A DNA stretch of 64,000 nt from an uncultured Pseudomonadota bacterium. GTDB lineage: Bacteria; Myxococcota_A; UBA796; GCA-2862545. The translations under genes and the position numbers were made by a program. Each line of letters begins with the position of its first letter. Position 1 is the first letter of the stretch. The stretch lies in assembly GCA_903861005.1 (NCBI GenBank), contig CAIOSP010000130.1, positions 62,001 through 126,000 on the forward strand, written 5' to 3'. Below are positions 1 to 64,000 of the stretch, piece after piece. The notes below the pieces were generated by a model. It searched no databases, was not told the origin of the DNA, and was given only the letters and a program-made list of their open reading frames with translations.

Positions 1-77
1 GCGCCCGTGGGGGCGTCCGGGGCCGGCGCAGAGCCGGCGCAGGCCGCGAGTAGGGTGGTGAGGATCGCGAGTCGCAT
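1..77 (-). CDS. Lipoprotein, N-terminal fragment (runs off the window)
   Basis: Only the first 25 codons are inside the window. They read as a lipoprotein signal peptide: a short basic start (MRL), a hydrophobic core and the lipobox LLAAC with the lipidated Cys at residue 13, followed by an Ala/Pro-rich stretch. A good ribosome binding site (AGGAGGG) sits just upstream of the ATG. The function of the mature protein cannot be told. It is divergent from the Rrf2 regulator across about 216 bp, so it could be a target of that regulator (inference). Confidence 0.65.
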   Translation of the reverse strand, partial: MRLAILTTLLAACAGSAPAPDAPTG

Positions 78-148
78 GGGTTCCCTCCTGGAACAAGACG
101 CCCCGAGGACTTGCATCGAACGTGCCATTCAGGAGACTAGAGGCTCCG

Positions 149-170
149 TTGAAATGAAGTGCCGTTTCAA
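149..170. promoter_or_regulatory. Inverted repeat TTGAAA-N10-TTTCAA, candidate operator
   Basis: A perfect 6-bp dyad separated by 10 bp lies in the divergent spacer between the lipoprotein gene and the Rrf2 regulator, in a locally AT-richer patch. Rrf2 proteins bind dyads and often control themselves, so this is a candidate autoregulatory site. It does not clearly match the published IscR or NsrR consensus. Confidence 0.35.
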
Positions 171-293
171 GGCGGAACAAATGTGCGGCGTTCTGTCGCA
201 GGCAGCGGGGTGCGACGCTTTGCCGCGCCCGACCGAAGCGCTTTCCGACGTGGTACGGGCTTTGCATTGGGCTGCCCGGCCTCGGATGGTTCC

Positions 294-719
294 TTGCTTC
301 AGCTCTCCCAGACTTCTGAGTACGCCCTGAGGGCGCTCGCCCAGCTCGCGATCGTCGCCGATGGAAAGCCCGTACGGGCCTCCGATCTGGCGGCCGCCAC
401 GCACGTCCCACCCGCCTACGTGTCCAAGGTGATGCGCAAGCTCGTGGTCGCGGGCCTGGTCTCAGGTGCCAAGGGCCATCACGGCGGCTTCAGGCTCGCG
501 CGCCCCGCGGATCAAATCCGCTTCATCGACGTGATCCAGGCGGTGGATCCGCTCCCCACGACCGAGCCGTGCGCGTTCGGATGGGGGGCGTGCAATTCGA
601 AGTCACCCTGCCTGCTCCACCCTGCGTTCACCCGGCTCAACGCGCGCGTCAGACAGTGGGCAGAGCAGACCACGCTCGACGTCGTGGTCCACGGCTCACT
701 GGGCGCAGAACGGACCTGA
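294..719 (+). CDS. Rrf2-family transcriptional regulator, probable Fe-S sensor
   Basis: A 141-residue protein with the Rrf2 winged helix: it opens LQLSQTSEYALRALAQLA, then has the recognition region VPPAYVSKVMRKLVVAGLV and the wing GHHGGFRLARP. Three Cys (CAFGWGAC, then NSKSPC) are spaced C-x6-C-x5-C, close to the cluster ligands of IscR/NsrR-type members, so an iron-sulfur or redox/NO sensor is likely. I chose the TTG at 294 because it starts the protein where the family starts and gives the usual length; an ATG at 159 would add 45 residues with no family similarity. It is convergent with the FG-GAP lipoprotein gene and overlaps its 3' end by 24 bp. Confidence 0.82.
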   Translation: MLQLSQTSEYALRALAQLAIVADGKPVRASDLAAATHVPPAYVSKVMRKLVVAGLVSGAKGHHGGFRLARPADQIRFIDVIQAVDPLPTTEPCAFGWGACNSKSPCLLHPAFTRLNARVRQWAEQTTLDVVVHGSLGAERT

Positions 720-2630
720 GATCTCGATCGAGTTGTCGTCCTCGAAGCACTCGGCGACCGTGCCACGGCCGCGGCCGGTGTCGTCGATCGCGACGCGGAT
801 GGCGTCCGCACCCCGCACCATGTCGGCCGGGACCTCAAACACCATCTGCTCGGCGGTGAAGCCGGCGTCGAGCGCGGCGGCGATGGTCTGCGTCTCCACC
901 TTGGTGGTGGTGCTGCCGCGGCGGACGTACAGCGTGACGCCGACGCCTGCGTCGATGGGGATCGTCGACGCGTTCACCGGCTGCACGGCGACGTAGAACT
1001 TGCCGAGCGAGCACTGAATGTCGCAGGTGTCGACCAGGCTGACCCGCAGGTCGATCGGCTCGTCGATCTGGTAGAGCGACGGGTCAGACGCGCTGTGCCA
1101 GGTGTTGTTGGCCGGGTCGGTGAAGGCCTGGACCGGGTTCTGCGGGATGGTCAGGTCGTCGTTGACGTTGGCGCGGGAGTACGCGTGCTGGTTCCACAGC
1201 TTGCGGGCGGGCGCCCAGCGACCGTCCCCGGCGCCGTACACGGTGAAGCCAAAGCCGTAGGTGGTGTGGGTGACCAGGATCTCGGCCGAGCCGTCGCCGT
1301 CCACGTCCGCGATGACCGGGTAGTCCATCATGGTGTCTGAGTTGTGGCGGTCCGACTCGAACTTCACGGTGCCGTCGCGGCCGTCGAACGCGTAGACGTT
1401 GATCTCGTCGTCGTAGATGACCTCGTCCCAGCCGTCGCCGTCAAAGTCGAAGATCGACGCGCCGGTCGCGCCCGACGCGTCCGTGACGGGCATGCTCCAC
1501 AGCTTGGTGCCGTCGTGCTTGAAGGCCACGATCTCGTTGCCGCCCGCCACGATGATCTCGGGGTAGCCGTCGTGGTCCAAATCCCCGATGGCGGCGGGCG
1601 ACACGATGTTCGCGCCGTCGAGTTCGATCGGGCCCCACAGGGCGCGGCCGTTCGCGTCGCGCACGGTGATGCGGTTGAGGTTGGACGAGACGAACTCGCC
1701 CTCTGGATCGTCGTCCAGGTTGGCCACGGCGATCATGCCGTCCTGGGCAGCGTCGTTGAACCACTTGTCGACCAGCACCGGGTTCATCGGGTCGGCGGGG
1801 TCGAAGCCGTAGATCGCATCGCCGACGATCAGCTCCTCAGTGCCGTCCAGGTCGAGGTCCGCCACGGCGGAGAGCGCGCCCTCACTGACGCCGCCGCCCG
1901 GCCCAGGCAACAGGCCCCACGAACCGTGGCCGTGCGTGCCCTTGGCGCGCGTGGTGCCGTCGGCGTTGAAGATCACGCGGCCGGCGATGATCTCGGGGTT
2001 GCCGTCGTGGTCCATGTCGGACACCGAAACGGCCGTGGCGTAGTCGAAGTCGGCCTTGTGGAACTCCTCGGTCTGCCACTTGAGCACGCCGGCGGAGTCC
2101 CAGCAGCCGACGGTGTAGCGGGCCTTGTCGGTGAGGGGGTCGATGGGCGACTGCGGGCCGACGCTGCGGGCCGCGAGGATCTCGGCCTGGCCGTCGCCGT
2201 CAAGGTCGGCGATGGCGGGCTGGCTGCCGTAACCGAGCTTGGCGTCGGGGAACTTCCACATGAGTTGGCCGGTGTCGCCATGGTACACATACAGGTCGCC
2301 GGTGCGCAGGCCGAGGCCGCTTGTCAGGTTGGCGATCACTTCCGGCACGCCGTCGCCGTCGAGGTCGGCCACCGCGGGGATGCCGTTGCTGTTCTTGCCC
2401 TGGCCCGCCTCCCACTCAATCCACGGGTTGAACCCGCCGATGGTGTAGGCCGGGCAAGGATCGATCATGTCCGTCTGGCGGGGCTCGCCCTGGAAGTCGC
2501 ACAGCCCGACGATGGAATCGGTGTCGACCGCGTCGTCGGTGATCCGATCCGGCGTCTTGCCGATGGTGAAGTCCTGGCACGCCGCGAGCGCCAGCGCGGG
2601 CATGAGGGTGACCACACGATTCATGCGCAT
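696..2630 (-). CDS. FG-GAP/VCBS repeat lipoprotein
   Basis: A 644-residue secreted lipoprotein. The start at 2630 is set by a CTGGAG ribosome binding site 6 bp upstream and gives a signal peptide with lipobox LALAAC (Cys18). After a short Asp/Thr-containing tether come at least seven calcium-loop repeats of the DLDGDGVPEVIA type, spread through the middle of the protein, as in FG-GAP beta-propellers. The C-terminal 130 residues form a separate beta-rich domain resembling CARDB-type domains (begins near IDLRVSLVDTC), with paired Cys. Such proteins are usually cell-surface adhesins or recognition proteins. No catalytic motif was seen. The specific ligand is unknown. Confidence 0.82.
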   Translation of the reverse strand: MRMNRVVTLMPALALAACQDFTIGKTPDRITDDAVDTDSIVGLCDFQGEPRQTDMIDPCPAYTIGGFNPWIEWEAGQGKNSNGIPAVADLDGDGVPEVIANLTSGLGLRTGDLYVYHGDTGQLMWKFPDAKLGYGSQPAIADLDGDGQAEILAARSVGPQSPIDPLTDKARYTVGCWDSAGVLKWQTEEFHKADFDYATAVSVSDMDHDGNPEIIAGRVIFNADGTTRAKGTHGHGSWGLLPGPGGGVSEGALSAVADLDLDGTEELIVGDAIYGFDPADPMNPVLVDKWFNDAAQDGMIAVANLDDDPEGEFVSSNLNRITVRDANGRALWGPIELDGANIVSPAAIGDLDHDGYPEIIVAGGNEIVAFKHDGTKLWSMPVTDASGATGASIFDFDGDGWDEVIYDDEINVYAFDGRDGTVKFESDRHNSDTMMDYPVIADVDGDGSAEILVTHTTYGFGFTVYGAGDGRWAPARKLWNQHAYSRANVNDDLTIPQNPVQAFTDPANNTWHSASDPSLYQIDEPIDLRVSLVDTCDIQCSLGKFYVAVQPVNASTIPIDAGVGVTLYVRRGSTTTKVETQTIAAALDAGFTAEQMVFEVPADMVRGADAIRVAIDDTGRGRGTVAECFEDDNSIEISGPFCAQ

Positions 2631-2710
2631 GTCGGGCTCCAGGACACGAGGGCGGCCCAAGATAGCCCGGCGTTCGGGCACCCGCGCGGGGAACGCACGT
2701 CAGGGGCGCG

Positions 2711-3721
2711 CTAAGCTGCGCTCGGTGAGCGGCCTTCGAGCGCGGCGACTTCGCGGTCCATGCGCGTCCACTGGGCGCGCATCCACGCGGCCAGCGCGAC
2801 GGGTTCGCTGGGGATCTCGGCGAACGGGACACGCCACAGCCGCACGCGCACGACCAGGCCGACCAGGTCGCCGCGCAGCATGCCGCTGACGCTGTAGGCG
2901 TGGTCCAGCCCAGTGTGGGCGCAGAACACGACGTCGTGGCCGGGGTTGCGCTGAAGGAGCGCCAGGGTGCCTCCGAGCTTGGGAGGCAGCACACGGGTTA
3001 GCGACCGCGCATACTCCAACGCCTCGCGATCGCCGGAGGACTCTAGGCGGGCGAGGATCGACGCCGCCTTGCTCGCTGAGAAGCGGGTGCCCTCCGGGTA
3101 GAGCAGCACGCCCTCGTTGGCCTCCAACCCGTCGATCATCTGGGCCACCCGCGCGCGCTCGCCGGCGCCGTCGGCGCTGTCTCGATCCACGAACACCGCG
3201 CGAACCTGGGGGCCGACCAGATCAAAGGCCGGGTCCCACAGCAACTCTCGCTTCACGGCGTAGCGGAGGAACGTGGGGTGGGGCAGCTCAAACACGATCG
3301 GGGCGAGGAGCACGTCGGCGATGCCGGCGTGGCGCAGGAAGACCAGGAACGGCGTGCCCGTCGCGCAGCCGTCCCCCTCCACCTCAAGCCTGGCGCCGAA
3401 CAGCCGGAAGCCGATGCGGGCCAGGGCGCGGTTCCACTCGCGCTTGATCACGCGGTGCCAGCCCAGCCAGCGATGACCGCCCGGATCGGGCAGCAGGGCA
3501 CCGGCCAGGCGGGTGAGGAGCGCCGCCACGATGCCGATCCAGTCGGCGAGCGTGTAGACCAGCAGCATCAGCGTGGTGCGCGTCGCGGCCAGCTTACGAC
3601 CGAGCGTCAGGTCCCAGAGCAGCGCGAGCCCGACCCACAGCGGCGCCGCACCCCAAAGGGCGAGGGTGACCGCGCCCAGGGCGGGGAAGGTGATCAGTCG
3701 GCGGCGCCAGGTCGGTGACAT
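2711..3721 (-). CDS. PlsC-like glycerophospholipid acyltransferase
   Basis: A 336-residue membrane protein of the lysophosphatidic acid acyltransferase (PlsC) superfamily, which transfers a fatty acyl chain to a lysophospholipid or similar acceptor at the inner membrane. The H-x4-D catalytic pair is visible as HAGIAD (H131, D136) and the substrate-binding EGTR motif as YPEGTRFS (about residues 209-215). Two or three hydrophobic segments precede the catalytic domain (residues 12-70), longer than in housekeeping PlsC. It resembles the YihG-like branch, and the acceptor could be another lipid. A TAGGAT hexamer 6 bp upstream of the ATG suggests a leaderless or very short 5' leader. Confidence 0.8.
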   Translation of the reverse strand: MSPTWRRRLITFPALGAVTLALWGAAPLWVGLALLWDLTLGRKLAATRTTLMLLVYTLADWIGIVAALLTRLAGALLPDPGGHRWLGWHRVIKREWNRALARIGFRLFGARLEVEGDGCATGTPFLVFLRHAGIADVLLAPIVFELPHPTFLRYAVKRELLWDPAFDLVGPQVRAVFVDRDSADGAGERARVAQMIDGLEANEGVLLYPEGTRFSASKAASILARLESSGDREALEYARSLTRVLPPKLGGTLALLQRNPGHDVVFCAHTGLDHAYSVSGMLRGDLVGLVVRVRLWRVPFAEIPSEPVALAAWMRAQWTRMDREVAALEGRSPSAA

Positions 3722-3727
3722 GGGCGC

Positions 3728-3733
3728 ATCCTA
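3728..3733 (-). promoter_or_regulatory. Candidate -10 element TAGGAT, 6 bp before the plsC-like start
   Basis: On the minus strand the sequence CTAGGATGCGCCC runs directly into the ATG of the acyltransferase gene. A -10 box here would put the transcript start at or next to the start codon. No convincing -35 or Shine-Dalgarno site is visible. Confidence 0.25.
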
Positions 3734-3757
3734 GATCCATACGTGCATCCCGACTTG

Positions 3758-4693
3758 TCAGGGCTTGTGTTCGCCGCTGTCCGACGTTGGCGCGTCCCAC
3801 CGCGCCCGCGCCCAGGCGAGCCCGCCACGGGTGGCGTCCGCCAGCGCCGAGGTCGACTCGACCTTGCCGTTCGCGCCGCCGGGCCAGGTGTCGGTGCCAC
3901 CGGCGATCCGGCAGTCGAGCACGGGCGCCAGCCCCTGCCACGCGCTGCACGTGAGCGCGCCGGCGACGTCTGGCACATCCGGGGCGGCGCCGTCCAGCGC
4001 GACCCAGGTGGCGATCGCGTCCCTCACCGGGCGCGTCCGGCCGCCGGGGAGCCCGCCCTCGAGCACGCCCGCGCTGCCGTCCGGCGGGACGAACTTGTCC
4101 TGATCGCCGTGGTAGTGGAGCACGGGGAGGGGGCGCGTGCGCGTGCAGGTCTCCAGTTGGAGCGCGCCGCCAACGCTGATCAGGGCGTCCGGCACGTCGG
4201 ACTCGCAGGCCCAGCGCTCGGCCATCATGCCGCCGTTGCCGATGCCCGTCGCCAGCACCCGACCGGAGGTGCAGGCCACGTCGTCGATGCGCTTGGCGAG
4301 CGCGTTGAGGAACGCGACATCGTCGATGCTCTGCTCCACTGCCGCCCCGCAGCACTTGCCCGCGTTCCAGGTGCTCGACTTGCCGTCGGGCGCCACCAGG
4401 ATCACGTTCGCCGCCTCATAGGTCTGGGCCCAGTTCGAGTAGTAGGCTTGGCGCTGCGGCTCGCTGCGGAACTCGTGGAGGTTGTAGACCACGTCCTTCT
4501 TGCCCGCGCCGCGCGGCACCCAGGCCAACGCCTGACGGCTGCGGTCCGGCATCTTCACGTCGACGACGATCGGGCCGGAAGCGAACGCGCCCGCGTCGCA
4601 GCGGTTGGCGGGCGCGGCGTCAGGCCAGTGCGCCTGATGTTCGCCGCATGCGACCAGCAGGCCCAACAGCGGCACGAACGGGGATCGGGTCAT
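3758..4693 (-). CDS. LpqC/PHB-depolymerase-fold lipoprotein, probably catalytically dead
   Basis: A 311-residue lipoprotein (lipobox LLVAC, Cys16) with the fold of the polyhydroxybutyrate depolymerase/feruloyl esterase (LpqC) family: the family marker WNAGKCCG is at residues 109-116 and the post-nucleophile segment GGMMAERWACE is intact. The catalytic residues are not. The GxSxG elbow reads GIGNG (Gly152 in place of Ser), the usual GGGHTWPG reads GGTDTWPG (Asp268 in place of His), and the oxyanion LHG region reads NLHEF. The acid region HGDQDKFVPP is kept. A binding protein or pseudoenzyme is more likely than an esterase. Its ATG overlaps the stop of the upstream membrane protein gene by 4 bp, so the two are cotranscribed. 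Confidence 0.78.
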   Translation of the reverse strand: MTRSPFVPLLGLLVACGEHQAHWPDAAPANRCDAGAFASGPIVVDVKMPDRSRQALAWVPRGAGKKDVVYNLHEFRSEPQRQAYYSNWAQTYEAANVILVAPDGKSSTWNAGKCCGAAVEQSIDDVAFLNALAKRIDDVACTSGRVLATGIGNGGMMAERWACESDVPDALISVGGALQLETCTRTRPLPVLHYHGDQDKFVPPDGSAGVLEGGLPGGRTRPVRDAIATWVALDGAAPDVPDVAGALTCSAWQGLAPVLDCRIAGGTDTWPGGANGKVESTSALADATRGGLAWARARWDAPTSDSGEHKP

Positions 4694-6444
4694 GGCTGCG
4701 GCTCCGGCGGGTTGTCCTGCTCGTTCTGGGGGTCCGGATCGTCCTCGGTCCGGTTCGCCCGCACCGCGCCGGACGGCGTGGTGTCGCGGCCCGGAAGCCA
4801 GACGACCGACGGCCGCTGCCGCCAGCCTGTCTTGGCCATGAACACGCCGTTGCCGCCAAAGTTGAAGCGCTTGTCGACGTGGTACGCGTACTTCACGCCG
4901 TGGCCCATGCCCCGCTCGGCGTCGACGATCGCCGCCCAGCGCCCCTTGGCGATCGACTGGTTGATCAGGCGGCCCGACTCCACGAAGGGCCCGTCCTTAT
5001 GGTCGATGTCCCACAGCGAGATCAGGTGGAAGTGCGGGTCATGCCCAGCCTGCACAGGCAGCCACGGCGCGTAGGGCGACAGGATCGGGCCATCGATGGT
5101 CTTGAGGTACGCGACCATCGAGTCGCCCGCGGCCTTGTCGGCGGCGGTGGGGACCAGACGGTCAAGCTCGAAGCTAGACCACGCCTGGATGGGCTGGGCG
5201 AGCGCCAGCAGCGCGGCGAGCGGCGCAGCGCGGCCCGGCAGCGACTCCAGCGCGTCCGCGACGGCAAGCACCGTGGCGCAGGCCAGCACAAAGTGCATGG
5301 GGATGAACACGTTGATGAAGCCGCCGTGGTGCGCGCGCATGATGAACGCGGTCACCATCGACATCGCCACGACGCCGAACCCGTAGATCCACGGCCCGTC
5401 CACCCGCCGTGTCAGCAGCATGGCGGCCAGCGTGAGCGGCACGGCGGTCGCGACCACCCCGACCAGCGCGTAGGCGGTGACGCTCTCGGCCGCGGGGAAG
5501 GGCATGAGGCCAGGGACCTCGGGCATGCCGAGCAGCGCCCAGATCGTGGCCCCGGCGCCCACCATCGGCACGACCACCAGCAGCGGCGCGGGGGCGTTCG
5601 GCACCGCGCGCGGCCCCACGGCCAGAAACCACAGGGAGAGGACCGCGCAGGTGGCGGGCAGCGCGTGACCGAGCTCGCGGACGGACCCGGGCAGCGCACG
5701 GTCCCACATGATCGGGTGCGAGGCGGGCACGCCGACGATGTAGGTCAGGAAGTTCCCGCCCGTGGAGAGCTGCATCGCGCCCACGAACAGCAGCGCGGGC
5801 ACCGCCGCGATCACCGCGAAGCGCAGGGCGCTACGCCAGCCGTGCATGGCCCACAGCCCGAGCGCCAGCGGCACACCAAAGGCCGCGGTGTTGTGCTTCA
5901 CGGTGAACGCCAGGAACAGCAGCACCGCCGCGCCCACCTGCCGCGACGCGCGCTCGTCGGGCGCCATCACCAAGGTCCACGCGAGCAAGCCCATGGCCAG
6001 CGCGTCGGGGCGGACCAGATCGTAGAACGCGCCGGAGCTCTCGTAGGCGCCCAGGAAGATCGCCACGCCGACCAGGCCCAGCGGCGCGCGGCCAGTCCAG
6101 CGGTGCGTGCCCCACAGGATGGCGGCGCAGGCCGAGAGCGTGCCCGCGATGCTGACGCCACGGCCGAGCGTGTAGCCGATCCCGAACACCTTCCCGAACG
6201 CCGCGACCAGCCAGTAGTAGCCGGGCGTGTAGACCATCGGCAGGAAGTCGGGGCCTGGGTCGGGGTAGATCGACTTGCCGTGGAGGGCACGCCACGCGTG
6301 TGCGAGCACGCCGCCCTCCATCCACTCGAGGTCGTAGGGGTAGGTGAGCCGCGCCGCCATCGTCGAGAGCACGTCGAACGAGACGACGAGCGACACGAGC
6401 AGCGGCAACACGAGGAGCCAGTTCCAGCGGGACGGTCGTGACAT
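4690..6444 (-). CDS. Polytopic membrane protein, glycosyltransferase (GT39/ArnT-like) type
   Basis: A 584-residue integral membrane protein with about ten hydrophobic segments. Its N-terminal layout is that of GT-C glycosyltransferases: one TM segment, then a long first periplasmic loop with acidic residues (YPYDLEWMEGG, about residues 36-46) and a later YTPGYYW segment. GT-C enzymes use lipid-linked sugars and carry their catalytic acidic residues in that loop. The C-terminal 130 residues form a soluble domain ending in an Asp/Glu/Pro-rich tail. The sugar donor and acceptor are unknown. It is the first gene of a two-gene unit with the esterase-fold lipoprotein (ATGA overlap), which suggests a joint envelope role. 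Confidence 0.68.
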   Translation of the reverse strand: MSRPSRWNWLLVLPLLVSLVVSFDVLSTMAARLTYPYDLEWMEGGVLAHAWRALHGKSIYPDPGPDFLPMVYTPGYYWLVAAFGKVFGIGYTLGRGVSIAGTLSACAAILWGTHRWTGRAPLGLVGVAIFLGAYESSGAFYDLVRPDALAMGLLAWTLVMAPDERASRQVGAAVLLFLAFTVKHNTAAFGVPLALGLWAMHGWRSALRFAVIAAVPALLFVGAMQLSTGGNFLTYIVGVPASHPIMWDRALPGSVRELGHALPATCAVLSLWFLAVGPRAVPNAPAPLLVVVPMVGAGATIWALLGMPEVPGLMPFPAAESVTAYALVGVVATAVPLTLAAMLLTRRVDGPWIYGFGVVAMSMVTAFIMRAHHGGFINVFIPMHFVLACATVLAVADALESLPGRAAPLAALLALAQPIQAWSSFELDRLVPTAADKAAGDSMVAYLKTIDGPILSPYAPWLPVQAGHDPHFHLISLWDIDHKDGPFVESGRLINQSIAKGRWAAIVDAERGMGHGVKYAYHVDKRFNFGGNGVFMAKTGWRQRPSVVWLPGRDTTPSGAVRANRTEDDPDPQNEQDNPPEPQP

Positions 6445-6509
6445 GGCGCGGCGTCTAACCGGGCGAAGAGGGGGGCGGAGGCGCCAAGAGGTGGATAGGG
6501 CGGCGGCCC

Positions 6510-7064
6510 ATGATCGCCCACGTCGTCTGCGACACCTGCCACCGCTCCGAGACCTGGACTTCGTCCGAGGGCGGCTGGGCCGTGTCTGTGGAGCAGTCCG
6601 GGGGCGCGCGACGCCCGACGGTGCTGCCGCAGCGCGCTCGGGGACTCGCCGCGATCCGCGGCGCTACCGGCGGCCCTCGGGTGGTCGGCGTGTGCGAGGC
6701 CTGCGGGCAGATGCTCGCCACCAAGGACGATGGCCCGCCCGTGGTGGTGGTGCGGATCGACACGCCTGACGGGCCCCTGCAGATCGACGGCGCCGTGATC
6801 ACCGGGCCTGCCGGCCTCACCGGCGCCGAGATGGCGACCGCGTTCCTGGAGCAGCACTTCCCGACGCCCCGCGAGCCCCTCTTGCCGCAGATCGCGCGCG
6901 GCGTGTTCATGATGTGGCTCTTGGGTGTGCTGGCGATCTGGCTGCTGGCCTTCAGCGCCGTGGTCGCGCTGCTGTCCAACTTGGGGTCTCCGGCCCCCGC
7001 CGCGATCACCGGCACTCGCGACTGGGAGCACCACGAAGCGCCCGCGCCTGCGCCTCCTCCCTGA
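6510..7064 (+). CDS. Zinc-ribbon protein with one transmembrane helix
   Basis: A 184-residue hypothetical protein. Two Cys pairs, CDTC near residues 7-10 and CEAC near residues 62-65, could make a zinc ribbon in the N-terminal half. A strong hydrophobic helix (MMWLLGVLAIWLLAFSAVVA) lies around residues 134-155, followed by a short Pro/Ala-rich tail. It is divergent from the GT-C gene across 65 bp and lies 50 bp upstream of a long hypothetical gene on the same strand. I do not recognise a family. Confidence 0.6.
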   Translation: MIAHVVCDTCHRSETWTSSEGGWAVSVEQSGGARRPTVLPQRARGLAAIRGATGGPRVVGVCEACGQMLATKDDGPPVVVVRIDTPDGPLQIDGAVITGPAGLTGAEMATAFLEQHFPTPREPLLPQIARGVFMMWLLGVLAIWLLAFSAVVALLSNLGSPAPAAITGTRDWEHHEAPAPAPPP

Positions 7065-7114
7065 CCTTGTCGGCGGATCCGGCCTGACCGCGTCCCCCGA
7101 TCCGGTTATCCGGG

Positions 7115-9295
7115 TTGGACGCCATCGCGGCACAGGGGTTTGGCTTGACTCAGTCATTCGGACATTGGAACGATCGTATCGCTCAGGCCACGGACGAGCG
7201 GGCGCGCCGCGCCCTCCTCGGCGAGATCGGCGTCTGGCGCGCGGGGCGCATCACGGACATCCCCGCGCAGCGCACGGCCGCCTTCGCGCTCTCCACGCTC
7301 TACGCGTTCTTGGGTGAGGGTGGGCCCGCGCTCAACGAGGCCCGCCAGATGATGGCGCTGTGCCGCACGCCGCCGAACCCCCCGGGAGAGGAGCTGCGCT
7401 TCGCCGAGAAGCACCTCGCGCGCGTCGAGCGCTCGTTTGGGCCCAACCCCGCGCCGCAGGCTCGCCCAGCCACTCAGACCCGCGTCGCCGGTGGCCGCAA
7501 CGCCGTTCGCCCTGAGCGCGGGGATCGCGGTGCGACGGCTCAGGCGTCGTTCGCGCAGGGCCCGGACCCCTTCGACACCGCGGTGGACGCGGTGCGCGGC
7601 GGTCGCTTTGACGAGGCCCGCGGCCTGATCGGCGGCCTGCGTGGCGGTCGCGCCGGTCTGCTCCGTGTGTGGGCCTCGCTGGCCGAGGCGCTCTCGCTGG
7701 AAGGCGAGGCCCGTGAGTCGGCGCTTCGTGGCGTCGAGCGCGAGCTCGCCGGTCGTTTTGGCGACGCCCCGCGCGGCGCGTCGGACGCCGCACAGGCCGA
7801 CGAGCACTCGGACGCCCCGCGCACCGAGGGCCCTCTGGCCGCGCTGATCGGACCCGTCCCGGCCGGTCGCGACGCGCTGGTCGACGCGCTGGCGGCCTAC
7901 GCTGCCGCCAACCCCGACTCGCTCGACGCGCTCGCGGCCGCCGCGCTCCGCGACCATGTGCTCGCCCACGGCCCGCGCGCGGTGGCGCCCTGGCTGGTCG
8001 GCTTCACCGGCACTGCGCTCGCCCGCGGTGAGGCGCTCGACACCCGTCGCGCCCTCAACGAGCTGGACGGAAACTGGGCGGTCACCGCCTACTCCGAGCC
8101 GCCGTTCGCCTGGCTGGTCGACGTGCTGCGCGTCGCGCTGGCCGCCGGCTGGACCTTTGTGTCGCTGCGCCGCGGCGTGCTCCGAAAGGGCGCACCAGGC
8201 GGCCGCGAGACCTGGACCCTGCGCGTCTCCAAGGACGGCGTGGAGCGTCTGGTCGCGGCGGTCCCGCCCACCGATCTGCCGGATGCGTCCGTGGCCGAGC
8301 GCCTCGTCGCGCGCTTCTCCGATCTGGCCGATCGCGTGGTGCTGCTGGTGACTGAGTCCGGTCAGGCCGCGCTCGCCGACGCCGGTCGCGCGTTGGGCTT
8401 CGCCGTCGCGGCGGACCCCACCTCCGCCTTTGCCGCGCTCTACACCGTGGCCGATCACGCCCGCGTCGGCGTCGAAGCCGCCAAGGCCGCGGCCGCCGAG
8501 CCCCGCGCACCCCGCGAGCCTCGCGCCCCCCGTGAGCCCCGCGCGCCGCGCGAGGACGCGGCCCCCCGCGGTCCCGGTCCTATGGACGAGGTCGCCGCGA
8601 AGTTCGGCGGTGAGCCCGGTGACGTCGAGTCCTGGTCGCCGCTGCTCGCCACGCTCGACCGTGGCTTCAAGGCGTTCGTCGCCATCCGCACCTCGCTCGA
8701 GTCCATGGCCGCCCACGAGCTGGACGCCCGCTTGGCGCCCCTGCTTGAGGCGCTCCACGCCGTGACGCCCGAGTCGGTCCGTCTGGCCGAGGGCATCTCG
8801 GTCGCGGTTCGTACGGCGGCGGCGGTGCCGGACGGCGCGGTCGCGGCGCTGCTGGCCCGCGGTGACGCCACCTCGGCTCGCTACGGCGGCCGCGCTTCGC
8901 TCACCCTCGCGTCCATCGCGCGCGCGCTCGGCGCCGGCGGCTGGACCGTGCGCCGCGTTCTGCTCGGCATCACCCGCCGCGAGCAGCGCGCGCAGGCTGG
9001 CCTCGCGCCGCTCGGCCGTCGGGTCGAGGGCCTCTGGCGCCTGATCGTGTCGCGCGGCCCGCAGGCTGGCGAGATCTGGTACGTCGACGCCCCGTCGACC
9101 GAGGCGCTCGCGGCAGCCCCGCTGCTGCTCCTCGACGCGCGCGAGCGCGCCTTCCTCGTGTCTCCCGAGTTCGACGGCGCGATCGCGCTGCCGAGCGCGC
9201 CGGTCGTCTGGACCGGCGCTGAGGGTGACGCCCTGACCGCCGCGATCGACGCCTGGCCCGCCGCCACGGTGGCGGACGAGGACGAGAGCGCCTGA
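7115..9295 (+). CDS. Large hypothetical protein with an internal duplication
   Basis: A 726-residue soluble protein of unrecognised family. The first 110 residues look helical and repeat-like. A low-complexity linker of three EPRAPR units (about residues 462-479) separates two halves. The halves seem related: each has a segment of the type GWTFVSLRRGVLRKG... or GGWTVRRVLLGITRRE, then a WTLRVSKDG or LWRLIVSRG strand, then a short hydrophobic beta-strand region. That suggests an internal duplication of an alpha/beta domain. No signal peptide or membrane segment is visible. Its stop overlaps the SDR start (TGATG), so the two are translationally coupled. Confidence 0.6.
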   Translation: MDAIAAQGFGLTQSFGHWNDRIAQATDERARRALLGEIGVWRAGRITDIPAQRTAAFALSTLYAFLGEGGPALNEARQMMALCRTPPNPPGEELRFAEKHLARVERSFGPNPAPQARPATQTRVAGGRNAVRPERGDRGATAQASFAQGPDPFDTAVDAVRGGRFDEARGLIGGLRGGRAGLLRVWASLAEALSLEGEARESALRGVERELAGRFGDAPRGASDAAQADEHSDAPRTEGPLAALIGPVPAGRDALVDALAAYAAANPDSLDALAAAALRDHVLAHGPRAVAPWLVGFTGTALARGEALDTRRALNELDGNWAVTAYSEPPFAWLVDVLRVALAAGWTFVSLRRGVLRKGAPGGRETWTLRVSKDGVERLVAAVPPTDLPDASVAERLVARFSDLADRVVLLVTESGQAALADAGRALGFAVAADPTSAFAALYTVADHARVGVEAAKAAAAEPRAPREPRAPREPRAPREDAAPRGPGPMDEVAAKFGGEPGDVESWSPLLATLDRGFKAFVAIRTSLESMAAHELDARLAPLLEALHAVTPESVRLAEGISVAVRTAAAVPDGAVAALLARGDATSARYGGRASLTLASIARALGAGGWTVRRVLLGITRREQRAQAGLAPLGRRVEGLWRLIVSRGPQAGEIWYVDAPSTEALAAAPLLLLDARERAFLVSPEFDGAIALPSAPVVWTGAEGDALTAAIDAWPAATVADEDESA
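8498..8551 (+). repeat. Three tandem 18-bp units encoding EPRAPR
   Basis: In-frame tandem repeat inside the large hypothetical gene. The three units differ at synonymous positions, so the peptide repeat is kept although the DNA has drifted. It encodes a charged, proline-rich linker between the two halves of the protein. Confidence 0.8.
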
Positions 9296-10284
9296 TGCGC
9301 GCGTTTGTCACCGGCGCAGGCTCCGGCTTCGGCCGGGCCATCGCCCGGCGCATGCTGCGTGAGGGCTGGACGGTGGTCGCGACCGACGTGTCGGTGGCCG
9401 ACCTCGTCGGCCTCCCAGACGGCCTGCCCGGCGCCGACGCGCGCCTGAGCCTGCTCGCGCTCGACCTGCGCGACCCCGGCACCATCGAGGCCGCCGCGCG
9501 CGTGGCGAACGAGGGTGGTCCGATCGATGTGCTCGTGAACAACGCCGGCTACGCGGTGTTTGGCACGCAAGAGGACGCCGACCTCGCGGCCATCGCCTCG
9601 CTGTTCGACGCGAACGTGATGGGCACGGCCCGCGTCACGCGCGCGCTCCTCCCGGCGCTGCGCGCGGCGCGCGGGTCGGTCGTGCAGATCTCCAGCATCG
9701 CCGGTCGCATGGTGTTCCCGGAGTCGGGCTTCTACGCCGCCACCAAGTTCGCGCTCGAGGCCATGAGCGAGGCGCTCGTCGTCGAGAACGCCGCCTACGG
9801 GCTGCGCGTGATCGTGATCGAGCCGGGCGCGTTCGACACCGGGTTCGCCGCGCGCGCCACCCGGGCGAGCCGCCCCCGTCCGACGGACGGCGCGAGCTCC
9901 GACCGCTACGCGCTGTGGGACGCGCGCAAGGTCGCCGTGCTGTCGCCCCCGCAAGACCCGGACGTGGTCGCGAGCGCGGTCTGGACGGCGCTGGCGAGTG
10001 GCCCGCGCTTCCAGCGCGTGCGGGTGGGCGAGGACAGCGAGCGCATCCTCAACCTGCGCGACAGCCTCGGCCCGGACGGCTGGGTGCGCTTTATGGTCGC
10101 GCGAGTCGGCGGCCCCGCGGACGAGTCGCCGGTGCCGACGCCCGACGTGGTGCTGGTCGCCACGGACAACGCGCTGCGCTCCGAGCGCCCGTTCATGCTG
10201 GCGCGCGCCGCGCGGGACGCGGGCATGCTCGACGACTGGTCGGAGTCGGAGGCCGGTCGGCAGGCGCTGGTTCGGCTGGAATGA
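9295..10284 (+). CDS. Short-chain dehydrogenase/reductase (SDR)
   Basis: A 329-residue classical SDR with an extended C-terminus. Visible motifs are the cofactor loop TGAGSGFG (residues 6-13), NNAG (about 82-85), the catalytic Ser in ISSIAGR and the catalytic YAATK (Tyr-x3-Lys). It should carry out NAD(P)-dependent oxidation or reduction of a carbonyl/alcohol. The body resembles the oxidoreductases related to steroid and retinol dehydrogenases, but the substrate cannot be read from sequence. The last 80 residues go beyond the Rossmann core. It is coupled to the upstream hypothetical gene by a one-base stop/start overlap. Confidence 0.85.
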   Translation: MRAFVTGAGSGFGRAIARRMLREGWTVVATDVSVADLVGLPDGLPGADARLSLLALDLRDPGTIEAAARVANEGGPIDVLVNNAGYAVFGTQEDADLAAIASLFDANVMGTARVTRALLPALRAARGSVVQISSIAGRMVFPESGFYAATKFALEAMSEALVVENAAYGLRVIVIEPGAFDTGFAARATRASRPRPTDGASSDRYALWDARKVAVLSPPQDPDVVASAVWTALASGPRFQRVRVGEDSERILNLRDSLGPDGWVRFMVARVGGPADESPVPTPDVVLVATDNALRSERPFMLARAARDAGMLDDWSESEAGRQALVRLE

Positions 10285-10293
10285 GCGGTCGAC

Positions 10294-10315
10294 GTCGCGC
10301 CTCGTAGCGCGCGAC
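10294..10315. terminator. Hairpin between convergent SDR and recQ genes
   Basis: Perfect 7-bp GC stem (GTCGCGC / GCGCGAC) with an 8-base loop in the 36-bp gap between two converging stop codons. There is no T tract on either side, so it would work as a bidirectional stem or with Rho. Confidence 0.4.
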
Positions 10316-10320
10316 ACGGC

Positions 10321-12669
<2,349 letters not shown>

Positions 12670-12797
12670 GGGGGCGCGGGTAGCGTCGCGGTCGGCGCGG
12701 GTCCAGGCGCGGTGACGGAAGTTCTCAGGCCGTGGTCGCACCCGGTGATAGAGTGGCGGCGATCCGCGGTCGTGCAACGCGGATCGAGTGGGCGCTC

Positions 12798-13964
12798 ATG
12801 TTCGGTCGTGGACTCGTCACAGGTGGGCTCGCGTGGCTGGTCGCCGGCTGCGTGGACGTGCCGCTCGTGATCCACCCGGGCGCCGACGGCTCCGCGATGA
12901 TCGACGTCGGCACGCTGCGCGATGGCACCCTGTCGACCGGCACCATGCTGGTCGGCCCGCTGCGCATGACGAGCGGCCTGGCCGAGGACCACCTCACCGC
13001 GTTCGCGCAGGACCCCGTGACGGGCTTGGGCGTCGAGCTGCTCATGGGCGAGGCGCTCGATGGTTGGCCCCCGCCGATCGGCACGCCGTTCAAGGTGCGC
13101 GGCTACTACGCGGGCCCTTCTGAGGCGCCGGTGATCTGGATCTCGTCGATGAAGGACCTGACGGTGCTCGGCGAGCCCGAGCCGCTCACGATCCTCGACG
13201 GGCTCGACCTGCCTCCTGCGCTGTCGCTGGCGCACTGGGAGGGCGTAACGGTCGAGACCATGCCCGATCCGGCGGGGCGCGCGGAGCTGAGCGTGCGGCG
13301 GCTGGCGGACGGACGCTTCGGACGGTTTGTGCCGGAGCTGGGCAACTACGGGTCCATCACCGGCATCGTGCTGGAGGACGGCAGCGTGGCCCCGCGCGCG
13401 GCGGACGACTGGGTCGGCTCGCGGCGCGAGTTCGCGGTGCCCGGCGCCACCCTCGACGAGGTCCTCGGCGGCATGGTCGAGCCGGGGTCGTACGTGCACA
13501 TCCGCGCGCGTCAGATCACCCCCTGGTCGGTGGGCGGTCGCTACACGGTCATCCAGGACGTGCTCGGCCAAGGGCTGTGGGTCGACGCGGAGGGCTGGTC
13601 GCCGTGGGAAGCGCAGGTCGGCCGCGCCGCCGAGTTCACGGGGCAGGTGGAGGTGAGCGCCGGCACCTGGCGGCTGCGCGCGTGGACCGCGCCGGTCTGG
13701 GAGGCCGAGGACGTCGAGCCGCCGCACGTCAGCGTCGCAGGCAACCACGGCGAGTGGGTGGCGCTGGTGGTGTCAGGGATCCAGGCGGCCGACGGTCGCG
13801 GAGATCGGCGCGTCGACGGCGCGGTCGTGCTCGACGACCGCTTCCAGACCTTGGACGCCATCGAGGATGGCTGGACCGTGCAGGGCGTCGTCGATCTGAC
13901 GCTGGGCGACCCTCGGCTGGCGGTGGTCGAGGCCACGCCGCCTCCGCCGCCGCCGCCGCCGTAG
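12798..13964 (+). CDS. Hypothetical lipoprotein
   Basis: A 388-residue predicted lipoprotein. The ATG at 12798 gives a signal peptide with lipobox LVAGC (about Cys17). The mature part is rich in Gly, Val and acidic residues with beta-strand periodicity, and it ends in an uninterrupted run of eight prolines before the stop. No family was recognised and no catalytic motif was seen. It lacks the Asp-Thr tether found in the surface-type lipoproteins of this window. It is divergent from recQ across 128 bp and convergent with a small Cys-rich lipoprotein gene whose stop lies 4 bp away. Confidence 0.68.
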   Translation: MFGRGLVTGGLAWLVAGCVDVPLVIHPGADGSAMIDVGTLRDGTLSTGTMLVGPLRMTSGLAEDHLTAFAQDPVTGLGVELLMGEALDGWPPPIGTPFKVRGYYAGPSEAPVIWISSMKDLTVLGEPEPLTILDGLDLPPALSLAHWEGVTVETMPDPAGRAELSVRRLADGRFGRFVPELGNYGSITGIVLEDGSVAPRAADDWVGSRREFAVPGATLDEVLGGMVEPGSYVHIRARQITPWSVGGRYTVIQDVLGQGLWVDAEGWSPWEAQVGRAAEFTGQVEVSAGTWRLRAWTAPVWEAEDVEPPHVSVAGNHGEWVALVVSGIQAADGRGDRRVDGAVVLDDRFQTLDAIEDGWTVQGVVDLTLGDPRLAVVEATPPPPPPPP

Positions 13965-13968
13965 CGGA

Positions 13969-14214
13969 TCAGATCGCGCAGGTCTCGCCGTTCGCGTCGT
14001 CCTCGGCCTGGAGGTCGGCCAGATCGGCGGCGCACTCGTCGGCGACGGCCTGGCTCGGGTTCTCGGCCAGCGCCTCGATCTCCGCGCAGTCAAAGCCGGT
14101 GTCCTCGGCGTGGCACGAGCAGACGTAGTCCGCGTAGCGGGTGCAGGGGGTCTCGGTCTCACAGGCCAATAGGCCAGTCAGCAGCGCCGCGAGCGACATG
14201 ATCCGGACGAACAT
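13969..14214 (-). CDS. Small Cys-rich lipoprotein
   Basis: An 81-residue lipoprotein: signal peptide with lipobox GLLAC, then a short mature domain of about 60 residues with six more Cys (CTRYADYVCSC, FDC, DEC, ETC), enough for three disulfides, and many acidic residues. GAGGAG 8 bp upstream fixes the ATG at 14214. Small disulfide-rich lipoproteins of this kind are common in myxobacteria-like genomes and mostly lack a known function. Confidence 0.7.
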   Translation of the reverse strand: MFVRIMSLAALLTGLLACETETPCTRYADYVCSCHAEDTGFDCAEIEALAENPSQAVADECAADLADLQAEDDANGETCAI

Positions 14215-14308
14215 GGGAGGGCTCCTCAAGGGGTTGGCGCTTGGACGGTCAAGGCCAGCCGTTCTTCAGCAGGATAGCCGTCCCGGGAAGACTCAGCCCG
14301 GGTGAACG

Positions 14309-15223
14309 ATGGCCGAAGCGGCGCTCCAGGTGTTCGGACTGACGCGGCGCTACGGCGCGCGCGTGGTGGTGGACGATCTCCACCTGCAGGTGGAGGAGGG
14401 CGACGTGTACGGCTTCCTCGGGCCGAACGGCGCGGGAAAGACCACCGCCATGCGCTGCATGCTCGGGCTGATCCGCCGCGACGCAGGCAACGTGTCGTTC
14501 TTCGGTGAGTCGGATCCGGTGGCTGCGCGGCGGCACATCGGCGCCATCATCGAGACGCCGTCCTTCCACCCGTGGATGAGCGGCCGCGCCAACCTCGCGC
14601 AGGCCACGGCCTACGCGGGCCTGACGCCCAAGGAGTCCGGCGTCGAGATCGACCGCGTGCTCGAGCGCGTCGGCCTGTCCGAGCGCGCCAAGGACCGAGC
14701 GGGCACCTACTCGCTCGGCATGAAGCAGCGGCTGGGCATCGCGCGCGCGCTGATCGGTCGTCCGCGGCTGATGATGCTCGATGAGCCGACGAACGGGCTC
14801 GATCCGCGCGGCATGGCCGAGATGCGCGAGCTCATCCGCTCGCTCTCCCTGCACGACCGCATCACCATCTTCATCAGCTCGCACCTGCTCGCTGAGGTGC
14901 AGGCGATGTGCAATCGCATCGGCATCATCCAGCACGGCAAGCTGCGCGCTGAGGGCCGGGTGGAAGAGCTGCTCGGGCTGGGGATCGGCGAGTCCACGCT
15001 GGAGATTGGCAGCCCGGACGTCGACGCGCTGCGCGCCGCGCTGGCCGCCATCGTCGGGGTGGACGTGCTCGGACAGGGTCGCTCGGGTCGCGTGATCGTG
15101 CGGCCGAACGAGGTGAAGCCTGAGGAGCTCAACGCGCGCCTGAACGCCGCGGGCGTGGCCGTCTCCGCCATCGTGCCCACCGAGCGCAACCTGGAAGACG
15201 TGTTCCTGGAGGTGACGCGATGA
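14309..15223 (+). CDS. ABC transporter ATP-binding protein
   Basis: A 304-residue ATPase of the ABC-2/DrrA-CcmA type exporter group. Walker A is GPNGAGKTT (about residues 37-45), the signature is YSLGMKQR, Walker B is LMMLDEPTNGLDPRG and the H-loop is SSHLL. The last 80 residues are the extra domain typical of this subfamily (contains PNEVKPEELNARL). It powers the permease encoded next, whose ATG overlaps its stop by 4 bp. Substrate unknown; close family members export lipids, peptides or antibiotics. Confidence 0.92.
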   Translation: MAEAALQVFGLTRRYGARVVVDDLHLQVEEGDVYGFLGPNGAGKTTAMRCMLGLIRRDAGNVSFFGESDPVAARRHIGAIIETPSFHPWMSGRANLAQATAYAGLTPKESGVEIDRVLERVGLSERAKDRAGTYSLGMKQRLGIARALIGRPRLMMLDEPTNGLDPRGMAEMRELIRSLSLHDRITIFISSHLLAEVQAMCNRIGIIQHGKLRAEGRVEELLGLGIGESTLEIGSPDVDALRAALAAIVGVDVLGQGRSGRVIVRPNEVKPEELNARLNAAGVAVSAIVPTERNLEDVFLEVTR

Positions 15224-16122
15224 GCGCCACACCCTCGCTCGCGGGCATCGTCCGCGCTGAGACCGTGAAGCTGTCGCTGCGCACCAGCGTTCGCCTCACG
15301 CTCGCCGTCCTCATCCTGCTGTCGATCGGCTCGCCGATCCTGCTGTTCCTGGTCAAGTCGATGGTCGTCGGCGCCACGGTCACCACCACCACCACGGCGG
15401 GCGTCGTCGCCACGGTCGCGCCCGCGCAGGGCCCGGCCGCGGTCAACGTCGCGTCGGCGCTGGAGTCGGTGCGCTTCTTCCATGACCTGTTCTTGTTCCG
15501 CACGCTGCTGATCGCGGTCGTGGCGGTGTCATTCGCCGGCGAGTTCGTCGGGCGCACCCTGCGTGAGGACGTGCTCCGCCCCGTGTCGCGCACCCAGGTG
15601 CTGCTCGCCAAGTGGCTGGCCATCCAGGTGTTCGTGGCGGCGGGCGCGCTGGTGCCGGTGCTGATCGGCGGCCTGCTCGGCCTGGCGCTGCTCGGCACGG
15701 GCGGCGACGTGACCGCGGCGCTGTCCAGCTGGGGCTTGACCTGGGCGGGTGACGCAGGCTTCGCGACCATGGTGATGGCGATCTCGTTGGCGACGCGCAG
15801 CGTGCCCGGCACCATCGGCGGCACCGTGCTCTACTGGGTGTTCGACAAGATGCTGCGCCTGCTGCTGTTGGCGCTCGAGGCCGCGCGCGACCAGGGCCTG
15901 CTCGAGAAGCTCTTCGCCGCGTACAACCTCAAGCCGCTCACGCCGATCAGCGACTTCTTCATCGCGCTGCGGCCCTTCCTGCCGTCGTCCGCGTTTGACT
16001 TGGCGCCCTCGGTCTTCTCCAGCGCGTCCGCGGGCTGGCAGGGCTTCCTGGCGCTCGCGCTCTACACGGCGGGCAGCGCCGCGGTGGCGTGGCGCGTGTT
16101 CAACCGCATCGACATCGACTGA
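15220..16122 (+). CDS. ABC-2 type permease
   Basis: A 300-residue membrane protein with about six hydrophobic segments, two near the N-terminus separated by a Thr/Val-rich external loop (VTTTTTAG). The arrangement matches ABC-2 permeases, and the conserved segment EFVGRTLREDVLRPVSR resembles the coupling region G-x-x-R-x-x-L in that family. Cotranscribed and translationally coupled with the ATPase (ATGA overlap); together they form a homodimeric exporter of unknown cargo. Confidence 0.87.
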   Translation: MSATPSLAGIVRAETVKLSLRTSVRLTLAVLILLSIGSPILLFLVKSMVVGATVTTTTTAGVVATVAPAQGPAAVNVASALESVRFFHDLFLFRTLLIAVVAVSFAGEFVGRTLREDVLRPVSRTQVLLAKWLAIQVFVAAGALVPVLIGGLLGLALLGTGGDVTAALSSWGLTWAGDAGFATMVMAISLATRSVPGTIGGTVLYWVFDKMLRLLLLALEAARDQGLLEKLFAAYNLKPLTPISDFFIALRPFLPSSAFDLAPSVFSSASAGWQGFLALALYTAGSAAVAWRVFNRIDID

Positions 16123-16133
16123 TGGACGCCGCC

Positions 16134-16156
16134 GGGCTGGCCGTCAGAGCCAGCCC
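16134..16156. terminator. GC hairpin at the convergent end of the ABC permease gene
   Basis: Perfect 8-bp stem GGGCTGGC / GCCAGCCC with a 7-base loop. It starts 12 bp after the permease stop and covers the last codons and stop of the gene on the other strand, so it could end transcription from both sides. No T tract follows. Confidence 0.45.
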
Positions 16157-16590
16157 AGGCGCACCACGACCACGGCCGCGAAGCCGAGCAACGACGCGGG
16201 CCAGCTCAGCCAGAGCGCCTGCCAGGACGCGGTCGGGCGCTCGTCGCGCCACCACAGCCACAGCGTCCAGCCGACGAGTGGCGTCAGGAGCAGGTTGGCG
16301 GCGAGCAGCATGCGGCGCTGACGCGTGTCGAGCCCTGCGTCGGACGCGAAGTGGCGACCCAGCGCGCGTCGGGCGCGGTCCAGCTGACGCAGCGACGGAC
16401 GGATCACCTCGCCGCGCTTGATCCGGTCGGCCACCGCGGGCAGCGCGGCGGAGGCCAGGAACTGGCTGGAGACGAGCCAGGCGACCAGCAGGCCGTCGCC
16501 GTCGGGTCGGTGACCACACGCGCCGCACACGCGGTCAAAGGCGGGCTTCTCCGCGCCGCAGCGGGCGCAGACGGCGAGGCCGCCGCTCAT
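16144..16590 (-). CDS. Zinc-ribbon membrane protein
   Basis: A 148-residue protein that begins with a double-CxxC zinc ribbon (CARCGAEKPAFDRVCGACG, residues 8-26), then has an amphipathic region and two hydrophobic helices near the C-terminus (LLAANLLLTPLVGWTLWLWW and LLGFAAVVVVRL). The ATG at 16590 overlaps the stop of the upstream gene by 4 bp, which supports this start over a longer one. It probably works with the upstream gene product; no function recognised. Confidence 0.68.
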   Translation of the reverse strand: MSGGLAVCARCGAEKPAFDRVCGACGHRPDGDGLLVAWLVSSQFLASAALPAVADRIKRGEVIRPSLRQLDRARRALGRHFASDAGLDTRQRRMLLAANLLLTPLVGWTLWLWWRDERPTASWQALWLSWPASLLGFAAVVVVRLGWL

Positions 16591-17528
16591 TCGTTCCCCA
16601 CGAACACGACCTGCTCGATCGGTGCGCTGGACGCGTCGACCAGCGCGCGCCACCACTCGACCGCGCCGCTGGGGCCTGCGTGATCGACCACCAGCACGTC
16701 GGGCCGCTCGACGTAGGCCGCGTACGCCCAGCGGGCGGCGAGCAGCGCGTGCGCGCCCACGGCGCGAGCCGACAAGAGCTTGGGACCAAAGCCAAGCCGC
16801 GGGCGTCCTTCACGTAGGACGAGGGACGCGCCTTCGAGGTTGAAGGGCTCCTTGGCAAGCGAGGCGAGCGCCTGCTCGGCGTGGCCGCGTCGGGCGCGGT
16901 CGGGGGCCAGCAGCGCGGCCTGCCAGGCCAGCGCCAGGGCGACCTCGTCCATCGTGGTGTCGACCCGGTGCACCCGGCGCGACATGTCGACGAGCAGGGC
17001 GGGGACCCACGCGGGGCGGTCGGTGCGCGTGGTGGTGAAGCGCTCGTCTCCCACCTGGAGCGAGAGCACCGACACCGACGCGTGCGTGCCGGACCGGTTG
17101 AACAGCCAGCCGACCCGAACTCGGATCTGCCCGCCCTGACCGAGGGCTGTGGTCAGCCGTGCCTCGCGCGCGGCCAAGTCGCGCAGCGTGCGGAAGAGCA
17201 GGGGATCGGGCGCGAAGGCCGCCTCGACGGTGAGGTGACGGTGCGTGCTGTCGGCGATGAGGTCGGCGACGCCGGCGGGGTCGAGCTGCTCGACCTGCTC
17301 GACCGCGCCGTCGGAGATCAGCGTCGCCGACTCAGGCGTGCCCAGGCCCAGCCGTCGAACCTCGCCCAGGGTGCGCTCGGGATCGAGGGCCGCCCGCAGC
17401 AAGGACAGGCCGTCAGCGAGCGCGCTGGACTCAGGCCCCGCGGCCTGCGCGTGCACGGCCTCGAACCCTTCACGTGCCAGGGTGGAGGCGCCGGCGAGGC
17501 CTTCGAGCGTGATCGCGGAGAGTCGCAT
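16587..17528 (-). CDS. Hypothetical protein, possibly a degenerate RecF/SMC-type ATPase
   Basis: A 313-residue protein of unrecognised family. The start (MRLSAITLEGLAG) recalls the first strand of RecF/SMC-like ATPases, and the last 40 residues contain PDVLVVDHAGPSGAVEWWRA followed by a QVVFVGNE strand, laid out like a Walker B and the strand after it. But there is no Walker A loop and no signature motif. A binding or structural protein derived from such an ATPase is one reading; similarity by chance is another. Cotranscribed with the zinc-ribbon membrane protein (ATGA overlap). Confidence 0.5.
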   Translation of the reverse strand: MRLSAITLEGLAGASTLAREGFEAVHAQAAGPESSALADGLSLLRAALDPERTLGEVRRLGLGTPESATLISDGAVEQVEQLDPAGVADLIADSTHRHLTVEAAFAPDPLLFRTLRDLAAREARLTTALGQGGQIRVRVGWLFNRSGTHASVSVLSLQVGDERFTTTRTDRPAWVPALLVDMSRRVHRVDTTMDEVALALAWQAALLAPDRARRGHAEQALASLAKEPFNLEGASLVLREGRPRLGFGPKLLSARAVGAHALLAARWAYAAYVERPDVLVVDHAGPSGAVEWWRALVDASSAPIEQVVFVGNE

Positions 17529-17625
17529 GGTGCCCTTGGGCTATCTCCGCGCGGGTGTGACCGCGAGCCGACACAGCGGACGATCGGGCGGTGTGCTAGG
17601 AACCCTCGTTGCTGTGGGAGTCCTG

Positions 17626-18423
17626 ATGGGTCCGATGCTGGTCGCGCTGCTTGTCTCGGCTCACGCCGCCCCGGTCGGCTTCGCGGGCGTGGAGTGGCGC
17701 CCCCTGTCTCGGCAGGACCTGGTGTGGGTCGACGAAAACCGCACGAGCGGCACCGCAGTCGGGGAGTTCGACGGCACGGTCAAGCCGGTCCTGTCGGCGT
17801 TCGGAGGCGCTTGGTTCAACCGCTACGTCGGCCTGTCTGCGGGGATCGGCCTCGCGCAGTCGGTGTCGGACTCGGCGACCGAGGACACCAAGCAGCAGCA
17901 CATCTGGAGCGTGGTCCGTCCGTCGCTGGATCTCCGCCTGGGCTGGATGGTGCCCCGCGACCGCTTCCCGATCCCCTGGTTCCTGATCGGCGTCTACGGC
18001 GACATCCCGACGGTGGTGGACCGATCGCTTCAGTACACGGCGGACGAACAGGCGGCGGCGGACTCCGCGGCCGTGAGCGACAAGTACCGGCTCGGCGGCG
18101 TGGGCGGCCGGGTTGGCGCGGGCGTCGACTACCGGATCCTCCCATACTTGGCGATCGGAGGTCAGTTTGCCGTGGGCCTGCACCACGCCACCTACACCGG
18201 CGGCGACACGCGCTTCACCACCCTGTGGGTGTCGACCGAGGCGTCGATCCTCATGACCTTTGAGTGGCCCGGCAAGGGCGGGTTCAAGCGCCACAAGGGC
18301 GTGACACCGGACGCCCCGATCCCCGAGGTCGGGGTGGTGGTCCCGGCGAGCACCGCGCAGCCCGAGGCCCAGGCGGCGGTCCCGGCGCCCGTTGAGGCGC
18401 CAGCGGCCATTCCCGAGCCCTGA
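17626..18423 (+). CDS. Outer-membrane beta-barrel-like exported protein
   Basis: A 265-residue exported protein. The ATG at 17626 has GGGAG 5 bp upstream and starts a signal peptide ending near VSAHA. The mature part has the alternating pattern and aromatic girdle of an eight-stranded-type outer membrane barrel (VKPVLSAFGGAWFNRYVGLSAG, LGGVGGRVGAGVDYRI), then a disordered Ala/Pro/Glu tail of about 40 residues instead of a C-terminal aromatic. The tail makes standard BAM recognition uncertain. Confidence 0.6.
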   Translation: MGPMLVALLVSAHAAPVGFAGVEWRPLSRQDLVWVDENRTSGTAVGEFDGTVKPVLSAFGGAWFNRYVGLSAGIGLAQSVSDSATEDTKQQHIWSVVRPSLDLRLGWMVPRDRFPIPWFLIGVYGDIPTVVDRSLQYTADEQAAADSAAVSDKYRLGGVGGRVGAGVDYRILPYLAIGGQFAVGLHHATYTGGDTRFTTLWVSTEASILMTFEWPGKGGFKRHKGVTPDAPIPEVGVVVPASTAQPEAQAAVPAPVEAPAAIPEP

Positions 18424-18433
18424 GAGGGGGCTC
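18415..18433. terminator. Hairpin between convergent barrel-protein and RegB-like genes
   Basis: 6-bp stem GAGCCC / GGGCTC with a 7-base loop, spanning the stop codon of the plus-strand gene and ending next to the stop of the minus-strand gene. No T tract. Confidence 0.35.
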
Positions 18434-19126
18434 CTAGAGGTGGGACGTCTCTAGGATGGGGTGCGGCACGTCTTCGGTCCCTGGCTCGCCCAGGCGCGCG
18501 CGGGCGTCGCGAAGCTGGGTCTCCCGGCGTCGCAGGCTCTCCGACATGCCGACGACGAAGCCGCCGATCGAGCCCAGGGTCGCCACGAACGCGACCGCCT
18601 GGCCCACGCTCGCGAGCGCACGGCCGGACAGGAGTGGGTGCTGGTCGAGGTGAAGCGGCATTGGCCCAAGGTGGATCAGTCCGAAGCACGCGACCGCGGC
18701 GACGAACAAGGCGGCGGCGCCTTCGCGACCCAGCACCATCGCGCCCAGCGTCACGTGGACTGCGTAGAGCATGACGAAGGGGTTGGCGGGACCGCCGGTC
18801 AGCAGCAGCATCACGGTGAGCGCAGCCAAGTCGAACCACAGGTGGTTGAACAGCTTGGCCCGGTCGACGGGGCTGCCCGCCTCCAGGCGGTCGGCGGCCG
18901 CCAGGTTGGCCACCGCGAGGGCGCCGATGATCCCGATCATGACCGGCACCGTCAGCGCCGGCCGGTCCAGGACATTGAGGGTCAAGCTGATGACCAGCGC
19001 CTGCGCGGACACGGCGAGCCATCGCAGCCGGATCATCCAGGCCATCCACATGGTGGGCTCGTCGCGGAAAACAACTCCAGTCTCCGGGTACTTCCAGCTT
19101 CGATCGGACGGTTTCGGCCACAGCAT
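18434..19126 (-). CDS. RegB/PrrB-like quinone-sensing membrane domain without kinase
   Basis: A 230-residue protein with about six hydrophobic segments that matches only the membrane sensor half of RegB/PrrB redox histidine kinases. It has the start MIRLRWLAVSAQALVISLTL, the HLWFDLAALTVMLLLTGG helix and, at residues 111-117, GGPANPF, an exact fit to the GGxxNPF quinone-binding motif known for RegB. RegB then continues into a DHp/ATPase kinase; here the protein ends after a short coiled segment (ESLRRRETQLRDARARL) and 25 polar residues, with no phospho-His box and no ATPase. GGAGG upstream supports the start. It lies head-to-head with the ATP synthase genes across a palindrome. It may sense the quinone pool and act through a partner, or be a truncated relic. 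Confidence 0.75.
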   Translation of the reverse strand: MLWPKPSDRSWKYPETGVVFRDEPTMWMAWMIRLRWLAVSAQALVISLTLNVLDRPALTVPVMIGIIGALAVANLAAADRLEAGSPVDRAKLFNHLWFDLAALTVMLLLTGGPANPFVMLYAVHVTLGAMVLGREGAAALFVAAVACFGLIHLGPMPLHLDQHPLLSGRALASVGQAVAFVATLGSIGGFVVGMSESLRRRETQLRDARARLGEPGTEDVPHPILETSHL

Positions 19127-19180
19127 GCGACCTCCACGCGGGCGGTGAAAGGGGGGCCGCCCTGACCTCCTGTATCACCA

Positions 19181-19199
19181 GTGCAACGGACGGTTGCAC
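19181..19199. promoter_or_regulatory. Perfect palindrome GTGCAAC-N5-GTTGCAC, candidate operator
   Basis: A 7-bp perfect inverted repeat with a 5-bp spacer lies in the 199-bp divergent region between the RegB-like gene and the ATP synthase operon, 55 bp from the former and 127 bp from the latter. Its position and symmetry suit a dimeric repressor or activator serving both directions. It could also fold as a hairpin in the leader of the atp mRNA. Confidence 0.45.
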
Positions 19200-19325
19200 C
19201 AGAATGTCACGGCCCTCTGCCCGGGACGGACGGATCAACCGTCGGCTGCAACGGATCGTGCCTTGCGCTGCCTACCCCCTCCCGATAGACGCGCGGTCCC
19301 TTGGGCCCTGGTGGGGTTGGCTGCG

Positions 19326-19763
19326 ATGCAGATCATTCCGAACGCGTACTTCGCCCTTTGGATGACGCTTCCGTTCCTGGTGACGCTCTTTGCGTTGAAC
19401 TTCCTGCTCGTGCGCCCGATGCGCGAGTACCTGGAAGGCCGGGACGCGGCGATCCACGGAGCTCGTCATGACGCTGAGCACATCGCTCACGCGGCAGATG
19501 CCAAGCTGGCCGATCTGAACGCCCAGCTTGCCCGCGCCCGCGAGCAGGCTGCGGCCGTTCGTGCGGCGGCCCGGCAGGCTGCCATCCACAAAGAGTCCGA
19601 GGTCGTCGACGCCGCGCGCAAGCAGGCTGAGTCTGCCCTTGAGACCGCCCTTGAGGGCATCTCTTCCGAGGCGGCCTCCGCCCGGTCCTCGCTCCGCGAC
19701 GCCGCTGTGGCGCTCTCCAACGACATCGCCGGCCAGGTTCTCGGCCGCCGCATCGACGCCTGA
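19326..19763 (+). CDS. ATP synthase F0 subunit b'
   Basis: A 145-residue b-type stator subunit: one N-terminal membrane helix (ALWMTLPFLVTLFALNFLL, about residues 9-27) with the conserved RPMREYLEGRD at the membrane exit, then a continuous Ala/Glu/Arg-rich helix that forms the peripheral stalk coiled coil. The next gene encodes a second, longer b subunit, so the stalk is a b/b' heterodimer, as in photosynthetic and many deltaproteobacterial enzymes. The ATG at 19326 is the first that starts at the membrane helix; a longer open frame upstream has no family similarity. It is the first gene of the atp operon here. Confidence 0.88.
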   Translation: MQIIPNAYFALWMTLPFLVTLFALNFLLVRPMREYLEGRDAAIHGARHDAEHIAHAADAKLADLNAQLARAREQAAAVRAAARQAAIHKESEVVDAARKQAESALETALEGISSEAASARSSLRDAAVALSNDIAGQVLGRRIDA

Positions 19764-19774
19764 GGAGTGACAGC

Positions 19775-20602
19775 ATGACGCTCAAGTTCCGCGCCGCCGC
19801 CATTGGCGGGCTGGTCCTCTTCGGTCTCTCCGCGGCTGCGCTCGCGCAGGAGCCCGGCCACGTTCCTCCGGGTGGCATCCCGGCCACGCCGGCGGGTGAG
19901 CCCGTGGCGGCCCCGGCTGGCGAGCCCGTGGCGGCCCCCGTGGGCGAGCCTGGCGCCGCTCCCCGGGGCGAGCACGCCGCCGAGGCGGGCGCTGAGGGCG
20001 AGCACGCCGCAGAGGGTGGCGAGCACGGCGGCGAGCACGAGAGCCCGCTGCACTACACCGGCGACGAAGACCACGATGGCACGGCCAACTGGCTGGACTC
20101 GGACTCCGAGCACTACGTCCTGACCTCGCTGGGCTTCCACTTCCTGAACTTTGTCATCTACGGTGGCCTGGCGCTGTTCTTCGCCGGCCCCATCATCCGT
20201 GACGGCCTGCGCGCTCGCGCCGCGGGCATCAAGTCCGGCATCCTTGAAGCCGCCAAGCTGCGTGATGAAGCGGTCGCCCGCGACGAGTCGGTCTCCAAGC
20301 GCCTGGGCGCCCTGTCGGCCGAGATCGCCGAGATGGCCGCGCGCGCCAAGACCGAGGCCGTCGCCGAAGAGGCCCGCATCATCGAGCGCGCGCAGGACGC
20401 CGCCCGCCGCGTCGGTGAGACCGCGCAGCGCCAGATCGCCGACGAAGGCGCTCGCGCCCGTCGCGCCATCCGCGATGAGGCCGTCGTCCTGGCCGTCCAG
20501 CTCGCCGAGGGCATCCTGGCGGGTCAGGTCCAGTCGGGTGACCAGAAGCGCCTCGCGGACGAGTTCCTGAACACGCTGAAGTCGGAGGGACGCCATGTCT
20601 GA
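19775..20602 (+). CDS. atpF: ATP synthase F0 subunit b with exported N-terminal extension
   Basis: A 275-residue b subunit, about 100 longer than usual. It starts with what looks like a cleavable signal peptide (MTLKFRAAAIGGLVLFGLSA, ending at ALAQ), then about 90 residues of Gly/Glu/Pro/Ala repeats and a Glu/His-rich stretch (GEHAAEGGEHGGEHES), then the true b-subunit membrane helix (FHFLNFVIYGGLALFFAGPI, about residues 121-140) and the stalk helix. The extension should lie in the periplasm. The 3' end overlaps atpH by 8 bp. Confidence 0.86.
   Translation: MTLKFRAAAIGGLVLFGLSAAALAQEPGHVPPGGIPATPAGEPVAAPAGEPVAAPVGEPGAAPRGEHAAEAGAEGEHAAEGGEHGGEHESPLHYTGDEDHDGTANWLDSDSEHYVLTSLGFHFLNFVIYGGLALFFAGPIIRDGLRARAAGIKSGILEAAKLRDEAVARDESVSKRLGALSAEIAEMAARAKTEAVAEEARIIERAQDAARRVGETAQRQIADEGARARRAIRDEAVVLAVQLAEGILAGQVQSGDQKRLADEFLNTLKSEGRHV
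19895..19966 (+). repeat. Three 24-bp units encoding GEPVAAPx in atpF
   Basis: In-frame tandem repeat in the periplasmic extension of the b subunit: GEPVAAPA, GEPVAAPV, GEPGAAPR. The first two units are nearly identical in DNA, the third has diverged. Confidence 0.8.
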
Positions 20603-21158
20603 GACCGCCGCGGCCCAGCGCTACGCGCGCGCCATCGTGGAACTCGCCGTGGAGGCGGGCGTCGATGAGGCCGTCCATCGTGATCTCTCGTCCGTCGTGC
20701 AGGCTTTCGCCGCCGGCGGCGGTGAGCTTGGCGCGGCGCTCAGCAGCCCCGTCTTCTCCGCCGATGAGCGCAAGGCCGTCATCGGCGCCGTGCTCGCCGC
20801 GGAGGGTGGCCACGCGCTCACCCGCAACTTCCTCTCCCTCCTGGCCGATCGCAGCCGCCTGGGCCTGCTGCCGGAGATCCTCGACATCGTGACGACGCTC
20901 CTGGATGCGCGCGCTGGTCGCGTGCGCGTCGACGTTCGTACGGTCGAAGCCCTGTCGCCGGAACTCGCCGCGGAGATCAAAGCCGCGTTCGAGAAGTCCA
21001 CTGGCAAGACTGTCCTGTTGGAAACCCGCCTCGACCCGACGCTGCTCGGTGGCTTGGTCGCCCGTTTGGGTGGCCGCGTCTACGACGCCAGCCTCAAGAA
21101 GCGTCTCGAGGACATCAAGCATCGTCTCATCCACGCCCAGGCCAACGCCGAGGCTTGA
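20595..21158 (+). CDS. atpH: ATP synthase F1 subunit delta
   Basis: A 187-residue delta (OSCP) subunit that joins the peripheral stalk to the top of F1. The helical N-terminal domain begins ETAAAQRYARAIVELAVEAG, and the family signature is in the C-terminal part (ETRLDPTLLGGLVARLGGRV). Length is normal. Overlaps the end of atpF by 8 bp and precedes atpA by 52 bp. Confidence 0.93.
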   Translation: MSETAAAQRYARAIVELAVEAGVDEAVHRDLSSVVQAFAAGGGELGAALSSPVFSADERKAVIGAVLAAEGGHALTRNFLSLLADRSRLGLLPEILDIVTTLLDARAGRVRVDVRTVEALSPELAAEIKAAFEKSTGKTVLLETRLDPTLLGGLVARLGGRVYDASLKKRLEDIKHRLIHAQANAEA

Positions 21159-21210
21159 ACACTTTTGACCACGTGACCGGGGGCCCGGTCATGCGGTGGG
21201 AGCGCTCCTC

Positions 21211-22740
<1,530 letters not shown>

Positions 22741-22765
22741 TCGCGGGCGACCGCCGGAGGGCTGA

Positions 22766-23638
22766 ATGGCCAACTTGAAGGACATCCGCGCGCGGATCGG
22801 CTCGGTCAAGAAGACCAAGCAGATCACGTCGGCGATGAAGCTCGTCGCCGCCGCGAAGCTGAAGGGTGCTACGGATCGCGCGCTCGCCGCGCAGCCGTAC
22901 CAGTCCAAGCTCCGCACGGTGCTCGGACGCGTCGGCGCCAAGGCTGGGGACTCTGTCTCCGACCCGTTGCTCCAGACGCACCCGACGGTCGAGAAGATCC
23001 TGATCGTGATGCTGACGTCGGACAAGGGTCTGTGCGGCGGGTTCAACAACAACCTGCTTCGTCGGGCTGTCGTGTGGATCGGCGAGCGTCAGGCCTCGGG
23101 CGTGAACGTCACGGTCCGTACGTTCGGTCGTAAGGGTCGCGACTTCTTCAAGGTCCGCGGCACGGTCCCGGCTGACGCCGTGATCGAGTACGCCAAGATC
23201 CCGAAGATGGACCTGGTGCGGCCCCTGTCGGACCACATGGTCTCGGGCTTCATCAACGGTGACTACGACGAAGTGTGGATTGGCTACAACCACTTCGCCA
23301 ACGCCGCGGTCCAGGTCCCGACCTTTTCGAAGATCCTGCCGCTCTCCGTCGAGGCCGCCGAGGGCGCGGCCGAGGACGCTTCGGGCGACTACCTCTTCGA
23401 GCCGGACCCGGGCACCATCCTGAGCAGCCTGCTGCCGCTGTACCTCCGCACCATCTTGCTCCAGACCTTCCTGGAGTCCGAGGCCGGCGAGTTCGGCGCG
23501 CGCATGGTCGCCATGGACAACGCGTCCCGCAACGCCAACGACCTGATCGATCGCCTGTCGCTCCAGTACAACCGAGCCCGACAGGCCGCGATCACCACCG
23601 AAATCACCGAGATCGTGTCGGGCGCCGAGGCGCTCTGA
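22766..23638 (+). CDS. atpG: ATP synthase F1 subunit gamma
   Basis: A 290-residue central shaft subunit. The N-terminal helix (KDIRARIGSVKKTKQITSAM) and the C-terminal signature (MDNASRNANDLIDRLSLQYN) that form the rotating coiled coil are both clear, and DKGLCGGFNNNL marks the middle domain. It has the normal length without the photosynthetic redox loop (no Cys pair). A GGAGG site precedes the ATG. Confidence 0.95.
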   Translation: MANLKDIRARIGSVKKTKQITSAMKLVAAAKLKGATDRALAAQPYQSKLRTVLGRVGAKAGDSVSDPLLQTHPTVEKILIVMLTSDKGLCGGFNNNLLRRAVVWIGERQASGVNVTVRTFGRKGRDFFKVRGTVPADAVIEYAKIPKMDLVRPLSDHMVSGFINGDYDEVWIGYNHFANAAVQVPTFSKILPLSVEAAEGAAEDASGDYLFEPDPGTILSSLLPLYLRTILLQTFLESEAGEFGARMVAMDNASRNANDLIDRLSLQYNRARQAAITTEITEIVSGAEAL

Positions 23639-25138
<1,500 letters not shown>

Positions 25139-25195
25139 GACCTTGGATCCGGCCCGGCATTGTCCGGGCCTCGACCCCTTTGAGTGGAGGACAGC

Positions 25196-25585
25196 ATGTC
25201 CGGTTTGCACGTCGACATCGTGACGCCTGAGAAGATCGTGTTCTCGGGCTCGGCGGACGAGATCCGCGTGCCGGGCGTGAACGGCGAGTTCGGCGTCCTG
25301 CCGGACCACGCCCTCTTCTTGTCGCTCCTCAAGGGCGGCATCCTGACGATCACGGGACCGCAGAGCAAGCGCTTCATCATCGGCCGCGGCTTCGCCGAGG
25401 CGGGTGCGGATCGCGTGGTCGTGCTGACCGACTCCTGTGAGTCCACCGACGGCGTCGACAAGATCGCCGCGGCCGCGCTGCTGGCCGACGCCGACCGCGT
25501 CCTGGCCGACTCCGCCGCCGAGTCGGACGAGCGCCTCATCGCCGAGCGCAACGCCGAGCTGGCGCGCGCCCGCCTGGAAGCCTGA
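25196..25585 (+). CDS. atpC: ATP synthase F1 subunit epsilon
   Basis: A 129-residue epsilon subunit: N-terminal beta sandwich with the family hallmark GVNGEFGVLPDHA (about residues 26-38), then a two-helix C-terminal part. GTGGAGG ahead of the ATG at 25196 fixes the start. Last gene of the operon. Subunits a, c and I are not encoded nearby, so the F0 membrane ring genes must be in another locus. Confidence 0.92.
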   Translation: MSGLHVDIVTPEKIVFSGSADEIRVPGVNGEFGVLPDHALFLSLLKGGILTITGPQSKRFIIGRGFAEAGADRVVVLTDSCESTDGVDKIAAAALLADADRVLADSAAESDERLIAERNAELARARLEA

Positions 25586-25612
25586 GCGTTCCGCTAGACC
25601 TTTGCCGCCGCG

Positions 25613-27220
25613 CTACGGTGCCGGCTGCGGGGCTAGGGTGAGCTCGTAGAGACGAAAGCCCTCCGGTGACGGCCTCTCGGTGAGGGTCGCGCCGGTGGCC
25701 CCAATTGGGGCGCTTGAATCGAGCCAGAAGCGCTCGTGGTAGGGCGCCTCGAGCACCCAACGCACGCGGTGCGAGGCGTGGACGCCCGCGACGATGCGCG
25801 CCAGGGCGTCATTGTCCAGGCCTCGCTCCTCCGGACAGTCCGGCATGCCGGGGCGGCACAGGACCGGGGAGGGGATCATGACGCTGGCGAGCATGTCGTT
25901 GGTGATGGTCGGCGAGCAGCCGAGCGTGTTCTGCTCCAGCAGCCTCAGCAGCGCGTCCAACGAGGCGGCCTGCGCGGTGAGCTCGCGCTCGCGCTCGGCG
26001 GTGCGGTCGAAGTCCCAGCGGCGCTGCGGGCTGTCAAAGCCCAGGCCCGGCCACGGGACGCCCCACGGGAACAGGCCATGGAGGGGGAATTCGGCCAGCG
26101 TCTGATTCACGGTGAGCAGGACGAACGCCCACACGATGGGCGCGGTGACCATGGCGCGCGGCCCCTCCCAGGTTCGGAGGCGTCGCCACGCCACGGCGGC
26201 GCCCAGCGCACAGATCGGCAGGACCGGCAGGAACAGGCGACGCAGCTCCGCGCTCTCGGACGACGGGAACCAGCCCAACGCCAGGAACTGCACCAGCGAC
26301 GGCACGATCAGCACCAGCGCGTCCCGCCCTGGCTGGCCGCCGTCAAGTCCCAATCGGATCAGCGCGATCAGCCCCACCAAGGGCAAGTAGTCGACGTGCC
26401 ACGCGAGCAGCTCGGCGGAGTGCGCGTAGCGGCCGAGCACGTCGCCCCAGGCGACGACGGCTTGCTGGTTGCGCGCCTCCCAGGCCGGGACCAGCCCACC
26501 CCAGTCGCCTGGGCGGTACATGGGCAAGGTTGCGCAGACGGCCACCACCAAGGCGAACCCCACCGCGAACCAGATCCAGGTCCGGACGCGTTGCCCACGG
26601 GTCGCGGCCAGGCCGAGCACCAAGCCCAGCACGATCGCGCTCGGGTACGCTTGGTAGCGAGCCTGCGCGCCCAGCGCGGCGAACAGCCCGGCGAACAGGG
26701 CGTTGGCGCTGACGCGACGGTCGCGCAGCACACCGAGGGCGAACGGGAGCGACAGCGTGGCCAACGCCACCGACAAGACGTCCGTGCTCACGAGGGTCCC
26801 GTAGTAGAGCAGCTGCGGCGTCGTGCCGATCACCAGCGCGGCCACGAGCGCGGGCGTGATCGCGGCCCACTGCCACCACGCGCACACGAACACGGTGGTC
26901 GTGAGCGTCGCCATCGCGCCGACGCTGATCAGGCGACCGGCCAGGTAGGTCGGGGCCACGAACCAGGCGAGCTGCGAAGTGAGCCACGGATAGAGCCACG
27001 GCCACGACGCGGTGCCGCTCTGTACGTAGAGGGGGAGGTCGCCGCAGCGCAGGTAGGACGCGCGGAGGTAGTGACCGTCGCCTTCGCAGCCGGTCACCAG
27101 ATCGCGCCGCGTGAGCGCGACGATAAGCAGCCCTACCACGGCTTGGGTCAGCCAGACCAGGGCAGCCGCCAAGGTGGCGCGCAGGCGCGCGTCGTGGGGC
27201 TCGGGTTGTCGCGTGTCCAT
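25613..27220 (-). CDS. Polytopic membrane protein, GT39/ArnT-like glycosyltransferase type
   Basis: A 535-residue membrane protein with about ten hydrophobic segments in the first 370 residues and a soluble C-terminal domain of about 140. The first large loop has acidic and aromatic residues (GCEGDGHYLRASYLRCGDLP) where GT-C enzymes such as ArnT place catalytic Asp/Glu. A sugar transfer from a lipid-phosphate donor at the periplasmic face is likely by family; donor and acceptor unknown. Four Cys in the C-terminal domain (TLGCSP, VLCRPGMPDC) may form disulfides. It is convergent with atpC and divergent from the pseudokinase gene. Confidence 0.65.
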   Translation of the reverse strand: MDTRQPEPHDARLRATLAAALVWLTQAVVGLLIVALTRRDLVTGCEGDGHYLRASYLRCGDLPLYVQSGTASWPWLYPWLTSQLAWFVAPTYLAGRLISVGAMATLTTTVFVCAWWQWAAITPALVAALVIGTTPQLLYYGTLVSTDVLSVALATLSLPFALGVLRDRRVSANALFAGLFAALGAQARYQAYPSAIVLGLVLGLAATRGQRVRTWIWFAVGFALVVAVCATLPMYRPGDWGGLVPAWEARNQQAVVAWGDVLGRYAHSAELLAWHVDYLPLVGLIALIRLGLDGGQPGRDALVLIVPSLVQFLALGWFPSSESAELRRLFLPVLPICALGAAVAWRRLRTWEGPRAMVTAPIVWAFVLLTVNQTLAEFPLHGLFPWGVPWPGLGFDSPQRRWDFDRTAERERELTAQAASLDALLRLLEQNTLGCSPTITNDMLASVMIPSPVLCRPGMPDCPEERGLDNDALARIVAGVHASHRVRWVLEAPYHERFWLDSSAPIGATGATLTERPSPEGFRLYELTLAPQPAP

Positions 27221-27461
27221 TCGGTGCTCGGCGTCCGCGCCGCCCTCCGACGATCGTCCGCGGAGTCTACACGGCGCGGTCGACCGGCTGGGCGAGTGAG
27301 GACCGAAAGGGGCGTTGAGCGTTGCTCGGCGGGGCGATCGGCGTCCCGTCCGACCCTCCGGAAATGGCGCAAGCGGCGGGAGCGCGCACACTCCGCGTGA
27401 TCGGTTAAGGTCGGCGCGAGCACGCGACCGCCCGCCGCTGTCGCGCCAGGGGCCCTCCACG

Positions 27462-28844
27462 ATGCACGTCCACCAGGTCGCCGGCCACACCCTCCTGGGC
27501 GCGGCCCCGATTCCCGAACCGGGCGCCTGGTTCCGCACGGACGGCGTCTACGGGGACATGCCGATCTGGGTCCGCCTCCCGCGCGAGGACGGCGGCCACG
27601 AAGACGCCGACGCGCTGCGCTTGGCCTGGGAGCGGCTCTCCCATCTGGACCACCCGGGCATCCCCAAGGCCATCGCCTTCGACGCCGCCACCGGCTCGCT
27701 GATCGTCGCCGCGCCCGAGGGCGTTCCGCTCGCCCGTCTGCTCGAGCACCGGCACGAGGAGGCGTTCACCATGACGCCGGGCACCGTGCTCGACGTCGGC
27801 GCCTCGCTCGCCGATCTGCTCGTGCACGCGCATGAGCGCGGTCGCCCGCACGGCCACCTGTCTCCGGACGTGATCTGGGTGACGGCCGACGGCCAGCTCG
27901 TCGTGTGGGGCTTCGCCGCCGGGCCCGACGCGCCGTGCGCCGCGCGCTGGTGGTCGCCTGAGCGCGCCCGCGGCAAGCGCTCCTCCGGCGACGCCGACCA
28001 GTGGGCGCTCGCCGCCATCCTCGCGTCGCTCGTGACCGGCCGCGTGCCGTGGCGTGGCGAGGACCCGATCTCCGAGGCCCGCATCGGCGACGCCGCATAC
28101 CTGTCCGCGCCGGTGGTCGAGCAGTGGAAGCCCCTCGGTCGCCTGGTCGATCGGGCGCTGGCCTCTGAGCGCGGGGAGCGCTTCCACTCGGTGCACCCCA
28201 TGCGCCAGGGCATCGACGCGCTCCGTCAGCGCGTGGGCCAAGCGTCGGACCTGTCGCGCATGGGCGCCACGCTGCGCTCGCTGTACGCCGCCGCCGAACC
28301 TCCCCCCGTTGTGATGGAGGCGGAGGACGCGCCCATCCCCGTGGTGCTGGCGCCTTCTCCGGACCCTCGGCCCACCGAGGCCCTGTCGCCCCCCGCGATC
28401 CTCGCGGGCTCGCCGCTCGACCCCGCGATGCGCCTGGAGCCCGCGCGCTTCGAGACCTTTGACGCGGCCACCGAGCGGCCCACCTCGCCCACGCGCATCC
28501 CGTACGCAGGCGACGAGGCGAGCGTGGTCGAGCCGGAGGAGATCGAGGAGATCGACGAGTACGGCGATCTCTCCGACCTGGACGTGATGATCCCGCCGCC
28601 GGTTGTCGGCCTCGGCCGCGCCGAGGTGATCGAGCCCGACCGTGGCACCGGCCCCGACTTTGGCGACAGCGGCAGCTATCCGACCGTGCTGAACGCGCCC
28701 GACGTTCCTATGGCCCGCCGCGAGTTCATCCCGGTGGACCAGGAGTGGTATGAGGCCGTCGACATGCGCCGCTACGCGCCCTTCCTGGTCGGCGGCATGG
28801 TGGTCCTGCTCGGCGTGTACATCGTCTACGTCTGGCTGCTCTGA
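27462..28844 (+). CDS. Tail-anchored protein pseudokinase
   Basis: A 460-residue protein whose first 290 residues follow the Ser/Thr kinase fold: hydrophobic N-lobe, LDHPGIPKAIAF after the C-helix, SPE (APE-like, residues 165-167) and the helix-F Asp in GDADQWALAAIL. Key catalytic residues are gone: the VAxK Lys strand reads MPIWVRL, the HRD loop reads HGHLSPDVI (residues 130-138) and DFG reads WGFAA (149-153). The linker (residues 290-430) is acidic and Pro-rich, and the protein ends in one hydrophobic helix (FLVGGMVVLLGVYIVYVWLL), so it should hang from the inner membrane with the kinase fold in the cytoplasm. Probable scaffold or allosteric partner. The MBL hydrolase gene follows 18 bp later. 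Confidence 0.78.
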   Translation: MHVHQVAGHTLLGAAPIPEPGAWFRTDGVYGDMPIWVRLPREDGGHEDADALRLAWERLSHLDHPGIPKAIAFDAATGSLIVAAPEGVPLARLLEHRHEEAFTMTPGTVLDVGASLADLLVHAHERGRPHGHLSPDVIWVTADGQLVVWGFAAGPDAPCAARWWSPERARGKRSSGDADQWALAAILASLVTGRVPWRGEDPISEARIGDAAYLSAPVVEQWKPLGRLVDRALASERGERFHSVHPMRQGIDALRQRVGQASDLSRMGATLRSLYAAAEPPPVVMEAEDAPIPVVLAPSPDPRPTEALSPPAILAGSPLDPAMRLEPARFETFDAATERPTSPTRIPYAGDEASVVEPEEIEEIDEYGDLSDLDVMIPPPVVGLGRAEVIEPDRGTGPDFGDSGSYPTVLNAPDVPMARREFIPVDQEWYEAVDMRRYAPFLVGGMVVLLGVYIVYVWLL

Positions 28845-28862
28845 CCTGCTGGAGGTCGCCGC

Positions 28863-29705
28863 ATGACCGCGCTCGAGCCGCTTGCCGACGGGATCCGCGT
28901 GCTCGCGCTGCGCACGCCGACGCTGCTGCCCGCCACCCACACCAACTGCTACGTCGTCGGCCGCACCGGCCTGACGGTGATCGAGCCGGCCAGCCCGTGG
29001 CCTGACGAGCAGGACCGCTTGATCGAGGCGCTGGAGGCGGACGGCGCGCGCGTCGAGCGCATCCTGCTCACGCACCATCACCCCGACCACGTCGGCGGCG
29101 CCTTGGCCCTGCGCGACGCGCTCGCCGCGAGGGGGCACGCGGCGCCGATCGTCGCGCACGCGACCACGCGCGACCTGCTGGTCGGCACGGTGGTCGTCGA
29201 CGAGGTGATCTCCGACGGGGACGTGCTGCGCTGCAGCGGCGTGGACCTGCACACGCTCCACACGCCCGGCCACGCGCCGGGCCACGTGGTCCTGCACGAC
29301 CGGTCGAGCGGCGCGGTGGTGGCGGGCGACATGGTCGCGGGCGTCGGCACCATCCTCATCGACCCGTTCGAGGGCGACCTGGGGCACTACCTGGACAGCC
29401 TGGAGCGCATGCGCGGCCTGGGCGCGTCGCAGTTGCTCCCCGCGCACGGCGACGCGATCGTGCACGCCGACGCCATACTCGGCTTCTACATCGCGCACCG
29501 GCACCAGCGGTCGACGCAGATCCAAGAGGCCCTGCGCACCTTGGGCGAGGTCGACGCGCTGGCGATCGCGCGGCAGGTCTACGGCGCGGAGCTGCCAGAC
29601 GCCGCGCTCCCGCTCGCCTCGATCCAGGTCACCGCGCACCTGCTCTGGCTCGCCAAGCACGGCCGCGCCGAAGGACAGGTCGGCGGGCTCTGGCGCGCCG
29701 CGTAG
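28863..29705 (+). CDS. Metallo-beta-lactamase-fold hydrolase
   Basis: A 280-residue MBL-fold hydrolase. The metal site is complete: THHHPDHVGG (HxHxDH, about residues 65-74), a later His in HTPGHAPGHV and the bridging Asp in VAGDMVAGVG. A C-terminal helical domain follows, as in LACTB2/glyoxalase II-like members that cleave thioesters or phosphoesters. GGAGG precedes the ATG. Probably cotranscribed with the pseudokinase gene (18-bp gap). Confidence 0.86.
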   Translation: MTALEPLADGIRVLALRTPTLLPATHTNCYVVGRTGLTVIEPASPWPDEQDRLIEALEADGARVERILLTHHHPDHVGGALALRDALAARGHAAPIVAHATTRDLLVGTVVVDEVISDGDVLRCSGVDLHTLHTPGHAPGHVVLHDRSSGAVVAGDMVAGVGTILIDPFEGDLGHYLDSLERMRGLGASQLLPAHGDAIVHADAILGFYIAHRHQRSTQIQEALRTLGEVDALAIARQVYGAELPDAALPLASIQVTAHLLWLAKHGRAEGQVGGLWRAA

Positions 29706-29811
29706 CGCGTCCGCGGCGCCCCGCCCGGATCGGTCGGGACGCCCCTGTCCGCGCGCCCTGACGCGCACCGCCGGTCGAGCGAAGCGTGGAGCGACGTGAA
29801 CGAGCGCCGCG

Positions 29812-31287
29812 CTAGCGCTTGAGGTCTCGGTCGACCGCGCGCGCCGCGGCCACGCCCGACAGCGCGCACAGCGGCATGCCGCCGCCGGGGTGTGCGCTGC
29901 CCGACGCCAGGTACAGGCCCGGCACGGACGCCACGCGGTTGGGTGGGCGACGGAAGGCCGCGAACTTGTCGTTGGAGGCGCCGCCGTAGATCGCGCCGCG
30001 CGTGCCCGGGAACTGCGCCGCCAGCTCCGTCGCGGAGCGCTCCCACACGATGGTGTCGCCCGGCGAGATCAGGTCCGCCTCGCGCAGCCTGCGCTCCACG
30101 TTGGCTCGCAGCGCGCCGCCGTCGGAGGGGCGCGCGCCGCGTGCGGGCTCGGCGGGCGCGTTCGCCATCACGAACACCGGCTCGGCGTCGGCCCACCCTG
30201 TGCGGCGGTGCGCCCGCTCCTGCGCGCACAGGTAGACCGTCGGCTCGACCGGCGGGCGGTCGTGGTCGAACAGGTCAATGAACTCGTGCGCGTAGTCCTT
30301 GGGGAAGAGGACCGCGTGCGGGACACGGTCGGCGCGCCGCTTGGCGCGTACGATCCCGACCCACCCCGACGTGGACGGGACGGGCTCTTCGTCCAGCCCG
30401 TGGCGCGTCCCCTTGGGCAGCAGGTCGACGAGCACGTGCCGCGCGTCGGCGTTCGCGATGACCGCGCGCGCGTCGAGGTTGGCGCCCCGCGCGAGGGTGA
30501 CACCCTGCACGCGACCTCGCTGGGTGCGGATCTCGGTGACGCGCGCGCCGGTCTCGATCTCCACGCCGAGCCGCGCAGCGACCCTAGCCAACGCGGCGAC
30601 GAGCGCGCTGATCCCGCCTTCGACGCCGTACACGCCCAGACCCAGCTCCACGTGCGCGATGCAGTTGAGCGTGCCGGGCGCGCAGCGCGGATCGGAGCCG
30701 TTGTAGGTCGCGTAGCGGCGTAGGATCCAGCGGAGCCGCGGCTCCTTCACGCGCGCCTCGATCGCCGCGTCCATCGTGCGGAGCGCGTCGATGCGCGCGA
30801 GGTCGCGCCAACCCGAGAGGCCGAAGGTGATCACCTTGGAGAAGGACGGCGCGTCCCGGTAGATGAACCAGGGTGCCGCGGCCTCCCACACGGTCCGTGC
30901 GTGGTCGAGGAAGCCGTCGAGCTCGCGGGCGGCGCCTGCGCCGAGCGCCGCCTGGACCGACGCGCGCGTCTGCTCCCGATCGCTGAACAGGTCGATCGTC
31001 ATGCTGTCGACGAATTGGTAGCGACACGCAGGTGAGGGGAGGAAGACCGTCGCTTCGTCTGCGAGCGACGTCCCCGCGCGTCGCAGCAGCGCGTCGAACA
31101 CGCCGGGCAGCGTGAGCACGCTTGGGCCCGTGTCGACCTCGACGCCATCGATCACGACGATGCCGGCCTTGCCGCCCAGCCTGTCGCCGGACTCCAGCAC
31201 GCGGACGCGGTGACCGTCACACGCGGCTGCGATCGCGGCGCACAGGCCGCCGATCCCACCGCCGACGACGATCACGTCCTGGCTCAT
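29812..31287 (-). CDS. crtI: Phytoene desaturase (CrtI family)
   Basis: A 491-residue FAD-dependent carotenoid desaturase. It opens with the dinucleotide-binding fold DVIVVGGGIGGLCAAIAAA and GDRLGGKAG, has the substrate-domain VDTGPSVLTLPG, and ends in the CrtI signature region (YLASGSAHPGGGMPLCALSG). It should dehydrogenate phytoene toward lycopene, or act at a later desaturation or oxidation step; members of this family cannot be told apart by eye. The start at 31287 overlaps the stop of the upstream crtC-like gene by 4 bp. Part of a two-gene unit reading away from the other carotenoid genes. Confidence 0.88.
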   Translation of the reverse strand: MSQDVIVVGGGIGGLCAAIAAACDGHRVRVLESGDRLGGKAGIVVIDGVEVDTGPSVLTLPGVFDALLRRAGTSLADEATVFLPSPACRYQFVDSMTIDLFSDREQTRASVQAALGAGAARELDGFLDHARTVWEAAAPWFIYRDAPSFSKVITFGLSGWRDLARIDALRTMDAAIEARVKEPRLRWILRRYATYNGSDPRCAPGTLNCIAHVELGLGVYGVEGGISALVAALARVAARLGVEIETGARVTEIRTQRGRVQGVTLARGANLDARAVIANADARHVLVDLLPKGTRHGLDEEPVPSTSGWVGIVRAKRRADRVPHAVLFPKDYAHEFIDLFDHDRPPVEPTVYLCAQERAHRRTGWADAEPVFVMANAPAEPARGARPSDGGALRANVERRLREADLISPGDTIVWERSATELAAQFPGTRGAIYGGASNDKFAAFRRPPNRVASVPGLYLASGSAHPGGGMPLCALSGVAAARAVDRDLKR

Positions 31288-32405
31288 GCCCCGGTCGCTC
31301 CGCCGAGCCGCGGGGCCACGCCACGCCACGCGCGCAGCAGCCGCCCAACCCGGCCCGCGCTCGGGCCGCCAAACAAGGGCAGCCACATCGACGACGGGCC
31401 GCGCTCGGGGTGCACGCACATGCGCACGAGCGGCCGGTGCACGCCAAGGTCGATGCGGTCGGGTACGCAGACCTCCGCCCAGCCGAACCCGCCCTGGGTG
31501 CCGCGGATCACGCTCGTCTGTAGGCGCAGGTAGAAGGGGCCCGTGTCGACCGGCGCCATGAAGTCGATCAGCAGCCGCTCCTCGCCGACGTGGAGCACGA
31601 TCCGGCGCCACCAGGGCATGCCGAGCCAGGTGAACTCGATCGCCTCGAACTCGGCGTGGTCGACGTCGGTGACGGTGAACGCGCCGTCTGGCCCGGCCTC
31701 CCACAAGATCATGTGGGGCTTGGCGTCCGCCGTGTCCGGGAACGACAGATAGTAGACCAGCGCGCGCCCGCCGACCGTCGCCCGTCCCCAGATCCAGCGG
31801 TCGAGGCCCAGGTCGTCGAACGACACTTGGCTTCCGTTGCGATCGGCGTAGCCGTCTCCCTGGAAGCTGAAGTACGGCTCGCCGCCGCGTGTCAGCTCGG
31901 CCGTGCACCGCGCGGGGCCCATCACTGGCGTCCAGGCGTGCACAAGGTTTGCGTGCTCTGGCGCGACGCCGTGCAGGCGGGGGCCACGCACGACGATCGG
32001 GCCCTGCAGACGCCCCACCTCGCCGGGGATCGGCAGGTCGATGTGGACGTGCAACGCGACCTCATCGCCGGTGCGCTCAAAGTGCGCCCGGCACTCGCCG
32101 AACTGACCACCGCCGCCCTCGACCCAGGCGGCGCGACTTGGTTCCAGGGTGTGCAAGGTATAGAACTCGGGGTGACCGTCCCTGTACAGCGCCAGATTGA
32201 CGCTGGGACGGTCCTTGGGGAGCGGCGGGTTCCCCGCCAGGCGCGCGGACCGATCGCCAGGGAGAAAGGGCAGGCCCCACGACAGGATCAGGACGAGTCC
32301 GTCCCCATCTGGATTACGAGCATCGGCGTACCACCAAGCGAATCCGCCGGGGGCGTCGAGCAGCGCCGGGTCGAGCGGACGGTCAGGGTGATCGACTTGC
32401 AACAT
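31284..32405 (-). CDS. crtC: Carotenoid 1,2-hydratase (CrtC-like)
   Basis: A 373-residue protein of the hydroxyneurosporene synthase family, which adds water across the terminal C1-C2 double bond of an acyclic carotenoid end. Family features visible are FAWWYADARNPDGDGL near the N-terminus, HAWTPVMGPARCTAEL in the middle (the HxWxPxAPxA region) and GDGYADRNGS followed by RWIWGRA. The fold is a double lipocalin-like barrel. The ATG at 32405 is assumed; an in-frame TTG at 32429 would add eight residues. It shares the 68-bp divergent promoter with the cyclase gene and is coupled to crtI. Confidence 0.8.
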   Translation of the reverse strand: MLQVDHPDRPLDPALLDAPGGFAWWYADARNPDGDGLVLILSWGLPFLPGDRSARLAGNPPLPKDRPSVNLALYRDGHPEFYTLHTLEPSRAAWVEGGGGQFGECRAHFERTGDEVALHVHIDLPIPGEVGRLQGPIVVRGPRLHGVAPEHANLVHAWTPVMGPARCTAELTRGGEPYFSFQGDGYADRNGSQVSFDDLGLDRWIWGRATVGGRALVYYLSFPDTADAKPHMILWEAGPDGAFTVTDVDHAEFEAIEFTWLGMPWWRRIVLHVGEERLLIDFMAPVDTGPFYLRLQTSVIRGTQGGFGWAEVCVPDRIDLGVHRPLVRMCVHPERGPSSMWLPLFGGPSAGRVGRLLRAWRGVAPRLGGATGA

Positions 32406-32421
32406 CGTGTGACTCGCTAGG

Positions 32422-32454
32422 GGTTGCAAACCATATACAAACCCAATACGATGC
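32422..32454. promoter_or_regulatory. Candidate CarH/LitR operator: head-to-tail 11-bp repeats
   Basis: Within the 68-bp spacer between crtC and the cyclase gene, three consecutive 11-bp blocks occur: GGTTGCAAACC, ATATACAAACC and CAATACGATGC. The first two share CAAACC; the third matches the second at 6 of 11 positions. Three contiguous 11-bp direct repeats are the known architecture of a CarH tetramer site. The region is AT-rich compared with its surroundings, and the regulator gene is in the same cluster. Confidence 0.5.
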
Positions 32455-32473
32455 AGGGACCGGATAAGGGCTG

Positions 32474-33697
32474 ATGATGGGATGCGACGTCACAATCGTG
32501 GGTGGAGGGCCTGCTGCTTTTGCGGCCGCGCTCTCGCTTGCGTCGCGTGGGCTTCGCGTCACGATGCTGGCCGGGCCCGATGTACCGTGGTCGCCCAACT
32601 ACGGCACCTGGGTGGATGAAGCGGAGGCTGTTGGCCTCGGCGGTTTCTTGGGGCCCGTGTGGTCGGACGCAGTCGTGGTCTACGACGACGAGCGCTCGGA
32701 CCAGCTCGGCCGCGCCTACGCCCGCGTGGCCAAGCGCCGCCTGCGCGCCAGCCTGGTCGACCGTGCGCTGCGCGGCGGGGTGGATCTTCGTTGGGAGCGC
32801 GCCGTCGCCATCGACCACGATCCGACGGGCTCCATCGTCGAGACGGCCGAGGGCGCCACGATCCGCTCGGCCATGGTGGTGGACGCCAGCGGGCACCGCC
32901 CCACGTTCGTGCACCGCGACGGCGAGCCGACCACCTTCCAGGCCGCGATCGGCATGTCGGGCACGGTCGACCACCACCCCTGGGACCCGACGCGCATGAC
33001 CTTCATGGACCTGCGCACCGACCATCTGGACGACGAGCTCGGTCAGGCGGTCCCCACCTTCCTCTACACCATGCCGGTCGGTCCGCAGCGGGTGTTCCTC
33101 GAGGAGACGTCTCTGCTGCGCGCGCCGGCCGTGCCGTTCGGTGTGCTCCACCGTCGCCTCCGCCGCCGCCTGCATCGCATGGGCGTGTCGCTCACGGACG
33201 TTGACGCGACCGAGATGTGCCTGATCCCCATGGACACGCCGCTGCCGGACCTGACGCAGCGCGTCGTCGGCTTTGGCGGCGCGGCCAGCTTTGTGAACCC
33301 GGCCAGCGGCTACCTGCTCGGCCGCGCGTTCGGGACGGCGCCCGACCTTGCCAACGCTATCGCGGATGGCCTGGGCGCCGGTCGCTCGCCGGACGCGGTC
33401 GCGGGCCAGGCGTGGCGCGCCATCTGGACCGACGATGACCTGCTCCGCCGTGAGCTGCATCTGTTTGGTGCGCGGATCCTCTCTGAGCTGGATGCGGAGT
33501 CACAACGCTCGTTCTTCGAGGCGTTCTTCTCCATGTCCAAGCCGCTCTGGTCAGGCTACCTCGCCCCCCGCGGGGACCTGGTGACTCTGGCCCGCGCGAT
33601 GGGCACGCTGCTCCTCGCGGGAGACAATCGTTTGCGTTGGAAGCTCCTCGTCTCGGGTCGACGCCTGCCTGGCGTGCTGATCCGGGCCGCGGTGTAG
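32474..33697 (+). CDS. Lycopene cyclase (CrtY/CrtL type)
   Basis: A 407-residue flavoprotein cyclase. It has the N-terminal dinucleotide fold (TIVGGGPAAFAAALSLASRG), NYGTWVDE at residues 42-49 (lycopene cyclase NYG-WxDE motif), FLEETS at 208-213 (the FLEET motif needed for cyclisation), PMDTPLP and GFGGAASFVNPASGY. It should form beta-ionone rings on one or both ends of lycopene. AAGGG precedes two adjacent ATGs; 32477 is equally possible by spacing. First of four genes (cyclase, GGPP synthase, phytoene synthase, photoreceptor) in one direction. Confidence 0.87.
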   Translation: MMGCDVTIVGGGPAAFAAALSLASRGLRVTMLAGPDVPWSPNYGTWVDEAEAVGLGGFLGPVWSDAVVVYDDERSDQLGRAYARVAKRRLRASLVDRALRGGVDLRWERAVAIDHDPTGSIVETAEGATIRSAMVVDASGHRPTFVHRDGEPTTFQAAIGMSGTVDHHPWDPTRMTFMDLRTDHLDDELGQAVPTFLYTMPVGPQRVFLEETSLLRAPAVPFGVLHRRLRRRLHRMGVSLTDVDATEMCLIPMDTPLPDLTQRVVGFGGAASFVNPASGYLLGRAFGTAPDLANAIADGLGAGRSPDAVAGQAWRAIWTDDDLLRRELHLFGARILSELDAESQRSFFEAFFSMSKPLWSGYLAPRGDLVTLARAMGTLLLAGDNRLRWKLLVSGRRLPGVLIRAAV

Positions 33698-33705
33698 GAG
33701 GGCCG

Positions 33706-34728
33706 ATGTCTGTGACGTTTACCCTGGTTCAGCCTGACGCTCGCCGCGCCCTGGATCCGTCTGATCCGCTGGTCGCCGTCGAGCGCTGCATGGCGGACCT
33801 GGTCCAGGAGCACGGCGAAGGCTTCGTAGGCGAGATGGCGCAGGAGCACCTGGCCACCGGCGGCAAGCGCACGCGCGCGCGCCTGGCGCTGCACGCCTGC
33901 ACCGCGCTCGGCGTGTCGCAGGAGGACGCGGTCCCGTGGGCCGCCGCCTGCGAGCTGCTCCACAACGCGAGCCTCGTGCATGACGATCTGCAGGACGGCG
34001 ACGCGATGCGGCGCGGTCGTCCCGCGCTCTGGGCGCGCCACGGCGCGGGTCAGGCGATCAACGCGGGCGACCTGCTGCTGATGCTCCCGACGCTCGCGAT
34101 CGGTCGCGTGTCCGGCGGCGACGCGGTGCGCTGGCGCCTCTCGTCTTGCGTGGCGCGTCATGGTGCGCGGACGGCGCGCGGTCAGGCGCAGGAGATGCTG
34201 CTCAAGGAGATCCCGGACGTGTCGTTCGCGGTCTACCGCACGGCGGCGTTCGGCAAGACGGCGGGCCTGTTTGGCATGCCGGTCGAAGGCGCGGCGCTGC
34301 TGTCCGGCCACACTGAGGACGAGTCCCGCAGGCTCGCGGCGCCCTTCGAGGTGCTCGGCCTCGCCTACCAGATGCTCGACGACGTGGTCGACCTGTACGG
34401 CGACAAGGGCCGCGGCGAGTCCGGCGGCGACGTCCGCGAAGGCAAGATCAGCGCGCTCGTCGCGTCGCACCTGGAGCGGGTGCCCGCAGACCGCGTGTGG
34501 CTGATGCGCATCCTCCGGACGCCGCGCGTCGAGACGACGCGCGAGATGGTCGACGCGGTGATCGAGCGCATGCGCGACAGCGGCGCGCTCAAGGATGTCC
34601 TCGATCGGATCGACGTGCTCGCGTCTGAGCTCGAAGGCCCCATGCTGCTCGGTCAGCCCACGCTCCAGTCTGTCGGCCACACGCTGCGCGACAAGCTGCT
34701 CGCCCCCCGTGAGGTGCTCCGTGGCTGA
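33706..34728 (+). CDS. crtE: Geranylgeranyl diphosphate synthase (polyprenyl synthetase family)
   Basis: A 340-residue trans-isoprenyl diphosphate synthase. The first Asp-rich motif is HDDLQD (about residues 92-97) followed by MRRGRPALW, the second is YQMLDDVVDL, and GGKRTRARL is the substrate-binding region. In a carotenoid cluster the product is expected to be C20 GGPP, made from IPP and DMAPP/FPP. GGAGGG 3-4 bp before the ATG at 33706 sets the start, 8 bp after the cyclase stop. It overlaps the next start by 8 bp. Confidence 0.88.
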   Translation: MSVTFTLVQPDARRALDPSDPLVAVERCMADLVQEHGEGFVGEMAQEHLATGGKRTRARLALHACTALGVSQEDAVPWAAACELLHNASLVHDDLQDGDAMRRGRPALWARHGAGQAINAGDLLLMLPTLAIGRVSGGDAVRWRLSSCVARHGARTARGQAQEMLLKEIPDVSFAVYRTAAFGKTAGLFGMPVEGAALLSGHTEDESRRLAAPFEVLGLAYQMLDDVVDLYGDKGRGESGGDVREGKISALVASHLERVPADRVWLMRILRTPRVETTREMVDAVIERMRDSGALKDVLDRIDVLASELEGPMLLGQPTLQSVGHTLRDKLLAPREVLRG

Positions 34729-35689
34729 GATCGCAACCCAGCACAGCCGCACGGTCGAGCTCGAGCGTCTCGCGCTCGTGCCCTCCGATCCGACGGCCGT
34801 GCTGGCGGCCGGCTCCAAGACCTTTCGCTTCGCGAGCTTCTTCCTGGCGCCCGATCGGCGCGCGGACGCGGCGCTGCTGTACCGGTTCTGCCGTCACGTC
34901 GACGACGTGGCCGACGAGTCTGAGGACGCCGAGGCGGCGCGCGCCGGCTTGGCGCGCCTGACCGACGAGCTGACTGGGCGCGTGCCTGCGCGTCCGCTGA
35001 TCGCCGAGACGCTGACGCTGTTCCGCCGCCGTGACATCGACGTGCGCTACGCGCTTGAGCTGATCGTCGGCGTGGCGTCCGACCTGGAGACGGTGCGCGT
35101 GCGCGATGACGCCGAGCTGGTCCGCTACGCCTACCGCGTGGCGGGAACCGTCGGCCTGATGATGTGCGGCGTGCTTGGCGTGAAGGACCCCGAGGCGCTC
35201 GCGCACGCGGTCGATCTGGGCGTCGGCATGCAGATCACCAACATCTGCCGCGACGTGGCTGAGGACGCGCGCCTGGGCCGCGTCTACCTGCCGGCGACGC
35301 GCCTGCGGGCGACAGGGATCTCCGCCACGCCGGACGGCGTCGCCACCAGCCGCGAGGGCGTGCAGGTCGTCGTGCTCGATCTGCTCTCGCTCGCCGACAG
35401 GTACTACACGAGCGGCGAAGAGGGCCTGCGCTTCATCCCCACGCGGGCGCGTCTGGCCATCCTCGTGGCGGCGCGCCTGTACCGCGCGATCGGGGTGGTG
35501 CTCCGTCGCCGCCACGGCGACGCGCTCGCCGGCCGCACGGTCGTTCCCTTCGCAGGCAAGGTGCTCTTCAGCATGCTCGCCCTGCTGTCCTTTCCGGGGC
35601 TCTCCCGGCGTCGACTCTCACATCGTCCCGCGCTCCACCAGGCGATCGCGGGCTGGCCGGGCGCAGACTCGCGCGCGCGGAGCGGATGA
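34721..35689 (+). CDS. crtB: Phytoene synthase
   Basis: A 322-residue squalene/phytoene synthase that joins two GGPP to phytoene. Both Asp-rich motifs are clear: YRFCRHVDDVADE and NICRDVAEDARLGRVYLP. I chose the GTG at 34721 (VAEIATQHSRTVELERL) because it overlaps the crtE stop by 8 bp and starts where the family does; the frame is open further upstream only as a shadow of crtE. The C-terminal 40 residues include a hydrophobic stretch that may touch the membrane. Confidence 0.88.
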   Translation: MAEIATQHSRTVELERLALVPSDPTAVLAAGSKTFRFASFFLAPDRRADAALLYRFCRHVDDVADESEDAEAARAGLARLTDELTGRVPARPLIAETLTLFRRRDIDVRYALELIVGVASDLETVRVRDDAELVRYAYRVAGTVGLMMCGVLGVKDPEALAHAVDLGVGMQITNICRDVAEDARLGRVYLPATRLRATGISATPDGVATSREGVQVVVLDLLSLADRYYTSGEEGLRFIPTRARLAILVAARLYRAIGVVLRRRHGDALAGRTVVPFAGKVLFSMLALLSFPGLSRRRLSHRPALHQAIAGWPGADSRARSG

Positions 35690-35693
35690 CATC

Positions 35694-36593
35694 ATGGGCT
35701 ACCAGATCAAGATGGTCTCGGACATGCTGGGGATCCCCAAGAACACGCTGATCGCGTGGGAGCGTCGGTACGCGATCGTCGATCCGATCCGCACCGAAGG
35801 GGGCTACCGCGTGTACTCGGACCAGGACCTCTCCGTCCTGCGCCGCGTCCAGGCGCTGCTCGATCAAGGCTACAAGATCGGCGAGGCGTGCGACATCGTT
35901 CTGGCGGCGCCCGCCGTCGACGCTGTGCCGCTGCGCGAGGTGCCAAACTCGGATCGCGCCGCGCTCACCGACGTGAAGGAGCAGCTCAAGGGGCGTCTGC
36001 TTGTGTTCGATCGCGAAGGCGCCGACGCGATCGGCAACCGACTCCTCGTCGTGCCCTTCGAGCAGGTGATCGACGACGTCTACTTCCCGCTGCTGCGCGA
36101 GGTCGGGCAGGGCTGGGAGCTGGGCAACATCACCGTGGTTCAGGAGCACTACTGCACCGCGTACTGCCGCGAGAAGCTGCTGGTCATGCTCAACAGCGTT
36201 CAGATGGCGGCCTCCGGCGCCCCTGAGGTCACCTGCGCCACGCCGCCGGGTGAGCACCACGAGCTGGGCCTGCTGGCGCTGGCGCTGCGTCTGTCGCTGC
36301 GCGGCTTCCGCGTGGTGTACTTGGGCGCCAACCTGCCCACGAACGAGCTGATCCATCACGTCAACGCCCGCAAGCCGGCGGCGCTGTGCCTGTCGATGAT
36401 CCACCTGCGCTCGCGCGGCGAGGTGCTGAGCTACGCCCGTGAGCTGCGCGCCGGGATCGAGCCGACCGTGCGCATCGCGATCGGCGGCCGCGCCACCGAG
36501 GACAGCTCGATGACGGTCCAGGGCGTGAGCTTTGCCGGTCATGGGCTTCCCGAATGGCTCGCCTCGGCCGAGCGCCTGCGCCACGCTGGCTGA
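35694..36593 (+). CDS. B12-dependent light-sensing repressor (CarH/LitR family, MerR type)
   Basis: A 299-residue regulator: N-terminal MerR winged helix (VSDMLGIPKNTLIAWERRYA, then GGYRVYSDQDL), a four-helix bundle and a C-terminal cobalamin-binding Rossmann domain. The CarH signature W-x9-E-H is present (Trp141, Glu151, His152) and the B12 base-off E-x-H is present as GEHHELG (Glu187, His189). In CarH-type proteins adenosylcobalamin drives tetramer formation and repression in the dark, and light breaks it. The residue after Trp141 is Glu, where Thermus CarH has the upper His ligand formed on photolysis. It is last in the crt operon, 4 bp after crtB, and probably represses both arms of the cluster. 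Confidence 0.86.
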   Translation: MGYQIKMVSDMLGIPKNTLIAWERRYAIVDPIRTEGGYRVYSDQDLSVLRRVQALLDQGYKIGEACDIVLAAPAVDAVPLREVPNSDRAALTDVKEQLKGRLLVFDREGADAIGNRLLVVPFEQVIDDVYFPLLREVGQGWELGNITVVQEHYCTAYCREKLLVMLNSVQMAASGAPEVTCATPPGEHHELGLLALALRLSLRGFRVVYLGANLPTNELIHHVNARKPAALCLSMIHLRSRGEVLSYARELRAGIEPTVRIAIGGRATEDSSMTVQGVSFAGHGLPEWLASAERLRHAG

Positions 36594-36623
36594 GCGTTCG
36601 CTGACGACCGCCCGCGCGTCGGC

Positions 36624-36629
36624 TAGGAT
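36624..36629 (+). promoter_or_regulatory. Candidate -10 element TAGGAT before the DTD beta-helix lipoprotein
   Basis: GGCTAGGATC lies 19 bp ahead of the ATG at 36649, with GGGGAGGTCAGG between, so a short conventional leader containing the ribosome binding site would result. The same hexamer precedes two other genes in the window. Confidence 0.25.
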
Positions 36630-36648
36630 CCGGGGCGGGGAGGTCAGG

Positions 36649-38640
36649 ATGCGCGGGCGTCTCTCGTGGTGGATGCTGTTCGTGGGCGCATGCGCCGGTC
36701 AGGGCTCGCCGAGCGACACGGACGCGGGCGGCGCAGACGACACCATCGACGCGCCGGACACGGACGTCGCGGACACCGACGCGGTGGACACCGATCGGAC
36801 CGACACCGATCTGGCGGACGTCGACACCGACGCGCCGAGTGACACGGACAGCGGCGTGCTCGTGGATACGGACGTCGTCGACACGGACAGCGGCGTCGTG
36901 TTGGACACGGACATCGCGGACACCGACAGCGGCGTGGTGGTCGACACCGACGTCGTCGACACGGACCCGCCCGCGATCGACGTGGACATGGACGGCTACC
37001 CGTCGACGCTCGACTGCGACGACAACGACCCGATGACGAACCCGGGCGCCGTGCAGCGGTGCGACGGAGTGGATCACACTTGCGGCGTCTCCCCGATCGA
37101 CCCGGACGGCACGGCGGCGGTGCTGCACGCGAGCGGGGAGTGGGCGGACCTCACCGACCTGTTCGCGTCGGGGACCCCCTCCGCGCCGACCGTGTACGCC
37201 ACCGCCACCGCCGACACCGTGCGCCTGTGCGGCGGCACCTGGGCCTTGGCGCTCAGCCTCACCGACGGCAGCAGCCTGGTCGGTCTGAACCAGCCGACGA
37301 TCGCGCACAGCGCCTCGCGCAACGGCATCGGCGCAGGCGACGGGACGGTCGTGTCCGGCGTGGATCTGGACCTGTCCGCCACCGACGTCGCCGCGCTGGA
37401 GGCGACCGGTGTGTCCACCTTCCGCGGCGGCGCCATCCACGGCGCCAAGTGGGCGGTGTTCGTGACCGGTGCGGGCGCGCTCACGTTGGATGACGCGCAG
37501 ATCCACGACACCACGGGCCCCGCGATCTCGGTCTGGCCTGGGTCGGGCGCATCGGTGCTCGTCACGGCGTCGACGATCACGCACGTGGGCGCGGCCGCGG
37601 TGCAGACATACGGCGAGACGTCCGCCACGCTCAAGGACGTGGCCATCGTCGACGCCGCCAAGGGCGTGGCCGCCAGCGCGGGCACGCTCTCGTTGACCGG
37701 CGTCACCATGGACATGGTCGACCAGCCGTTCGACGGCGACGCCACGGTCACGGCCACGCTCGACGACGTGCACGTGGACGGCGCCAACAAGGTGTCCGCC
37801 TGGTACGCGGGCGAGCTCACCGTGACTGGGTCCAGCTTCGCGAACGGCCGCGGCTGGTTGCTCTCGCCGAACGACCCGCTGACGTCCATCCGGTTTGAGC
37901 GCTGCAGGTTCGAGGGCATGGACGCTGGCCTGTCGTATGGTGGCGGCCTCTACGTGACCGGCAGCAACGTGAGCGTCACCGACAGCGTCTTCGCCGACAA
38001 CACGGCGGGCTTAGGTGGCGGCATCTTCGCCTACTCCAGGATCGTGCTGACCGGCTCCACCTTCGCCGGCAACCGCGCGCAGTCGGGCGGCGCCGTGTAC
38101 CTGTCCGTGTCGACCGTGGGCCCCGCCGAGGTCACGGACTGCACGTTCAAGGACAACAGCTCGAACTGGGGCGGCGCCGTCTACACTGAGGCCGCCTCGA
38201 CGTTCTTGCGCGACCTCTTCGTCGGGAACATGGCCAACGCGGGCGGCGGCGGCGTCTACATGTCGTCCAGCGGCGCCGAGCCGTCGACGATCACCGACTC
38301 CACGTTCGAGTCGAACACCGCGGAGACGGGCGGCGGCGCGTGCATGACACGCCTCACCACCAGCGGGAACACCTGGCGCGGCAACACGGCCACCAACGGC
38401 GGCGCGATCTACGCCTACACGCAGCGCGACAAGCTCAACCTGCGCGGCGACAGCTTCTACGCCAACGCGGCGGCGCAGTTCGGCGGCGCGATCGGGTGGG
38501 GCCCGACGCTGTCGGGGCAGGCGCTGATCTTCGGCACAGGCGTGGACGCCAACCTGCCCAACGAGGGCGCGTCGGCGGGTACGAACGTGACGCTGGTCGA
38601 CGGCGACGTGAGCTGCTCGTTCGCGACCTGCGTGCCCTGA
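36649..38640 (+). CDS. Surface-type beta-helix lipoprotein with Asp-Thr tether and MopE motif
   Basis: A 663-residue lipoprotein. The ATG at 36649 has GGGGAGG upstream and gives lipobox LFVGAC (Cys15). The next 90 residues are almost only D, T, V, S, G and A, with many DTD triplets. Then comes the MopE-type motif (MDGYPSTLDCDDNDPMTNPG, then CDGVDHTC), and a long right-handed beta-helix. Its C-terminal half has Chlamydia Pmp-like repeats with GGAxY and FxxN signatures (SGGAVYLS, WGGAVYTE, GGGGVYMS, NGGAIYAY). Such proteins sit on the outer surface as adhesins or polysaccharide-binding proteins. No catalytic residues were recognised. Confidence 0.82.
   Translation: MRGRLSWWMLFVGACAGQGSPSDTDAGGADDTIDAPDTDVADTDAVDTDRTDTDLADVDTDAPSDTDSGVLVDTDVVDTDSGVVLDTDIADTDSGVVVDTDVVDTDPPAIDVDMDGYPSTLDCDDNDPMTNPGAVQRCDGVDHTCGVSPIDPDGTAAVLHASGEWADLTDLFASGTPSAPTVYATATADTVRLCGGTWALALSLTDGSSLVGLNQPTIAHSASRNGIGAGDGTVVSGVDLDLSATDVAALEATGVSTFRGGAIHGAKWAVFVTGAGALTLDDAQIHDTTGPAISVWPGSGASVLVTASTITHVGAAAVQTYGETSATLKDVAIVDAAKGVAASAGTLSLTGVTMDMVDQPFDGDATVTATLDDVHVDGANKVSAWYAGELTVTGSSFANGRGWLLSPNDPLTSIRFERCRFEGMDAGLSYGGGLYVTGSNVSVTDSVFADNTAGLGGGIFAYSRIVLTGSTFAGNRAQSGGAVYLSVSTVGPAEVTDCTFKDNSSNWGGAVYTEAASTFLRDLFVGNMANAGGGGVYMSSSGAEPSTITDSTFESNTAETGGGACMTRLTTSGNTWRGNTATNGGAIYAYTQRDKLNLRGDSFYANAAAQFGGAIGWGPTLSGQALIFGTGVDANLPNEGASAGTNVTLVDGDVSCSFATCVP
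36841..36957 (+). repeat. Three tandem 39-bp units encoding DTDSGVxxDTDxx
   Basis: In-frame minisatellite in the tether of the beta-helix lipoprotein: units begin at 36841, 36880 and 36919. Peptides are DTDSGVLVDTDVV, DTDSGVVLDTDIA and DTDSGVVVDTDVV. DNA identity between units is high, so copy number may vary between strains. Confidence 0.88.
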
Positions 38641-38656
38641 CCGGCGCGCGGGTCTG

Positions 38657-38676
38657 GGCGCCAATCGTGGGGCGCC
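38657..38676. terminator. Hairpin between convergent beta-helix lipoprotein and miaE genes
   Basis: 6-bp GGCGCC / GGCGCC stem with an 8-base loop in the 37-bp gap between convergent stop codons. No T tract. Confidence 0.35.
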
Positions 38677-38677
38677 G

Positions 38678-39265
38678 CTAGCTTGCGACCGCGCTGTGCA
38701 TGCGCACCGGCTCGTCTTCGCCCACCAGCGTGGACGCCTCGTGGTCGGCCAGGTCGCGCAGCCGCGTGCTCACGTCCTCGGTGGGCACCAGCTTGCGGGC
38801 CAGGTCGACGTAGACCTGGAAGTGCCGCGCCTCGCTCGCCAGCAGGCTGCGGTACAGCTCGCGCAGCTCCAAGTCGTCGAGGCCCTCCGACAGCCGCTTC
38901 ATGCGCTCGCAGGAGCGCGCCTCGATCAGCGCGCAGCACAGCAGGGTGTCGCACAGGCGCTCGGGCTCGGTCTTGCGGACCGCGGTCATCAGGCGACCCG
39001 CGTACAGCGACGGGGACAGGCGCTCGACCACCTTGCCGCGGCGCTCCAGCACGTCCATCAGCAGCTCGAAGTGCTCCAGCTCCTCCTTGGCGATCGCCGT
39101 GAGCGCGCGCAGCAGCTCAGGCTTGTCGCCGTAGCGGAAGATCAGGTTCATGGCGGTCGATGCGGCCTTCTTCTCGCAGTGCGCGTGGTCGAGGAGCAAG
39201 GTGTCCACGTCCGCGTTCACGTGCGCGACCCAAGTGGGCGAGGTGTCGGCCGCCAGGTGCAGCAT
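38678..39265 (-). CDS. miaE: tRNA 2-methylthio-N6-isopentenyladenosine hydroxylase (MiaE)
   Basis: A 195-residue di-iron monooxygenase that hydroxylates the isopentenyl group of ms2i6A37 in tRNA. The iron ligands of the four-helix bundle are visible: DHAHCEKKAAS (about residues 26-36), EELEHFE, IEARSCERM and SEARHFQVYV. Length matches the family. It lies 7 bp after the winged-helix protein gene on the same strand, so the two are probably cotranscribed. Confidence 0.9.
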   Translation of the reverse strand: MLHLAADTSPTWVAHVNADVDTLLLDHAHCEKKAASTAMNLIFRYGDKPELLRALTAIAKEELEHFELLMDVLERRGKVVERLSPSLYAGRLMTAVRKTEPERLCDTLLCCALIEARSCERMKRLSEGLDDLELRELYRSLLASEARHFQVYVDLARKLVPTEDVSTRLRDLADHEASTLVGEDEPVRMHSAVAS

Positions 39266-39272
39266 GCGAAGC

Positions 39273-40076
39273 TCAGCTCAGCTCGGCGCGGCCCGCGTCG
39301 GTCAGGGTCGCGAGCGCGGTGTCGTGGTCGTAGTCGAACAGGCCCTCGCTGGTCAGCTCCTCCATCATGCGGGAGAAGCCGACGTGGGCGACGAAGTAGG
39401 TGCGCTCGCTGTGCTCGTGCAGGTCCTTGAGCGACACGCGGCCGCCCTGGTCGTGCACGAAGTGCAGCAGGCCCTTGCGGGTGCGCGCCCAGTGCTTGCG
39501 CTGGCGCTCGTCGGGCGACTCCGCGGCCTTGATCGCCGCGGGCGTGGCGCCCTTGAGGGCGGGCGGGTCGGCGAGCGGCGTCGGCGCGTCAGGCGGCGTG
39601 GGAGTCCGCTTGCGAGACGCGCGCGCCGGCTTGGCGGGGGCGGGCTCCGGGGCGGGCGCGGCGACGGGGGCGGGCGCGGCGACGGGCGCCGGTGCGGCCA
39701 CCTCGGCGATCACGGCCTTGGCCTTGGTGGTGCGCGCGGCCTTCTTCTTGCCTTCCGGCGTCGGCAGCGCGGGGAGCGGCGCCAGCTTGGGCGCGGGGGC
39801 CGACGCGGGCGCGGCGACGGGCGTCGGCGCGGGGACCGGGGCGGGCGCGGGGACAGGCGCGGGCGTCGGCGCGGGCGGCGTCGGGACGACGTGCTCGATC
39901 AGGCCGTGCTTCTCGACCGGCGCGGGCGGCGGCGCGGGGGTGGGCGCCGGTGCGGGCGTGGCGACCTCAGCCGGGCCGTCCAAGGTGTCGGCGGCGCGGT
40001 CCAGCAGCCGGACGAGGCGGCGGCGGATTCGGTTGCGCAGGTCGAGGCCGGTGATGCTCATCGCGTCCATCCCCAT
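39273..40076 (-). CDS. Ala/Pro-rich protein with C-terminal winged-helix-like domain
   Basis: A 267-residue protein in three parts: a basic N-terminal helix (DLRNRIRRRLVRLLDRAADTL), a long low-complexity Ala/Pro/Lys linker of about 130 residues with KKKAARTTKAKA and ASRKRTPTP patches, and a C-terminal 80-residue globular domain (RKHWARTRKGLLHFVHDQGG...) that looks like a winged helix. The basic AP-rich linker recalls histone H1-like and other DNA-coating proteins. A nucleoid role is inference. The start is uncertain: ATGs at 40076 and 40061 and a TTG at 40094 are all possible. Confidence 0.65.
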   Translation of the reverse strand: MGMDAMSITGLDLRNRIRRRLVRLLDRAADTLDGPAEVATPAPAPTPAPPPAPVEKHGLIEHVVPTPPAPTPAPVPAPAPVPAPTPVAAPASAPAPKLAPLPALPTPEGKKKAARTTKAKAVIAEVAAPAPVAAPAPVAAPAPEPAPAKPARASRKRTPTPPDAPTPLADPPALKGATPAAIKAAESPDERQRKHWARTRKGLLHFVHDQGGRVSLKDLHEHSERTYFVAHVGFSRMMEELTSEGLFDYDHDTALATLTDAGRAELS

Positions 40077-40199
40077 GATCTCGGCAAGGGCCAAGCCGCG
40101 GGACTAACCGGAATTCGCAGCCGCGGGCAGTCCGAACTGTCCCCGACGGTCTGCGCCCAGAGGTTGCGTGGGCCGACGGACGACCCGGACGCGTCCGCC

Positions 40200-43100
40200 C
40201 TACAGGTTGCGGCGGTAGGCGCCGCCGACCTCGTACAGGGCCGCGGTGATCTGGCCGAGCGTGGCCACGCGGACCGTGTGCATCAACTCGCCGAACAGGT
40301 TGCCGCCCGCGAGCGCGGTCTCCTGCAGCTTGCGCAGCGCGGCGGACGCCTCGTCGGTGTGCGCGGCCTGGAAGCGGGTGACGCTGTCGATCTGCGCCTG
40401 CTTCTCGGCGTTCGTCGCGCGGCGCAGCTCGGGCGTCTCCGGCATCCAGCCCTCGCCCTTGGTGGGGTCGAGGAAGGTGTTGATGCCGACGATCGGCAGC
40501 GAGCCGTCGTGCTTCTTGTGCTCGTAGACCATCGACTCGTCCTGGATCTTGGAGCGCTGGTACTGAAGCTCCATCGCGCCCAGCACGCCGCCGCGGCGGT
40601 CGATCTGCTCGAACTCGGCGAGCACGGCCTCCTCGACCAGGTCGGTCAGCTCCTCGACGAAGTACGAGCCCTGCAGGTTGTTCTCGTTGAAGGCCGCGCC
40701 GAACTCGCGGTTGATGATCAGCTGGATCGCCATCGCGCGGCGCACGGACTCGTCGGTGGGCGTGGTGATCGCCTCGTCGTACGCGTTGGTGTGCAGGCTG
40801 TTGCAGTTGTCGGTGATGGCCAGCAGCGCCTGCAGCGTGGTGCGGATGTCGTTGAACTGCACCTCGCGCGCGTGCAGCGAACGGCCCGACGTCTGGATGT
40901 GGTACTTCAGCATCTGGCTGCGCGGCGACGCGCGGTAGCGGTCGCGCATGGCGACGGCCCACAGACGGCGCGCGACGCGGCCGATCACCGTGTACTCGGG
41001 GTCCAGGCCGTTGCTGAAGAAGAAGGACAGGTTGGGCGCGAAGTCGTCGATCTTCATGCCGCGCGACAGGTAGTACTCGACGATCGTGAAGCCGTTCGAC
41101 AGCGTGAACGCGAGCTGGGTGATGGGGTTCGCGCCCGCCTCAGCGATGTGGTAGCCGCTGATGCTCACCGAGTAGAAGTTGCGCACGTCGTTCTGGACGA
41201 ACCAGGACTGGATGTCGCCCATCATCTTGAGCGCGAACTCGGTGGAGAAGATGCAGGTGTTCTGCGCCTGGTCCTCCTTGAGGATGTCCGCCTGCACGGT
41301 GCCGCGGACGTTGCTGACGGTGCGCTGGGTGATCAGCGCGCGCTCGTCGACGTCGGGCTCGCGGCCGTTTGTCTTGGCCCAGCGCGCGACCGAGTCGTCG
41401 ATCGCGGTGTTGAGGTACATCGCGAGGATGATGGGCGCGGGCCCGTTGATCGTCATCGACACCGACGTGGTCGGCGCGCACAGATCAAAGCCCCCGTAGA
41501 GGATCTTCATGTCGTCGAGGTGCGGCACGCTCACGCCGGACTCGCCGATCTTGCCGAAGATGTCGGGGCGATCGGCGGGGTCCTCGCCGTACAGCGTCAC
41601 GCTGTCGAACGCGGTCGACAGGCGGTGCGCGGTCTCGCCGGCGCACAGCAGGTGGAAGCGCGTGTTGGTGCGCGCGGGGCCGCCCTCGCCGGCGAACATG
41701 CGCTTGGGATCCTCGCCCTCGCGCTTGAGCGGGAACACGCCGCCCGTGTACGGGAAGGACCCGGGCACGTTCTCCTTGCGCACGAAGCGCAGGATCTCGC
41801 CGTGGTCCTGGGTCTGCGTCGGGATCGACACGCGCGGGATGCGGCTGCCCGCCAGGCTGGTGCGCACCAGCGGCTGACGGATCTCCTTGCCGCGCACCAC
41901 GTAGACCAGCTCGTCTTGGGTCCAGGCGTCGCGCGTCGCGGGCCACGCGTCCAGATCGCGGCGCGTGTCGGCGTCGATCGCCAGCGAGGCCTCCGCCGCG
42001 AGGCGCGTGAGGTCGGGCTCGGCGGGCGTGCCGCGCACCTCGGCGAGCGTGTCGGTCAGGCGCTGCGCGCGTCGGGCCGCGTCCACCTGATCGAGCGTGC
42101 GCTTGTGGTAGCGACGCACGGTGTCCGCGATGTCGGCCAGGTAGCGCAACCGATCGCCCGCGACGATAGGCGTGGCGTCCTCGCCGTGGCGCAGGCCGGT
42201 GCGCGTGAGCGTCGACGTGCTGTCAAACGCCGTGAGCTTGCGCACGATCGCGTCCAGCAGCCCGTGGTAGAGCGCCGTGACGCCGTCGTCGTGAAACCGC
42301 GACGCGCTGGTGCCGTACACCGGGAGCGCCGAGTCCTCGACCGTCCACAGGTCGCGGTTGCGGCGCACCTGCTTGCGCACGTCGCGCAGCGCGTCCATCG
42401 CGCCGCGGCGGCCGAACTTGTTCACCGCGATCAGGTCCGCGTAGTCCAGCATGTCGATCTTCTCGAGCTGGCTCGGCGCGCCGTACTCGGGCGTCATCAC
42501 GTAGATCGACACGTCGGCGATCTGGATGATGTCCGCGTCGCCCTGGCCGATGCCGCTGGTCTCCACGAAGATCACGTCAAAGCCCGCGGCCTTCGCCACC
42601 ATCACCGCGTCGCGGATGGCGCCCGACAGCTCGCCCTTGCGGTCGCGCGTGGCGAGGCTGCGCATGAACACGCGGCCCGGATCGATCGCGTTCATCCGGA
42701 TGCGGTCGCCGAGCAGCGCGCCGCCGGTCCGCTTGCGCGTGGGGTCGACCGACAGGATCGCCACGCGATCGTTCGGGCGATCGAAGATCCAGCGGCGGAG
42801 CAGCTCGTCGGTGAGGCTGGACTTGCCGGCGCCGCCGGTGCCCGTGATGCCCACCACCGGGATGAGCTTGTCCGCCGCTGCGTCCAGGTGCGCGCGCAGC
42901 GCGGGCGGCATGGAGCCGGGCACGTCGAGCGCGGTCTCAGAGAGCGTGATCGCGCGGGCGACCGCAGCGCTGTCGCCTGTGTCCAGCTTTGCCAGCTCGG
43001 GCGCGCCGAGCGCCGACGTGTCGAAGTCGGCGCGACGAACCAGATCGTCGATCATGCCCTGCAGGCCCTGCGTGCGGCCGTCCTCGGGCGAGTAGATGCG

Positions 43101-43460
43101 ATCGACCGTGCCCTCATTCTGGAGCGTGGCGATCTCTTCCGGGATGATCACGCCGCCGCCGCCGCCGAAGATGCGGATGTGCTGGCCGCCCCGCTCGTCT
43201 AGCAGCTGGCGCAGGTAGCGGAAGTACTCCATGTGGCCGCCCTGGTAGGACGACACCGCCACGGCCTGCGCGTCCTCGTGGATGGCGGCGGTGGCCACGT
43301 CCAGCGCGGAGCGGTTGTGGCCCAGGTGCACCACCTCGCAGCCGGTGGCCTGCAAGATGCGCCGCATAATGTTGATCGCGGCGTCATGGCCGTCGAACAG
43401 GCTGGCGGCGGTCACCACGCGGACACGGTTCGTGGGGCGGTAGCGCGGCGTGTCGTTCAT
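40200..43460 (-). CDS. icmF: Fused isobutyryl-CoA mutase (IcmF)
   Basis: A 1086-residue fusion matching IcmF in length and order: N-terminal B12-binding domain with DGHDAAI (residues 23-29), a central MeaI/ArgK-type G-protein chaperone (P loop GITGTGGAGKSS, about residues 205-216; DPTRKRTGGALLGDR; NKFGRRG), and the C-terminal acyl-CoA mutase barrel (TRTNTRFHLLCAGE, QTSGRSLHAREVQ, YDEAITTPTDES). It uses adenosylcobalamin to interconvert isobutyryl- and n-butyryl-CoA (some members also isovaleryl/pivalyl-CoA), while the G domain loads and repairs the cofactor. No B12 riboswitch is visible in the 50 bp upstream. The region downstream (40077-40199) holds a CGGACGCGTCCG palindrome and no gene. Confidence 0.94.
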   Translation of the reverse strand: MNDTPRYRPTNRVRVVTAASLFDGHDAAINIMRRILQATGCEVVHLGHNRSALDVATAAIHEDAQAVAVSSYQGGHMEYFRYLRQLLDERGGQHIRIFGGGGGVIIPEEIATLQNEGTVDRIYSPEDGRTQGLQGMIDDLVRRADFDTSALGAPELAKLDTGDSAAVARAITLSETALDVPGSMPPALRAHLDAAADKLIPVVGITGTGGAGKSSLTDELLRRWIFDRPNDRVAILSVDPTRKRTGGALLGDRIRMNAIDPGRVFMRSLATRDRKGELSGAIRDAVMVAKAAGFDVIFVETSGIGQGDADIIQIADVSIYVMTPEYGAPSQLEKIDMLDYADLIAVNKFGRRGAMDALRDVRKQVRRNRDLWTVEDSALPVYGTSASRFHDDGVTALYHGLLDAIVRKLTAFDSTSTLTRTGLRHGEDATPIVAGDRLRYLADIADTVRRYHKRTLDQVDAARRAQRLTDTLAEVRGTPAEPDLTRLAAEASLAIDADTRRDLDAWPATRDAWTQDELVYVVRGKEIRQPLVRTSLAGSRIPRVSIPTQTQDHGEILRFVRKENVPGSFPYTGGVFPLKREGEDPKRMFAGEGGPARTNTRFHLLCAGETAHRLSTAFDSVTLYGEDPADRPDIFGKIGESGVSVPHLDDMKILYGGFDLCAPTTSVSMTINGPAPIILAMYLNTAIDDSVARWAKTNGREPDVDERALITQRTVSNVRGTVQADILKEDQAQNTCIFSTEFALKMMGDIQSWFVQNDVRNFYSVSISGYHIAEAGANPITQLAFTLSNGFTIVEYYLSRGMKIDDFAPNLSFFFSNGLDPEYTVIGRVARRLWAVAMRDRYRASPRSQMLKYHIQTSGRSLHAREVQFNDIRTTLQALLAITDNCNSLHTNAYDEAITTPTDESVRRAMAIQLIINREFGAAFNENNLQGSYFVEELTDLVEEAVLAEFEQIDRRGGVLGAMELQYQRSKIQDESMVYEHKKHDGSLPIVGINTFLDPTKGEGWMPETPELRRATNAEKQAQIDSVTRFQAAHTDEASAALRKLQETALAGGNLFGELMHTVRVATLGQITAALYEVGGAYRRNL

Positions 43461-43510
43461 GCGGACCTCGGGGCGGCCAAAGTATCGCGGCGCCCCCGGT
43501 CAGTCGCGCC

Positions 43511-44929
43511 CTAGCGCCGGTCTCGGGGCGCGGTCTGGCCCTGACGCACGCGCACCACGCTGCCTGGGTCGGCGGCCGTGGCGTAGGTGGTCCACCAGCC
43601 AGGGTAGGCGAGGGGGTGGACGGCGCCGAACACGGTCGCGGCGTCCAGCGGCGCCAGGTTCACGCAGCCGTGGCTGATCACCGACCCGAACACGTCATGC
43701 CAGAACGCGCCGTGCAGGGCGAAGCGCGGGAAGAAGTGCATGGTCCAAGGGACGTTCTCGACGTGGTAGGCCTCGTCGGAGCCGGGCAGGCTGGCCATGT
43801 CCCACCATGCCGCCTTGTCCATCATGCGGAACACGCCGGGCAGCGTCTCGTGGTCCGGCACGCCGGTCGAGACCATCGTCACGAAGGTCAGCGCGGCGCC
43901 CTGGCGCAGCGCGAGCACGTTCTGATCGAGGTCCACGTCCACCCACACGGCGTCGTCGACGCCGCTGGGCGCGGCCAGATCGCGCCACCAGTGCATCGGC
44001 GCCTTCGCGGGCACCCAGCCGTCGGCGTTTGTGCCGGACGGGTCGCGGACCTGCAGCCAGCCCGCGTGCTCGCTCGACTCGGTCACCCACACCTGACCCT
44101 GGAAGGGCAGCGTCCAGGCGGGCTCTCCGGCGGCCTCAGGGGCGGCGTAGACGGCGGTGCCGGCGGGCGCGTTTGTCCAGCCGGGGACGGTGCCCTCAGG
44201 CGCGGGCGTGGCGGCCAGGTCGACGCCGTGGAAGCGGCTGACCGGGTACACCCACACCGCGTCGAGCGGGACGACGTGCCCGCTGGCGCGCCGGAGCACC
44301 GGGCCCTTCTCGGTGTCGATCAGCTCGGCGAACGCCAGCTTGCGGGTGGTGTCGACGTGGTGGTGCGGCGCGCCTGCCAGGAAGGCGTCGAGCGACACGT
44401 AGTCGTCGCCCGAGAAGCGCGCGCGGTCCTTGGCGTAGATGAACGGCACGATCGGGGTGGCGGTCTCGGCGGGATCACGCGGCCAGGCGCGCGTCGCCAG
44501 GTAGTCCTTGGCCTCGCTGGGCAGCGGCGGGTCGAAGGGCAGCAGGGCGGGCAGCGCGCGCGGGGCCTGGGTGGTCACCACCGTGCCGTCCAGGCAGACC
44601 CAGGCGTCGGGCGCCACGCGGCCCCAGCCCTCCTTGTCGCAGCCGGGGGTGGGCGCGCTGCGGGCGTCCACGTCGAAGGCCTCGCCCGCGGCGATCATCG
44701 CGCGTAGCGGCGCCTTGGCGTCCGGGGCGGTGCGCACACGACGGGCGTGCAGGTCCACGCGGCGCTCGGGCGCGAACGTGCTCAGGGGCGGTGGCTCCGC
44801 GGGCGCCGCGACCTCTGCGGTGGGCGCTGGGGCGGGCGGCTCGTCCGCGAACGCGGCGCTGGCGACGAGGGCCAGCAGGCAAGGGGTCAGAGCGCGTCGC
44901 AGTGCAGGAAGGTCGATTGGTGTAGCCAT
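43511..44929 (-). CDS. L,D-transpeptidase (YkuD domain) with SH3-like repeats
   Basis: A 472-residue exported protein: signal peptide ending near ASAAFAD, SH3-like segments in the middle (YAAPEAAGEPAWTLPFQGQV...), and a C-terminal YkuD catalytic domain with the active site SHGCVNL preceded by LHGAFWHDVFG. YkuD enzymes make 3-3 peptidoglycan cross-links or attach proteins to the wall in the periplasm. The ATG at 44929 lies inside the 3' end of the next gene (43-bp overlap). No clear ribosome binding site, so translation may depend on the upstream gene. Confidence 0.85.
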   Translation of the reverse strand: MATPIDLPALRRALTPCLLALVASAAFADEPPAPAPTAEVAAPAEPPPLSTFAPERRVDLHARRVRTAPDAKAPLRAMIAAGEAFDVDARSAPTPGCDKEGWGRVAPDAWVCLDGTVVTTQAPRALPALLPFDPPLPSEAKDYLATRAWPRDPAETATPIVPFIYAKDRARFSGDDYVSLDAFLAGAPHHHVDTTRKLAFAELIDTEKGPVLRRASGHVVPLDAVWVYPVSRFHGVDLAATPAPEGTVPGWTNAPAGTAVYAAPEAAGEPAWTLPFQGQVWVTESSEHAGWLQVRDPSGTNADGWVPAKAPMHWWRDLAAPSGVDDAVWVDVDLDQNVLALRQGAALTFVTMVSTGVPDHETLPGVFRMMDKAAWWDMASLPGSDEAYHVENVPWTMHFFPRFALHGAFWHDVFGSVISHGCVNLAPLDAATVFGAVHPLAYPGWWTTYATAADPGSVVRVRQGQTAPRDRR

Positions 44930-45570
44930 GTGGCGTCCGGATACCACGACACCACCAAGGTGCCGCCTGCAATCTCGTCGATCAGCGGTCCGACGGCATC
45001 ATTCGACACAGCGGGACATCCCCAGCTCCTGCCCAGGCGCCCGACCTGCGACACGAACGTGTCCGACACGTAGTCGGCGCCGTGCAAGACGATGGTGCGC
45101 ACGCGGGCGCGGTCGTTGAACCCGGGCTCCAGGCCGTCCAGCCGCAGCGAGCGGCCGTGCTCGCCGATGTAGGTCTCGGCGGTGCGGAACACGCCCAGGC
45201 TGGACTGATGGGAGCCGTCGTTGTTGGAGAAGACGCTCGCGAGGTCGTCGCCGGTGCCCTGGCCGTGCGCGACGCGCTGCGCGTCCAGCACACGGCGCTG
45301 GTCCAGGTCGATCACCCACAGGCGGGTGGCCGTCGAGGGCAGGCTGTAGTCGATGACCACGAGGCGCTCGGGGTGGGCCGACTTGGCCAGCTCGCCGCGG
45401 CGCGCAGCGCAAGTGTGGGCGTCGATCGCGTGGGCGAGGACGTCGGGCGCCAGGCCTGGTGCGGAGAGCTGCTCGCACACGGCCAACGCGTCGTTGGAGG
45501 GTGAAGGGACCGCCGGCGTCAGGGCCGCAGGCATCGAGAAGAGGAGGGGGAACAAGGTGAGGATGGTCAT
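44887..45570 (-). CDS. Murein L,D-transpeptidase family protein (YkuD_2)
   Basis: A 227-residue exported protein of the YkuD_2 family. It has the family blocks SSLGVFRTAETYIGEHGRSL, LEPGFNDRARVRTIVLHGA and GRLGRSWGCPAVS, where the last holds the catalytic Cys and HGA the His. It should act on peptidoglycan stems in the periplasm. It is upstream of, and overlaps, a standard YkuD enzyme that is unrelated in sequence. A TAGGAT hexamer ends 8 bp before the ATG. Confidence 0.85.
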   Translation of the reverse strand: MTILTLFPLLFSMPAALTPAVPSPSNDALAVCEQLSAPGLAPDVLAHAIDAHTCAARRGELAKSAHPERLVVIDYSLPSTATRLWVIDLDQRRVLDAQRVAHGQGTGDDLASVFSNNDGSHQSSLGVFRTAETYIGEHGRSLRLDGLEPGFNDRARVRTIVLHGADYVSDTFVSQVGRLGRSWGCPAVSNDAVGPLIDEIAGGTLVVSWYPDATWLHQSTFLHCDAL

Positions 45571-45578
45571 GGACGCCG

Positions 45579-45584
45579 ATCCTA
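45579..45584 (-). promoter_or_regulatory. Candidate -10 element TAGGAT, 8 bp before the YkuD_2 start
   Basis: On the minus strand CGCTAGGATCGGCGTCC leads into the ATG at 45570. A -10 box here would give a leaderless or nearly leaderless transcript. No Shine-Dalgarno site between it and the ATG. Confidence 0.25.
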
Positions 45585-45601
45585 GCGGAGGCGCTGGGGA
45601 T

Positions 45602-45647
45602 CCGCGCGGTCGATCCGGTTAGGGAATGTCCATGATCGTCCGCCGCC
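45602..45647 (+). repeat. 46-bp direct repeat, copy 1 (truncated gene start)
   Basis: Matches copy 2 at 46827-46872 at 44 of 46 positions. In copy 2 the sequence is the ribosome binding site and first five codons of a small membrane-protein gene. In copy 1 the same ATG (45631) and codons are present, but the frame then runs into unrelated DNA, so it is a dead duplicate of the gene start. Confidence 0.85.
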
Positions 45648-45701
45648 ACGCAGTCGGCCTCGATTCTGTGTCGTGGCCAGTTCCCATCCCGATGACCGGG
45701 A

Positions 45702-45726
45702 CTAGGCCGTAGAGTCAACGGCCTAG
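45702..45726. terminator. Perfect 9-bp hairpin downstream of the bracketed lipoprotein gene
   Basis: Stem CTAGGCCGT / ACGGCCTAG with a 7-base loop, 63 bp after the stop of the minus-strand lipoprotein gene. Strong enough for a terminator, but no T tract follows. Confidence 0.45.
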
Positions 45727-45788
45727 AGTGTCCGGCGGACCGGCGCACCGCGTGTACGTGGACCCCACGCGCGATGAGTTCGAGCGCA

Positions 45789-46730
45789 TCACGGTGGACA
45801 CGCCCCGTTCGGCGCACCCGGTGATCCGAGATCGCCCGCGTGCCCGGCGATGGCCACATCGGCCCGACACCAGTCGCCGGGATCCGCGCGCGGGAATCCG
45901 CCCCCGCCAGGGATCCACGTCGGCGGCGCGGCCCCGTCATCCAACTCGATCGCGACGCCCTGCTCGCTCCAGGGAAAGGTCAGGGACGAACCGTCGGTGG
46001 TCGCTTGCACGATCCCTGTACGACCGACGAAGATTTCGACCGAGCGCATCGGGAGGGTCGTGGCGAGCCCGGAGACAACGTAGTCCGGCACCAGCCCCCA
46101 ACAGTTCGGGTGAGGCGCGATGACCGCGACGTCACCGGGCGCCAAACGCCGTGCGCCGCTGAGCGTCGACGAGGCAAACGGCGGCTGGCCAGCGCCGAAC
46201 ACGGCCTCCATCGTCGCGCCATCGAGCGAGAAGCTGCGGCTCGCGCTCACATTCTCCACCTCGACGTACAGCCCCTCGTCTGCACCGCACCCCGAGCCGA
46301 GCGACATCACCTCAGTGATCTGGAGTTCGCCGGGGAACGGCATGCCGGAGTCGAAGGTCCCGGCCTCGCACATCGTGTCCCCGGCAGAACAGGCGGAGTC
46401 GCGCGCGGAGTCCGCGGTGGCGTCAGAGTCCATGACCAAGTCGGTATCGATGCCTGAGTCGGTATCGGCGACCCAGTCGGTGTCGCCCGTGGTGGCGGTG
46501 TCGCCGCCGAGCGAATCCCCAGTGTCCGAGTCACGCGGCGGATCGGTCTCCTGATCGGTATCCAAGAGGTCCGAGTCGCTGGTGACATCGCTATCGCTCC
46601 CCGGCTGGTCGTGGGACCCGTCGTCGCTCGGCACGTTGTCGCGGTTCGACACGTCGTCGTGTGGCTCGGTGAGGCAGCCTGTGAGGGCAAGCGTAACCAG
46701 CAGGCTGCGGAGGCAGGGTGCGGTCAACAT
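45789..46730 (-). CDS. Surface-type lipoprotein with long Asp-Ser-Thr tether, LTD-like domain
   Basis: A 313-residue lipoprotein. GGAGG 5 bp before the ATG at 46730 fixes the start and gives lipobox LALTGC (Cys19). The next 105 residues are Asp/Ser/Thr-rich with repeated DSD and DTD. The C-terminal 170 residues begin GELQITEVMSLGSGCGADEG and look like a lamin-tail-like (LTD) immunoglobulin fold (LYVEVENVSASRSFSLDG is typical). The whole gene lies between the two copies of a 46-bp direct repeat, as if inserted upstream of the small membrane-protein gene. Confidence 0.76.
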   Translation of the reverse strand: MLTAPCLRSLLVTLALTGCLTEPHDDVSNRDNVPSDDGSHDQPGSDSDVTSDSDLLDTDQETDPPRDSDTGDSLGGDTATTGDTDWVADTDSGIDTDLVMDSDATADSARDSACSAGDTMCEAGTFDSGMPFPGELQITEVMSLGSGCGADEGLYVEVENVSASRSFSLDGATMEAVFGAGQPPFASSTLSGARRLAPGDVAVIAPHPNCWGLVPDYVVSGLATTLPMRSVEIFVGRTGIVQATTDGSSLTFPWSEQGVAIELDDGAAPPTWIPGGGGFPRADPGDWCRADVAIAGHAGDLGSPGAPNGACPP

Positions 46731-46826
46731 GAGGTCCTCCGCATCTGGAGTGGGTGCCTTCGTCTCAGTAGTGGATGTAGGTGCCGCACGCACTTGGAGG
46801 GTAAGCTAGCGTGTACTCGCGCGGAC

Positions 46827-46872
46827 CCGCGCGGCCAATCCGGTTAGGGAATGTCCATGATCGTCCGCCGCC
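46827..46872 (+). repeat. 46-bp direct repeat, copy 2 (intact gene start)
   Basis: Holds GGTTAGGGA and the ATG at 46857 of the 51-residue membrane protein. See copy 1 at 45602-45647; they differ at two positions near the left end. Confidence 0.85.
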
Positions 46873-47012
46873 TCGTCACCTTTGTCGTCGTCGCCCTGGC
46901 TGTGGCCGGGGGCATCCTGTGGTGGGTGGCCGACGGCGACTCGGCCCGCGCCGAGCACACGCTGCGCGACGCCGGGTCCGAGGCCCGCGCCATGAGCCAG
47001 GGCGACAAGTGA
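46857..47012 (+). CDS. Small single-pass membrane protein
   Basis: A 51-residue protein: basic start MIVRRL, one hydrophobic helix (VTFVVVALAVAGGILWW) and a polar tail ending SQGDK. AGGGA 6 bp before the ATG at 46857; an ATG at 46851 is in frame but too close to it. The GTG of the DUF547 lipoprotein overlaps the stop (GTGA), so the two are coupled. Unknown function. Confidence 0.6.
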   Translation: MIVRRLVTFVVVALAVAGGILWWVADGDSARAEHTLRDAGSEARAMSQGDK

Positions 47013-47881
47013 GGCGGTGGGCGCTGCTGGTCCTGCTGGGCGCGTGTCGGCCGGTGATGGCGCCCAAGGTGCCCGCCCCGGACTACGACCCGTCTGAGGC
47101 GTGGGAGGCCGTGCTCGGCCAGGTGGTCACGGTCGACGGTTTGGTCGACTACGACAAGCTCGAGGCCAACCGCGGCCCGCTCGACGAGTACGTCGCCTGG
47201 GTCGGCCGCGATCGCAGCCCGCCGCGCAGCAACCAGCGCCACGCGTTCATGATCAATGCGTTCAACGCGCTGGTCCTGTTCCAGGTGCTGGAGCGCGGCC
47301 GCCCCGCGTCGGTGGACGCGGTGGACGGGTGGCTGCCCAAGCCCGGCAGCGCCTTCTTCTACGAGACCGCGTTCCTGGTGGACGGCACGCCCACCTCCCT
47401 CGACGAGATCCGCACCGAGTACCTGCGCTTCAAGCTGCTCGACTACCGCGACCACGCCGCCCTCAACAGCGGCAGCCGCTCCAGCCCGCCGCTGCGCAGC
47501 ACCCTCTACGAGAATTCGCACCTGGACAAGCAGCTGCGCGAGCAGATGATGCGCTGGGTGGCGGACGACGCCCGCGGCGTGCGCATGGACAACGGCGTGG
47601 CGGTGTTCAGCCCGCTGTTCGACTGGTACGGCTACGACTTCGACTTCCAGACCCAGGGCGACGACCTGTGCGCGGTGGCGTCGCGCTACGCGTCGGGCGC
47701 CAAGAAGCTGGCGCTGCGCAAGGCGTCCGCGGTCGGCTGCCCCCACCGGTTCGGGGAGTTCGACGACGCGCTCAACGACGACTCGGGCGGGACCATCGCC
47801 GCGCCGCCCGCCCCCGCCGAGCGCGAGGCCGATCCGTCCGAGCGTGTCGCGGTACCGGCTCCCCCGGAAGATCCCGGTTAA
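47009..47881 (+). CDS. DUF547 lipoprotein
   Basis: A 290-residue lipoprotein. I chose the GTG at 47009: it gives RRWALLVLLGAC (lipobox LLGAC) and overlaps the upstream stop by 4 bp. The body matches DUF547: VDGLVDYDKLEANRGPLDEY, RHAFMINAFNALVLFQVLE, and a Cys-containing end (DDLCAVASRYA, AVGCPHRFGEFDD). DUF547 has no established biochemical role. The C-terminal 50 residues are a Pro/Asp/Glu tail. Confidence 0.82.
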   Translation: MRRWALLVLLGACRPVMAPKVPAPDYDPSEAWEAVLGQVVTVDGLVDYDKLEANRGPLDEYVAWVGRDRSPPRSNQRHAFMINAFNALVLFQVLERGRPASVDAVDGWLPKPGSAFFYETAFLVDGTPTSLDEIRTEYLRFKLLDYRDHAALNSGSRSSPPLRSTLYENSHLDKQLREQMMRWVADDARGVRMDNGVAVFSPLFDWYGYDFDFQTQGDDLCAVASRYASGAKKLALRKASAVGCPHRFGEFDDALNDDSGGTIAAPPAPAEREADPSERVAVPAPPEDPG

Positions 47882-47902
47882 GGCCGCCGCTCGGAGTGAC
47901 CG

Positions 47903-48829
47903 ATGGCCCGCACGCCCAAGCCGCCGTGGATCAAGGTCAAGCTGCCCTCCACGCCGCGCTACGCCCAGATCAAGGCCCGCGCCCGGGAGCTGAAGCTCAG
48001 CACCGTGTGTGAGGAGGCCATGTGCCCCAACATCGGCGAGTGCTGGGGCGGCGGCACCGCCACCTTCATGGTGATGGGCGACACCTGCACCCGCGGCTGC
48101 CGCTTCTGCGCGGTCGACACGTCGCGCAAGCCGTCCCCGCTAGACCTCGACGAGCCGCACAACGTCGCCATGGCCATCAAGGAGATGGACCTGGACTACG
48201 TGGTGATCACGTCCGTGGACCGGGACGACATCGCCGACGGCGGCGCGAGCCACTTCGCGGCCTGCATCCGCGAGACCCGGGCCAACAGCCCCAAGACCAT
48301 GGTCGAGGTCCTCATCCCGGACTTCCGCGGCCACCTGGGTCAGCTGATGGCGGTGGTCGAGGCGCGGCCCAACGTCATCGCGCACAACGTCGAGACCTGC
48401 GCGCGCCTGACGCCCAGCGTCCGCGACCCGCGCGCCGGCTACGCGCAGTCGCTCGGCGTGCTGCGCACCATCAAGAAGCTCGACCCGGCCCGCTACACCA
48501 AGTCGTCGATCATGGTCGGCGTCGGTGAGACCGAGGACGAGGTGCTCACCACCATGCGCGACCTGCGCGCGGTCGACTGCGACTTCCTCACGCTCGGCCA
48601 GTACCTGCAGCCGTCGCCCAAGCACCTGGCGGTGGAGTCCTTCGTCCACCCCGACCAGTTCGAGCGCTACCGCGTCCTGGGCGAGGAGATGGGATTTAAG
48701 TACGTCGCCTCCGGCCCGCTGGTCCGCTCGTCGTACAAGGCCGGCGAGTTCTTCATCCGCGACTTCATCGGCAAGCAGCAAGCCGCCGAGCAGCCCGCCG
48801 CGGACGCGCCCTCCGCCCAGGCCAAGTAG
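47903..48829 (+). CDS. lipA: Lipoyl synthase
   Basis: A 308-residue radical SAM enzyme that inserts two sulfurs into the octanoyl group on lipoyl domains. The auxiliary cluster ligands (CEEAMCPNIGECW, CX4CX5C) and the radical SAM cluster (CTRGCRFC, CX3CX2C) are intact, and the C-terminal VRSSYKAGE holds the conserved RSSY serine ligand. Length is normal. No lipB is next to it. The next gene starts 4 bp after the stop. Confidence 0.95.
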   Translation: MARTPKPPWIKVKLPSTPRYAQIKARARELKLSTVCEEAMCPNIGECWGGGTATFMVMGDTCTRGCRFCAVDTSRKPSPLDLDEPHNVAMAIKEMDLDYVVITSVDRDDIADGGASHFAACIRETRANSPKTMVEVLIPDFRGHLGQLMAVVEARPNVIAHNVETCARLTPSVRDPRAGYAQSLGVLRTIKKLDPARYTKSSIMVGVGETEDEVLTTMRDLRAVDCDFLTLGQYLQPSPKHLAVESFVHPDQFERYRVLGEEMGFKYVASGPLVRSSYKAGEFFIRDFIGKQQAAEQPAADAPSAQAK

Positions 48830-48832
48830 AGC

Positions 48833-50467
48833 GTGGAGCGCCTGCTCGCCGCGCTGCTCCACGCGGGCGTGCTCGGCGCGTGGGTGGTGTGGCTCGGGAT
48901 GAACGCGCCTGATCGCGCGACGGGCGTACGCAGGCTCGGCGCGGTGGTCGTGGCGGTCGCGATCTTCGCGGCGGTGCTCACGCTGGTCCCGCTCTCCGCG
49001 ATCACGCCTGACCTCCTCACGCCCGTGCGCGAGGGGAGCACCGAGATGCAGGTGCACCTCGCGCGCGGCGAGGGCGGCGACGTCGGATCCCTGTTCGCGC
49101 GCGACTACCTGGGCGTGCTCGCCGCCAGCCCGCCCTCCGCCGAGTCCGTCGCCCGCCTGGAGCTGGCCGCCACATCGGCCGCGTGCGTCGGCCTGCTCGC
49201 GGCGGGCGCTGAGGTGCTGGGATCATGGGCGCTGTCGGCGCTGTTCCTGCTGTCCTTCTGCGCGTCGCCGGTGGTGCACAACGCGGCGCTCGGGTCGGGC
49301 GCGGGGCCCATGGCCTGGCTTTGGATGATCGTGGGCGGCACCTCGCTCGCGGGGATGCGATCCGCGCCCACGCGTCGTGGTGCGATGGTCGCTGGGGCGC
49401 TCGCGCTGGGCGCGGCCGCACTTCTGTGCTGGACGCGCGTGGAGCTCGCGCTCTTGCCCGTGCTCGGCGTGATCGTGATCGCCGCGCACCGCCTGGGCTG
49501 GCAGACACGCGCGTGGGCCTGGATGACGTCGCACAAGGTGGTGATGGGCGCGCTCGCGTGCGTCGTCGTCGCGGTGGGCGCCGCCACCTACCTGCCGGTC
49601 GCGCACCTCGCGTCGTCGAGCGAGCGCGCGGGCTGGGCGATCCAGGCCGCGCACCCGCTGGACCCATCGACGATCACGCTGCCGCGGATCCTCATCAGCC
49701 TGTGGCCGCTGGGCATCGCGCTGCTGGCGATGGTGGGCATGTTCCGCGCGCCCTCGTCCAACCTGGGCCTCGGGTTCGGCACGCTCATCCTGCTGCGCGT
49801 GTACCACTCGGCCGGGCACGGCAGCATGACCGGCAACGCCATCTGGGCGCACCCGCTGGAGATGCTGCGCTACGGCGCGCTGCTGGCGCCCGCGATCCTC
49901 GCGCTGTCGTGGTGGGGCTGGCTGGCGCTGCCCAAGTGGGGGCGGGTGATCGGCGCGGTGTTGTTGTTGGTGCCCGCGACGCCCGAGGCGTGGACGCTGC
50001 GCACGCGGGACGGCGACCACGGGCCGATGTGGACGCGGTGGGGCGCGGTGGACGTGGACAGCCGGCGCGAGGTGCGGCTGCTGACCAAGGCGATGGAGGA
50101 CGCGCCGGGGTGTGGGTTTGTGGCGCCGATCGTGCCGATCCACGGGGAGCGGGCGGACTGGATGGTGTGGCGGTCGGCGTGGCCGGACCTGCGTGGGAGG
50201 GACTTGAGGATCGTGCGGGTGAAGGACGCGACGCGCGACGAGGCGGTGGGGGAGATCCCGGGGGGGCCGAGCTGCGTCCGCGTGTACGCGGGGCTGGACT
50301 GCAACCGGCCGGATGGGGACGGGTGCGCCGCGATCACGGCGGGGCTGGCGCGCCTGGACGGGGATGAATTCGACGCGATGCCACATGCGCATCCGTCGCA
50401 TGGGTTTGGGACGGGGGAGCGGGTGGAACTCGGGGTGTTCAGCGAGACCAACTCTCCGCACCCGTAG
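48833..50467 (+). CDS. Polytopic membrane protein with C-terminal soluble domain
   Basis: A 544-residue protein starting at GTG 48833, 3 bp after the lipA stop. About ten hydrophobic segments fill residues 1-390, with a first loop of about 70 residues between TM2 and TM3 (DLLTPVREGSTEMQVHLARG). The final 150 residues are soluble with three Cys (GCGFV, GPSCVR, LDCNRPDGDGCAA). The layout is like GT-C-type glycosyltransferases of this window, but the expected acidic pair in loop 1 is not obvious. Codon use drifts to more G-rich codons in the last 400 bp. Function unknown. Confidence 0.65.
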   Translation: MERLLAALLHAGVLGAWVVWLGMNAPDRATGVRRLGAVVVAVAIFAAVLTLVPLSAITPDLLTPVREGSTEMQVHLARGEGGDVGSLFARDYLGVLAASPPSAESVARLELAATSAACVGLLAAGAEVLGSWALSALFLLSFCASPVVHNAALGSGAGPMAWLWMIVGGTSLAGMRSAPTRRGAMVAGALALGAAALLCWTRVELALLPVLGVIVIAAHRLGWQTRAWAWMTSHKVVMGALACVVVAVGAATYLPVAHLASSSERAGWAIQAAHPLDPSTITLPRILISLWPLGIALLAMVGMFRAPSSNLGLGFGTLILLRVYHSAGHGSMTGNAIWAHPLEMLRYGALLAPAILALSWWGWLALPKWGRVIGAVLLLVPATPEAWTLRTRDGDHGPMWTRWGAVDVDSRREVRLLTKAMEDAPGCGFVAPIVPIHGERADWMVWRSAWPDLRGRDLRIVRVKDATRDEAVGEIPGGPSCVRVYAGLDCNRPDGDGCAAITAGLARLDGDEFDAMPHAHPSHGFGTGERVELGVFSETNSPHP

Positions 50468-50667
50468 TGCGGGAGCGCCGAGGTCGCGTAGGCCCTGCCA
50501 GCCGTGACGAGACCACGGGCGTCACGCCACCAAGCGGCCACGATCGACCTGCGCCCAACCGACGGTGGCTCGCCGTCGCACGCTCGTCGCCGACTCGTTT
50601 CGACCCGACACCGCACCCGCCGGGGTACGGGCGGGGGCTGCCGCTCGGCGGCGTCCGAGGAGGTGAC

Positions 50668-51489
50668 ATGCCCGCGTGCTCCCTGGCCGAACTCGGGATC
50701 GATCCCTCTGGCGCGGCGTGCGAGCTGGCCTACAGCGCGCCGTTTCGCCTGCTGGAGGACGACGACGTCGCTCTGATCCGCGCCTCGGTCGCGCGCCACG
50801 CGCACGCCGCGCGCGCAGGCGAGGTCGGCGCGGCCATCTTGCCAGATCTGGCGATGCGCGACCCCGACGTGCGCGACCTCGTGCTCGCGCCCCGGTACCT
50901 GGCGCGGATCCGGGAGCACCTGCCGATCCCCGTGCGGATCCACCCGATGGGCACCAACCTGGCGCACGTGAACATCCAGCTCGACGGCATGGACGTGTTC
51001 GACTGGCACGTGGACTCGTCGCCGCTGTCGGTCGTCGTGATGCTCTCCGACGTGCTGGATGAGGACGGCGGCACAGAGGTCCGGGACGCGCAGGGGCGCG
51101 TCCGCTCGCTTCACTACCCGGGCGCCGGGTGGGCCTTCGTCTTGCACGGGTCGAGAGTCCAGCACCGCGCGCGGCCGACGCGTTGGCCCGAGCGCGTGAC
51201 GATGGTGACGTCGCTGCTGCCGTGTGACCCCTTCGTGCGCGACACGAAGAACCTCGACCTCGCGCTGCAGTACACGGACCCGGCGCTCGTGGCGCAGGAC
51301 TACCTCACGCACCGCCTCCAGCGGCTGCGCGAGCAAGCGGCCGCCCTGAGCGAGGCGTCCGACGATCTGGCGCTCGTCGCGACGCGCCTGGAGCTGGTCC
51401 AGCTGGAGCTCGCGGACACGCTGCGGACGATCGCGGCCGCCCGTGCCCGGATCGCGTCGTCGCGTCCTGACGCCGACGCGCCGCGGTGA
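50668..51489 (+). CDS. 2OG-Fe(II) oxygenase-like protein
   Basis: A 273-residue protein with the double-stranded beta-helix iron site in canonical order: HVD (His114, Asp116) in FDWHVDSSPLSVVVMLSD, the distal His166 in GSRVQHRARP and Arg176 ten residues later (PERVTMVTSL) for 2-oxoglutarate. The C-terminal 70 residues form a predicted coiled coil. It should hydroxylate or desaturate an unknown substrate in the cytoplasm. GAGGAGGTGAC ahead of the ATG at 50668 fixes the start. The stop overlaps the next GTG by 4 bp. Confidence 0.72.
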   Translation: MPACSLAELGIDPSGAACELAYSAPFRLLEDDDVALIRASVARHAHAARAGEVGAAILPDLAMRDPDVRDLVLAPRYLARIREHLPIPVRIHPMGTNLAHVNIQLDGMDVFDWHVDSSPLSVVVMLSDVLDEDGGTEVRDAQGRVRSLHYPGAGWAFVLHGSRVQHRARPTRWPERVTMVTSLLPCDPFVRDTKNLDLALQYTDPALVAQDYLTHRLQRLREQAAALSEASDDLALVATRLELVQLELADTLRTIAAARARIASSRPDADAPR

Positions 51490-52067
51490 GCGTGTTCGCG
51501 CGGCGCGTCGGCGCGCGCAACGCGCTCTACGTCCTCGCCGTCGCCGCGATCGCGTGGCTATTGCAGAGCGAAGCGGTCCTGCTCGTGGGGTGCAGCTTCG
51601 TGCAGTACGGGATCTACCTCGTCGTGTTCCACCGTCGGCGCGTGGACGACTTCGAGCGCTTTGTGCGGGACGCGGTCTTCTTCAAGGGCGTGTCCTTCGG
51701 GCTGCTCGGCGCGTGCGCGTGGCCGGTGTTCACGCCCGACCCGCTGTCGCTCACGCTGATGGCGGTGGGCTTTGGACTGTCGACGTGGTCGGCGTCCTTG
51801 CTGGGCCGTGACCGGACCTACTTCGCCGCGGAGCTCGGGCTGGTTGAGCCCAAGTGGGTGGACCGCTTCCCGTACGGGTTCATCCCGCACCCCATGAACG
51901 TGGGCAGCATGATCGGGCTCGTGGGGGTCGGCGCGCTGCCCGGCTTCCACGACCGGTGGCCGTGGCTGGTCCCCGCGCACCTCGGCCTGTACGGCGTGCA
52001 CCTGGCGCAGGAGATCGCGGACGGTTGTGTCAGATCAGCGCCCGGAGCGTCCACCACGCCGCCGTGA
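51486..52067 (+). CDS. PEMT/ICMT-like membrane methyltransferase
   Basis: A 193-residue membrane protein with about five hydrophobic segments. The conserved C-terminal SAM-binding region of phospholipid N-methyltransferases is recognisable: RTYFAAELGLVEPKW, then RFPYGFIPHPMNVGSMIG, close to the FPY...NPMYWGS block of PEMT. Methylation of phosphatidylethanolamine, an isoprenylcysteine or a related lipid is likely. It starts at GTG, overlapping the oxygenase stop by 4 bp, and converges with the next oxygenase-like gene, overlapping it by 38 bp. Confidence 0.7.
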   Translation: MSVFARRVGARNALYVLAVAAIAWLLQSEAVLLVGCSFVQYGIYLVVFHRRRVDDFERFVRDAVFFKGVSFGLLGACAWPVFTPDPLSLTLMAVGFGLSTWSASLLGRDRTYFAAELGLVEPKWVDRFPYGFIPHPMNVGSMIGLVGVGALPGFHDRWPWLVPAHLGLYGVHLAQEIADGCVRSAPGASTTPP

Positions 52068-52875
52068 TGCCCCCGGCGGCCATCCCGCTCAGCCAGAGCA
52101 GCGGCAGGACCGGGTGCACGTTGTTCAGGACGCGCACGACGTTGCAGACCCAGCCCACGAGGCGCTGCGGCACGGTCTTCGGGCTCTTGGAGTACTCCAT
52201 CGCCGCCTTGACGACGTAGAACTGGCCGAGGTTCACGGCGAGCAGCGCCGGCGCCAGCCACGCGAGGTGGGGCGCCGAGACGAGGAAATTGCACTTCAGC
52301 AAGATGCGGTCCGGCGCGCCCTCTTCGTACTCGCCCTCAACCCAGTGCAGCTCCCGGTGGAAGTCGAGGAGCCCGAACTCGTAGGTGCGGAACGCGAACG
52401 CGGCGCCGCTGTCGCCGAAGACCACCTTGTAGTTTCCGACGGAGTGGACGTAGATCAGCGCGCGCACGACGGTCCCGAACGGGACGAAGCGCAGGTTGCC
52501 GTCGTAGTGCTTGGCGAACAGGCCCTCGTCGCCGCCCATGTCGCGATTGTAGTGCGAGAGGTAGAGCTCGTCCGTCGAGTCCATCGGGGTGAGGCTCGCC
52601 CCAGGCGACGCCTGGGCCAGGATGGCGTCGCGAATGGCGGGGGCGCTGCGGAGCGCGTGGACGCGCGCGACGATCTCGGGCGGCAGCGACGCGACGTACG
52701 CGTGCTTGGAGGGGCGGCGCTCCAGGTCCTTCCGGAACGCGTCGCGCACCCACACGCGCAGGGCGTCGACGTGCAGGCGCTCGTCGCGACCCTCAAGCGA
52801 GCCCTTCACGGCCGTGAACGCCCGTTGGGGGCCGTCGTGGGCGGCGGCGGGAAGTGACGCGGCGGAGGTGGTCAT
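52030..52875 (-). CDS. Candidate 2OG-Fe(II) oxygenase with C-terminal membrane segments
   Basis: A 281-residue protein. Residues 100-200 have an HxD...H...R pattern: HYD (His123, Asp125) in FAKHYDGNLRFVPFG, His173 or His177 in DFHRELHWVEGEYEE and Arg190, which fits the 2-oxoglutarate dioxygenase core. Two hydrophobic helices follow (LAWLAPALLAVNLGQFY and a C-terminal LPLLWLSGMAAGGITAAWW), so it may be membrane-bound. The substrate is unknown. It converges on the methyltransferase gene (38-bp overlap), and together with the oxygenase on its far side makes a three-gene group. Confidence 0.58.
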   Translation of the reverse strand: MTTSAASLPAAAHDGPQRAFTAVKGSLEGRDERLHVDALRVWVRDAFRKDLERRPSKHAYVASLPPEIVARVHALRSAPAIRDAILAQASPGASLTPMDSTDELYLSHYNRDMGGDEGLFAKHYDGNLRFVPFGTVVRALIYVHSVGNYKVVFGDSGAAFAFRTYEFGLLDFHRELHWVEGEYEEGAPDRILLKCNFLVSAPHLAWLAPALLAVNLGQFYVVKAAMEYSKSPKTVPQRLVGWVCNVVRVLNNVHPVLPLLWLSGMAAGGITAAWWTLRALI

Positions 52876-53181
52876 GTGGGTGTCCCCTTGTGTTGGCGGG
52901 CCGGATCCGTCTGCGCGACGGTAGCCACCAGCGCGCGTCGGGTGGGGCGCGCGGCACGATCGTTTCGCGGAAGTTCAGATCCCGGTCGGCTCGTTCACCC
53001 GCTGTCACATGAACGAGGCGAGGGACCACGTTGGGGGGCGCGCTACGGTGGGCGGCGCGTCACCGTCGCTGTGGCAAGTTCGCGACGCAGACAACCCAAT
53101 TGCGGCATGTCTGCGGCTGTTCTGTCACGAAGGCCCTTCGCTTGGCTCGGATGGGTAGAGCGGCGCGCTGGCAGGGGCTCG
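52876..53181. other. 306-bp divergent intergenic region
   Basis: Spacer between the oxygenase-like gene and tonB. I see no gene with a ribosome binding site here. It contains an AT-richer patch around 53080-53110 (GACAACCCAATTGCGGC) that could be the promoter zone of the TonB operon. No palindrome or riboswitch was recognised. Confidence 0.5.
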
Positions 53182-54009
53182 ATGCTTTCCGCTTTCGACA
53201 CCGACGCAGGCTCGGCGCTCCTGGAGCATCGGCGCGCCCCGGCGCTCGCCGTGGCGAGTCTGATCGTGGCGATGTCGGGACTGCTCCTGATCAGGGCGCC
53301 GTCGACTCAGCCGTCGGAGATCGCGACGCAGGTCGGCGAGGTCGAGGCGCAGGAGCTTCAGCCGCAGGCGGTCGTGAAGCCCACGCCGCCCGAGGCGCCG
53401 AAGGAGCCCCCACCGGCAGAGGAGCCCGCCGCGGCGACGCCCGAGCCCGCCGCCGAGGCTGCGCCGGCCGTGCCGGATCCTGAGGCGTCCCAGCCGGTGG
53501 CCGCCCCGGCGGTCGCGGTGGAGCCGCAGAAGGTCGAGGCCGGACCGCTCGCCGAGAGCACGCGCAGCACGGGCACCGGCGGCGCGCGCGGCGGCCGGTC
53601 GGGTCGCGGGCGCGGCGGCGCGGGCGACGGCGCCGCGTCAGACGCGCCGGTCGACATCGGCGATCGGGACGCGCCTCGCGTGCCCCCCAAAGAGGCGCAG
53701 CAAGCGCGCGCGCGGCCGGACAATGTGCGCCCGGTCTACCCAGAGGGCCTGCGCAAGCGCAACATCACCGGGACGGTGGTGCTGCGGCTGCAGGTGACCA
53801 AGGAGGGCGCGGTCGTGAAGGCGATCATCGTCGACAAGACCTGCTCGGTGGATGAGTCGGCCGACCCCGAGCTCCACGCCCTCGCGATCAAGCTGTTGGT
53901 CAAGGCCGCCGTCGATGCGGTGCGCGTCTGGACCTACGACCCTGCGACCCTTCACGGGCAGACGCTCGCGACATGGGTGCAGGTCACCATTCCCTTTGTC
54001 CTCAACTAG
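53182..54009 (+). CDS. tonB: TonB-family energy transducer
   Basis: A 275-residue TonB. Residues 1-20 are cytoplasmic, the anchor helix is APALAVASLIVAMSGLLLI (about 22-40), and a Pro/Glu/Ala-rich periplasmic spanner with a Gly/Arg-rich patch (GARGGRSGRGRGG) covers residues 60-180. The C-terminal domain has the TonB fold (PVYPEGLRKRNITGTVVLRL ... VWTYDPATLHGQTLATWVQV) and contacts the TonB box of receptors. The ATG at 53182 follows AGGGG. First of eight genes in one direction. Confidence 0.87.
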   Translation: MLSAFDTDAGSALLEHRRAPALAVASLIVAMSGLLLIRAPSTQPSEIATQVGEVEAQELQPQAVVKPTPPEAPKEPPPAEEPAAATPEPAAEAAPAVPDPEASQPVAAPAVAVEPQKVEAGPLAESTRSTGTGGARGGRSGRGRGGAGDGAASDAPVDIGDRDAPRVPPKEAQQARARPDNVRPVYPEGLRKRNITGTVVLRLQVTKEGAVVKAIIVDKTCSVDESADPELHALAIKLLVKAAVDAVRVWTYDPATLHGQTLATWVQVTIPFVLN

Positions 54010-54018
54010 GGTGCCGCA

Positions 54019-54699
54019 ATGTCTTCACTGGACCTGATGTCGATCTGGAACGAGATGGGCCTGCCTGCGCGCGCGGTGGCCGCGTCCCTGGCGGCCATGG
54101 GCGCGGGCGCGCTGTTTGTGGTCGTCGAGCGCACCCTGGTGCTCCAGCGCAGCCTGTCCACGTCGACCGCCTTCGCGTCGCAGGTCCGGCCGCTGCTCGA
54201 CAAGGACCAGCTCGACGCGGTGCGGGACGCCGCCCGAAGCGACGCACACGGCCGCGCGCCGCTCGCGCGGGTCTTTGGCACCGCGCTGGAGACCTACGAG
54301 AAGCGCAAGGGCGGCTTGGACCCGCTCGCGTTCACGCGGCGCGAGGTCGACCGCCTGCTCGATCAGGCGGCCTCGGAGGCCCGCTGGGGCATGGGCTTTT
54401 TGGCCACCGTCGGCAGCATCGCCCCCTTCGTGGGGCTGTTCGGCACGGTCATCGGCATCATCACCGCGTTCGCCGGCATCGCCGAGGCGGGTGGCGGCGG
54501 CATTGACGCGGTGTCGGCGGGCATCGCCGAGGCCCTGATCGTCACCGCCGCGGGTCTGGTCGTCGCCATCGGCACGGTGGTCATGTTCAACCTGCTCAAC
54601 GCGCGCTGCGAGGCGCTCGACCAGCGCATGGACCACGCAGCCGGCGAGTTCCTCGATCACCTGGAGGACCGCCATGGGCGTGCAGCTCGGGACGTCTGA
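54019..54699 (+). CDS. exbB: ExbB/TolQ-type proton channel subunit
   Basis: A 226-residue MotA/TolQ/ExbB family protein with three membrane helices: one N-terminal, two around residues 125-155 and 170-195. The conserved core GMGFLATVGSIAPFVGLFGTV and the downstream ITAAGLVVAIGTVV match the channel signature. With ExbD it couples proton flow to TonB. The next gene starts 26 bp before this one ends. Confidence 0.92.
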   Translation: MSSLDLMSIWNEMGLPARAVAASLAAMGAGALFVVVERTLVLQRSLSTSTAFASQVRPLLDKDQLDAVRDAARSDAHGRAPLARVFGTALETYEKRKGGLDPLAFTRREVDRLLDQAASEARWGMGFLATVGSIAPFVGLFGTVIGIITAFAGIAEAGGGGIDAVSAGIAEALIVTAAGLVVAIGTVVMFNLLNARCEALDQRMDHAAGEFLDHLEDRHGRAARDV

Positions 54700-55105
54700 G
54701 GGGCGCGGGCCGCGGCCCACCATCAACATCACGCCGCTCGTGGACGTGGTGCTCGTGCTGCTGATCATCTTCATGGTGGTCGTGCCGAACGTGCAGGAGG
54801 GCGTGCCGGTGGACATGGTGCGCGTGAAGCACGGCGCGACGCCCGCTGAGGAGGACCCGGGCGCGCTCAACGTGGCGCTCGACGGCGAGCGCGCGCTGTA
54901 CCTGGACGACAAGCCGATCACCCACGACGCGCTGCTCGCCTCGCTGAAGGTGTCGTCGTCGCGGCCCGGCGCGTTCGTGCGGCTGCGCGCGGACGCGCGG
55001 CTCCCGTTCCGAGAGGTCCGCGCGCTGCTCGGGGAGCTCAAGGAGCTCGGCGTCGAGGACGTGCGGTTCGTGGTCGGCGTCGATCGCACCACCAGCGGCG
55101 GCTGA
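54674..55105 (+). CDS. exbD: ExbD-type subunit 1
   Basis: A 143-residue ExbD with the single helix INITPLVDVVLVLLIIFMVV; the Asp within PLVDVV is the proton-carrying residue. The periplasmic domain (ALNVALDGERALYLDDKPIT...) has the normal fold. Its start lies inside exbB, indicating translational coupling. A second exbD follows 3 bp after its stop. Confidence 0.92.
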   Translation: MGVQLGTSEGRGPRPTINITPLVDVVLVLLIIFMVVVPNVQEGVPVDMVRVKHGATPAEEDPGALNVALDGERALYLDDKPITHDALLASLKVSSSRPGAFVRLRADARLPFREVRALLGELKELGVEDVRFVVGVDRTTSGG

Positions 55106-55108
55106 CGC

Positions 55109-55582
55109 GTGTCGACCGCCACTCCCCCCCGCCGAGGGCGCGCGCGACGCGTCGTGCAGCCCGAGGTCAACGTGACCCCGCTGGTCGACGTGGTCCTCGT
55201 GCTGCTCATCGTCTTCATGGTGCTCGCGCCGGTGTTGAACGCCGAGTACCTCCTGCGCCTGCCGAAGAAGGCGGACGACACGCAGCGCGCGCTCGTGGCG
55301 GCCACGGCCGACACGCCCGTGGTGGTCCACGTCGCCGTGGACGGGTCGCTCGACGTCAACGGGGTGGCGATCCCCACCGCAGAGCTGCCGATCCGGCTTG
55401 AGCGCATCCTCAACGCGCGCCCAAACCGCCTCGTCTACGTGGACGCGGACGACGAGGCGCCCCACGGGCGCGTGCTGGAGGCGCTGGAGCCCGTCGCGCA
55501 GGGGCGCGCGGCGCCGATCGTCGTGGCCACGGTGCCGGTGAAGCCCGGCGTCGCGCCGGTGGGCGTCGGGGGGACGCCATGA
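55109..55582 (+). CDS. ExbD-type subunit 2
   Basis: A 157-residue second ExbD, starting at GTG 55109. It keeps the key helix (VNVTPLVDVVLVLLIVFMVL) with its Asp, and has a slightly longer periplasmic domain than the first copy. Paired ExbD proteins are known in other TonB loci (e.g. Xanthomonas) and may give the complex distinct receptors or kinetics. Its stop overlaps the receptor ATG by 4 bp, tying the energiser to this receptor. Confidence 0.9.
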   Translation: MSTATPPRRGRARRVVQPEVNVTPLVDVVLVLLIVFMVLAPVLNAEYLLRLPKKADDTQRALVAATADTPVVVHVAVDGSLDVNGVAIPTAELPIRLERILNARPNRLVYVDADDEAPHGRVLEALEPVAQGRAAPIVVATVPVKPGVAPVGVGGTP

Positions 55583-58500
55583 CGTCGATGCTCCTCCTCT
55601 GCCTCGCGCTCGCCTGGGGCGACGAGCCTGCCACGCCCACCAGCCCGTCGGAGCCCCCACCCGCGGCCGATGCGCCCCCGCCGAAGGAGGACCTGTCGGA
55701 TCTGGAGAGCGAGCTGGGCACGGACGACTTCGAGGTCCTCGACGTCAGCGAGGACCCGGAGGCGCTCAAGGCGTTGCTCCAAGCTGACGAGGTGCAAGCG
55801 GCGGGGCCGGAGACGGGCCGGATCACCGGGCGTCTGGTGGACACCAACGGCGCGCCCGTGTCGCTCGCGGTCGTGAGCGTCCAGGGCTCCGACTACAAGA
55901 CGACGACCGATCTGGATGGGCGCTACGAATTGACGGTGCCGCCCGGCACATGGGTGATCGAGGTCACGAGCCAGCTCCACGCGAGCGCGCAGGTCCCCGA
56001 CGTGGTCGTCGTCGCGGGCGGCGCGGTCGAGCCTGTGGTCGTGATGCAGCCGACGCGCTCGGACGTGGTCGTCGTGGAGGAGTCCGCCAACAAGGAGGCC
56101 GAGGGCGGCGAGCTGATCGCGCGGCAGAGCGCGACGGCCTCGACCGACGCCATCGGGCGCGCAGACTTCTCCCGCTCGACCGGGGACACCGCGCAGCTCA
56201 CGCGTCGCGTCGTGGCCGCCACCGTGATCGACGGGCGCTTCGTGTTCGTGCGCGGCCTCGGGCACCGGTATGGCAACACGCTGTTGGATGGCGTGACCGT
56301 GCCGAGCCCCGAGCCCGAACTCCGGACCGTTCCGCTCGACATGTTCCCGCAGGCGGCGCTCTCGGCGATCGTCGTCCAGAAGACCTTCACCGCGGACGTG
56401 CCCGGCGACTTCACCGGCGGATCGATCCGTCTGGAGACGCGCGACTTGCCCGACGAGGAGGAGGGGCAGGTGAGCGTGTGGTTCGGCGACAACACCGCGA
56501 CCACCTTCCGGCCGTTCGTGCGGCACGACGGGTACGGCGCAGCCGACGCGTTCGGGTTCGGAAACCGCCCGCGCGACTTGCCGGCGACGATCCCCTCTGA
56601 CCTCAAGGCGGGGCGCGGCATCACCGATCCGTCCAACCCGCTCAAGCCGGTGTACACGCCAGAGCAGATCGAGGCGCAGGGCGAGTCGCTCGACACGCGC
56701 ACGTCGATCACGTCTCAGTCCTCCGCGCTGCCCAACTTTGGCCTGGCCGGTTCGTGGGGGCGCTCGTTCGACGTGTCGAAGTCGGGTCGGCTCGGGCTGA
56801 TGTTCGCGGGCACCTACCAGAACCAGCGCCAGACATGGCGAGAGCTGGTGCGCGTGTACGGCGCGAGCGCGTCGGGCGAGCCCCAGGCCGGCACGCCGCA
56901 GACCGACTACGACGGCGATCGCACCGTCCAGACCGTGCAGTGGAACGCGATGGGCCTGGTGAAGTGGGTCGTCGACTCACGCAACCGCCTGTCGCTCACG
57001 GGGCTCTACAGCCGTGACGCGGAGGACGAGACGCGTCAGCTCGAGGGCACCAACCAGTACACCGACTCGTCGGGCGGGCTGGTGCGCACGACGCGCCTTC
57101 GGTACGTCGCGCGGTCGCTCGCGATGGCGACGCTGAAGGGCGCGCACACGATCGGCGCTCGGGGCACCCACGACCTGAAGCTCGACTGGTTCGGCGCGTG
57201 GTCTCGTGCGGAGCGGGACGACCCGGCGATCCGCGAGATGGTCTTCACCCAGACCTCCGACCAGAAGTGGATCGTCGATCCGGCGAGCTCGGCTGGACGC
57301 TGGACCTACCTGGGCCTGCGTGACGACAACCTCGGCGCCGGGATCGATCTCGCGGTGCCGTTCGACGGGATCCGCGCGCTCACGACCACGGTGAAGCTCG
57401 GCGCGCGCGTGGACGACAAGGAGCGCGACTATGGCGTGCGTCGCCTGTCGTTTAACCGCGTCACGGGGCTGGAAGGCGACATCCCGTTGGGCACAGGCGA
57501 CGTGTTCAACGCGGACACGATCGGCGGCGGCGTGTCCCCGGCAGACGGCGGCACCGCGCCGTTCGTGATGGTCGAGCAGACCCAAGCGAACGACAACTAC
57601 GCCGCCAACTCTCAGGTCGTCGCCGGCTACGGAATGCTCGACCTCCCGATGGCGTCGTGGGTCACGCTCAACGCGGGCGCGCGCGTCGAGTGGTTCCGCA
57701 TGCACGTGCGGCCTTACGACTTCCAGACTCCGGACGGTCGCCCCGACATCGACTGCGCCGCGTCGCCGACCGAGGTCGAGTGCTACGCGGCGACCTTGCA
57801 GGACACGTCGGTGCTGCCTGCGGTCTCGTTGAAGTTTGCGCCGGATCTGGGTGACGACCACGGCGAGCTGGCCGTGCGCCTGTCTGCGACGCGCACGATC
57901 GCGCGGCCCGAGTTCCGCGAGCTGGCGCCGTTCCGCTTCACCGACTTCGTCGGCGGTTGGGACAAGGTCGGCTACGCCAACCTCCAGGTCAGCCACGCCT
58001 GGAACGCCGACCTCCGCGTCGAGTGGTTCCCCAACCCCGGCGAGGTGATCGCGGCCACCGCCTTCTTCAAGGCCTTCGACCAGCCCATCGAGCAGGTGGC
58101 CGGCATCGGCAACGGCGGCGCCGGGCTGCTGTCGTGGGAGAACCTGGACCACGCGGTGAACGTGGGCGGCGAGATCGAGCTCGGCAAGAAGCTGGGGTTC
58201 CTCGCCAAGGCGGACACCGCCGCCCGTCGAGTGCTCAACGACTTCACCCTCGGCGGCAACGTGGCGATCGTCTGGTCGCGCGTGACGCTGCCCGACGCCT
58301 GCTATGCGCCCGGCACCATCGACCCGCCGGCGGGCGCGGTCGAGCGCGAGGACTGCCGCACCGGGTTCACCGCGTACACGTCGGCGGTGCGCGCGCTGCA
58401 GGGCCAGTCGCCGTACTCGGTCAACGCGTACCTGGACTACGACAACGAGCGGAGCGGCACGAACGTACGCGTGCTGTACAACGGCGTCGGTCGCTACATC

Positions 58501-58758
58501 GAGTTCGTGGGCACGAACAACAACGCCGACGTCTACCGCGAAGCCGTCCACGCGCTGGACCTCACGTTCGGCCAGCGCGTCTGGCAGGCGCCCGCGGGCA
58601 AGGCGCTGGGTCCGGGCCATCGAGAGCTCGGGCTGCGGGTCGCGGCCAACAACCTCCTGAACTGGCCGCTGGTGAGCACCCAGGGGACCCGAGGTGCCGA
58701 GACCTGGAGCGCACGTCGGGGCACCGACATCGTGCTGTCACTCCAATGGCGGCACTGA
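55579..58758 (+). CDS. TonB-dependent outer-membrane receptor
   Basis: A 1059-residue receptor. After a short signal sequence (MTSMLLLCLALAWG) and an acidic linker there is a carboxypeptidase-regulatory-like domain (about residues 75-155, GRITGRLVDTNGAPVSLAVV), a plug with the conserved RGLGHRYGNTLLDGVTVPSP, and a large C-terminal barrel. The linker segment DFEVLDVSEDPEALKALL may hold the TonB box region, though no canonical box is clear. The N-terminal domain type is common in receptors for large or polymeric ligands. Followed by three lipoprotein genes, one a phosphodiesterase. Confidence 0.9.
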   Translation: MTSMLLLCLALAWGDEPATPTSPSEPPPAADAPPPKEDLSDLESELGTDDFEVLDVSEDPEALKALLQADEVQAAGPETGRITGRLVDTNGAPVSLAVVSVQGSDYKTTTDLDGRYELTVPPGTWVIEVTSQLHASAQVPDVVVVAGGAVEPVVVMQPTRSDVVVVEESANKEAEGGELIARQSATASTDAIGRADFSRSTGDTAQLTRRVVAATVIDGRFVFVRGLGHRYGNTLLDGVTVPSPEPELRTVPLDMFPQAALSAIVVQKTFTADVPGDFTGGSIRLETRDLPDEEEGQVSVWFGDNTATTFRPFVRHDGYGAADAFGFGNRPRDLPATIPSDLKAGRGITDPSNPLKPVYTPEQIEAQGESLDTRTSITSQSSALPNFGLAGSWGRSFDVSKSGRLGLMFAGTYQNQRQTWRELVRVYGASASGEPQAGTPQTDYDGDRTVQTVQWNAMGLVKWVVDSRNRLSLTGLYSRDAEDETRQLEGTNQYTDSSGGLVRTTRLRYVARSLAMATLKGAHTIGARGTHDLKLDWFGAWSRAERDDPAIREMVFTQTSDQKWIVDPASSAGRWTYLGLRDDNLGAGIDLAVPFDGIRALTTTVKLGARVDDKERDYGVRRLSFNRVTGLEGDIPLGTGDVFNADTIGGGVSPADGGTAPFVMVEQTQANDNYAANSQVVAGYGMLDLPMASWVTLNAGARVEWFRMHVRPYDFQTPDGRPDIDCAASPTEVECYAATLQDTSVLPAVSLKFAPDLGDDHGELAVRLSATRTIARPEFRELAPFRFTDFVGGWDKVGYANLQVSHAWNADLRVEWFPNPGEVIAATAFFKAFDQPIEQVAGIGNGGAGLLSWENLDHAVNVGGEIELGKKLGFLAKADTAARRVLNDFTLGGNVAIVWSRVTLPDACYAPGTIDPPAGAVEREDCRTGFTAYTSAVRALQGQSPYSVNAYLDYDNERSGTNVRVLYNGVGRYIEFVGTNNNADVYREAVHALDLTFGQRVWQAPAGKALGPGHRELGLRVAANNLLNWPLVSTQGTRGAETWSARRGTDIVLSLQWRH

Positions 58759-58849
58759 CCGCGCGCGTGATGCCGACGCTCACGCAATTGACCCGCTGAC
58801 GTCACCCCGACCGCAACGAACGGTCCCTTTTGCCGGATACACGCCCCCC

Positions 58850-60247
58850 ATGAAGAACCGCGCAACCCTCCCTATCCTGCCGCTCCTCCTCTCCTGCGTC
58901 GCGCTGTCCGCGTGCACCGGCAAGGACGGGGCGACCGACAACGCCGACGACACCGTGAACGGGGACACCGACGACGGCGTGATCACGGGCGGCCCGTGCG
59001 TCTCGGCGGACGACGTCAACGCGCCCGTGAAGCTGATCGACAAGGACCTGACCGGCAACCACACCTGGACCTGCGACACCATCTGGGTGCTCGCCCAGGA
59101 CAAGCTGGTCTACGTGAAGGACGGCGTGCTCACCGTCCAGGCCGGCACAACGGTACGGGGCCTGACGGGCAGCGCGCTCATCATCGAGAAGTCCGCGCGC
59201 ATCGAAGCGGTGGGCACCGCGGACGCGCCGATCGTGTTCACGTCCGCGCAGGAAGACCCGGCCCGCGGCGACTGGGGCGGCTTGGTCCTGCTGGGACGCG
59301 CGACCAACAACAACCTCGGCGGCATCGGCTTCGCCGACGGCATCCTCGATCCGCCCACGTACGGCGGGAGCGACGACGAGCACAACTGCGGGACGCTCCA
59401 GTACGTGCGGTCCGAGTGGGCCGGCTACGAGCTGCGCAAGGACAGCGAGCTCAACGGCATCACGCTGTACTCGTGCGGCAAGCAGAGCACGTTTGATCAC
59501 CTCGAAGTGTTCATGGGCCAGGACGACGGGTTCGAAGCCTACGGCGGCATCTTCGACGTGGACTACCTGGTGGTCGTCGGCGCCGCGGATGATGGCGTGG
59601 ACCTCGACGCGGGCAACCGCTCGCGGTTCCAGTACCTGCTCATCCAGCACGATCCGCTGGCGGGCGACAACGGCTTCGAGCTGTCGAACAACGGCTCCGA
59701 CTTCTCGGCCAAGCCCTACGCGGCGCCCGTCTTTTGCAACGCGACCGTGATCGGCGCGGGCCCGACCGGCCGTGACAAGAGCAAGGGCTTCGCGCTCAAG
59801 GAAGGCACGACGGCCACGATCGAGGCCTCGATCTTCACCCACGCGACCCAGTACGGCGCGGTGCTCACGCACCCCGAGACGCAGGCGCGCGCCGAGGACG
59901 GGCTCGTCTCGGTCAAGAACTCCATCTTCTGGGATGACGGCACGCCCACGTTCGCGACTGGCGTGGACGACGACCCGTTCCAGGACAGCTCGCCGGGTTG
60001 GACCGACGGTCAGTTCGAAGACTTCATCATGGATGCCGCCAACGGCAACCTCACCGTGGACCCACAGCTCGGGTCGCTGGCTTGGCAGGCGCCCGACGCG
60101 CTGCCCGCGGCGGCCGAGGTCTCGAGCGTCGGCGCGACCGACCCCCGCTGCGAGCCGACGAGCTTTATCGGCGCCGTCGATCCGGCGGCCGAGGACTGGA
60201 CCCAGGCTTCGTGGATCCGGTACGCGATCCTGCCCCCCTCTCCGTAG
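58850..60247 (+). CDS. Beta-helix lipoprotein A of the TonB locus
   Basis: A 465-residue lipoprotein (lipobox LSAC, Cys22). A short Asp-rich tether (GATDNADDTVNGDTDDGV) precedes a right-handed beta-helix-like domain with repeated hydrophobic turns, e.g. VLTVQAGTTVRG, GSALIIEKSARIEAVG and DAPIVFTSAQEDPARGDWGG. Lone Cys residues (HNCGTLQY, YSCGKQS) are spaced as in surface-exposed repeats. It is a paralogue of the gene at 62000 (same order of turns). Presumably exposed at the surface next to the receptor; ligand unknown. Confidence 0.8.
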   Translation: MKNRATLPILPLLLSCVALSACTGKDGATDNADDTVNGDTDDGVITGGPCVSADDVNAPVKLIDKDLTGNHTWTCDTIWVLAQDKLVYVKDGVLTVQAGTTVRGLTGSALIIEKSARIEAVGTADAPIVFTSAQEDPARGDWGGLVLLGRATNNNLGGIGFADGILDPPTYGGSDDEHNCGTLQYVRSEWAGYELRKDSELNGITLYSCGKQSTFDHLEVFMGQDDGFEAYGGIFDVDYLVVVGAADDGVDLDAGNRSRFQYLLIQHDPLAGDNGFELSNNGSDFSAKPYAAPVFCNATVIGAGPTGRDKSKGFALKEGTTATIEASIFTHATQYGAVLTHPETQARAEDGLVSVKNSIFWDDGTPTFATGVDDDPFQDSSPGWTDGQFEDFIMDAANGNLTVDPQLGSLAWQAPDALPAAAEVSSVGATDPRCEPTSFIGAVDPAAEDWTQASWIRYAILPPSP

Positions 60248-60275
60248 TCTGAATCGTTCGCTCTTGGAGTCTCTG

Positions 60276-61985
60276 ATGTCGCTTGTGCCTGTGTCGCGGA
60301 TCGCCGTAATCCTGGCTCTCGGGAGCGCCTGCACCGCCTCAGACAGTGGGTCCGACGCGTCCGGGGACACCGACGTGGTCGAGTCCGCGGGCTGCGAAGG
60401 CGTGTGCACGCCGAAGTCGCTGGTGATCGCGCTGGACGGCATGCGACCGGACGCGCTGGTGGCTGGAGACACGCCCAACTTCAAGAGCTTGATCGAGGGC
60501 TCCTGGGCACCCGGGTACAAGGGATCCTGGGCGCCGGACGCGCTGGTTGTGCCTGACGGCGACTCCTACTCGGGGCCGAACCACGCCGCGATCGAGGCGG
60601 GCGCCACCGTGTCTCAGCTCAACGTGTCGAGCAACGACTCGTTCATCATCGCGAATGGCAACTGGCAGGAGTACCCCCCGTACCTTGCACGGTTGGAGCA
60701 GGACGACGCGACGCGCAACACCGCGTTCGCGGTGTCGTGGTCGGGTGATCTCCTGATGCATCCCGGCTCGGACTACGTCGCGCGTGCGCTGGAGTCGGAG
60801 ACCACACGTCGAATCGTGAGCATGCTGACAGGGGACGGCGAGAACATCGTCGGTGAACAGAACACGGTGTGGGTCGGTGGCACGGATCCGGACGCCATCT
60901 TCTTGTTCTTCGACTTCACCGACGGCCTCGGTCACAGCTTCGGCTTCGACCTGAACGTTCCCGAGTACGTCGGGGGCGCTGAGCTGTCGGACGACTACCT
61001 GGGACAGATCCTCGACGCGATCCGGGGCCGCTCGGCCTTCGCCGACGAGAACTGGCAGATCATGGTGACCGCCGATCATGGCGGCTACCACACCGGTCAC
61101 TCGGGTCGCACGGCGCCGATGCAGACCATCCCGTTCATCCTCTCGAGCAGGGACGTGAAGCCCGGCATCCTCCCCGACGGCGTCTACAGCCTCGACGTGA
61201 CCCCGACCGTCATGGACCACTTCGGCCTCGCGCCGGACGACCGCCTGACGGGTCACATCCGCGGTGGTGAGGTGCAGCCCGAGCCGCCCTCCGACATCAC
61301 GGACGGCCTTGTCGCGTACTACCCGTTCGACGGCGACACCAAGGATGCCAGCGGAAATGGCCGTGACGCCACGATCGGCGGTGGGAGCCCCGCCGTCGCG
61401 GCGTCGGGCGGCGTGCTCGGCGGCAAGGTGACCTTCGCGGGCAATGACCCCTGCTACCTGTCGCTGCCGACGTCGGACGAGCTGGACTTCCTCGACGGAG
61501 AGGACTTCACGATCGCGTTCTGGATGCGCGCCAACGGCGACCCGGACGGCGACCCGGTGATCGTGGGCAACAAGGACTGGTCGAACGGAGGCAACCCGGG
61601 GTTTGCGACGACCGCGCGGAAGGGCAGCGACACGTCGATCGAGAGCAACTACGCCAGCGGCTCTTCGGGTCGGCTTGACGTCGAGGCCATCGACTACCCC
61701 GCGGGCGCGTGGCGCCTGGTGGTGCAGGTGTTCAAGGACAACGGCAGCGCGAGGACCTACGTTGGTCACCCGGACGGCAAGCTGGAGTGGATGTCGCTCG
61801 AAGACTCCCGGGTCGGCAGCCTCCACACCGACATGCCGATCAACGTCGGGCAGGACGGGACCGGGTCCTACCCCTTCCAGTTCAATGGCGACGTCGACGA
61901 GCTCGCGATTTGGGATCGGGCGCTCGGTCACGAAGAGATCTACAAGCTGCTCGCGGACGGCGCGGGCCTCGCGCTCAAGCCCTGA
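60276..61985 (+). CDS. Phosphodiesterase/phosphatase lipoprotein with LamG domain
   Basis: A 569-residue lipoprotein (lipobox GSAC, Cys19) with a short DTD tether. Residues 45-350 are an alkaline-phosphatase-superfamily domain of the nucleotide pyrophosphatase/phosphodiesterase type: the first metal Asp in IALDGMRPDALV, the nucleophile Ser99 in SYSGPNHAAIEAG, FTDGLGHSFGFD, and the metal site TADHGGYHTGHSG. It should cleave phosphodiesters or phosphomonoesters outside the cell. The C-terminal 220 residues are a concanavalin-like LamG domain (GLVAYYPFDGDTKDASGNGR, then DFTIAFWMRA), a likely substrate binder. GGAG precedes the ATG. Strong partner candidate for the receptor. Confidence 0.86.
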   Translation: MSLVPVSRIAVILALGSACTASDSGSDASGDTDVVESAGCEGVCTPKSLVIALDGMRPDALVAGDTPNFKSLIEGSWAPGYKGSWAPDALVVPDGDSYSGPNHAAIEAGATVSQLNVSSNDSFIIANGNWQEYPPYLARLEQDDATRNTAFAVSWSGDLLMHPGSDYVARALESETTRRIVSMLTGDGENIVGEQNTVWVGGTDPDAIFLFFDFTDGLGHSFGFDLNVPEYVGGAELSDDYLGQILDAIRGRSAFADENWQIMVTADHGGYHTGHSGRTAPMQTIPFILSSRDVKPGILPDGVYSLDVTPTVMDHFGLAPDDRLTGHIRGGEVQPEPPSDITDGLVAYYPFDGDTKDASGNGRDATIGGGSPAVAASGGVLGGKVTFAGNDPCYLSLPTSDELDFLDGEDFTIAFWMRANGDPDGDPVIVGNKDWSNGGNPGFATTARKGSDTSIESNYASGSSGRLDVEAIDYPAGAWRLVVQVFKDNGSARTYVGHPDGKLEWMSLEDSRVGSLHTDMPINVGQDGTGSYPFQFNGDVDELAIWDRALGHEEIYKLLADGAGLALKP

Positions 61986-61999
61986 CCCTGGAGTCTCTC

Positions 62000-63379
62000 T
62001 TGGCCATCACCCTGACTCGCCAGACCTTCCCGGTTGCCTTGCTCGTCCTCACTGCCGCCTGTACGGCCGGCTCGAACACGGACGGCGAGGACACGGACGT
62101 GGCCGGCGACACCGACACGGTGACGGCGGACACGGATGACACGCAGGACACCCCGGGCGACAGCGACGTCACGCCCACGACGTGCGCGACGTTCCCGGAC
62201 TGGGTCGACGCGACCAACCTGGACCGGATCGATCCCAAGTACGTGAGCACTGCATTCCTCGACGTGGACCTCACCACGACGGTCGATCTGACCAAGTACG
62301 TGGGCGTCGTGCCGGTCGACGACAACTACCTCCGCGGCACAAACTACCCGGGCGCGGTCGACCCGACGCAAGCGTCGGACTGGCTCGATGAGTCGTGGAT
62401 CCGCTGGGGCGCTGAGGGCTCCGTCACGGGCGGCAGCTCGGGCTGCGCGTCCCCGACCGACGCGTCGCCGACCGTGGTATCGGGCGCGATCGACGGCACG
62501 ACGAGCTGGTCGTGCGACCACGTGGTCGAGCTGTCCGGTGTCGTCACCTTGAGCGCGGAGCTGACCGTGGCGCCGGGCACGATCGTTCGAGGCGGCGCGG
62601 GCAGCGCGCTCGTGGTCGTGGACGGCGGCCGGTTGATCGCGAACGGGACCGTCGACGCCCCGATCGTCTTCACCTCCAACGACACCGTGAGCCCCGCGGC
62701 GGGCGACTGGGCCGGGCTGGTGTTCCTGGGGCGCGGTCAGGTGAATGTGGAGGGCGGCGTCGGCACCTTCGACGCGGTCGACGGCGCGCCGCTCTACGGC
62801 GGCGGCGACGACTCCTACGACTGCGGCATCGTCCGCTATGTGCGCGTCGAGTACGCGGGCGGAACCCTCGGCGCCTCGCCGGTGCCCGCCCTCAACGCCT
62901 ACGGGTGCGGGAAGAACTCGCGTTTCGACAGCGTGGAGGTCCTGCACAGCGGGAGCGACGGCGTCTGGTTCGCGGGTGGCCACACGAACATCGCGCGGGT
63001 CGTTGTCGCCGGCGCGCCGGGCGTCGGTGTTCACCTCGGCGAGGGCTACGACGGCGACAGCCAGTTCTGGTTCGTCCAGCAGGCCGCGGGCGCGGGAACC
63101 GTCGGGTTCCAGGTCTCCAACAACGCGGACAACGCGAACGCCAACCCGCGCACCCGTCCGCGCCTGGCCAACGTGACGGTGCTCGGTTCGGGCGCTGCCG
63201 GCTCGGTGGCCTTCGACCTGGTGCACGGCGCCGCGGGCCTGTTCTACAACTTTGCCTTGCTCGGGGCCGACGTGGGCGTGGCCGCGGACGCCGACGTCAT
63301 CCCGTCAATTGGCCTCTCCGACCTGGTCCTCCAGGGGACCCTGTTCTGGGACGACACGACGACCGCGGCCTGCGAGTAG
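62000..63379 (+). CDS. Beta-helix lipoprotein B of the TonB locus
   Basis: A 459-residue lipoprotein. The TTG at 62000 follows CTGGAGTCTCTC, the same leader as the upstream gene, and gives lipobox LTAAC (Cys21). The tether is a 40-residue DT-rich run (EDTDVAGDTDTVTADTDDTQ). The body is a beta-helix with the same turns as protein A: LTVAPGTIVRGGAGSALVV, DAPIVFTSNDTVSP, AGDWAGLVFLGRG, YVRVEYAGG and YGCGKNSRFDSVEV. It lacks the C-terminal 50 residues of A but has an extra N-terminal domain of about 80 residues ending near IRWGAEGS. Confidence 0.8.
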   Translation: MAITLTRQTFPVALLVLTAACTAGSNTDGEDTDVAGDTDTVTADTDDTQDTPGDSDVTPTTCATFPDWVDATNLDRIDPKYVSTAFLDVDLTTTVDLTKYVGVVPVDDNYLRGTNYPGAVDPTQASDWLDESWIRWGAEGSVTGGSSGCASPTDASPTVVSGAIDGTTSWSCDHVVELSGVVTLSAELTVAPGTIVRGGAGSALVVVDGGRLIANGTVDAPIVFTSNDTVSPAAGDWAGLVFLGRGQVNVEGGVGTFDAVDGAPLYGGGDDSYDCGIVRYVRVEYAGGTLGASPVPALNAYGCGKNSRFDSVEVLHSGSDGVWFAGGHTNIARVVVAGAPGVGVHLGEGYDGDSQFWFVQQAAGAGTVGFQVSNNADNANANPRTRPRLANVTVLGSGAAGSVAFDLVHGAAGLFYNFALLGADVGVAADADVIPSIGLSDLVLQGTLFWDDTTTAACE

Positions 63380-63496
63380 GTCTTCAGGCACTGGCGGCAG
63401 CTCGGCGCGCAGCGCCGCCTCCACCCGGTCCAGGGCCCACGCCAAGTCGGCCTCGTCGATGTGGAGCGGGGCGAGAGGACCAGCACGGTTGATCTG
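63308..63496 (-). pseudogene. Possible remnant of an aminotransferase C-terminus
   Basis: An open frame of 63 codons with no start codon, overlapping the 3' end of the last lipoprotein gene. Its first 40 residues, including PLAPLHIDEADLAWALDRVE and AALRAELPPVPE, read like the end of a class III aminotransferase (a xxxISEEDLDxALxxLExAL pattern). It may be a relic left by a deletion, or chance coding potential in GC-rich DNA. Confidence 0.2.
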
Positions 63497-63555
63497 TCAC
63501 CAGAGGATCACGCAGCGGCGTTGGTCAAGCCTCCCCACCTTGCATACGAACGTGC

Positions 63556-64000
63556 ATGTCCGCAGAATCCTCCGACGACCTCTCAGAGACGCTTCCCGCG
63601 CCGACCCTCAGCACGCTGTCGGGCGTCATCGCGCGCCTGCAGTCGGACATCGACGCGGCGCGCGACGCGGAGGCTGCCCGCGTGGCCATGGTGGACCCGT
63701 GCCACGCGGCGGGCGCGGTCAACCTCATGGACTACGTGGTCATGCGCCAGCACGACCTCCGGCCGATCCAGGGCGCGCTCGCAGGCTTGGGGCTGTCCTC
63801 GCTCGGTCGCGCGGAGGCGGACGTCTCGCAGACCCTGCGCCGCGTCGGCCGCGCGCTCGCCGCGCTCGCGCACGATGGCACCGACGTCGAGCCCGCCAGG
63901 CCGGCGGGTGAGTCGCTGGATCGCAACTCCGACGACCTGTTCGGGGGGCCGCCGCTGGATCGCCGCGTGCGCATCATGGTGACCGCGAGCGCAGAGCTGC
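63556..64000 (+). CDS. pyk: Pyruvate kinase, N-terminal part (runs off the window)
   Basis: The first 148 codons of a gene continuing past the window. It begins MSAESSDDLSETLPAPTLST, then a helical domain (NLMDYVVMRQHDLRPIQGAL, LGLSSLGRAEADVSQTLRRV) that precedes the barrel in a group of long bacterial pyruvate kinases, and it breaks off at RRVRIMVTASAEL, the start of the catalytic barrel. Family assignment rests on that extension, so it is likely but not certain. The ATG at 63556 lacks a strong ribosome binding site. Confidence 0.62.
   Translation, partial: MSAESSDDLSETLPAPTLSTLSGVIARLQSDIDAARDAEAARVAMVDPCHAAGAVNLMDYVVMRQHDLRPIQGALAGLGLSSLGRAEADVSQTLRRVGRALAALAHDGTDVEPARPAGESLDRNSDDLFGGPPLDRRVRIMVTASAEL

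Follow-up and report, generated by a model that had tools for sequence, protein, structure and literature searches.

A stand-alone RegB/PrrB-type membrane domain, encoded without a kinase beside an ATP synthase operon

Gene content of the locus

The window (the whole 64,000-nucleotide stretch of DNA analysed here) contains an open reading frame for 230 amino acids, referred to below as the short gene, which diverges from an ATP synthase (atp) operon across a 199-bp intergenic region (Table 1). It is a genuine gene, as judged from its ATG start, a GGAGG 4 nt upstream of the ATG and a GC content per codon position (0.71/0.47/0.89) resembling that of its neighbours (0.79/0.51/0.87 for atpF). The antisense frame at the same place has a codon-position GC unlike that of the neighbouring genes. 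Downstream lies a convergent gene for an outer-membrane beta-barrel protein (OMP). The first-pass annotation had this gene beginning right after the short gene; it does adjoin the short gene, but it ends beside that gene's stop codon rather than starting there. No kinase sequence was found past the stop, and the end of the conserved OMP gene is only 10 bp away, leaving no room for a hidden kinase. A frameshift is thus ruled out, as is a kinase half in another frame, which the first-pass annotation had also dismissed. No Rfam match was obtained in 17000-21000 of the window, and a promoter and terminator scan returned no result, including no consensus promoter upstream of atpF'.

Table 1. Coordinates of features at the locus, in window positions.
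Feature	Position	Strand	Evidence
OMP: convergent outer-membrane beta-barrel gene, a conserved neighbour on the upstream side of atpF' across most of the family	17626..18423	+	PF13505, E 7.6e-6, just under Pfam cut-off; locus comparison
Short gene: stand-alone RegB/PrrB-type six-helix membrane domain, GGPANPF at residues 111-117, without H-box/HATPase	18434..19126	-	Sequence, profile search, alignment, low-confidence structure model, codon-position GC
GGAGG, likely Shine-Dalgarno sequence of the short gene	19131..19135	-	Read from sequence
Inverted repeat GTGCAAC-N5-GTTGCAC, 7-bp arms, between the divergent genes	19181..19199		Genome search, random-piece test, relatives' upstream regions
Promoter-like TTGCGC-N15-GATAGA upstream of atpF'	19263..19289	+	By eye, similar patterns in relatives; under the scan's consensus cut-off
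atpF' (ATP synthase b/b' subunit), opening the divergent atp operon	19326..19763	+	PF00430 and profile search
atpF (ATP synthase b subunit)	19775..20602	+	Profile searches

A RegB-type membrane half

The short protein matched the NCBIfam model for ActS/PrrB/RegB kinases (NF033792) with an E-value of 5.5e-24, covering only profile positions 10-184 of 423 and scoring 84.8 bits against a cut-off of 350 bits. Alignment located an exact GGxxNPF quinone motif. Both the RegB membrane region and this motif had been recognised in the first-pass annotation, and both were confirmed. A single-sequence structure model of low confidence (mean pLDDT 57.6) gave six helices. Truncation is clean, falling where the dimerisation region would begin: the H-box histidine and dimerisation domain lie beyond the end of the sequence, the region holding the redox-active cysteine of the RegB kinase half is missing, and Pfam and NCBIfam profile searches detected no HATPase domain. 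The protein is 32-42% identical to 11 aligned relatives, and a PDB sequence search returned no relative. No RegA regulator adjoins the gene, whose neighbours are the OMP gene and atpF'. GGxxNPF has been described as the ubiquinone-binding heptapeptide of RegB (PMC8191878, PMC10525716), a kinase inhibited about six-fold by oxidised ubiquinone (PMC5359404). From its sequence, the short protein may likewise bind quinone.

The same genome encodes two full-length RegB-type kinases on contigs C54 and C47, 39% and 34% identical, respectively, to the membrane domain of the short protein. The C54 kinase matches NF033792 over residues 5-403 (E 6.1e-55) and is followed by an ActR/PrrA/RegA-type regulator (NF033791, E 1.6e-43); downstream of the C47 kinase lies a RegA-like open reading frame with receiver and helix-turn-helix regions, read by eye. 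Searching the genome with the C54 kinase half returned close matches only to C54 and C47, the next best having 30% identity (E 7e-14). This search therefore gave no obvious third, membrane-less RegB kinase as a separate output partner for the short protein.

Distribution of the short gene

We compared the locus with the 14 atp loci of the same family, outside the genus, that have readable sequence upstream of atpF'. Family-wide, the gene order over window positions 14309-20602 is ABC transporter, zinc-ribbon protein, a 313-aa protein of no known family, OMP barrel, atpF' and atpF. The OMP gene faces atpF' across the intergenic region in 11 of the 14 loci, two of these with an extra small open reading frame between. 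None of the 14 has a relative of the short gene at atp. In the sister species (G001) it occupies the same position and encodes a 100% identical protein. The first-pass annotation had asked whether close genomes encode the full kinase or the short form here: the short form recurs here only in the sister species, and the 14 loci outside the genus lack the gene. On this comparison the short gene is an insertion, in one genus only, into an otherwise conserved arrangement of OMP gene and atpF'. Its absence from the 14 loci rules it out as a conserved atp partner, and it does not show the conserved linkage to atp genes expected of accessory genes of the atpI/atpZ type.

A second stand-alone RegB membrane domain was found in another genus (genome G002; L070:9221-9910(-)). 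It is 229 aa long, carries GGTDNPF and lies near porin-like, thioesterase-like and FabH-like open reading frames (named by eye) rather than atp. A full-length RegBA pair lies on another contig of that genome. The remaining matches within the family, contig-end fragments aside, were full-length kinases, mostly with AGAAHELNTP. No further true stand-alone form appeared in 71 genomes of the class or, among about 150 matches listed, in 379 genomes of the phylum, so that the form is known from two genera in this set. Three other short frames were not counted: those of G125 and G281 are cut by a contig start and a contig end, respectively, and in that of G198 the kinase part continues out of frame. 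In this RegB-type gene of G198 (L097:7294-8423(-)) the membrane and ATPase parts lie in different frames, through either a real break or an assembly error.

Descent and constraint

The stand-alone forms of the window and G002 pair weakly in two trees (81/16 and 72/71), while the full-length kinases of the two genomes pair firmly (99/98); together these hint at a duplication that may be older than the genus. Both stand-alone forms sit on long branches (1.32 for the stand-alone branch, against a median of about 0.7 in full-length kinases). Placement of the short protein as sister of its own C54 kinase was not rejected (p-AU 0.079).

Where 95% or more of the family's full-length kinases agree on a residue, the short protein matches them in 83% of columns; at poorly conserved columns the figure is 23%. 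Before the cut, 25 of 28 conserved columns are kept and the three changes are conservative. The G002 form keeps 62% of conserved columns. This pattern argues that the membrane domain is constrained, though part of the constraint may predate the truncation. The two known copies of the window's gene, its own and that of the sister species, are almost identical, with one synonymous change. They lie in a block (17434-19963) showing three differences between the window and the sister species (L053) where about 95 would be expected from the surrounding 18 kb. Survival of the frame in both species thus says little on selection after truncation. Recent recombination between the species is a possible source of this near-identity. 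Around the block the pair differs by about 4%, and another 1-kb stretch, at 13944-14959, is free of mismatches.

Upstream region of the ATP synthase operon

The perfect palindrome reported between the divergent genes does exist; its length is unremarkable, an inverted repeat of such length being present in 17% of 199-bp pieces drawn at random from the window. It is the sole exact copy in the genome. Of the 14 relatives outside the genus, 8 carry the half-site (GTTGCA/TGCAAC), a word named from the window before counting, in the 160 bp ahead of atpF', compared with 0.55 expected. In these eight loci (L054-L058, L060-L062) it lies 77-119 bp upstream of atpF', and in relatives it often stands about 10 bp ahead of a promoter-like TTGxxx...GATAxx pattern. 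Some G+C-rich six-letter words are equally frequent there; among words of mixed composition only GTTGCA and words overlapping it are. Because relatives lacking the short gene have GTTGCA, sequence comparison assigns the half-site to the atp promoter region rather than to the short gene. GTTGCA is possibly a conserved regulatory element of the family's ATP synthase operons and is proposed as a candidate.

Interpretation

A RegB-type sensor kinase gene would have been duplicated and one copy would have lost its kinase half; the truncated copy, a six-helix GGxxNPF protein, would survive as a stand-alone membrane protein, inserted in one genus between the OMP gene and the atp operon and tuning RegB-RegA. 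We tentatively prefer this reading, giving it somewhat less than an even chance. The protein would most likely pair with the membrane domain of full-length RegB or compete for its quinone or partner signal, so that RegB-RegA signalling would be damped or tuned and atp affected at most indirectly, via RegA. Since the short protein has no output domain, modulation of full-length RegB is the most economical function, and we give mixed pairing or signal competition about the same chance. Full-length RegB kinases without a membrane-less one in the window's genome, and the stand-alone form in G002, whose genome also has a RegBA pair, count in favour, as do the NF033792 match confined to the membrane part and the well-kept conserved columns. 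Histidine kinase dimerisation rests largely on the dimerisation domain, and its absence from the short protein counts against pairing with RegB. The near-identity of the only two known copies, the weak tree pairing of the stand-alone forms, their long branches and the p-AU value also count against the preferred explanation. Mixed kinase subunits have been proposed behind dominant-negative ArcB variants (PMC3364231), a point in favour of modulation.

The main rival sees in the gene a remnant, either recent or in slow decay: a functionless truncated duplicate left open by chance or youth. Its great rarity, its faster evolution than the full-length kinases and the slight divergence of the two species, in which an intact frame says little, all fit such a remnant. 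Set against this are the intact frame, Shine-Dalgarno sequence and native codon bias, the GGxxNPF motif and most of the conserved membrane positions, all retained in a gene whose product has diverged by about 60% from every full-length relative, as well as the clean end between two genes; we regard a remnant as unlikely, if a serious contender. The first-pass annotation had named a rare and decaying short form as its own refutation: rarity was found, decay was not borne out. Retention of RegB's ubiquinone-binding motif, in a gene divergent from atp, would also suit a stand-alone quinone-binding protein with an output other than RegB, such as a soluble partner or the assembly of a respiratory or ATP synthase complex. 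With no conserved gene partner, different neighbours around the G002 form and no orphan RegB-like kinase in the genome, this is distinctly unlikely.

A dedicated quinone-pool sensor controlling ATP synthase transcription, as first annotated, is the least probable reading, and we give it very little weight. GGPANPF and the divergent layout over a shared intergenic region are what it would draw on. The protein carries no DNA-binding or output domain, though, the gene is missing at the 14 relatives' atp loci, many of them with GTTGCA, and the G002 form lies elsewhere than atp. Support for tying the gene to the control of ATP synthase is poor, and direct atp control by the short protein appears unlikely from the loci compared. 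More speculatively, the preferred reading could be extended to natural heterodimeric braking or tuning of RegB-RegA by a kinase-less paralogue of the quinone-sensing kinase, of independent or ancestral origin in the two genera; one genus would have relocated it to the control region of atp, where brake and energy production would share one regulated intergenic region. This is improbable.

If functional, the short gene would be a case of cells employing the quinone-sensing half of RegB by itself, and its protein would offer a tool to ask whether the RegB membrane domain signals or pairs alone. For annotation, the locus warns that genes matching RegB models may be without a kinase.

Comparison with known systems

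The closest known proteins are the ActS/PrrB/RegB/RoxS redox sensor kinases (NF033792), with which the short protein shares the six-helix N-terminal membrane domain and the RLRW and GGxxNPF motifs; full-length members from its own taxonomic family are about 40% identical to it. It differs in stopping short of the redox cysteine, the H-box and the ATPase domain. Its membrane region also bears a weak likeness to the PilS-like 6TM domain (PF25323; E 0.0022), which scores 18 bits and so falls under the Pfam cut-off of 27. MgrB, SafA and MzrA are small kinase-less membrane proteins that modulate sensor kinases through the membrane. These single-helix proteins are unrelated in sequence, and the analogy is one of mechanism only; unlike them, the candidate modulator described here is paralogous to the sensor of the kinase itself.
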